Part shown: positions 1 to 32,147 of the stretch, piece after piece
How the letters are laid out: the number at the start of each line of letters is the position of its first letter
Position numbering within the stretch: position 1 is the stretch's first letter
Assembly: GCA_030037525.1 (NCBI GenBank)
Contig: JASHRC010000233.1
Location: 1-32,147, forward strand
Length of the DNA: 32,147 nucleotides
Source: Candidatus Acidiferrales bacterium
GTDB taxonomy: Bacteria; Acidobacteriota; Terriglobia; Acidiferrales; UBA7541
Direction of reading: 5' to 3'
Position numbers and translations under genes: made by a program
The notes under the pieces: generated by a model
What the model saw: only the letters and a program-made list of their open reading frames with translations
What the model was told of the DNA's origin: nothing
The model's database searches: none

Positions 1-619
1 CCACGTGCGCCCACCACGCAACTCCTCCCATCGACTGCGATCCAAGCGAACTGATCCCGCTCAGGAACTGCACGGCAAACCACAGGCCGATGAAAAGCAC
101 CGCAGGAAGTTGACACGTGAACCAAATGATGAGAAGCGGTACCAGGGTGAGGATGCGCGAGCCCGGGAAGAAGACGACGTACGCACCGAGGACCCCAGAG
201 ATCGCCCCGCTGGCGCCGATCGAAGGAATGTGCGACCCCCAGGAAAAAAGTGTTTGCGAGATGCCGGACCCGATACCCGCTACCAGATAAAAGAAAAGGT
301 AGGGCACTGAACCGAGGCGGTCCTCCACATTGCCGCCGAAAATCCACAGAAACCACATGTTCCCGATAATGTGAAGGAATCCGCCATGCAGAAACATGCA
401 GGTGAACAGCGGGAGCAAAGCCTGTTCCATCGTGTAGCGGCGGCCGGCGAGCGCGAGCGAAATCTTGGCTGGGACGAGCCCATAGGTTCTGACCAGGGCC
501 TCGCCTGCCGCCGGAGGGAGCGATATTTGATGGATAAAGACCAGAACATTAATCAAGATCAGCAGCAGGGTGACGATCGGAAAGGACCGCCGCGGCGTCA
601 TATCCTTTAGCGGGATCAC
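1..619 (-). CDS. Rhomboid family intramembrane serine protease (3' part cut by window edge)
   Basis: Polytopic membrane protease that cleaves substrates within the membrane. 206 residues are visible before the sequence runs off the left edge. The N-terminus is a hydrophobic helix (about residues 14-29). A GASG motif follows, with the presumed nucleophile Ser137, and the visible part ends at WWAHV with the presumed catalytic His205. The HGGFLHIIGNMWFLW segment (about 78-92) is typical of the family. I chose GTG at 619 because an AGGAG lies 7 bases upstream and the resulting start (MIPLKD) resembles family N-termini; the later ATG at 601 would lose this. The GTG overlaps the TGA of the upstream sugar kinase (GTGA), so translation is probably coupled. 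Substrate unknown. Family assignment is secure. Confidence 0.93.
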   Translation of the reverse strand, partial: MIPLKDMTPRRSFPIVTLLLILINVLVFIHQISLPPAAGEALVRTYGLVPAKISLALAGRRYTMEQALLPLFTCMFLHGGFLHIIGNMWFLWIFGGNVEDRLGSVPYLFFYLVAGIGSGISQTLFSWGSHIPSIGASGAISGVLGAYVVFFPGSRILTLVPLLIIWFTCQLPAVLFIGLWFAVQFLSGISSLGSQSMGGVAWWAHV

Positions 620-1611
620 GCGCGGGCTCCTGGGGTGAGAGCTGCCTGCGCGGCTAGACGCAGCGCCTGGCCGCTGTAGGCAAGCTCGGATCGTTCGCCC
701 GTGCGGCGGAGGTTTTGAATTTCTCCAAGCGATGCGATCCTGCCACGGGCTCCCGGCGCCGTGCAGTTCAAGGCGGCAGCGGCACAACTGAATTCAAGTA
801 ATACTTCAATTGACCAACTCTGCAGCAGACCGTAGAGAAACGCGCCGTGGAAGATATCGCCGGCACCAGTCGTGTCGATCGCCCGCACGCGAAAACCCGG
901 GCAAAGCAGAAATTTCTGCCCGTCCCATGCCAGCGCCCCGAGATGGCCGAGCGTCGCCGCTATCAAACGGCAGTTGAACTCACAGAAAATTCTGGGCAGC
1001 GACTTGAGCAGATCGGGCTCGCCGGTGAGCCTTTCAGGAAACGCTTTCGATGTGATGGGAAAAGCGACGGTTTGAAGTAGCGGTTCAACATGGTGGTAGA
1101 GATTGTCGAAGTCGCCGACGACCGGAATCGATTCTTCGCGAGCCCAGCGGGCCGCTTGAGCCGAAGCCTCCGTATCATGCCCATCGACAAGCAAGGCGCG
1201 AGCCCCGGAAATCCAGTCGCGTTTAAGGTCCGCTGCTCGGAGAGCGATCTGGGGGTCACGCTTCCAAAGGACGGTGCGCTCGCCGGAAGATTCGTCGACC
1301 AGAATAAACGCAGTTTGGCTAGCCGAGCCGCTCACCGTGATCCAATGGGCGTCGACGCCTTCGCGCTTCATTTCACCGGCCTGGAGATTGCCCGCGGTAT
1401 CATCCCCGATTTTGCCCACGTAACGCGCCGAAAGACCCCAGCGGCGGCAAGCCACAATAGCACTGGCGACCTGACCGCCGGGCATCACCTCGGCCGAAAG
1501 GATTTCCATTTTGGAATCGGTCCGAGGGAAGCAGGGAAGGCGAATGATGGTGTCGGTTGCGTTGACGCCTACACCCACGACGTCGACTCGAGCGGAGGCG
1601 GCGCCATTCAT
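616..1611 (-). CDS. PfkB-family carbohydrate kinase (ribokinase-like)
   Basis: 331-residue cytosolic sugar or nucleoside kinase of the ribokinase/PfkB superfamily. It has the N-terminal glycine motif (PGGQVASAI, about 44-52) and the C-terminal anion-hole/catalytic motif DTTGAGD at 246-252, where Asp252 is the expected base. The substrate cannot be read from sequence; ribose, fructose, adenosine or a sugar phosphate are all possible. The ATG at 1611 is preferred over a frame open back to 1821, because homology begins at VDVVGVGVNATD (9-20). No Shine-Dalgarno is visible. A TTGAAA/TACAGT promoter-like pair sits 8 bases before the start. The stop overlaps the GTG start of the rhomboid gene. Divergent from recO, sharing a 185-base spacer. 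Confidence 0.9.
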   Translation of the reverse strand: MNGAASARVDVVGVGVNATDTIIRLPCFPRTDSKMEILSAEVMPGGQVASAIVACRRWGLSARYVGKIGDDTAGNLQAGEMKREGVDAHWITVSGSASQTAFILVDESSGERTVLWKRDPQIALRAADLKRDWISGARALLVDGHDTEASAQAARWAREESIPVVGDFDNLYHHVEPLLQTVAFPITSKAFPERLTGEPDLLKSLPRIFCEFNCRLIAATLGHLGALAWDGQKFLLCPGFRVRAIDTTGAGDIFHGAFLYGLLQSWSIEVLLEFSCAAAALNCTAPGARGRIASLGEIQNLRRTGERSELAYSGQALRLAAQAALTPGARA

Positions 1612-1619
1612 GGCACAAC

Positions 1620-1647
1620 ACTGTAGCTGAGCCTGGCAAATTTTCAA
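1620..1647 (-). promoter_or_regulatory. Possible promoter of the sugar kinase gene
   Basis: On the minus strand TTGAAA (1647-1642) and TACAGT (1625-1620) are separated by 16 bases. The -10-like box ends 8 bases before the ATG, so transcription would start at or next to the start codon. This fits the lack of a Shine-Dalgarno site. Seen by eye only. Confidence 0.35.
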
Positions 1648-1796
1648 ATGAGCGCGAAAGGTGGCGCGTTTAAACAATTGCCACGCCTGAATGGCTGTGG
1701 TAGAAAAATTTGGTTGCCATGTTTGCCGCCTGCCGGGCTTGTCAAGGCGCGGGGATCGCGAGCGACGAGCCAGGGCATGGCTCTGCCGGCGCGCTA

Positions 1797-2549
1797 ATGC
1801 CACTCCGTGAATCCGAGGCAATCGTCCTCCAACACTATGCCCTAGGCGAAGCCGACTGGCTCGTCAGTTTCCTTGCGCGAACGATGGGGCGCATGCGGGG
1901 CGTGGCGGCGGGCGCGCGCAGGCCGAAAAGCCGGTTCGGATCGACGCTGGAAAGGCTCTCCTACGTGCGCATCTGGTTTTTCGAGCGCGAGAACCGCGAG
2001 CTGGTCCGCATCAATCAGTGCGAAATGATCGAGTCGTTTATCGATGCCTTTCGCGATTATGCGTCGAGCGTAGCGCTGAGTATTTTTAGCGAAGTGACCG
2101 AGGCCGTGTTGCCCGAGCACGAGGCGTCGGATGCCAGTTTCCGTTTGCTGCTGCTTGCGGCGCGGAGTGTGAAGCGGACACTACGGCCCGAGTTGCCGCT
2201 GGCATACTTCGCCCTTTGGAGCGTGAAACTCGGCGGCTGGCTGGTTCGGCTCGACCGCTGTGGCCGGTGCGGTAATGTTTTGCTGGAAGGAGCGACTGCG
2301 TACTTCTCTCGCGGCGGCTCGGGCGTTGCCTGCCCAAAATGCCGACTACCGGCCATGCGCGCCGTTTCGCCCGGCGCGCTCGCTCTAGCGCGGCAGGTGC
2401 TGACCGAGCGACTGGACCGACTGGTCGAGAATCGAGCGGGAACCACGAGCAGCTCTGCGAGAGAATTGACCGATCGAATGCTCGACGTGATCGAACAGCA
2501 AATCGACCGCAAACTCAAATCGCGAGAACTCCTGGAGCAAATCGCGTGA
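1797..2549 (+). CDS. recO: DNA repair protein RecO
   Basis: 250-residue RecO, which helps RecR and RecF load RecA on SSB-coated DNA in recombinational repair. The N-terminal OB-fold region ([17 protein letters not shown], about 4-20) is typical. A four-cysteine zinc site is present (CGRC at 155-158 and CPKC at 179-182). The start is the ATG at 1797; the frame is open upstream to 1710 but that stretch does not look like RecO. It is first gene of a coupled set: its TGA overlaps the GTG start of glyQ. ssb, whose product RecO contacts, lies elsewhere in the window. Confidence 0.95.
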
Positions 2550-3502
2550 AAGATCCCGCCAAGCCTCTGGATGCCAAGGTGCAGCAAAAAAAGCGGCGGG
2601 GCCTCTCCTTTCAGGAACTTCTACTAAAACTTGAGGAGTACTGGGCACGCAAAGATTGCATCCTACAACAGCCCTACGACATCGAAGTCGGCGCAGGCAC
2701 CATGCACCCGGAAACTTTTCTGCGCGTGCTCGGGCCCGATCCTTATCGCGTCGTGTATGTCCAGCCGAGCCGGCGTCCCGCTGACGGGCGCTACGGCGAA
2801 AATCCCAATCGGCTCTATAAGCACACCCAGCTTCAAGTGGTACTGAAACCATCGCCCAGGGAGATTCAGGATCTCTATCTTGCGAGCCTGGTGGCGGTCG
2901 GGATCGATCTGAAAGAGCACGACGTCCGCTTTGAGGAAGATAACTGGGAATCGCCAACGCTCGGCGCTTGGGGAATCGGGTGGCAGGTGCTGCTCGACGG
3001 GCTTGAAATTACGCAGTTCACCTACTTTCAGCAATGCGGGGGCCTCGATCTCGACCCGATTTCCGTGGAACTGACCTACGGACTCGATCGCATCGCGGCC
3101 TATCTGCAGGGCGTAGACAAGGTTTTCGATGTGCTGTGGACCGATCGAGTGACTTATGGCCAGGTGCGGCTCGCTGAAGAGGAGCAATTTTCGGCCTACA
3201 GCTTCGATCATGCGGATATCTCAGCGACGCGCAGGCAGTTCGATCTCTGCGAGGCCGAAGCGACACGCTTGCTAAATGAGTACGACAAGCTCCCGCCCGG
3301 GGCCAGGAAGCGCTTCCCCGTGCTGCAGGCCTACGACTTCTGTTTGAAGTGCTCTCACCTATTCAATCTGCTCGATGCGCGTGGAGCCGTTTCGGTGACC
3401 GAGCGGGCGGCGATGATTGCTCGGGTGCGAAAGCTGGCCACCCTGGTGGCACGGGACTGGCTCGATCAGCGCGCCGGGATCGAAAGAAAGGTGAGCGCAT
3501 GA
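2546..3502 (+). CDS. glyQ: Glycyl-tRNA synthetase alpha subunit
   Basis: 318-residue catalytic subunit of the bacterial alpha2-beta2 glycyl-tRNA synthetase, which charges tRNA-Gly. Diagnostic stretches include [13 protein letters not shown], the [16 protein letters not shown] segment, [18 protein letters not shown] and the [12 protein letters not shown] region, all strongly conserved in GlyQ. I chose GTG at 2546: it overlaps the recO stop (GTGA) and has GGAG 9 bases upstream. The frame is open further upstream inside recO, but that part reads as an out-of-frame shadow. The stop overlaps the glyS ATG (ATGA), fitting the 1:1 subunit need. Confidence 0.97.
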
Positions 3503-5679
3503 GGCCCCGAGCCCCAGGACCGGACGGCAAGGCGAGGGCGGACCTGCTGTTGGAGATCGGCTGCGAGGAGATTCCTGCTGGGATGATTCTCAAGGCCTCG
3601 CAGGAGCTTCGAGCGATCCTTGCGAACCAGCTTGCCACTCACCTCCTAGTCGACGGGCCGACAGCTGAAGCATCGATTGAGACATTTGGTGCGCCGCGAA
3701 GACTTGTGGCCATTGCCAGAAATATTCGAGTAAAACAGGAAGATCTGACGCGGGAGGTCATGGGACCGCCCAGATCGGTTGCCTATGACAGTGCCGGAGA
3801 GCCGACCAGAGCGGCACAAAGCTTTGCCTCGAAGCAGGGAGTCCCGCTCTCCAGACTGAGGGTTGTCGATACGCCGAAGGGCGAGTATGTCGCGGCAAGA
3901 CTCACGATTGCCGGGAAACCCGCGCCGCAGATTTTGAGCGAGATTCTGCCGGAAGCGATTCGCGAGATTTCCTGGCCGCGATCGATGGTTTGGTCGGGCG
4001 TACACGGCCCTCGGTTTATCCGCCCGATCCGCTGGATCGTGGCGACACTGGGCGGCGAGACGGTCGCCTGCGCCTATGCCGATGTGCGATCGGGCAACCA
4101 CACCGAGGGGCACCGATTTCTGGGCCAAAGAAAGATTCCTGTCAGCGGGCCCAGGGATTATGAGGCGCGGCTCAAGCGGAATTTCGTTCTTTGCCGTCCC
4201 GAGGAGCGACGCCAGAAAATCGAGCGCGAATTGAAGTCCGTTGCTGCCCGCAAGAGCCTGCGCCCCCACGAAGATGAAGCGTTACTTGAGATGGTCACCT
4301 ATCTCAATGAATATCCGACGGTCATCCTCGGGGATTTCGATCCGGTCTTTCTGGGGCTGCCGGAAGAAATCCTGATCACCGTGATGCGCGACCATCAGAA
4401 ATACTTTGCAGTCGAGAATCGCAAAAAGCAGCTGGCTCCGCATTTTCTTGCGGTGATCAACTTACCCCGCGATCCCAAGGGTCTGGTGAGGGAAGGGCAC
4501 GAGCGCGTGTTGCGCGCGCGCTTTGTCGACGCTCAGTTTTTCTGGACGAACGACCAGAAGATCAAGCTCGGAGAGTATTTGCCCAAGCTTGCTGCGGTGA
4601 CCTATGAGCGGCGGCTCGGCAGCTATCGCGACAAAGTCGAGCGGATTCGCTCACTCGCGCGCTGGCTTTCCGAGCAGTGGGTGGCCGGGGGGATCGCCCA
4701 GGCGGACGTGGCCGGCGCGGATCGCGCCGCGGAACTTGCGAAGTGCGACTTGGTCACCGACATGGTTCGCGAGTTCACCGAATTGCAGGGGGTGGTCGGC
4801 GGGCTCTATGCGCTCGAGCAGGGCGAGCCCGAGGAAATCGCCTGGGCTGTCTACGATCACTACAAGCCGCACGGCCTTGACGATCCCGTGCCGCGCAATC
4901 TGATCGGCTCGGCGGTGGCGCTCGCCGACAAGCTGGATTCCTTGATGGCCTGCTTTGCAGTCGGGGTGATTCCCACCGGTTCAAGTGATCCGTTCGCTTT
5001 GCGGCGCTCGGCGCTCGGCGTCATCAAGATCCTGCTGGAGCAGAAGCTCCCACTTTCGCTCTCCGCTGCTGTTTCGGCGGCTGCCAAATCGCTCAAGGAA
5101 CATGCTCCGCGAATCGAGACTTCCGAGGCGGTCGAGCGCCAAGTCCTGGAATTTCTTCTCGACCGGGCACGCTACATCCTCAAGGAGCGCCGGGGGTACG
5201 CCTACGATGAAATCAACGCTGCGTTTGCGGCGGGCGCCGATGAACTGGGAGATGCCGTCGATCGCATCGCGGCTTTACAAGCGATTCGCAAGACCAAGGA
5301 CTTCGACCCGCTGGCGGCCAGCTTCAAGCGCATTCGCAACATTCTTGAGAAGTCGGTCGGCACGGGAGACAAGGTTCAACAAGCGGTGGACACGGCCCTA
5401 CTCAAGGAGGCTGGCGAACTGCAGCTGTTCACGGTCGCGCAACAGATCGGCCGTGCGGCCATACAATTCAAGAAGGAGAGGAAGTATCGCAGAGCGCTCG
5501 AGAAAATTTCCGAGCTGCGGCCGAGTGTAGACTTTTTCTTCGACAAAGTTCTAGTGATGGATGAAGATGCAAAGGTGCGGCGCAATCGGATTGCGTTGCT
5601 GGCGGGATTGTTAAAGGAATTCTCGACCATCGCCGATTTTTCCGAGTTGGGTGCAGAAGAAGCAAGGCAGGCGAAGTGA
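3499..5679 (+). CDS. glyS: Glycyl-tRNA synthetase beta subunit
   Basis: 726-residue beta subunit of the heterotetrameric glycyl-tRNA synthetase; it binds tRNA-Gly and is needed for charging. The N-terminus [14 protein letters not shown] (about 16-29) and the central [11 protein letters not shown] are GlyS hallmarks. The C-terminal roughly 120 residues form the anticodon-binding region. The ATG at 3499 overlaps the glyQ TGA, with GGTGAG just upstream. The length is normal for the family, around 690-730. Followed after 63 bases by ppdK on the same strand. Confidence 0.97.
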
Positions 5680-5742
5680 AGAACTGCTTGAATCATCGGC
5701 CCGCCGACATTTGAGCGTTGTGGGGACGACTGAGGGAGAGTG

Positions 5743-8430
5743 ATGAAATACGTTTATTTCTTTGGGCGAGGGAAAGCAGACGGAACGGCGGAGCGGCGCG
5801 ACTTACTGGGAGGCAAAGGCGCGGGCTTGGCGGAGATGACTCGAATTGGGCTGCCAGTCCCAGCCGGCTTCACCATCACAACTGAGGCGTGCGACTACTA
5901 CTTCAAGCACCACCACAAATATCCCAAACAGCTTGGCGGCGAGGTGTCCAAGCATCTGGCGCGTCTGGAAAACCTAACTCGCAAGAGGCTCGGAGATTCG
6001 ACCGACCCGCTGCTGGTCAGCGTCCGGTCTGGCTCAGCAAGGTCCATGCCCGGAATGATGGAGACGATTCTCAATCTGGGACTGAACGAAAAGTCGGTCG
6101 AGGGCTTGGCCAGAGCGACGCGGAACGATCGTTTTGCCTGGGACGCTTACCGCAGATTTGTGCAGATGTATTCAACGGTCGTGATTGGCCTTGCCAAAGA
6201 AGAGCTCGAAGCGCGCCTGCGCGACATGAAGATGCGCTATGGGGTGAAAGATGACACCGAAGTGGCGGCCAAAGGCTGGCGGGAGCTCGTCGGGGAATAT
6301 AAGGGGTACTTCAAGCAGAAGACCGGCCGCGATTTTCCCCAGGACCCAGTCGAGCAACTCTGGGGCGCGATTGGCGCCGTCTTTGAGTCGTGGATGGGCG
6401 AAAAGGCCGTCACCTACCGTCGCGTGGAGAAGATCACAGGTCTGCTGGGGACTGCCGTCAACGTGGTTCAGATGGTCTTTGGGAATACGGGCCAAGATTC
6501 CGGTACGGGCGTTTGTTTCACGCGCGATCCCTCGACCGGTGAGAAGACGTTCTTCGGCGATTTCTTGTTGAACGCGCAAGGCGAGGACGTGGTGGCGGGA
6601 ATCCGCACGCCGATGCACCTAGGCGAGCTCGAAACCAAAATGCCGAAGGTCTACCAGCAGCTGGAGAGAGTTCGAGCGAAACTTGAACGCCATTATCGCG
6701 ACATGCAAGACATGGAGTTCACTGTGGAAGCCGGGAAGCTCTACATGCTGCAGACCCGCACTGGAAAACGTTCGCCGGCCGCGGCTTTCCGCATCGCCGT
6801 CGACATGGTCGACGAGAGACTAATCACCGTGGAAGAAGCAATTGAACGCATCAAGCCCGAAGACATTGAGCGGCTTTTCTATCCGGTTCTCGATCCTAAG
6901 CTCGCGCGCAGTGAGCTTGCCAGCCGCAAGCTTGCAGAAGGAATTAACGCCGTGCCCGGAGCGGCGGTGGGCAAGGCCGTTTTTACGGCGCACGATGCCG
7001 AGGAGTGGGCATCGCGCGGCGAGAAGGTCATTTTGGTTCGGCGCGAAACGAGCCCGGAGGACGTCGGCGGCATGTTCGTCGCGCAGGGAATCCTCACGGC
7101 GACCGGAGGAAAAACCAGCCATGCCGCAGTCGTTGCCCGGGGCTGGGGCAAGTGCTGCATCGTCGGGGTGGAAAGCCTCACGATCGAAGCCGACGTGAAG
7201 AAGATGAGCGTCAACGGACGCGCCGTAAAGGAAGGGGAGTGGATCACGCTGGATGGCGGAGACGGCTCGGTTTATACCGGGCAAATCGAACTGGTCCGCC
7301 CCGAGCCGCCCCAGGCCTACCGGACCCTGCTGAAGTGGGCGGACAAGAAAAGGAAACTCGGAGTGCGGACCAATGCCGATACGCCGCGGGACGCGCGCGT
7401 GGCGCGCGAGATGGGCGCCGAGGGAATCGGGTTGTGCCGCACCGAACACATGTTCTTCAAGGACTTCGAGCATCCGGAAAAAAGTGTCGAGCGTCAGGAA
7501 GCCATTCAGGAAATGATCCTGGCCGACACATCCCAGGCGCGGGAGCGGGCGCTCGACAAGCTGCTGCCCTTCCAGCGGCGCGACTTTATCGGGATTTTTG
7601 AAGCGATGGACGGCTTGCCCGTTACCATCCGTCTGATCGACCCTCCGCTGCACGAGTTCGTGCCACACGACCCGGCAAAACAGGCGGAGCTTGCGGCGAA
7701 GATGGGGGTTCCTACCGAGGCAGTCGAGCGGCGAGTAGAGCAATTGAGGGAAGCCAATCCGATGCTTGGGCATCGCGGCTGCCGGCTCTCGATCACCTAT
7801 CCGGAAATCCTCGAGATGCAAGTTCGCGCAATCATTGAAGCGGCGATCGATTGCCAGAAGCGGGGGGTTAAAGTTTTACCTGAGATCATGCATCCGCTTA
7901 CGCTCGATAAGAAGGAGCTCGAAATCCTCGACCAGGCGACCCGGCGTGTGGCGGGCGAGGTTATTTCGAGATCTAAAGTAAAACTTAACTATTTGGTCGG
8001 CACCATGATTGAGTTGCCGCGCGCGGCGCTGATGGCCAGAGAGATAGCGCAAGTGGCAGAGTTCTTCTCCTTCGGCACAAACGATCTCACCCAGACGACC
8101 ATGGGGCTCTCGCGGGATGATGCAGGGCGTTTCTTGCCTGTCTACGTCGATCAGAGCAAAGCGGGCATTTTCAAAGAGGACCCATTCCAGACCCTCGATA
8201 CGGAGGGCGTTGGGATGCTGATCGAATGGGCGATCGAGAATGGACGTGCGAGTCGACCCAATTTGAAGATCGGAATCTGCGGCGAGCATGGCGGTGATGC
8301 GGAGAGCGTAAAGTTCTGCCATCGCGTGGGAATGAACTATGTGAGCGCTTCGCCCTTCCGCGTGCCCATTTCGCGATTGGCTGCGGCGCAGGCCGTGATT
8401 GAGGAACACAAGCACGCCAGCAGGAAGTAG
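5743..8430 (+). CDS. ppdK: Pyruvate, phosphate dikinase
   Basis: 895-residue PPDK, which interconverts pyruvate + ATP + Pi and phosphoenolpyruvate + AMP + PPi, working in glycolysis or gluconeogenesis. The N-terminal nucleotide-binding domain begins YFFGRGKADG and carries GGKGAGLAEM. The swivelling phosphohistidine domain has GGKTSHAAVVARGWGK with His460 as the phosphocarrier. The C-terminal PEP/pyruvate barrel has GTNDLTQTTMG and ends near GICGEHGGD, whose Cys846 matches the catalytic cysteine of the family. Start is ATG 5743 with AGGGAG upstream; an in-frame GTG lies just before it at 5740. Adjacent to glyS, an arrangement I recall from other phyla, and likely cotranscribed. Confidence 0.97.
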   Translation: MKYVYFFGRGKADGTAERRDLLGGKGAGLAEMTRIGLPVPAGFTITTEACDYYFKHHHKYPKQLGGEVSKHLARLENLTRKRLGDSTDPLLVSVRSGSARSMPGMMETILNLGLNEKSVEGLARATRNDRFAWDAYRRFVQMYSTVVIGLAKEELEARLRDMKMRYGVKDDTEVAAKGWRELVGEYKGYFKQKTGRDFPQDPVEQLWGAIGAVFESWMGEKAVTYRRVEKITGLLGTAVNVVQMVFGNTGQDSGTGVCFTRDPSTGEKTFFGDFLLNAQGEDVVAGIRTPMHLGELETKMPKVYQQLERVRAKLERHYRDMQDMEFTVEAGKLYMLQTRTGKRSPAAAFRIAVDMVDERLITVEEAIERIKPEDIERLFYPVLDPKLARSELASRKLAEGINAVPGAAVGKAVFTAHDAEEWASRGEKVILVRRETSPEDVGGMFVAQGILTATGGKTSHAAVVARGWGKCCIVGVESLTIEADVKKMSVNGRAVKEGEWITLDGGDGSVYTGQIELVRPEPPQAYRTLLKWADKKRKLGVRTNADTPRDARVAREMGAEGIGLCRTEHMFFKDFEHPEKSVERQEAIQEMILADTSQARERALDKLLPFQRRDFIGIFEAMDGLPVTIRLIDPPLHEFVPHDPAKQAELAAKMGVPTEAVERRVEQLREANPMLGHRGCRLSITYPEILEMQVRAIIEAAIDCQKRGVKVLPEIMHPLTLDKKELEILDQATRRVAGEVISRSKVKLNYLVGTMIELPRAALMAREIAQVAEFFSFGTNDLTQTTMGLSRDDAGRFLPVYVDQSKAGIFKEDPFQTLDTEGVGMLIEWAIENGRASRPNLKIGICGEHGGDAESVKFCHRVGMNYVSASPFRVPISRLAAAQAVIEEHKHASRK

Positions 8431-8498
8431 GGCCCATGGCGAGGCGATTCGCGAGAAGTCGGTAATTGACCTCTCCCCAATTCTGAATCCGCTCCCGC

Positions 8499-9224
8499 AT
8501 GCCCGAGAAGAACTCTTCGATCCGTTTAAGACGACAGAAGGGCCGAGCGGGGCTGCTGCTTCGCGTGCGGCGCGAGCTCGGACGCGTGGCCGACCCGCAA
8601 AAAGCGCCAGTCATGCAGGCGTACATGAAATCGATCATGCCGTATCACGGCGTCGCCACGCCTGTTTTGAAAAAGACCTGCAGGCAGCTCTTCGGTCGGT
8701 TGGAACTGCCGAGCGCAGAGGTGTGGCGCGCGCACGTGCTCGGACTATGGCGGGGAGCAAAGTACCGCGAAGAGCGTTACGCAGCGATCGTGTTGAGTGG
8801 CAACAAGCGCGCTGTTGCTTTCCAGGTGCCTGCCGCAATGCCAATGTATGAAGAAATCATCGTGACCGGTGCCTGGTGGGATTATGTCGACGTGGTCGCA
8901 TCCAGACGTGTGGGGCCCATTGTGAAACTGCATCCGGCGCCGATGGAGCAAATGATGCGGGCGTGGAGCAAGTGCAACAATTTGTGGAAACGGCGAGCAT
9001 CCATCCTATGCCAGCTGGGATTCAAGAAGGACACCGATCTCGATCTTCTCTACCAGTGCATTGAGCCTTCGATCGATTCGAAGGAGTTTTTTCTCCAAAA
9101 GGCGATCGGTTGGGCTTTGCGCCAATACGCCTGGACCGATCCGGCCGAGGTAGAGCGATACGTGCGCGGTAACGAAGGCAGGCTCAGCGGACTGACAAGG
9201 CGCGAGGCACTCAAGAATCAATGA
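8499..9224 (+). CDS. DNA alkylation repair protein, AlkD-like HEAT-repeat glycosylase
   Basis: 241-residue all-helical protein of the AlkC/AlkD DNA-glycosylase family, which removes alkylated purines without flipping the base. Family landmarks: QAYMKSIMPYHGV (about 40-52), WWDYVD (126-131) and EFFLQKAIGWALRQY (196-210). By analogy with Bacillus AlkD, Trp127, Asp131 and Trp205 would line the site, and the KRRA run (164-167) supplies the basic residues. Length matches AlkD (about 237). The ATG at 8499 has no good Shine-Dalgarno; I kept it because the first helix (RAGLLLRVRRELGRVADPQ) is expected. Lies 68 bases after ppdK; it may have its own promoter. Confidence 0.88.
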   Translation: MPEKNSSIRLRRQKGRAGLLLRVRRELGRVADPQKAPVMQAYMKSIMPYHGVATPVLKKTCRQLFGRLELPSAEVWRAHVLGLWRGAKYREERYAAIVLSGNKRAVAFQVPAAMPMYEEIIVTGAWWDYVDVVASRRVGPIVKLHPAPMEQMMRAWSKCNNLWKRRASILCQLGFKKDTDLDLLYQCIEPSIDSKEFFLQKAIGWALRQYAWTDPAEVERYVRGNEGRLSGLTRREALKNQ

Positions 9225-9238
9225 GAGCCCACTGGCTC
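9225..9238 (+). terminator. Weak hairpin after the AlkD-like gene
   Basis: GAGCC-CACT-GGCTC directly follows the TGA: a 5-base-pair stem with a tetraloop and no T run. It lies between convergent genes (AlkD-like and lemA). Terminator function is only a guess. Confidence 0.22.
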
Positions 9239-9339
9239 AGGTTCTAAGATCTGGTCTCGACTGGGTCTTATGCCCTGGGAATGACCGCCGCACCCACAAA
9301 TGGCAGGCGCCAGTTGCGGCCATGGCTGATCGGGCTAGG

Positions 9340-9912
9340 CTAGTGCGAAACGTCGGAAAACGAGATGGCCACCGGTGCTTTATCTGCTTCGGCGACCTGG
9401 AACATCGGACGCGCATGAAGATTCATCATGCCGGCCAGAATTGCGTCGGGCATCTCCTGAATACGTATGTTGAAGGTGTTCACCGAATCGTTGTAGAACT
9501 CGCGGCGATCCGCGATTTCGCTCTCCAATTCTGTGACGCGCGCCTGGAGATGCGCGAAGTTCGAGTTGGCCTTCAGGTCGGGATAATTTTCGGCCACAGC
9601 GATCAGCCGCCCAAGCGCCGCTGACATTTCCGCACCGGCCTGGACCTTTTGATCGACCGTCGCGGCTTGCGCGTAGGCGGTGCGCGCGGCCGTCACACGC
9701 TCAAGTGTCTCACGTTCGTACTTCATGTAGCCTCTGCAAACCTCGATGAGATTGGGCAGCTCATCGTGCCGCTGCTTGAGGAGCACATCGATGTTGGCCC
9801 AGGCTTTATCGACATTGTTCTTGACCGAAACCAGACCATTGTAGAGAGTGATCACATATGCGATCGCGCCGATTATGACGAACAGCACTAAAAGCAGAGG
9901 AATCCAGCTCAT
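9340..9912 (-). CDS. LemA family protein
   Basis: 190-residue LemA-type protein: one N-terminal membrane helix (about 3-24) followed by a long helical domain. The family signature is clear (YNGLVSVKNNVDKAWANIDVLLKQR, about 24-48, and the LIAVAENYPDLKAN stretch, about 107-120). Biochemical role is not established; the soluble helical part probably faces the periplasm. The start is fixed by AAGGAG upstream of the ATG at 9912. It lies 20 bases after the GIDE-domain gene on the same strand and probably shares its mRNA. Confidence 0.93.
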   Translation of the reverse strand: MSWIPLLLVLFVIIGAIAYVITLYNGLVSVKNNVDKAWANIDVLLKQRHDELPNLIEVCRGYMKYERETLERVTAARTAYAQAATVDQKVQAGAEMSAALGRLIAVAENYPDLKANSNFAHLQARVTELESEIADRREFYNDSVNTFNIRIQEMPDAILAGMMNLHARPMFQVAEADKAPVAISFSDVSH

Positions 9913-9932
9913 CGGTTCTCCTTATCGCTCGA

Positions 9933-11063
9933 TTACGTCCATCCCAGGCAGAAAGCCAGCACGTAGAGACCACTAAGCGTCAAGGCCGGTCCGCCCCAGA
10001 TACAAAGCACGGATTTCCACGCCAGCGACTTGACCACTTCACGCTGGCTGCGCCAGGAAATCATGAAGGGGTTTCCCTCGGCTCCTTTGCCGAGGCAAAC
10101 CGATGGATTGGTGTCAAAGCCCGAGTTGCTCTGAGCGTCCAACGAAGGCTCGGGATCGGCTGCGGCGATGCCCGCAGAAGTTCTTGGTGAGGTGCTCGCT
10201 TGCGCTGGTGCTGCGGGTCTTTCCGCCGCAGAATTTTCGTCCATCGATACCCCCGACCACACCGAAACAGAGTTCGGTTTCCGAGTGGCCATAGCCTGAG
10301 CAACGGCAGGAATGGCGATCTCGCCGACGGTGCGATTGGAAAAGTTCACGTTCACCGCAGAGGTCAAGCCAAGCCCGCTGAACGCGCCTCCGCCGGAACC
10401 AAACAAACTCAATTTCCCACGCAGGGACGTTCCAGCTCCGACGTGCGGCACCGGAGCCCAAGTCAACGGGTCCCGATCGGCTGACAGCGTGCCGAAAACG
10501 AAGAGCGGATGATTGGGCTTGATCGCATACTCTTCCAGGCGCGTGCTGTGGTCGAAGCTGACGCCGTTGCGAGCCAGGAAACCCGCGACGTTTTCGGGAA
10601 GCACGTCGCGGTTGTGGGAAAAGAAGGACGTGTCGAACTCATCTTTGAAATTGCGTTCGATGTCGAAATCGGCCCCTTGCGGATCGATTAAAAGCTGGCC
10701 CGTGGGATCTTCCACGAAAAACGGCACGTATAGGCTTTCACTGGCGACCTGTTTCCATTCGCGATTGCGGCCGGACTGCCGCAGCTGCCAGGCCATCGCG
10801 CGATAGTAGTAGCAAGCCTCTCCGGTGATTCCGGCAGGAATTGTAGAGGGCCCCTTCGCTCTGCCGCTTATTTCGACCAATCCCATCGAAGCGCTGCGAA
10901 TCTTCGATGCCGGCGTGTTCATGATCAGCCGTTTGTACCGAAGCATCTGAAAGCCACGAATAAACAAAACCACGCCAACGACGGTCCCGATCGCAGCCGC
11001 AAATTCCAACTTGGCCGGATCGGTTCCGCGAACAGTCACAAGCGCGCTGGCGAGCAGATGCAT
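9933..11063 (-). CDS. GIDE-domain membrane protein (MUL1/E3 ligase-like domain, no RING)
   Basis: 376 residues. An N-terminal membrane helix (about 20-40) is followed by a GIDE-like domain (about 43-150). Its motifs are RLIMNTPASKIRSASMGLVE, the GEACYYYRAMAW segment and VPFFVEDPTGQLLIDPQGA. In the eukaryotic mitochondrial ligase MUL1 this domain sits before a RING finger. No cysteine-rich RING is visible here, so ligase activity is not implied. A low-complexity Ala/Pro/Ser stretch (about 280-310) precedes a C-terminal membrane segment (about 348-375). Function unknown; probably a membrane-associated partner of LemA, whose gene follows by 20 bases. The ATG start has only a distant GGGAG. Confidence 0.8.
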   Translation of the reverse strand: MHLLASALVTVRGTDPAKLEFAAAIGTVVGVVLFIRGFQMLRYKRLIMNTPASKIRSASMGLVEISGRAKGPSTIPAGITGEACYYYRAMAWQLRQSGRNREWKQVASESLYVPFFVEDPTGQLLIDPQGADFDIERNFKDEFDTSFFSHNRDVLPENVAGFLARNGVSFDHSTRLEEYAIKPNHPLFVFGTLSADRDPLTWAPVPHVGAGTSLRGKLSLFGSGGGAFSGLGLTSAVNVNFSNRTVGEIAIPAVAQAMATRKPNSVSVWSGVSMDENSAAERPAAPAQASTSPRTSAGIAAADPEPSLDAQSNSGFDTNPSVCLGKGAEGNPFMISWRSQREVVKSLAWKSVLCIWGGPALTLSGLYVLAFCLGWT

Positions 11064-11124
11064 GGTTCTATTCTGGCTCCCGGGAAGACTCTGGTACTGA
11101 GTTTAAGGGAAGTCCGCGGGTGCC

Positions 11125-11154
11125 AAAATGGGCGCGGCAGGGTATGGTTGTCAA
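11125..11154 (-). promoter_or_regulatory. Possible promoter of the GIDE-lemA pair
   Basis: Minus-strand TTGACA at 11154-11149 is a perfect -35 consensus. A poor -10-like CATTTT lies 18 bases on (11130-11125), about 60 bases before the GIDE ATG. It sits in the 114-base gap after the lptFG stop. Confidence 0.3.
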
Positions 11155-11177
11155 AGGCATAACAGGGAAGGCTCCGA

Positions 11178-13553
11178 TCAGGTGGGCATTCGGAAAATGA
11201 AGTAGATGGCCAGAAAACCGAAAATCGCGTCCGGCGCCCAACCGGCAATCAACGGCGGCAGCTGTCCCACCGAGCCCATCGCTTCAAACAGTGCCGCCGC
11301 AGACCAATAGGCGATTCCGACTCCAACCGCCAAGGCCAAACCTCCGATTGCACCTCGCGTGCCGACCAAAAACGCAAATGGCGCACTCAGGAATACGATC
11401 ACCGCGGCGATCAGCGGAAAGGCGAACTTCCTGTGCCACTGCACCGAGAGGCGCGCGGTATCGAAACCAGCTTGGCGCAGGCTGGCGATGTATTCACCGA
11501 GCTGGCGCCAGTTCATCTGGTAGTACTGACGAACCTCGCGCCGGAAGTAGCCGGGCGGTTCGGTCAATTCGGGAAGCGAGGTGGCGGTGAATGGCTGGTA
11601 CCGGGTGATGTGGCCGTCGCTATCGAAGTCGCGGACCCAGCCTCCTTCCAGCACCCAGGCATTTTCGGTTGGCTCCCAGACGGCGCGCGCGGCATATACG
11701 CGGCGGCGAATCAGAAAAGTTGCGGGATCGAGTTCGAACACATTCAAGCCGCCAAAGAAGCGTCGATCAGGATCGAAAAACTCGTAGTTATAAATCTTGC
11801 TGTTTTGGCCAAAGATCCACTGTCGAGCGGGTTCGATATAAGTCTGCGCGGGTCGGCCTTTGATCTGGTTCCGCAGCGCGTCCTGACGCTGATTCGCGTA
11901 GGGGAGAAAGGTATCGTCAAGCAGGAACATGCCCGCTGACACCAGGCAGCCTGCGAGCATCAGAGGCATCACTACACGGTACAAGCTGATCCCGCTGGCC
12001 TTGAGCGCGACGACTTCGTTGTTCTTGGCCAGGATCGCAAGAGTGACCAGCGTGGCCACGAGCGTGGCGAGCGGCGCCAACTGGTACACCATCAGCGGGA
12101 TGAGATACCGGAAATAGCTGAGCACGGTGGCTGCGGCAATGTGATTGCGGGCGATGTCGGCAAGCAAGTCAAACAGTGTGAAGGCATCAAAAATCAAGAC
12201 GAAGCCCGTAAGCAGGACCAGAAAAAAGTAGAAGAACTGCTTGAGAAGGTAGACGTCAAGAAGCATGGGGAAGGCCATGGTCCTGCCGATTTGCAGGGCT
12301 TGGCGAATCCGAGTAGGGGACAATACCGCCAGACGCGCTCCGTTCGTTTCGAGCGGGGTCGCACTCTCTGGGGCGGATCGGCGTTTCGACCACCACGATT
12401 CGATCCATTCCAGAATCCGATTCGGCCTGCGAATGTTTTCGACACGGCGGAAAAAAAACAGTCCCACCATGGCACCGATGATATTCGCCCCCCAGACTCC
12501 GACCCAAGGCAGGATGCGGCCTTGCACGGCGAAGTGGTCGCCAGAGACAAACAGGAAGTAGTAGCCGCCGATAAGAACAAGGGCCAGGACCAGACCGGCG
12601 GCGCGTCCGCCGCGGCGGGGACGCACCCCGATGGGCACACCGAGCAGCGCAAAAACCAGGCATGCGGCTGGAAACGCCATGCGCCGCTGCAGCTCGACGT
12701 GAGCGTCTCGCCATTGATTGCTGTGAATTGCAATCAGCGCGCTGACGCTTTGCTCGGCAGGCGGCGTGATGTCAACTCGCTCGGGAGCGGCCATCGCGGA
12801 AACGTCCACGGGAATATCGGTCTCGCCGAACGTCGTGACGTTGTACTGCGAGGGGAAGTGTGGGTCATATTCGTGAGTGTCTCCAACGCCCAGGTGAATA
12901 TCGATTTGCCCCCGAGCGGGCCCGGCGATCACCGCGGCATCTTCGGCGGTTGTTACCGCGGACGCCTCGGCCCGGTTGGGCGAGCCGGCCCCGATTAGGC
13001 CCGATGCGTTAGGGCCGCTCGAGGCCAGAAAAACGCCGCGCCACCGCGTGGCTGCGGCTTCCACGTCTTGCACGTATAATACGAACCGGGGAAAGCGCTC
13101 ATCAAAGACGCGTGGTTCGACCGAGAATCGCGCCTGCGAGGAAAGTAATTGAACTTCAAGCCGACGCACTGTGCGCAGCGAGGCCGGGCTGAGCCAGAAG
13201 GTGGTGAGCAGCGTGCCGGCCGAAGCCGCCACCGCTACGACGCCAATCGGCACGAGCAACCGCCGCAGGCTGACGCCCGAGGCATGTAGGGCGACGATTT
13301 CGCTGTCGGCGGACAAACGTCCCAGGCCGATCAGAACGCCTACAAGCACCGCCATCGGAAGGGTGAAGCCAAGAACGGGGGGGAGCGCACAAACAAACAG
13401 CAATGCCACGCTCCCCGTGCTGCCTGCGTGGCGAACGATCAATTCCATCAGCTGAACGAGCCGCGGCACGAAGAAAACGAAGGTGAAGACCACCAGACCA
13501 AGGGCGGCATGGGAGACCACTTCGCGGGCAACGTATCGATCAAGCAGGCGCAT
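11178..13553 (-). CDS. LptF-LptG fusion, LPS export permease in one chain
   Basis: 791-residue protein made of two complete YjgP/YjgQ (LptF/LptG) halves. In other bacteria these are separate permease subunits of the LptB2FG transporter, which lifts LPS from the inner membrane to the LptC/A bridge. Half one (about 1-390) has membrane helices, a periplasmic jellyroll and three more helices. Half two starts near FPMLLDVYLLKQ (about 430) and repeats that layout. Each half has the coupling-helix motif that meets LptB: SEIVALHASGVSLRRL (84-99) and NEVVALKASGISLYRV (from 512). The linker (about 395-428) is polar and looks flexible. No lptA, B or C is in the window. A TAGAAT box lies 15 bases before the ATG and no Shine-Dalgarno is visible. 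Confidence 0.93.
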   Translation of the reverse strand: MRLLDRYVAREVVSHAALGLVVFTFVFFVPRLVQLMELIVRHAGSTGSVALLFVCALPPVLGFTLPMAVLVGVLIGLGRLSADSEIVALHASGVSLRRLLVPIGVVAVAASAGTLLTTFWLSPASLRTVRRLEVQLLSSQARFSVEPRVFDERFPRFVLYVQDVEAAATRWRGVFLASSGPNASGLIGAGSPNRAEASAVTTAEDAAVIAGPARGQIDIHLGVGDTHEYDPHFPSQYNVTTFGETDIPVDVSAMAAPERVDITPPAEQSVSALIAIHSNQWRDAHVELQRRMAFPAACLVFALLGVPIGVRPRRGGRAAGLVLALVLIGGYYFLFVSGDHFAVQGRILPWVGVWGANIIGAMVGLFFFRRVENIRRPNRILEWIESWWSKRRSAPESATPLETNGARLAVLSPTRIRQALQIGRTMAFPMLLDVYLLKQFFYFFLVLLTGFVLIFDAFTLFDLLADIARNHIAAATVLSYFRYLIPLMVYQLAPLATLVATLVTLAILAKNNEVVALKASGISLYRVVMPLMLAGCLVSAGMFLLDDTFLPYANQRQDALRNQIKGRPAQTYIEPARQWIFGQNSKIYNYEFFDPDRRFFGGLNVFELDPATFLIRRRVYAARAVWEPTENAWVLEGGWVRDFDSDGHITRYQPFTATSLPELTEPPGYFRREVRQYYQMNWRQLGEYIASLRQAGFDTARLSVQWHRKFAFPLIAAVIVFLSAPFAFLVGTRGAIGGLALAVGVGIAYWSAAALFEAMGSVGQLPPLIAGWAPDAIFGFLAIYFIFRMPT

Positions 13554-13554
13554 G

Positions 13555-13574
13555 CGAGCGCGCTCGACATTCTA
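13555..13574 (-). promoter_or_regulatory. Extended -10 and palindrome before lptFG
   Basis: Minus-strand TGCTAGAAT places an extended -10 (TAGAAT at 13574-13569) 15 bases before the lptFG ATG. Between box and start lies a perfect 12-base palindrome (CGAGCGCGCTCG, 13555-13566). Only 38 bases separate lptFG from the divergent GH57 gene, so any factor bound here would sit over the 5' ends of both. Confidence 0.4.
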
Positions 13575-13591
13575 GCACTGGGAGCCGTGGA

Positions 13592-15796
13592 TTGAGCCGC
13601 GTAAACCTCGTCATTTTATGGCACATGCATCAGCCGCAATACCGCGATCCCACTACGGGCCGCTACCTACTGCCTTGGACGCGTCTCCATGCGCTAAAAG
13701 ACTACTGGGGAATGGTGAAAACTCTGCAGGAGTTTCCGGGGATCCACGCGACCTTTAATGTTGTGCCGTCGCTGGCTGAGCAAATTCAGGAATACGCGAG
13801 CGGACAGTTTCAAGAGAGTTGGTTCGAGATCGCGTTTACTCCCGCAGAAAAACTTGGCCCCGATGCCAAGCGGGAAGCCATCGAACGTGCCTTTCAAGTG
13901 AACGAGAATTTCCTGCGGCGCTGGCCGCGTTTCGGAGAGCTCGCTTCTCAGGTGCGTTCGGGCGGTGCAGAGGCCTCGGTGGCCCAATGGAGCACCCGGG
14001 ACTGGCGTGATTTGCAGGTGCTCTCGCAGCTGGCTTGGATGGATGAGGAGTATCTCAGCGCGGATCCGTCGCTCAAAGCCTTGTCCAATCGGGCAGAAGG
14101 CTTCACCGAAGAAGACAAAGCCTTGCTGAAAGACAAACAGCGGGAGCTCTTGGCCGCCGTTCTGCCGGAGTACCGCCTGGCTGCGGCCCGCGGGCAAATC
14201 GAGATCTCCACGACCCCCTACTACCACCCCATTCTGCCTCTGCTCTGTGACACGGATATCGCGCGCGTTTCCAATCCGCACACGCCTGTCCCGCAGCCTC
14301 CCTTTCGATACCCCGAGGATGCCCGGGAGCAACTGGTCCGCGCCAGGCAGTTCCACCAGCGACTGTTCGGACAGCCGCCCGCAGGTTTCTGGCCCTCGGA
14401 AGGCTCCGTCTCAGAGGAAGCATTGCAGATTGCCGCGGACCTGGGCTTCCGGTGGTTTGCAACCGACGAGGGGGTGCTGGGACGCACCCGGAACGTGGGA
14501 TTCTGGCGCGACGCCTCGGGCTATCCGGAGAACGGGCGGGATTTGTACAAGCCGTGGCGGGTGAAGTGCGGGGCGCGAGAAATGTACGGTCTTTTCCGCG
14601 ATCATTACCTCTCCGACCTGGTGGGCTTTGTCTATAGCCGCATGAGCGCAGAAGCGGCTGCGGAAGACCTGCACAGGCGCCTTCGCGGAATTGGAGAGCG
14701 CGCCAACGGCGAGATCGCAACGGTGAGTCTGATTCTGGACGGCGAAAACGCGTGGGAATACTACCCGGAAAACGGGAGAGAGTTTCTACGTAACTTCTAC
14801 GGGCGCATCGAACGCGATCCGGAGATTTGCCCGCTCACTGTCAGCGAGGCCATCCAGGCAGCGGCCGATGCCCCCTTGCTCGAGACGATTTTCCCAGCTT
14901 CGTGGATCAATGCCAATTTTGACGTTTGGATCGGGCACGCCGAAGACGTGCGCGCCTGGGAATTGCTGCGCGACGCCAGGGACGCGTTCGAGCGCGCCAA
15001 GAAAAGCCAGGTGCACGGGGGGATATCCAGGCTCGACGAAGCCACCTTTGTGGGACAGCGCGTGTACGACGCGGTGCTGGCAGCCGAAGGCAGCGACTGG
15101 TGCTGGTGGTTTGGACCCGAACATGGTTCGGCAAACGATGCGGAGTTCGATGCGCTCTATCGACGGCATCTCACGGAAATCTATAATGCGCTCGGCGAAC
15201 CCGCACCCGCCGCTCTTTCGCTTCCGATCAAACGCGCGCCGGAGCGTGGGCGCCGCGAACCGCCCTCGGCCTATCTAAACGTAATGGTCGACGGACGGGA
15301 GAGCACCTATTTCGAATGGCTGGGCGCAGGACTGTTTGCCACCGATCGCCGCAGCGGCACCATGCATGGTCGGCGCAGCGTGCTCGGCGAGCTCTACTAC
15401 GGCTTTGGTCCCAAGCATTTCTGGCTGTGTGTCGATCCGCTCCCGGAAGCGGTCGACGAACTGGGGGACTTTCAGGTTCGTATCGCCATGTGGGACTCGC
15501 GAGAAACACGCGTCACGCTCGGGGTCCACGACGGAAAGCTCCGCGAGTGCGTGGTCGAAAACGCCGGCCTTTGTTTGTTGCGCCCGGAAACATTCCTCTC
15601 TGCCGCGTACGGCAACATCCTGGAAGTGGGTATCTCGCGGGAGCTTTTCGATTTGACGGGCCGCAAGGGTTTACTCCTGAATGTAGCGATCTGGCAGGCA
15701 GGTTTGCCGGTCGATGTCCTGCCGCTGGAAGGAATGCTCGAAGTGGCGCTCGGCGAAGAGAACTTCGCTTGGCCCTCCGATCAACCTTCCTCTTGA
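13592..15796 (+). CDS. Glycoside hydrolase family 57 protein
   Basis: 734-residue GH57 enzyme; the family includes alpha-amylases, 4-alpha-glucanotransferases and branching enzymes acting on alpha-glucans such as glycogen. The first GH57 motif HMHQP is at 11-15. GFWPSEGSVS places the expected nucleophile at Glu270, and WFATDEG places the expected acid/base at Asp292. DGENAWEYYPENG lies near 395. No signal peptide, so probably cytoplasmic. The start is TTG at 13592: GGGAG sits 7 bases upstream and the motif-rich N-terminus begins at once; no ATG is available before motif 1. The C-terminal third (beyond about 560) looks like a beta-rich accessory domain. Exact specificity cannot be read. Divergent from lptFG. 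Confidence 0.92.
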   Translation: MSRVNLVILWHMHQPQYRDPTTGRYLLPWTRLHALKDYWGMVKTLQEFPGIHATFNVVPSLAEQIQEYASGQFQESWFEIAFTPAEKLGPDAKREAIERAFQVNENFLRRWPRFGELASQVRSGGAEASVAQWSTRDWRDLQVLSQLAWMDEEYLSADPSLKALSNRAEGFTEEDKALLKDKQRELLAAVLPEYRLAAARGQIEISTTPYYHPILPLLCDTDIARVSNPHTPVPQPPFRYPEDAREQLVRARQFHQRLFGQPPAGFWPSEGSVSEEALQIAADLGFRWFATDEGVLGRTRNVGFWRDASGYPENGRDLYKPWRVKCGAREMYGLFRDHYLSDLVGFVYSRMSAEAAAEDLHRRLRGIGERANGEIATVSLILDGENAWEYYPENGREFLRNFYGRIERDPEICPLTVSEAIQAAADAPLLETIFPASWINANFDVWIGHAEDVRAWELLRDARDAFERAKKSQVHGGISRLDEATFVGQRVYDAVLAAEGSDWCWWFGPEHGSANDAEFDALYRRHLTEIYNALGEPAPAALSLPIKRAPERGRREPPSAYLNVMVDGRESTYFEWLGAGLFATDRRSGTMHGRRSVLGELYYGFGPKHFWLCVDPLPEAVDELGDFQVRIAMWDSRETRVTLGVHDGKLRECVVENAGLCLLRPETFLSAAYGNILEVGISRELFDLTGRKGLLLNVAIWQAGLPVDVLPLEGMLEVALGEENFAWPSDQPSS

Positions 15797-15862
15797 GGCA
15801 GCGACAGGCGGTTCTGCACAGGGATCGTTCCGTCGCCTGCTCTTTGACGACTCCGAGCCGAC

Positions 15863-16984
15863 TTAGAACATTTTGATCGCCAGATCGCGAGGGTGAGATC
15901 CGGTCGGGATTAAGGTGATCAGGCTCGAGGTTTTGGCACGAATGAGCGCGATCTGATCGGAAGCCGGATCGACAACCACCAGCATATCGCCGCCGGGAGT
16001 CAGTTGAGCCGCATGCGGAGCCTGCCCTGCAGAAATCGGCGAACCGGTTTTGCGCGCGTCAATGGCGACAGGGATCACCTTTCCCGTGGCGGAGTCGGAA
16101 ACATAGAGAGTCCCGGTTGCGGGGTCTAGCGCCGCCGACGTGGGAGACATCCCCAACAGCAGGAAATCACCTACTTCGTCGGTCTGGGTGTTGACGATGA
16201 GCAAACCATGGGCCGTCGCTGACGGTATATAGAGTTCTCCTCCGTCAGGCTTGAGCAGAAGTGCGTTGGGTTTTCCATCCAGGGCAAGGTCTGTGAGCAG
16301 CACGCCCCGCCGTAGCTCAATCACGGAAAGTTCGTCATTTGCGCGGGAGGAAACGAACGCTTTCGAGCTATCCGGCAGAATGGCGATCTCGTCCGGATCC
16401 GCCGCCACGGGAATCACCGCTCGCGTGGCCAGGGTGGCGGCATCGAGAACGGATACCGTCGCATCATCGCGATTGGAAACGACCAAAAGCGCGCCATTGG
16501 GGGAAACGCGCAAAATCCCGGGTCGGTGGCCGACTTTGCTTCGCCCAACCACCTGACGCGTGCCGCAGTCGATAGCGAAGACGGCGTTGGAGCCGGAGGC
16601 AGCAACGTACGCTCGTTTGCCGTCCGGCGAGAAATCGATCGCATCAGGGGACGCGCCTACGGGAATCCGCGCGACGATCTGATTGGAGAGAGCGTCCAGC
16701 ACCCAAGCGTATCCGCCGCTCGAGCTCACTCCCCAAATCTCTTTGCGCGAAGGGTGTGCGCGCACACCGCTCGGGTCCCCACCAACGGGAATCGTGGCAG
16801 CCGGAGCAAGCTTCACCAGATCGATCGCGCTCAGAGTGCCGTCGCTCGTATTGGCGACATAGGCGACAAGATGGAGGCCTGGTCGCAGGTACAACGGCCG
16901 AATTTCGACCGCTGCTTCCCGGATCGCCAGTGCGCTCAGAATCACAACGAGAACCAGCAGGCGATAATTGACGCGAATTTTCAA
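15863..16984 (-). CDS. YVTN-type beta-propeller repeat protein, exported or membrane-anchored
   Basis: 373 residues. A hydrophobic N-terminal helix (about 6-22) acts as signal peptide or anchor. It is followed by about seven repeats of the YVTN/NHL-like propeller, for example [36 protein letters not shown] and [21 protein letters not shown]. Such propellers usually bind partners or act extracytoplasmically; no catalytic residues can be named. The frame is open into aroF upstream but has no ATG. I chose TTG at 16984 because it overlaps the aroF TGA (TTGA) and puts the signal sequence at the N-terminus. There is no clear Shine-Dalgarno, so translation would depend on reinitiation after aroF. 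Function unknown. Confidence 0.85.
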
Positions 16985-18009
16985 TTGAGTGTGCGACCGA
17001 GCACCGCTGCGATCGCGCCAGTCTCGCGGACCAGCTGTTCGAATTCTTCCGGCAGGATGGATTGCGGGCCATCGGAAAGAGCCCGTGCCGGGTCGTTGTG
17101 CACCTCGACCAAAATGCCGTCGGCACCAACGGCGACAGCAGCTCTCGAAAGAGGGAGCACTTTGTTGCGCCGCCCGGTGCCATGCGAAGGATCGACCACA
17201 ATGGGCAAATGGCTGAGCCGTTGCGCGGCGGGAATGACACTTAAATCGAGGGTGTTGCGCGTGTGGTCCGCAAAAGTGCGGACGCCGCGCTCGCACAAAA
17301 TCACCTGGTAATTGCCTTCGGAGAGGACATATTCGGCCGCCATGAGGAACTCATCGAGCGTCGCGGACATTCCGCGCTTCAGCAGCACTGGCTTGAGGGC
17401 CCGTCCGGCGCGTTTCAGTAGCGAGAAGTTCTGCATATTGCGCGCGCCGATCTGGATCACATCAGCGTAGTTTTCGACAAGGTCAAGCGATTCATTGTCA
17501 ATCGCCTCGGTCACGATCCCCAGACCAAAGGTGTCTCGTACCTCGGCCAGAATTTTCAGTCCAGCTTCGCGCAGACCCTGAAAGCTGTAGGGGGAGGTGC
17601 GCGGTTTGTATGCACCGCCGCGGAAAAGCCGCGCCCCCGCGGCTTTGACACGCTCGGCAATTGCGAACGCCTGCTCGCGGGTCTCGACCGCGCACGGCCC
17701 GGCGATGACCGCCACGGCTCGATCTCCCAACGTCACCTCTCCGCACGGCGTGGGTATACGCACTACCGTATTTTCCTGTTTTGCTTCGCGGCTCACGAGT
17801 TTGTAGGGCTTGCTGACCGGAATGCACTCGGCCACTCCCGGCATCGATTCGAGCGCGCCGGTGTCCACCTCGCCCCGATTGCCGGTGATCCCGATTGCGG
17901 TGCGCGCCACCCCGGGAATCGGGTGCGCACGCAGTCCCAGCGACTCGATGCACTCGCAAACGGCGCGCACCTGCTCTTCTGTCGCGTGGGATTGCATGAC
18001 GACGAGCAT
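16981..18009 (-). CDS. aroF: 3-deoxy-7-phosphoheptulonate (DAHP) synthase, type I-beta with N-terminal regulatory domain
   Basis: 342-residue DAHP synthase, the first step of the shikimate pathway (PEP + erythrose 4-phosphate). It resembles the Thermotoga maritima type. A ferredoxin-like/ACT-like regulatory domain (about 1-70, beginning [14 protein letters not shown]) precedes the barrel. Barrel motifs: AGPCAVE (catalytic metal Cys), [39 protein letters not shown] and [10 protein letters not shown]. The regulatory domain suggests feedback control by an aromatic amino acid. The frame opens at 18060, but the ATG at 18009 matches the family N-terminus and a promoter-like pair overlaps the extra stretch. 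The propeller gene is coupled downstream. Confidence 0.95.
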
Positions 18010-18041
18010 GGAAGGCCCCCGATCGGCTGCTGGATAGAGGA

Positions 18042-18071
18042 AGTTTAGCGCAGCGGCCATGCGGGGCGCAA
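18042..18071 (-). promoter_or_regulatory. Possible promoter of the DAHP synthase gene
   Basis: Minus-strand TTGCGC (18071-18066) and TAAACT (18047-18042) with an 18-base spacer. Transcription would begin about 25 bases before the ATG at 18009, which argues against the longer reading from 18060. Confidence 0.35.
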
Positions 18072-18179
18072 AACAACGCCCTGGGCCTCCAGGAGGGAGC
18101 CGGACGTGGTTCTGCTTGCCTGCCGCAGAGGGAACAACAGTCTGTTAGCGTCGGAGTCGTGTCACCAGGCCGGATTCAC

Positions 18180-18319
18180 TCATCTCGCCTTACTTCCTGC
18201 TACTTTGCCTGGATCTGCCGCATTGTCCTCGGGCGGGAGTGTGTCCAGCAAGTCCACGCCGCACTCGTTGCATTTGGTGAAGCGGGGCGAAATTCGTAAC
18301 GGCAAACAGGGCAGAACAT
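18180..18319 (-). pseudogene. Frameshifted small zinc-ribbon protein gene
   Basis: From ATG 18319 the minus strand reads MFCPVCRYEFRP. After a one-base slip it continues RFTKCNECGVDLLDTLPPED to a stop at 18180. Together the two frames rebuild a CPxC...CxxCG zinc ribbon of about 46 residues. The span is 140 bases, one short of a multiple of three, which fits loss of a single base near 18283 (or a sequencing error). It starts 10 bases after the stop of the DUF2846-like gene, as if cotranscribed. Function unknown. Confidence 0.5.
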
Positions 18320-18329
18320 CAAGAGGAGC

Positions 18330-18884
18330 TCACTTCTTTGGATGGGATGAACTGAAGGAGAATGTATTTACCAAAACCTGCGCTTCGTCGCTGTCGAGAG
18401 GTTCCAAGACAACCTCAGCTTCTGATATAACGTCGCCTTTGCCGAAAGGATTATCGGTTTTCGTGACATCACGCGCACGAAAATAGTATGACTTACCGGC
18501 TTCCGCAATCAAATGGGCAGCGGCGGTGGTTCGCATAGGCGGGAAACTAAGCTTAATCATCGGTTCCCAACTGGCGCAAATATGATGCTCGCCAGGGTCA
18601 ACAGATGTGAAAAAGTATGAGTTGGCATGGGTGGCGCCAACCCAAGTTCCGTCTATCCCGAACCTCGTGGTTGGCCTAGGCTTGGAATTGAAATTCACAT
18701 CGTCTTGGAGGAAAAACACCAAACTCTTTCCGGGTTCCGGAGTGGGCATATTGTTCTGTGCCTTCTCCGTCTTCACGTCGAATTTGACATTCGCTGGGCC
18801 GCAGCCCGACGCTGACTGGGCTATTGAATTCGATGACAAGAGTGTTGATGTCGCGAAAAGAAGGATGGCAATCGTGAGCCGCAT
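18330..18884 (-). CDS. Exported DUF2846-like protein of unknown function
   Basis: 184 residues with an N-terminal signal peptide (about 1-23, cut near SIAQS-AS). The mature part resembles DUF2846-type proteins: KSLVFFLQDD, FGIDGTWVGATHANSYFFTSVDPGEHHICASWE and AEAGKSYYFRARDV. These proteins are often lipoproteins, but here no lipobox cysteine follows the signal, so a soluble periplasmic protein is more likely. GAGG lies 6 bases before the ATG. The frame is intact although both neighbours (zinc ribbon and SIR2-like) are broken. I cannot name a function. Confidence 0.75.
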   Translation of the reverse strand: MRLTIAILLFATSTLLSSNSIAQSASGCGPANVKFDVKTEKAQNNMPTPEPGKSLVFFLQDDVNFNSKPRPTTRFGIDGTWVGATHANSYFFTSVDPGEHHICASWEPMIKLSFPPMRTTAAAHLIAEAGKSYYFRARDVTKTDNPFGKGDVISEAEVVLEPLDSDEAQVLVNTFSFSSSHPKK

Positions 18885-19133
18885 GTCTTGCCTCAGCAGG
18901 GCCAGAAGATATTCTCCTATGCGATGCGCAAGACAGCGCGATAGTTACACCGATGGTCATGCAAGTTCGATGACGAGGGCAGGGTTGCCTCCGAGAAGCA
19001 GTTCAAGGCGTCTTGCCAAAACGTTAACTTCATATGGCTGAAAGCCGCCCCCCTGCGGATGTTGGCACCCCCGTCCCACGATCGTGTAGGCCGATTCCCA
19101 CAGCTGCTGGGGGTGGCTAGACGAGGGTCCGGG

Positions 19134-19139
19134 TATACT
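19134..19139 (+). promoter_or_regulatory. -10-like box before the SIR2-like remnant
   Basis: TATACT ends 7 bases before a GTG at 19147, the same box and spacing as before ssb. The remnant may once have been read from a leaderless mRNA. Confidence 0.35.
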
Positions 19140-19146
19140 TTCACGC

Positions 19147-19447
19147 GTGCTGATGGTCGTTCTCGGGGCTGGCGCGTCATACGAAACGGTGCCAACTGAT
19201 CCAGCGCGCTTGCTCACGAGCAGCGAATGCCACTTGCTGACGAGCTTTTCGATCATGGGCCGGCGACCAGCGAGCTGCGGAGCAGCCAGGTGGTGCAGCA
19301 CGCACGCGAGGTGTTTCGAGAGCAAGTCTATACGTATTCGCAGCGTGCTGCTCAGAAGCTGCCCAGAGGATCAAGTCCGGCTCGAAGCCGTCGGTGGCGT
19401 CCGTCGCGGAACTGATTGCTAAGGAATTCGAAGAGCTGAATCGGTAG
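19147..19447 (+). pseudogene. Broken SIR2-like (NAD-binding) gene fragment
   Basis: From GTG 19147 the protein reads LMVVLGAGASYETVPTDPA, a Rossmann-type GAGAS start as in bacterial SIR2-like proteins. The reading frame then degrades. A second frame from about 19227 gives MPLADELFDHGPATSELR, which I recall as the continuation in such proteins (PLADELF). A third frame gives SEAAQRIKSGSKPSVASVAE and then a stop at 19445-19447. Three frames in 300 bases, and a total length far below a full SIR2 domain (about 250 residues), mark this as a relic. SIR2 domains are common in phage-defence proteins, but nothing functional remains here. Confidence 0.5.
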
Positions 19448-19509
19448 TAAAGTAGTGCAACCGATTTCCCAAACGATTCAGTAAGATTCTAAAATCCAAA
19501 CAGATGGGG

Positions 19510-19583
19510 TGGAGGCGCGGGGCGGGATCGAACCGCCGATGAAGGTTTTGCAGACCTTTGCCTTACCACTTGGCGACCGCGCC
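19510..19583 (-). tRNA. tRNA-Cys (GCA)
   Basis: Read on the minus strand, 19583 to 19510. The acceptor stem GGCGCGG pairs perfectly with CCGCGCC, followed by discriminator T and an encoded CCA. The anticodon arm AAGGT-CTGCAAA-ACCTT carries GCA. The T arm contains GGTTCGATCC. The D arm is intact. A TAGAAT box lies 23 bases upstream. This is the only tRNA found in the window. Confidence 0.97.
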
Positions 19584-19606
19584 ATCCGCTGGAAAATCAC
19601 TCGCGG

Positions 19607-19612
19607 ATTCTA
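19607..19612 (-). promoter_or_regulatory. -10 box of tRNA-Cys
   Basis: Minus-strand TAGAAT (within TTGTAGAAT) ends 23 bases before the tRNA 5' end, giving a leader of about 16 bases. No convincing -35 was found. Confidence 0.45.
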
Positions 19613-19762
19613 CAACTGCTCGGGATCGAGCCCTGGCCCCCAGCTTAACACAATGATTCCGCCAGGCACCCAGAAAGGCAGTCCGCGCCAAAAGAGCGAA
19701 AAGAAGGCAGAGCCACGCCAAGGCTATGCAATTGAAAAGATTGGAAGACCTTCGGCGAGCCA

Positions 19763-19802
19763 AGGGATTTGCAGGCTTTACCTCGCCACTTGGCGGCGCG
19801 CC
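19763..19802 (-). pseudogene. Decayed copy of the tRNA-Cys 5' half
   Basis: A 40-base stretch in the same orientation matches the 5' half of tRNA-Cys (through the anticodon loop CTGCAAA) at about 32 of 40 positions with two one-base gaps, by hand alignment. No 3' half or pairing acceptor strand follows, so it cannot form a tRNA. It lies 180 bases upstream of the intact gene. Likely a degraded tandem duplicate or the scar of an element that used the tRNA. Confidence 0.5.
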
Positions 19803-19855
19803 GTTAGGTATCCCGACGATAGCACGGGCTTGCAGTTTGCTCCGCTCCGGGGTGT

Positions 19856-19884
19856 TTGCGCCGGTGCGGCGATTCCGCTAGAAT
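19856..19884 (+). promoter_or_regulatory. Promoter of the nfo-leuS-guaA operon
   Basis: TTGCGC (19856-19861), a 17-base spacer and TAGAAT (19879-19884), ending 24 bases before the ATG at 19909. The spacing is ideal for the housekeeping sigma factor. Confidence 0.5.
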
Positions 19885-19908
19885 GAATTTTCCGGACAAC
19901 CTGAGGGA

Positions 19909-20961
19909 ATGGCGGACAGAAAGCATCCAGTTGAACTGACCTTCGATGCCGCCGACGAGTACCGCCCGGAACCTTCCGCCCCGCCTGAAACACCCGCCTG
20001 GAAAGACGGTCGCATTCGGATCGGCATCCATACATCGATCGCGGGCGACATTTCGCGAGCCTTGGACATTGCCGCCAGCCTCGGGGCAAACGCTCTCCAG
20101 ATTTTCTCGGCCAGCCCACGAATGTGGGATCGCGCCGCTTCCAGGATCTTGCCGGCCGATGCAGAGCGTTTCCGCGCGCGGCGGAAGGAATTGGCTCTGG
20201 GCCCACTGGTCATCCACTGTAACTATCTCCTGAATCTCGCTTCGCCTGATCCCGTATTGCAGGCTCGATCGCTCCAGGCACTTCATCGGGAAATCGTGCG
20301 CGCGCTGGCGCTGGGTGCGGACTATCTGGTGTTGCATCCCGGCTGTGCGCTGGGGGGCGACACTCGCGCCGCCATTTCCAGGCTGGCCCGAGGTCTGAAG
20401 CAAGCCGCGCTGCGGCTTCCGCTCGGAGGGCTGCGTATTCTTCTTGAAAATACCGCGGGGCAGGGCAGCGCGCTCGGCTCGCGGTTTGAGGAGCTAGGAG
20501 CGATGCTGGACGCGTGCCCCGATCTTGCACTCGGCGTGTGCATCGATACCGCCCACGTGTTCGCGGCGGGATGGGACATTCGCACGGCGGAAGGACTAGA
20601 CCTTGCGCTGTTTGCGCTGCACCGCACGATCGGAATCGACCGTGTGCCTGTCATTCATGTCAACGACTCCAAGACACCGCTCGGCTCCCGCGTTGATCGG
20701 CACCAGCATATCGGCAAAGGGAAAATCGGGCTGAGCGCATTCGCGCGAATCCTGAACCATCGGCTACTCCGCTCGTGCGCCTTCATTCTGGAGACGCCGA
20801 TCGACAAGCCGGGCGATGATCAAAGGAATGTCGCCGTTCTCTGGAAACTGGTGCGGGGGAAGCCTCTTCGACTGCCAGCGGGTGCGCCACACCGAAGACG
20901 GAGTCTAGCGCACAGGCCCAGAACGATCCGTTGGCTGCCTCAAACATCAAGGGGTAAGTGA
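19909..20961 (+). CDS. nfo: Endonuclease IV (AP endonuclease)
   Basis: 350-residue Nfo-type AP endonuclease, which nicks DNA 5' of abasic sites in base-excision repair with three zinc ions. All nine metal ligands known from E. coli Nfo have counterparts: His103, His143, Glu180, Asp213, His216, His250, Asp263, His265 and Glu295. Motifs seen: VLHPG, LLENTAGQGS, CIDTAHVFAAGWD and VDRHQHIGKGKIG. It is longer than E. coli Nfo (285). There are about 35 extra residues at the N-terminus and an arginine-rich tail (about 322-350) that runs to the leuS start. The Shine-Dalgarno is poor (GAGG only 2 bases from the ATG). First gene of a tight operon, with a 1-base gap to leuS. Confidence 0.95.
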   Translation: MADRKHPVELTFDAADEYRPEPSAPPETPAWKDGRIRIGIHTSIAGDISRALDIAASLGANALQIFSASPRMWDRAASRILPADAERFRARRKELALGPLVIHCNYLLNLASPDPVLQARSLQALHREIVRALALGADYLVLHPGCALGGDTRAAISRLARGLKQAALRLPLGGLRILLENTAGQGSALGSRFEELGAMLDACPDLALGVCIDTAHVFAAGWDIRTAEGLDLALFALHRTIGIDRVPVIHVNDSKTPLGSRVDRHQHIGKGKIGLSAFARILNHRLLRSCAFILETPIDKPGDDQRNVAVLWKLVRGKPLRLPAGAPHRRRSLAHRPRTIRWLPQTSRGK

Positions 20962-20962
20962 T

Positions 20963-23494
20963 TTGGCCGGTTACGATCCGCAGCGAATCGAAGCAAAATG
21001 GCAGAGAATCTGGGAGGAGCGCGACGCATTCGGCGCGGTCGACCAGGATCCGGCCAGGCAGAAGTACTATGCGCTGGAAATGCTTCCCTATCCCTCTGGC
21101 ACGCTGCATATGGGGCACATGCGCAACTACACGATCGGCGATGCCGTGGCTCGGTACAAGCGCATGTGTGGCTACAACGTGCTGCATCCCATCGGCTGGG
21201 ACGCGTTCGGATTGCCTGCCGAGAATGCGGCAATCAAGCGCGGCGTGCCGCCCCGCGAATGGACCAACGCGAATATCGCGCAGATGAAGACGGTCTGTAA
21301 GCGCTTTGGCTTCAGCTACGACTGGCAGCGGGAAATTTCAACGTGTGAACCGGAATACTATCGCTGGAACCAATGGTTTTTTCTGCGCATGCTCGAGCGC
21401 GACTTGGCCTATCGCAAGCTCAGCCGCGTGAACTGGTGCCCGCAGTGTCAGACCGTCCTGGCGAACGAGCAGGTAATCGACGGCTTCTGCTGGCAGCACG
21501 ATACGACGCCGGTTGAGTCCAAAGAGATCGAGCAGTGGTTTCTGCGCATCACCCAGTATGCTGACGCGCTTCTGGAAGGCATCCAAGAGCTGGCCGGCGG
21601 ATGGCCCGAGCGCGTTCTGATCATGCAACAGAATTGGATCGGGAAATCGCGCGGCGCACGTGTCGAGTTTGCGGTGGCTGATGTTTCGGTACCGCCGCTC
21701 GAGGTCTTCACGACCCGGATTGACACCATCTATGGAGTTTCGGCCGTGCTGCTTTCGCCTGCGCACCCCAGCGTACCGCAGCTGCTGGCGGGAGTGCCCG
21801 GCAGCGGCTCGCTCCAGAAACAATTGCAGGCCATGCAGCAGCGCAGTGTCAAAATGGAAGAGTTGGCCACGGCCGAAAAGGTTGGATTCTTCACCGGCCG
21901 CTTTGCGCGCAACCCGTTTTCTGGCGAGCGCGTGCCAATTTGGGTTGCGAACTTCGTCCTGGCCGAATACGGCACCGGCGCGGTGATGGCCGTTCCAGCA
22001 CACGATCAGCGCGATTACGAGTTCGCTACGAAATACGGCCTGCCAGTGAAGATTGTGATCCAGCCGTCGAGCGGCGCGCCGCTGCGCAAGGACCGGATGA
22101 CCGAGGCCTATGTCGAATACGGGCGTTTGGTCGATTCGGGGCCCTACACGGGACTCGCTTCCGACCAGGCAGTTGAGCGAATGGCGGCCGATGCGGCTGC
22201 CAAGGGGTTCGGCAGAGCCGAGACAACCTATCGGCTGAAGGACTGGGGCATCTCGCGCCAACGCTATTGGGGAACGCCGATCCCAGTCGTCTACTGCCGG
22301 GACCACGGGGTGGTAGGCGTGGGAGATGATCAGCTTCCGGTGCGACTGCCTGAAAACGTGACGCTGACGGGCCAGGGCAAATCGCCGCTGGCCAACGTGA
22401 AGGAATTTCTCCAAACGACTTGCCCGAATTGCGGCGGGCCGGCGGAGCGCGAAACTGACACCATGGATACGTTCATCGACTCGTCTTGGTATTTCTATCG
22501 CTATACCGATCCGCGTAACGATCGCGCTCCGTTCGACAAGGCCACGGCAGCCTATTGGTTCCAGATCGATCAGTATATCGGCGGCGTAGAGCACGCCATT
22601 CTGCACCTGATTTATGCGAGATTCTTTTGCAAAGTGATGAATGAGCTAGGGCTGGTGGATCACCGCGAGCCGATTCAGCGGCTGTTCTCCCAGGGGATGG
22701 TGCTGAAAGACGGTGTCAAGATGTCGAAGTCCAAGGGGAACATCGTGGGCGCCATCGAAATGGCCGACAAATACGGCTGTGACACTGGCCGGATGTACAC
22801 ACTGTTTGCGGCGCCACCGGAAAAAGATCTGGAATGGAGCGAGCAGGGAATTGAAGGCTCCTCGCGATTTCTGAACAGGGTCTTCCGGCTGGTCGAGAGG
22901 CATGCCGAGCGCCTGCGGCCTGTGGCCCTGGACTGGAGTTCACAGACCGACTTCGCGCGCGCCACGGCGAAAGAGAAAATCCTGGTCCGCAAGACTCATC
23001 AAACGCTGAAGCGCGTGACAAATGATTTCGAGGCGCGCTGGCATTTCAATACCTCGATCGCCCTGATCATGGAGCTGGTAAACGAGCTCACCGCACAGGA
23101 GCCGCTCGATCGGGAGGTCGCGCCGGCTGTTCTGAAGCGCGTGCTTTCTGCCCTGGTGCTGATGCTTTCGCCGATGACTCCGCATATTGCCGAGGAGATG
23201 TGGGAGATTCTGGGCAATCCCGGCACGATCTCTGCTGGGGGCCGTACCCCGGGCTCCGGAATGGCTGTCTGGCCTCCCTATCGCGAAGATCTCACGCAGG
23301 AGGAGCAGGTCGAGATCATCATTCAGATCAATGGCCGCGTCCGCGGGAAGATCTTGGTCGATTCCAGCTTAGGGGAGGACGAAACCAAGGACCTGGCTGT
23401 CAGCGACTCGCGCATCGCGCCGCTGGTCGGCGGCAAACAGATCACCAAGGTCATCTCGGTACCCAAGAAGCTCGTCAATATTGTTCTGAAATAG
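20963..23494 (+). CDS. leuS: Leucyl-tRNA synthetase
   Basis: 843-residue class I synthetase that charges tRNA-Leu. The N-terminus (YDPQRIEAKWQRIWEE) is typical. HMGH (49-52) is the HIGH motif and KMSKS is at 586-590. The CP1 editing domain lies about 220-415, with a zinc-type CPxC...C region near 159 and CPNC near 491. The start is TTG at 20963, one base after the nfo stop, with AAGGGG 8 bases upstream; no ATG is available there. The C-terminal domain ends VPKKLVNIVLK as usual. The 17-base gap to guaA suggests one mRNA. Confidence 0.97.
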   Translation: MAGYDPQRIEAKWQRIWEERDAFGAVDQDPARQKYYALEMLPYPSGTLHMGHMRNYTIGDAVARYKRMCGYNVLHPIGWDAFGLPAENAAIKRGVPPREWTNANIAQMKTVCKRFGFSYDWQREISTCEPEYYRWNQWFFLRMLERDLAYRKLSRVNWCPQCQTVLANEQVIDGFCWQHDTTPVESKEIEQWFLRITQYADALLEGIQELAGGWPERVLIMQQNWIGKSRGARVEFAVADVSVPPLEVFTTRIDTIYGVSAVLLSPAHPSVPQLLAGVPGSGSLQKQLQAMQQRSVKMEELATAEKVGFFTGRFARNPFSGERVPIWVANFVLAEYGTGAVMAVPAHDQRDYEFATKYGLPVKIVIQPSSGAPLRKDRMTEAYVEYGRLVDSGPYTGLASDQAVERMAADAAAKGFGRAETTYRLKDWGISRQRYWGTPIPVVYCRDHGVVGVGDDQLPVRLPENVTLTGQGKSPLANVKEFLQTTCPNCGGPAERETDTMDTFIDSSWYFYRYTDPRNDRAPFDKATAAYWFQIDQYIGGVEHAILHLIYARFFCKVMNELGLVDHREPIQRLFSQGMVLKDGVKMSKSKGNIVGAIEMADKYGCDTGRMYTLFAAPPEKDLEWSEQGIEGSSRFLNRVFRLVERHAERLRPVALDWSSQTDFARATAKEKILVRKTHQTLKRVTNDFEARWHFNTSIALIMELVNELTAQEPLDREVAPAVLKRVLSALVLMLSPMTPHIAEEMWEILGNPGTISAGGRTPGSGMAVWPPYREDLTQEEQVEIIIQINGRVRGKILVDSSLGEDETKDLAVSDSRIAPLVGGKQITKVISVPKKLVNIVLK

Positions 23495-23511
23495 CGGGGA
23501 GGCTCGCCCCC

Positions 23512-25116
23512 ATGAAGACCGACAGCGGAGCAGCAGCACAGCAGGAGCTCGGAGGCACGGCAAGCACCAGACGCGGCATCGTGGTGCTGGATTTCGGCAG
23601 CCAATACACGCAGCTGATCGCGCGGCGCATTCGCGAGCTTGAAGTGTTTTCGGCAATTCTGCCATGCACCGCATCGGTCGAACAGGTCCACGCGCAGGAG
23701 CCGGCTGGCATCGTGCTATCGGGCGGGCCGAATTCGGTCTACGACCCCGACGCGCCGTTCTGTGATCCCCGCACGCTTGACCTGGGCGTTCCGGTCCTGG
23801 GTATTTGCTACGGCATGCAATGGCTGGCCCGAACGCTGGGCGGACAAGTGGCGCGCGCCGAGCGGCGCGAATACGGGCCGGCGCAGCTTCGGGTCGGGTG
23901 CGAATCAAGATTGTTTGCGGGTCTGCCCGCCAGTCTGAAGGTTTGGGAGAGCCACGGCGACCATGTCGTTGGACTTCCCCCTGGGTTTCACGTCACCGGC
24001 CGGACGGAAAACGCGGTGGCTGCGATCGAAAATGCTCAGGGGAATTTCTACGGTGTCGAGTTTCATCCAGAAGTGAACCACACCGAGCGCGGAGCCGACA
24101 TCCTGCGCACCTTCGTTTTGGAAATCTGCGGAGCGGAGCCCCACTGGAATGGCGCGGGCTTTATCGCCGAGACTGTCGAGCGCATTCGCCAGCAGGCCCA
24201 GGGTGCTCGCGCGATCTGCGCCCTGAGCGGAGGCGTTGATTCTACGGTGGCGGCCGTGATCGTCGATCGCGCCATCGGTGACCGACTCACCAATATATTC
24301 GTGAACACCGGCCTACTGCGGCGCCATGAATTCGACGAGACCTTGGAAATGTTGCGCGACCGGCTGCACCTCCATGTCCTGGGCATCGATGCCACCGAGC
24401 GGTTTCTCGCGAAGCTCCACGGCATCAGCGACCCGGAGAAAAAAAGAAAGATCATCGGCAAGGAATTTATCTCCGTGTTTGCCGAACAGGAGCGAAAGAT
24501 CGCGGCCGCTCGGAGCGGACTGCCGGTGAAGTTTCTCGTGCAGGGAACCCTGTATCCCGATGTGATCGAATCGGTTTCAGTCAAGGGACCATCGGCGGTG
24601 ATCAAGTCGCACCACAATGTCGGCGGGCTTCCCGAGGATATGCCCTTCCAATTGATCGAGCCCCTGCGCAACCTGTTCAAGGACGAAGTTCGCCGGATGG
24701 GAAGAGAACTCGGCCTGCCAGAAGAGATACTGATCAAGCAGCCGTTCCCCGGGCCGGGACTTGCGGTGAGGATTATCGGCGAGATAACCCCCGGGCGCCT
24801 CGCGACACTGCGCGCAGCCGATGCCATTGTGGTCGAGGAGATTCGTAAAGCGGACCTTTGGGCCAAGACCTGGCAGGCATTCGCTGTGCTGCTGCCGGTT
24901 CAGACCGTGGGCGTGATGGGCGACGGCAGAACGTACGCCAACGTCATCGCCGTACGAGTGGTCGAGTCGCTCGACGCAATGACGGCAGACTGGGCCCGCT
25001 TGCCGACCGAGGTGCTCGAGCGGATCTCCTCGCGCATCGTGAACGAAGTGCCCGGCGTCAACCGAGTGGTGTACGACATCAGCTCGAAGCCACCCAGCAC
25101 CATCGAGTGGGAGTAG
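23512..25116 (+). CDS. guaA: GMP synthase (glutamine-hydrolysing)
   Basis: 534-residue enzyme converting XMP to GMP with glutamine and ATP, the last step of guanine nucleotide synthesis. The N-terminal class I glutamine amidotransferase has the nucleophile Cys99 in GICYGMQW and the His/Glu pair in VEFHPEV. The ATP-pyrophosphatase domain has the loop SGGVDS at 239-244. The C-terminal dimerisation domain ends PSTIEWE as in nearly all GuaA. About 22 residues precede the amidotransferase (IVVLDFGSQYTQL). The ATG at 23512 follows GGGGAGG by 9 bases; that site could pair with the CCCC just before the ATG. The frame is open inside leuS but that part is a shadow. Confidence 0.97.
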   Translation: MKTDSGAAAQQELGGTASTRRGIVVLDFGSQYTQLIARRIRELEVFSAILPCTASVEQVHAQEPAGIVLSGGPNSVYDPDAPFCDPRTLDLGVPVLGICYGMQWLARTLGGQVARAERREYGPAQLRVGCESRLFAGLPASLKVWESHGDHVVGLPPGFHVTGRTENAVAAIENAQGNFYGVEFHPEVNHTERGADILRTFVLEICGAEPHWNGAGFIAETVERIRQQAQGARAICALSGGVDSTVAAVIVDRAIGDRLTNIFVNTGLLRRHEFDETLEMLRDRLHLHVLGIDATERFLAKLHGISDPEKKRKIIGKEFISVFAEQERKIAAARSGLPVKFLVQGTLYPDVIESVSVKGPSAVIKSHHNVGGLPEDMPFQLIEPLRNLFKDEVRRMGRELGLPEEILIKQPFPGPGLAVRIIGEITPGRLATLRAADAIVVEEIRKADLWAKTWQAFAVLLPVQTVGVMGDGRTYANVIAVRVVESLDAMTADWARLPTEVLERISSRIVNEVPGVNRVVYDISSKPPSTIEWE

Positions 25117-25237
25117 CCCGGTGGAGCGTTGCCGACGGCGGCCCGTGGTCCGCCGAATGCACACACCCACAGCGAGCTCTGGAAGCTTTCTTGTGTGCAG
25201 GCGTAGTAGCGGAGAAAGGGAGCTTGGGAAAAAACCG

Positions 25238-25609
25238 CTACCGATTGGCCATTTTCTGAGCTACATAGAGCAGCAGCCGGCGGTCACCTTCTTCGATCCG
25301 GCCCAGCAGGCGCCGAAACCGCCCAAGGTACCGCGCGTCCTTTCCCGTGCTGCCCCAGGCAATGTCGTCAGCGCTCTTCCGCTTGGGAAGATTCGGTAGC
25401 ACCGGCGGCTCTTCCCCGTCGTAGAATAACTGGTAGAGCGGCACTTCCATCGCCCGTGCCAGCTTCTCGAGGGTTTCGATTGCCGGAACCGTGTGGCCAT
25501 TTTCGACGCGTGAGATGTAACATCGAAGCAGGCCGGTTCGCTTTTCGATATCGCCTTGGGAGAGTTTTTTCTGTTCCCGCAATAAACGAATGCGTTCGCC
25601 GATTATCAT
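25238..25609 (-). CDS. XRE-family helix-turn-helix regulator
   Basis: 123-residue DNA-binding protein. An XRE/Cro helix-turn-helix covers about 4-60 (RLLREQKKLSQGDIEKRTGL, then CYISRVENGHTVPAIETLEK). The C-terminal half (EEPPVLPNLPKRK, then a basic helical tail) is one I associate with Acidobacteria; no ligand domain is visible. Regulated genes unknown. The ATG at 25609 is preferred over a frame open to 25699, because the domain begins there. No Shine-Dalgarno. A TTGCGA/AACAAT pair ends 7 bases before the ATG, hinting at a leaderless mRNA. Divergent from the sigma factor gene. Confidence 0.88.
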   Translation of the reverse strand: MIIGERIRLLREQKKLSQGDIEKRTGLLRCYISRVENGHTVPAIETLEKLARAMEVPLYQLFYDGEEPPVLPNLPKRKSADDIAWGSTGKDARYLGRFRRLLGRIEEGDRRLLLYVAQKMANR

Positions 25610-25662
25610 GGCGCGTATTGTTACATGGACAACTGCCTCTCGCAATAAGAAACTAGGCAATC

Positions 25663-25679
25663 CTTCGACGTAACCGAAG
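25663..25679. promoter_or_regulatory. Inverted repeat in the XRE/sigma divergent spacer
   Basis: CTTCG-n7-CGAAG, 4 bases before the sigma factor ATG. A TTGT-n7-ACAA element also lies at 25618-25632 beside the XRE start. Either could be an operator for the XRE protein. Short arms, so chance is possible. Confidence 0.25.
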
Positions 25680-25683
25680 CCCG

Positions 25684-26367
25684 ATGACGCACGTCCCAAA
25701 AATGATGGCAGCCAGCGCGCCAGCGCTCACCCTCGCTTTTCCGCAAGGGGAGAAGAAGGCGGAGGACCGTGAACTTGTGCGCCTCTCGCAGAATGGTGTC
25801 GAAGCAGCGTTCGAGGAACTGGTACGCCGCCATCAGCAGCGCGTCTTCGCCCTAGTGGGGGGGATTTTGCATCGCCCCGAAGAAGTGGAGGATCTGGCAC
25901 AACAGGTTTTTCTGAAGGCGTACCTGGGCATCAAGAAGTTCGATCAGCGCGCCGCGTTTTCGACCTGGTTGTACAAAATCGCGGTGAACGAATGCTGGGA
26001 CTACCTGCGCAAGCGCAAAGTCCGGCCGCTGGTCTATGAAGCGGACCTGTCGGAAGAACAAGTCTCGCGACTCGACGGAATCGTTTCTTCCAGCCGGCCT
26101 CCGGAAGGGCCGAACGCCCGGGCCGAAATGCGCGAGATTATCGACCGCATGCTCGCGGCGTTGCCCGAACAGGACCGGCAGCTGCTCGTGCTGAAAGAAA
26201 TCGAAGGATTCTCGGTGCAGGAACTGGCGGAGATGCTCGGCCTCAACGTCAATACCGTGAAGGTGCGGCTGTTCCGTGCGCGCGGCCGAATTATGGATAC
26301 CTACCGGCGTCGACTTACGCAGCCGGGCAGGAGCCACCCAGCTCCCGCTGAACAACGGAAGGAGTAA
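25684..26367 (+). CDS. ECF sigma factor (RpoE-like)
   Basis: 227-residue extracytoplasmic-function sigma factor that would direct RNA polymerase to stress promoters. Region 2 covers about 40-115 (FEELVRRHQQRVFALV, DLAQQVFLKAYLGIKKF, FSTWLYKIAVNECWDYLRKRK). Region 4 covers about 155-212 (LPEQDRQLLVLKEIEGFS, then the helix-turn-helix AEMLGLNVNTVKVRLFRARGR). An N-terminal leader of about 28 residues precedes region 2. Starts at 25684, 25702 and 25705 are all possible and none has a good Shine-Dalgarno. The next gene is a zinc anti-sigma, 4 bases after the stop, so this is a self-contained sigma/anti-sigma pair. Confidence 0.93.
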   Translation: MTHVPKMMAASAPALTLAFPQGEKKAEDRELVRLSQNGVEAAFEELVRRHQQRVFALVGGILHRPEEVEDLAQQVFLKAYLGIKKFDQRAAFSTWLYKIAVNECWDYLRKRKVRPLVYEADLSEEQVSRLDGIVSSSRPPEGPNARAEMREIIDRMLAALPEQDRQLLVLKEIEGFSVQELAEMLGLNVNTVKVRLFRARGRIMDTYRRRLTQPGRSHPAPAEQRKE

Positions 26368-26371
26368 AGCG

Positions 26372-26863
26372 ATGGCACGAGACCGTGAGTTCCATTGTGA
26401 CACGCAGGAGGCTCTTCTGGAAGATTACTTAAACCGAGAGCTCAGCGCGGGCGATCGCGGAAGGGACGTGGAGCACATCGAGAAGTGCCCGGCTTGCCGA
26501 GCAGCTCTCGAACAGGCGGCGATGAGTGTGCGCCTGTTGCGTTTGAGGGAACGGTCGCCGGACCCCGGTCCGAGCTTTGCCCGCAGCGTGATTACGCGAA
26601 TCCGAGCGGCGGAAAACGAACGAATCGCGCTTCGCGCAAACTTCTGGCAGCCGTTTGTGTCCTTTGGCTGGAGATTCGCGGCGACGGCGACGCTGGCGCT
26701 GGTCGTCCTGATTAGCTACAACGTCGGTTGGCATCGTGCGCAACCGGATATGGTCGCCGCACGTCGTACAGTTGATATCTTCGCGCCCGAGCCGGCCAGA
26801 GTGCCGGTGACGGGCGACGAGGTGCTTATGATGGTGGCAGACAACGGTTATGAGAGGCACTAA
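26372..26863 (+). CDS. Zinc-finger (ZAS) membrane anti-sigma factor
   Basis: 163-residue partner of the adjacent sigma factor. The N-terminal zinc anti-sigma domain has His35-x3-Cys39-x2-Cys42 (HIEKCPAC), with Cys9 or His8 as likely fourth ligand. A membrane helix (about 100-118, RFAATATLALVVLISYNVGW) separates it from a short outer tail. The expected role is to hold the sigma factor at the membrane until an envelope signal arrives. GGAAGGAG upstream fixes the ATG at 26372. The last 14 bases overlap the next gene. Confidence 0.88.
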   Translation: MARDREFHCDTQEALLEDYLNRELSAGDRGRDVEHIEKCPACRAALEQAAMSVRLLRLRERSPDPGPSFARSVITRIRAAENERIALRANFWQPFVSFGWRFAATATLALVVLISYNVGWHRAQPDMVAARRTVDIFAPEPARVPVTGDEVLMMVADNGYERH

Positions 26864-27266
26864 GGCGCGGCTGGAGGCAGCGGCTCTGTTCCTGGTGGTT
26901 TTTCTGTTGGGCGTCACCTTTGGCGCCCTCGGCGACCACATCTGGAGTCAGCGGGTTTCCGGCGAACCCAAATCCGCAGCGATCAATACCAACCCGACTC
27001 GCAGTGAGGTGATGCAAGATTTGACTGAGCGGCTCGAGCTTACGCCCGAGCAGCAGAAACAGATCGGCACCGCCATCGACGAGACTCGCGTCAAGTGGCA
27101 AGCTTTGTATTCACCCCTTGATGGCCAGCGCGAGGCCATCCGCCAGGAGGGCCGCGCCAAGATCCGCGCCACTTTGACACCGGCGCAGCAAGTGAAATTT
27201 GATGAGTTCTTAAAGCGTCTCGACGAACAGCGAAGGAAGGAAGCGGAAAAGCAGCCGGCGCACTGA
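26850..27266 (+). CDS. Spy/CpxP-like periplasmic protein, membrane-anchored
   Basis: 138 residues: an N-terminal membrane helix (about 9-27), then a helical domain with two LTxxQ motifs (LTPEQ at 64-68 and LTPAQ at 109-113). These mark the Spy/CpxP family of periplasmic chaperones and sensors, and the related heavy-metal sensors (CnrX/ZraP-like). No His-rich metal site is visible. It overlaps the anti-sigma gene by 14 bases, so it is made with it. It could sense misfolded protein or metal in the periplasm and tune the anti-sigma; this is inferred from position. Family similarity is clear, exact role open. Confidence 0.8.
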   Translation: MRGTKARLEAAALFLVVFLLGVTFGALGDHIWSQRVSGEPKSAAINTNPTRSEVMQDLTERLELTPEQQKQIGTAIDETRVKWQALYSPLDGQREAIRQEGRAKIRATLTPAQQVKFDEFLKRLDEQRRKEAEKQPAH

Positions 27267-27313
27267 GGCGCGAGAACAAATCCTAGATCCCGTCCAGCTT
27301 CCGTTCAACTGCC

Positions 27314-28180
<867 letters not shown>

Positions 28181-28265
28181 TCGCGGCTCGCGGATTCCCT
28201 GATATGGTCAAGAAGCGTTGTGAGTTCGATGGTCTTCTCCTTCTGCAGAGGCACAAAGGAGCCAG

Positions 28266-28706
28266 ATGGCGTACCAGTTTGGTTTCGATCCCACCCATCG
28301 GATTCTGTGGGGCCGCTTGGTAGAGGAAGTCGGAGACGACGAACTCGCCGACTACTACTGGGCGGCGGCACGGCTGAGCGAGTCGGTTCTTCCCCATGCG
28401 GCGCTTACCGATTTGTCATCCGCCACCGTTTCCGCAAGTCCCCAAACCGTCCAGAAACTGGCGAAGTTGCCCCCGGCCATGCGGGACCCGAGCCGCCCTC
28501 GTTTCATCGTGGCACCCTCGGATCACGCTTTCGGCCTGGCGCGAATGTTCCAGATCGCGGGGGAGGCCACGCGTCCGAATCTCCACGTGATGCCTTCGCT
28601 TGAGGAAGTCTGGGAGAGCTTGGGGGTTCGCCAGCTTCAATTCCAGCCGGCATCCAGGGCCCCCTCGGGTCCGCAGCGGGGTCGGGAACCAGGCTGGAAC
28701 TGCTAG
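28266..28706 (+). CDS. Small STAS/SpoIIAA-like protein of unknown function
   Basis: 146 residues, no signal peptide or membrane segment. The pattern ([64 protein letters not shown]) resembles the alternating strands and helices of SpoIIAA/STAS-like proteins, where a short domain controls partners or binds lipids. This is fold-level recognition only. AAGGAG lies just upstream of the ATG. The last 20 residues are polar and probably disordered. Its TAG shares the CTAG with the stop of the convergent ssb gene. Confidence 0.65.
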
Positions 28707-29176
28707 AAGGGGATGTCCTCGTCGGAGATTTCAGGCCCGGGGGCACCTTCCTCCGCTCCCGGACTTGCGATATCGAAATCGGCATCGGCTGTACGGCTCG
28801 GGATGGCCCCACCTTCGGCCCCCGCGCCCACCGCGGCGGCTTCGCCCCGTGGCGTGAGCATGCGCATGACGTTGCCGACGATTTCAGTAGTTTGGCGCTT
28901 CTGACCGTCGCGCTTGTCTTCCCACTGACGCGTCTGCAGGCGGCCTTCCACGTACACGAGCATCCCCTTCTTCAGATACTGCTGCGCGATCTCTGCGAGC
29001 TTGCCCCACAGCACCACGCGGTGCCATTCGGTGCGTTTCTGACGCTCGCCGGTGCGGCTTCTGAACGATTCGTCGGTAGCAAGCGTGAAATTCGCCACGG
29101 CTTGCCCCCCGGACGTGTAGCGCGTCTCGGGATCGCGTCCCAGGCGGCCGACCAAGATCACTTTGTTCACAGACAT
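28703..29176 (-). CDS. ssb: Single-stranded DNA-binding protein
   Basis: 157-residue SSB that coats single-stranded DNA in replication and repair. The OB fold covers about 1-108 ([61 protein letters not shown]). A Gly/Ala-rich linker leads to the acidic tip EISDEDIPF, the docking site for RecO and other partners. No Shine-Dalgarno; a TATACT box ends 7 bases before the ATG. The stop is interleaved with that of the convergent STAS-like gene. Confidence 0.97.
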
Positions 29177-29183
29177 GACCGGG

Positions 29184-29189
29184 AGTATA
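29184..29189 (-). promoter_or_regulatory. -10 box just before ssb
   Basis: Minus-strand TATACT ends 7 bases before the ssb ATG, so the mRNA would begin at or beside the start codon. No good -35 is visible. Confidence 0.4.
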
Positions 29190-29245
29190 TCCGAAAACCG
29201 ATAGAGAAGAAACGCCGGGTCGAACCCGCCGGCTTGCCTCTCTGA

Positions 29246-29251
29246 TAGAAT
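29246..29251 (+). promoter_or_regulatory. -10 box of the DUF6526 gene
   Basis: TAGAAT inside CTGATAGAATC, 37 bases before the GTG start at 29289; the leader then includes the GGAGG site. No clear -35. Confidence 0.4.
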
Positions 29252-29288
29252 CTCCTTCCATCACGCGTAACAACCAGTGGAGGTCACC

Positions 29289-29723
29289 GTGAGCCAGGCT
29301 CAGAATTTCCAGAACCACGTCAGAACGGTTCCTGCTTTTCATTTTTTCGTGTTGCCGGTTTTTGCCTTGAACTTCATTTGGTCGATCGTGCGTGTGATTC
29401 GAAACTTTTCGTTCGAGACGATCGTGTACTTGTTGCTTTCGGTCGCGCTCATTCTACTGGCCTTCACGGCGCGCATTTTTGCACTGACCGTGCAGGACCG
29501 TATTATCCGACTCGAGATGCGACTGCGCATGCAGCAGGCGCTTCCCGCCGATTTGCGCGCGCGAATACCCGAATTTACCGTCGATCAGCTGGTTTCCCTG
29601 CGGTTCGCGAGCGATGCGGAACTGCCCACGCTGGCACGCAAGGTCCTGGAAGAAAAGCTGGTCGACCGGAAGGCGATCAAGGGGATGATTCAGGATTGGC
29701 AGCCGGACCTGCTGCGCGCCTGA
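29289..29723 (+). CDS. DUF6526 family membrane protein
   Basis: 144 residues with two membrane helices (about 16-37 and 44-64) and a soluble C-terminal helical part (about 70-144). The start SQAQNFQNHVRTVPAFHFFVLP matches the DUF6526 pattern as I recall it. I chose GTG at 29289: GGAGG lies 5-6 bases upstream, while the earlier GTG at 29277 overlaps that site. Function unknown. Divergent from ssb. Confidence 0.78.
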   Translation: MSQAQNFQNHVRTVPAFHFFVLPVFALNFIWSIVRVIRNFSFETIVYLLLSVALILLAFTARIFALTVQDRIIRLEMRLRMQQALPADLRARIPEFTVDQLVSLRFASDAELPTLARKVLEEKLVDRKAIKGMIQDWQPDLLRA

Positions 29724-29738
29724 CCGGCCCGGTTGCAG

Positions 29739-29756
29739 CGAGGAATGGAGTCCTCG
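29739..29756. terminator. Hairpin between convergent DUF6526 and cpoB genes
   Basis: CGAGGA-ATGGAG-TCCTCG: a 6-base-pair stem with a 6-base loop in the 35-base gap between the two stops. No T run on either side, so termination is uncertain. Confidence 0.3.
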
Positions 29757-29758
29757 GT

Positions 29759-30688
29759 CTAACGCGCTGGTGAGGGGCGCGTTGTGGTGGCGGCGCCGAT
29801 CTCATGCAGTTTGGCTTGCGCTCGTCTCGCGTCGTCGGAATTGGGAAAGCGCCGACCAACCTCTCGAAGGTCGCGGATTCCGCTGCTCTTCATGCCCAGA
29901 TCGAGTTCCGCAAGACCTTTTTTGAGCAGGGAAGCGCCGAGTTTGAAACTCCCCGGGTAATTCGTCAAAACCACGTCGTAGGCGGCAATCGCGCCCTTGT
30001 AGTCGCCTTGTGAGTAGGCCACCTCGCCGAGATAAAACTGCGCATTCGAAGCCAAGTCATTCGATGGGAAGTTCTTGAGGTAGTCGGAAAACTCCTGGCG
30101 CGCCAGGTCGTAATTGCCGGTGTTGTAGTCGCGGAGCGCGTTTTGGTAGAGCGTGTCGGCCGAGATAGGCGGCATCGCAGGGGATGGGCCCGGGTTGGGG
30201 GCGGGTACTCCGCTTGATTGCAAGCCGCTGGGCGCCGGCGCGCCGCCTGGCGCTCCAGCCCCGGAAATCTTGCCATCAATGCTTTGTAGCAGATTCTGAA
30301 CATCGGTCAATTGTTGCGAGAGTTTTCCGACCCGTGACTGAACGTCCTGCAAATTGTCGGACAGACCTTGAGTCTGCTGGGCAATCGTATCGATGCGCGA
30401 GCCGGTATTCGCCTGCACCTCCTGCACTGTCTTTTGCACCGAAGCCATATCTCCGCCGAGCCGGTTGACGGCATCGAGCGCCTGCTGTACCAGCGTGTGC
30501 AGGGTCGCGTTGTTGCTGTCCATCGCGCTGCGGAGATCCTGCTGGCCCTGGAGCAGCTGGCCGACCTGCTGCTGGAGCTCAATCATCTCTTTGGACACGG
30601 CTCCGGCCGGTTGCGGCGCGAGAATCGCCCCGCCGACGGCACCGGAAAAAATTGCCGCGACCAGAAGCAAAAGCCATCGTGTACGCAA
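29759..30688 (-). CDS. cpoB: Tol-Pal system protein CpoB (YbgF)
   Basis: 309-residue periplasmic protein that links the Tol-Pal machine to peptidoglycan synthesis during division. A signal peptide (about 1-30, ending PAGA) leads to a Gln-rich coiled coil (about 33-140). A Pro/Gly/Ala linker follows, then three TPR-like repeats (about 178-300, e.g. YNTGNYDLARQEFSDYLKNFP, YSQGDYKGAIAAYDVVLTNYP). The start is TTG at 30688: AAGGAGG lies 7-8 bases upstream. The GTG two codons earlier touches the Shine-Dalgarno and is rejected. Downstream of pal, separated by a strong hairpin. Confidence 0.92.
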   Translation of the reverse strand: MRTRWLLLLVAAIFSGAVGGAILAPQPAGAVSKEMIELQQQVGQLLQGQQDLRSAMDSNNATLHTLVQQALDAVNRLGGDMASVQKTVQEVQANTGSRIDTIAQQTQGLSDNLQDVQSRVGKLSQQLTDVQNLLQSIDGKISGAGAPGGAPAPSGLQSSGVPAPNPGPSPAMPPISADTLYQNALRDYNTGNYDLARQEFSDYLKNFPSNDLASNAQFYLGEVAYSQGDYKGAIAAYDVVLTNYPGSFKLGASLLKKGLAELDLGMKSSGIRDLREVGRRFPNSDDARRAQAKLHEIGAATTTRPSPAR

Positions 30689-30794
30689 GGTCACACCTCC
30701 TTACCGAGAAACTCAGCCGATCCCCGGCCAGGTCTGCGCCAGCCCCGCTCCGGCGCGATCGGTACCCGCTCGTGAATAAGGCAACGCGCGGGCA

Positions 30795-30818
30795 GCCGCG
30801 GCTATCGGGAGCCGCGGC
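30795..30818 (-). terminator. Strong hairpin between pal and cpoB
   Basis: A perfect 9-base-pair GC-rich stem (GCCGCGGCT / AGCCGCGGC) with a 6-base loop lies 18 bases after the pal stop, in the 148-base gap before cpoB. No T run follows on the minus strand. It could be a partial terminator or protect the pal 3' end, lowering cpoB relative to pal. Confidence 0.5.
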
Positions 30819-30836
30819 GTCCGCGTCATCTACATA

Positions 30837-31580
30837 TTATTGCGCCAGCACAAAGTGAGCGCGACGGTTTTGCTGCCAGCAGGTTTCGTCGTGCTCGGTG
30901 CAGAAGGGCCGCTCTTTGCCCCAGCTCGTGGTTTCCATCCGGTCGGCGGAAATTCCGAGCGAGATCAGGAAGTTCTTGGCCGCCTCCGCGCGCCGCTGTC
31001 CGAGTCCCAGATTGTATTCAGTCGAGCCCCGCTCGTCGCAGTGCCCTTCGATGGAAACGCGCACCTGCGGATAGGAACGCAGGAACTCAGCGTCCTTGGT
31101 CAGAGCACTGCGCGCGTCCTCGCGAAGATCGGACTTGTCGAGATCGAAGAAGGCGTCCTGCACGTTCTGCGCAAACAGTTCGCTCAGATTCGGCGCTGCG
31201 GCAGGAGCGGGCGCCGGCGCCGGGGCATTCACGTCCACATGCGCGGTGGCCGTGGCGCTTCCGCCGGCACCGGTGGCCGTGATCGTATAGGTGGTGGAGG
31301 TCGTCGGATTCACAGGAGTCGTGCCTTGTGGCGCCACTTTGCCCACGCCCGGCTGGATGTCCAGGTCGGTCGCATTTGTCGACGACCAGGACAGCGTGAC
31401 CGTCTCGCCGGGATTCACCGTCGCAGGCGAAGCGTTCAGCGTCACGGTGGGCTGCGCCGGCGGCGCAGGCGGCAGAGCAGGAGGCGTCGCCGCGACCTTC
31501 TTCTTGCATCCAGCTGCCAAAGCACCCAGCATCATCAGGCCGATCAGTAATGCGAACGTCCGAAGGGTAGTGCGCTGCAT
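30837..31580 (-). CDS. pal: Peptidoglycan-associated lipoprotein Pal with Ig-like insert
   Basis: 247-residue outer-membrane lipoprotein that ties the outer membrane to peptidoglycan. Lipobox LAAGC gives lipidated Cys25. A Pro-rich stretch leads to an Ig-like domain (about 44-117: PTVTLNASPATVNPGETVTLSWSS with TSTTYTITATGAGGSATATA). A Pro/Ala linker and the OmpA-like domain (about 131-247) follow. The peptidoglycan-binding core is GHCDERGSTEYN with the Arg of LGLGQRRAEA; C-terminal CTEHDETCWQQNRRAHF is typical of Pal. The ATG at 31580 is fixed by GAGGAGG, spacing 6. The same site can pair with CCTCCT upstream. Sits between tolB and cpoB. Confidence 0.95.
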   Translation of the reverse strand: MQRTTLRTFALLIGLMMLGALAAGCKKKVAATPPALPPAPPAQPTVTLNASPATVNPGETVTLSWSSTNATDLDIQPGVGKVAPQGTTPVNPTTSTTYTITATGAGGSATATAHVDVNAPAPAPAPAAAPNLSELFAQNVQDAFFDLDKSDLREDARSALTKDAEFLRSYPQVRVSIEGHCDERGSTEYNLGLGQRRAEAAKNFLISLGISADRMETTSWGKERPFCTEHDETCWQQNRRAHFVLAQ

Positions 31581-31585
31581 CAAGT

Positions 31586-31610
31586 GCCTCCTCGGGCGCC
31601 TTCAGGAGGG
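31586..31610 (-). promoter_or_regulatory. Hairpin that may mask the pal ribosome binding site
   Basis: On the minus strand CCTCCT (31609-31604) can pair with AGGAGG (31592-31587), the Shine-Dalgarno of pal, across an 11-base loop. The 6-base-pair stem would hide the site unless opened, for example by ribosomes or a factor. Confidence 0.3.
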
Positions 31611-31712
31611 CTGGGTGAAAGCGCCACAAATGAAAGTTATACTGGTGGAACGCGAACCTTCCAACGGAATCCTTCGTGTCTGTTTCGAGAAAAAGAACTC
31701 AGCGACGCGGCT

Positions 31713-32147
31713 TCATTTCGACGACCAATTCGGCGACTCGTTCTGGCCCTGAAAAGTGAGCTGGCGAGGCTGGCTGCCGTCGGCGAGCATCGACCAGATC
31801 TGGCGCGAACCAGTCCGCGTGGACTCAAACGCGATGTGCCGCCCGTCGGGCGCCCAGCTGGGCCTCTCGTTGCGGCCTTCGTCCTTGGTCAGCTCGACCA
31901 ACTGTCGGCTGACGATGTCCATGATGTAAAGGTCGTAGTTTCCGCTCGGACGGCGCCAGCTAAAAGCCAGCAGCTGGCCGTTGGGCGACCAGGACGGATC
32001 GACCACGTAGCCCATATCGGGCAAATCCAGTTTTTGGACGTTTGAGCCATCGGAATCCGCCAGGTAGAGAACCGGCTCTCCCCCGCGATCGCTCACGAAG
32101 ACCATCTGTTTTCCGGTCTTGGGGTTCCACACCGGCGAGGTATTCAC
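31713..32147 (-). CDS. tolB: TolB, C-terminal propeller part (5' end beyond window)
   Basis: 144 C-terminal residues of periplasmic TolB, which binds Pal and TolA in the Tol-Pal envelope system. Three WD40-like PD40 repeats are visible: SPVWNPKTGKQMVFVSDR, DPSWSPNGQLLAFSWRR and RPSWAPDGRHIAFESTR, and the C-terminus is LTFQGQNESPNWS. The open frame reaches the right edge, so the N-terminal domain, signal peptide and start are outside. Pal follows after a 132-base gap. The gene order tolB-pal-cpoB is the usual one. Confidence 0.93.
   Translation of the reverse strand: MNTSPVWNPKTGKQMVFVSDRGGEPVLYLADSDGSNVQKLDLPDMGYVVDPSWSPNGQLLAFSWRRPSGNYDLYIMDIVSRQLVELTKDEGRNERPSWAPDGRHIAFESTRTGSRQIWSMLADGSQPRQLTFQGQNESPNWSSK

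What the first reader, a model, noticed from the sequence alone, without database searches (positions are those of the whole stretch)
11178..13553. LptF and LptG joined in one 791-residue permease
LPS exporters normally use two separate half-permeases. Here two complete halves, each with its own coupling-helix motif (SEIVALHASG and NEVVALKASG), lie in one frame joined by a polar linker. A fused chain fixes the F:G ratio and forces a single topology; half one would need its C-terminus in the cytosol for half two to insert normally. I recall similar long LptF/LptG proteins in Acidobacteria, so it may be a lineage trait rather than new, but it is little studied.
Basis: partly seen in the sequence, partly recalled or inferred. 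Interest (0 to 1): 0.55.

Follow-up and report, generated by a model that had tools for sequence, protein, structure and literature searches.

The report
Fused LptF-LptG lipopolysaccharide export permease
Soil bacteria of the phylum Acidobacteriota carry the membrane part of their lipopolysaccharide exporter as one protein instead of two, and in this genome the exporter's anchor and bridge proteins are fused as well, which may explain why a published survey thought two of the genes were missing.

Summary
Confirmed. Window 11178-13553 (minus strand) is one uninterrupted 791-residue frame: an LptF half (3-369), a basic linker (about 374-430) and an LptG half (432-788). NCBIfam profiles favour each half's namesake by about 100 bits. 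An AlphaFold2 model (pLDDT 88.8, pTM 0.84) matches solved LptF and LptG chains half by half. No other PF03739 match was found in this genome. Of 238 phylum genomes whose frames I read, 223 have one frame long enough for, or shown to hold, both halves; none had a separate pair as its only copy. Named relatives are Acidobacteriota. A 2022 survey (PMC8871954) called lptF and lptG "apparently lacking" there. Outside the window, LptC and LptA form one 787-residue chain directly upstream of lptB, modelled as a membrane anchor plus one long beta-slide. Ten searches of an open-licence library gave no description of either fusion. It most likely works as ordinary LptB2FG; nothing was tested experimentally, and LptD was not found in this genome. 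A new variant of a known kind.

The parts
11178..13553 (-). lptFG: one 791-aa chain, fused LPS-export permease
12447..13547 (-). LptF half (residues 3-369)
   Evidence: TIGR04407; aligns to LptF chains of LptB2FG structures, e.g. 9dok_F Z 24.8, rmsd 5.6, 360 aligned
13275..13304 (-). coupling-helix motif 1, SEIVALHASG (residues 84-93; E85)
   Evidence: helix 85-91 in the model; E at 85 in 69 of 70 aligned proteins
12804..13085 (-). periplasmic beta domain of the LptF half (strands within residues 157-250)
12264..12434 (-). linker between the halves (residues 374-430), basic, poorly conserved, partly under pLDDT 50
11190..12260 (-). LptG half (residues 432-788)
   Evidence: TIGR04408; aligns to LptG chains, e.g. 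6mjp_G Z 27.3, rmsd 4.1, 353 aligned
11991..12020 (-). coupling-helix motif 2, NEVVALKASG (residues 512-521; E513)
   Evidence: helix 513-519 in the model; E at 513 in 66 of 70 aligned proteins
11574..11822 (-). periplasmic beta domain of the LptG half (strands within residues 578-660)

Best explanation
The gene encodes the whole transmembrane part of the lipopolysaccharide (LPS) extractor LptB2FG as one chain. The LptF and LptG halves fold against each other as in the two-chain complex, each with three membrane helices, a periplasmic beta-jellyroll and three more helices. Two LptB ATPases dock on the two coupling helices. [quoted passage not shown] The fusion arose before or near the base of Acidobacteriota, most simply by a small indel at an overlapping lptF stop / lptG start of the kind seen in E. 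coli, and has been inherited vertically. Shown by computation: the anatomy, the recurrence, the matching fold, the presence of LptB, LptC and LptA parts. Inferred: complex assembly, transport, substrate, a single origin (no tree was built) and the route of the fusion.
For: Domain order and profile preference. AF2 model pLDDT 88.8, pTM 0.84, with both halves matching chains of LptB2FG entries. Coupling glutamates at 85 and 513 in 69 and 66 of 70 aligned proteins; the E. coli equivalents E84/E88 are needed for LPS transport (PMC5082905, passages). Their LptB groove partner F90-R91 is kept in this genome's LptB, which is 57% identical to E. coli LptB and the only one of 41 matches over the LptB cut-off. 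No PF03739 match elsewhere in the genome. Phylum: of 297 sampled genomes 295 match. Of 238 whose frames I read, 223 have a single frame of 679 aa or more bearing PF03739, 12 are cut by a contig end, 1 holds only a remnant (G263), 2 have no match. Linker positive in 70 of 70. E. coli lptF and lptG overlap by 1 nt in the same order.
Against: No experiment. Each half alone is just under the NCBIfam equivalog cut-off. Other comparisons do not separate F from G: half two is 21.8% identical to E. coli LptG and 22.5% to LptF; several LptG chains match best in half one by phmmer; and in the structure list 6s8g_F and 6mi8_F align to half two and 7efo_G to half one. LptD (PF04453) was not found in this genome, though 102 of 149 phylum genomes have it. 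Three E. coli LptG TM1 lysines (K34, K40, K41; an LPS-contact role is recalled, not from a call) align to T459, A465 and D466, and LptF R212 to E228 in a poorly aligned stretch. LptB was not co-folded. An Lpt apparatus need not carry LPS: T. pallidum is reported to use one for another substrate (PMC8407342, passages).
Confidence: 0.9

Rival explanations
1. The chain is made fused but is cut in the linker by a protease, so the working complex is again two separate chains.
For: The linker is the least conserved part (mean majority fraction 0.20 against 0.42 and 0.47 in the halves), varies from 26 to 85 residues in 70 aligned proteins, and is partly below pLDDT 50.
Against: A weakly conserved linker offers no evident shared cleavage site (none was searched for), and the fused frame recurs across the phylum.
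Confidence: 0.07
2. Fused chains pair in trans: the F half of one chain packs with the G half of another, giving higher-order LptB4(FG)2 assemblies.
For: Nothing direct; long linkers would allow it.
Against: The single-chain model is confident as one unit (pTM 0.84).
Confidence: 0.05
3. The fusion is an assembly error or frameshift artefact.
For: The genome is a draft in 286 contigs.
Against: A frame long enough for both halves occurs in 223 of 238 genomes read, including genomes listed as one contig.
Confidence: 0.005
4. The fused protein exports another envelope lipid or glycolipid rather than LPS, with LptB2FG-like mechanics.
For: E. coli LptG TM1 lysines are not kept; LptD not found in this genome; T. 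pallidum is reported to use an Lpt apparatus for a substrate other than LPS (PMC8407342, passages).
Against: LptB, LptC and LptA parts are present, LptD is found in 102 of 149 phylum genomes, PMC8871954 classes Acidobacteria as true LPS diderms, and most LPS-contacting residues also differ between E. coli and Acinetobacter LptFG (PMC10794137, passage).
Confidence: 0.07

Closest known systems
LptB2FG / LptB2FGC LPS exporter (solved structures such as 6mjp, 6mit, 9dok, 8ufg)
   Same: Two halves of the same fold with coupling helices, in the order F then G; an LptB with the same groove residues.
   Different: F and G are one polypeptide joined by a basic linker (26-85 residues in 70 aligned proteins); LptC and LptA are also one polypeptide in this genome.
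E. coli lptC-lptA-lptB-rpoN-hpf-ptsN-rapZ gene cluster
   Same: Gene order: here lptCA-lptB-rpoN-rapZ.
   Different: lptC and lptA, which overlap by 32 nt in E. coli, are one 787-aa frame here; rpoN and rapZ are 10 bases apart, without hpf and ptsN between them.
Single LptF/G homologue of diderm Firmicutes (PMC5007114)
   Same: One gene for the permease.
   Different: There a single homologue of LptF/G is reported (passage); here one gene holds two distinct halves.
LetAB, described as a single-polypeptide tunnel between the membranes
   Same: A one-chain bridge, as PMC8727689 describes for LetAB (passage), resembles the LptC-A chain in principle.
   Different: LetAB was not compared here; that it is unrelated is recalled.

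Membership tests
LptF/LptG permease family (PF03739) | Over the Pfam gathering score | tested here: met
   Two domains, 266.8 and 246.9 bits against 27.9
LptF (TIGR04407) and LptG (TIGR04408) equivalogs | Curated NCBIfam cut-off | tested here: inconclusive
   Whole chain passes both; halves alone 212.9 of 230 and 221.2 of 240; each prefers its namesake by about 95-101 bits, but pairwise identity to E. coli does not separate them
LptB2FG exporter | Six membrane helices and a periplasmic beta domain per half | tested here: met
   Model: 3 long helices, a run of strands, 3 long helices in each half
LptB2FG exporter | Fold of solved LptF and LptG chains | tested here: met
   6mjp_G Z 27.3, rmsd 4.1, 353 aligned; 9dok_F Z 24.8, rmsd 5.6, 360 aligned
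LptB2FG exporter | Coupling-helix glutamates (E84/E88 in E. coli) | tested here: met
   E85 and E513; 69 and 66 of 70 aligned proteins
LptB2FG exporter | A dedicated LptB | tested here: met
   One locus at 354.1 bits, cut-off 240; F90-R91 kept
LptB2FG exporter | Separate lptF and lptG genes | tested here: not met
   One frame; no other PF03739 match in the genome. This is the usual architecture rather than a mechanistic requirement; filed as a variant
LptB2FG exporter | ATP-driven LPS extraction | not testable with these tools
   Needs reconstitution
LptC and LptA (for the second fusion) | Sequence and fold | tested here: met
   PF06835 res 40-216 and PF03968 res 653-763, both over cut-off; res 68-233 match LptC 6mit_C Z 17.6, rmsd 3.0, 150 aligned, and res 647-781 match LptA 2r19_B Z 11.7, rmsd 2.6, 120 aligned. 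Against: TIGR03002 LptA 57.9 is under its cut-off 71.7, while TIGR04409 LptC 43.4 is over 38
Complete Lpt pathway | LptD outer-membrane translocon | tested here: inconclusive
   PF04453 not found in this 93% complete genome; found in 102 of 149 phylum genomes

The most novel reading that the evidence does not exclude
Acidobacteriota run a condensed Lpt machine of three inner-membrane and bridge chains: LptB, LptFG, and a membrane-anchored LptC-LptA chain that forms the whole periplasmic bridge as one beta-slide of genetically fixed length, so that bridge stoichiometry and reach are set by one gene rather than by LptA polymerisation.
Probability: 0.5. Interest if true: 0.72.

Novelty: new variant of a known kind. 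Interest (0 to 1): 0.52.

Why it matters
The fusion suggests that LPS extraction can be kept over a whole phylum with F and G tied together, and gives a natural single-chain template for structural work on LptFG. It bears on a survey that used HMM profiles to infer the history of the outer membrane and reported lptF and lptG as apparently lacking in Acidobacteria (PMC8871954, section 3.4 read). [quoted passage not shown] A one-chain bridge would fix that number and make it testable.

Tried and rejected
Separate lptF or lptG elsewhere in the genome: none found. Half-only genomes in the phylum as evidence of a split: 12 of the 238 read are cut by a contig end, namely G317, G165, G252, G131, G257, G121, G254, G235, G316, G214, G247 and G186 (for places at contig ends, for contig lengths, for frames running off); G317 and G247 still span the junction. 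G263 holds only the last third of the profile in a 413-aa frame away from any contig end; left unexplained. G179 has the fused gene and also two adjacent separate frames on a 16-kb contig, 44% GC over the 7 kb read against 59% at the fused locus; I read this as contamination or transfer, not as a split. G019 is fused, but its frame breaks inside the LptG half.

How the 223 were counted: 110 by a PF03739 row in a frame of 756 aa or more in the capped list (for some only one half's row is listed), 33 more with both halves' rows in one frame, 78 of 80 with a profile of the fused protein, and G000 and G034. The other 59 of the 297 were not read. In one search I left out 59 of 139 remaining handles, mostly further members of a genus already kept or seen.

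Weak-scoring family f32, first suspected of lacking the fusion, proved fused in 10 of the 11 members searched; G316 is cut.

Fusions outside Acidobacteriota: not tested on a sample. The plasmid collection gave 5 records, none covering 80% of the query; the best, a 2.1-Mb Fusobacterium vincentii record, has two adjacent frames of 359 and 363 aa overlapping by 1 nt. E. coli has separate genes, and T. pallidum is reported with separate LptF/G and LptC/A genes (PMC8407342, passages).

LptC in the phylum: PF06835 matched 121 of 197 genomes. I dropped 3 whose match lies in an LptD-like frame (G153, G157, G179). Of the other 118, 115 frames are 540 aa or longer (3 of these over 900) and 3 are shorter (G151, G076, G181). 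Frame length alone does not show an LptA part. The 76 genomes without a match may be divergent or lack it. Of 20 stretches fetched, one was a 100-base dud (L137); of the 19 usable ones one is the LptD-like frame of G153 (L136), and 17 of the 19 hold lptB (not L125 or L136).

Literature: ten searches of an open-licence PMC library gave no description of either fusion. I saw passages of ten papers, one section in full, and only listings of the rest. PMC7989815 (passages) reports lptFG reads in most dominant soil families, so lptF/G in acidobacteria may have been seen in metagenomes.

Full report
The minus-strand frame 11178..13553 reads 791 residues without a stop. It holds two PF03739 domains. 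NCBIfam places LptF best at residues 3-369 and LptG at 432-788. When the two halves are scanned apart, half one scores 212.9 for LptF and 117.7 for LptG, and half two 221.2 for LptG and 120.4 for LptF. The profiles therefore separate the halves clearly, but each alone falls just short of NCBI's curated cut-off (230 and 240). Simple identity does not separate them: half two is 21.8% identical to E. coli LptG and 22.5% to LptF, and phmmer places several LptG chains on half one.

The AlphaFold2 model built on an alignment of 70 proteins is confident (mean pLDDT 88.8, pTM 0.84). Each half shows three long helices, a run of strands and three long helices, with short coupling helices at 85-91 and 513-519. 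Against solved structures, residues 428-790 align to LptG (6mjp_G, Z 27.3, rmsd 4.1, 353 aligned) and residues 2-383 to LptF (9dok_F, Z 24.8, rmsd 5.6, 360 aligned); a few rows are crossed, such as 6s8g_F on half two and 7efo_G on half one. The two coupling glutamates are kept in 69 and 66 of the 70; in E. coli they are needed for LPS transport (PMC5082905, passages). This genome's LptB is 57% identical to that of E. coli and keeps the F90-R91 pair that meets those helices.

The linker (about residues 374-430) is variable in length (26-85, median 50.5), poorly conserved and net positive in all 70. With six helices per half, both ends of a half face the same side, so the linker can lie in the cytosol with no extra helix.

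The fusion is a trait of the phylum. The one named scan found 245 relatives and kept the best 80: 79 carry acidobacterial names and one is titled Betaproteobacteria (L166), probably a label error; two of the 80 (L159, L195) are cut by a contig end. In the sample of 297 phylum genomes, 295 have a PF03739 match. I read frames for 238 of them: 223 have a single frame of 679 aa or more bearing PF03739, 12 are cut by a contig end, G263 has only a remnant, and G068 and G289 have no match. For part of the 110 taken from the capped list, both halves are inferred from the frame length. The other 59 were not read. In the own genome plus 40 relatives, 33 have both halves in one frame, G019 is fused with a broken second half, G007 and G036 are cut by a contig end and five have no match.

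How the fusion may have arisen: E. coli lptF and lptG overlap by one base in the same order, as do two adjacent frames in Fusobacterium vincentii that tblastn matched to the query. A small indel there would join the frames. This is inference; no tree was built.

Other parts of the machine: the genome has one LptB over the cut-off, on contig 151. Directly upstream is a 787-residue frame (L109:3735-6098) with an LptC domain at 40-216 and an LptA/LptD_N domain at 653-763. It holds the only LptC and LptA-type matches found in the genome. Downstream lie rpoN and rapZ, the order of E. coli lptC-lptA-lptB-rpoN-...-rapZ, where lptC and lptA overlap by 32 bases. The model of this chain (pLDDT 84.8, pTM 0.70) is one long helix at 22-60 followed by 49 strand elements (counted) with one very short helix among them. 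Its start matches LptC (6mit_C, Z 17.6, rmsd 3.0, 150 aligned) and its end LptA (2r19_B, Z 11.7, rmsd 2.6, 120 aligned). Of 34 aligned proteins, chosen for likeness to this one, 34 match LptD_N and 33 LptC. A class-wide search found it in 77 of 81 genomes, own included; phylum-wide, 121 of 197 genomes have an LptC match and 115 of the 118 kept frames are 540 aa or longer. So both gene pairs that overlap in E. coli are fused here.

LptD was not found in this genome, but 102 of 149 phylum genomes have it. The genome is rated 93% complete, so this may be a gap or a divergent copy.

What is known: PMC8871954 (section 3.4 read) says lptF and lptG are apparently lacking in Acidobacteria. The present data contradict this for the genomes seen here, and the fusion together with the sub-cut-off halves is a plausible cause of the miss; I did not rerun their search. 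Ten literature searches gave no description of either fusion, within an open-licence library and mostly from listings. PMC10094684 (figure legend passage) calls the number of LptA oligomers in the bridge unknown.

Verdict: a real, conserved, phylum-wide architectural variant of a well-known machine, working most likely as ordinary LptB2FG. By itself it is of moderate interest. With the LptC-LptA fusion it suggests a three-chain Lpt machine with a bridge of fixed length, which is the bolder and testable reading.

Noticed in passing
L109:3735-6098 (G000 contig 151): LptC-LptA fusion, 787 aa, directly upstream of lptB, rpoN and rapZ; modelled as a membrane anchor plus one long beta-slide; widespread in the phylum.
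   Followed up: yes
G000, whole genome: No LptD (PF04453) found in the window's own genome although 102 of 149 phylum genomes have one.
   Followed up: partly
L252:3670-5807 (G179 contig 21): Two adjacent separate lptF- and lptG-like frames in an assembly that also has the fused gene, on a short contig of lower GC; contamination or transfer.
   Followed up: partly
L166 (CAJCHZ010000039.1): A record titled Betaproteobacteria carries the fused gene at 53% identity; probably a mislabelled genome.
   Followed up: no
window 9933-11063, minus strand: A 376-aa protein with a GIDE (E3 ubiquitin ligase, PF12483) domain lies just downstream of lptFG on the same strand.
   Followed up: no
window 13592-15796, plus strand: A glycoside hydrolase family 57 protein is divergent from lptFG; the listed frames start only 38 bases apart.
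   Followed up: no
several phylum genomes, e.g. G211, G053, G225, G067: In 18 genomes picked by eye because lptFG and the LptC match share a contig, 15 pairs lie about 13-25 kb apart, hinting at a loose lpt region. In the window's genome the two lie on different contigs (C40 and C151), so their distance is unknown.
   Followed up: partly
L092 (G263 contig 48): Only the last third of the PF03739 profile, in a 413-aa frame away from any contig end; a decayed or very divergent permease.
   Followed up: partly
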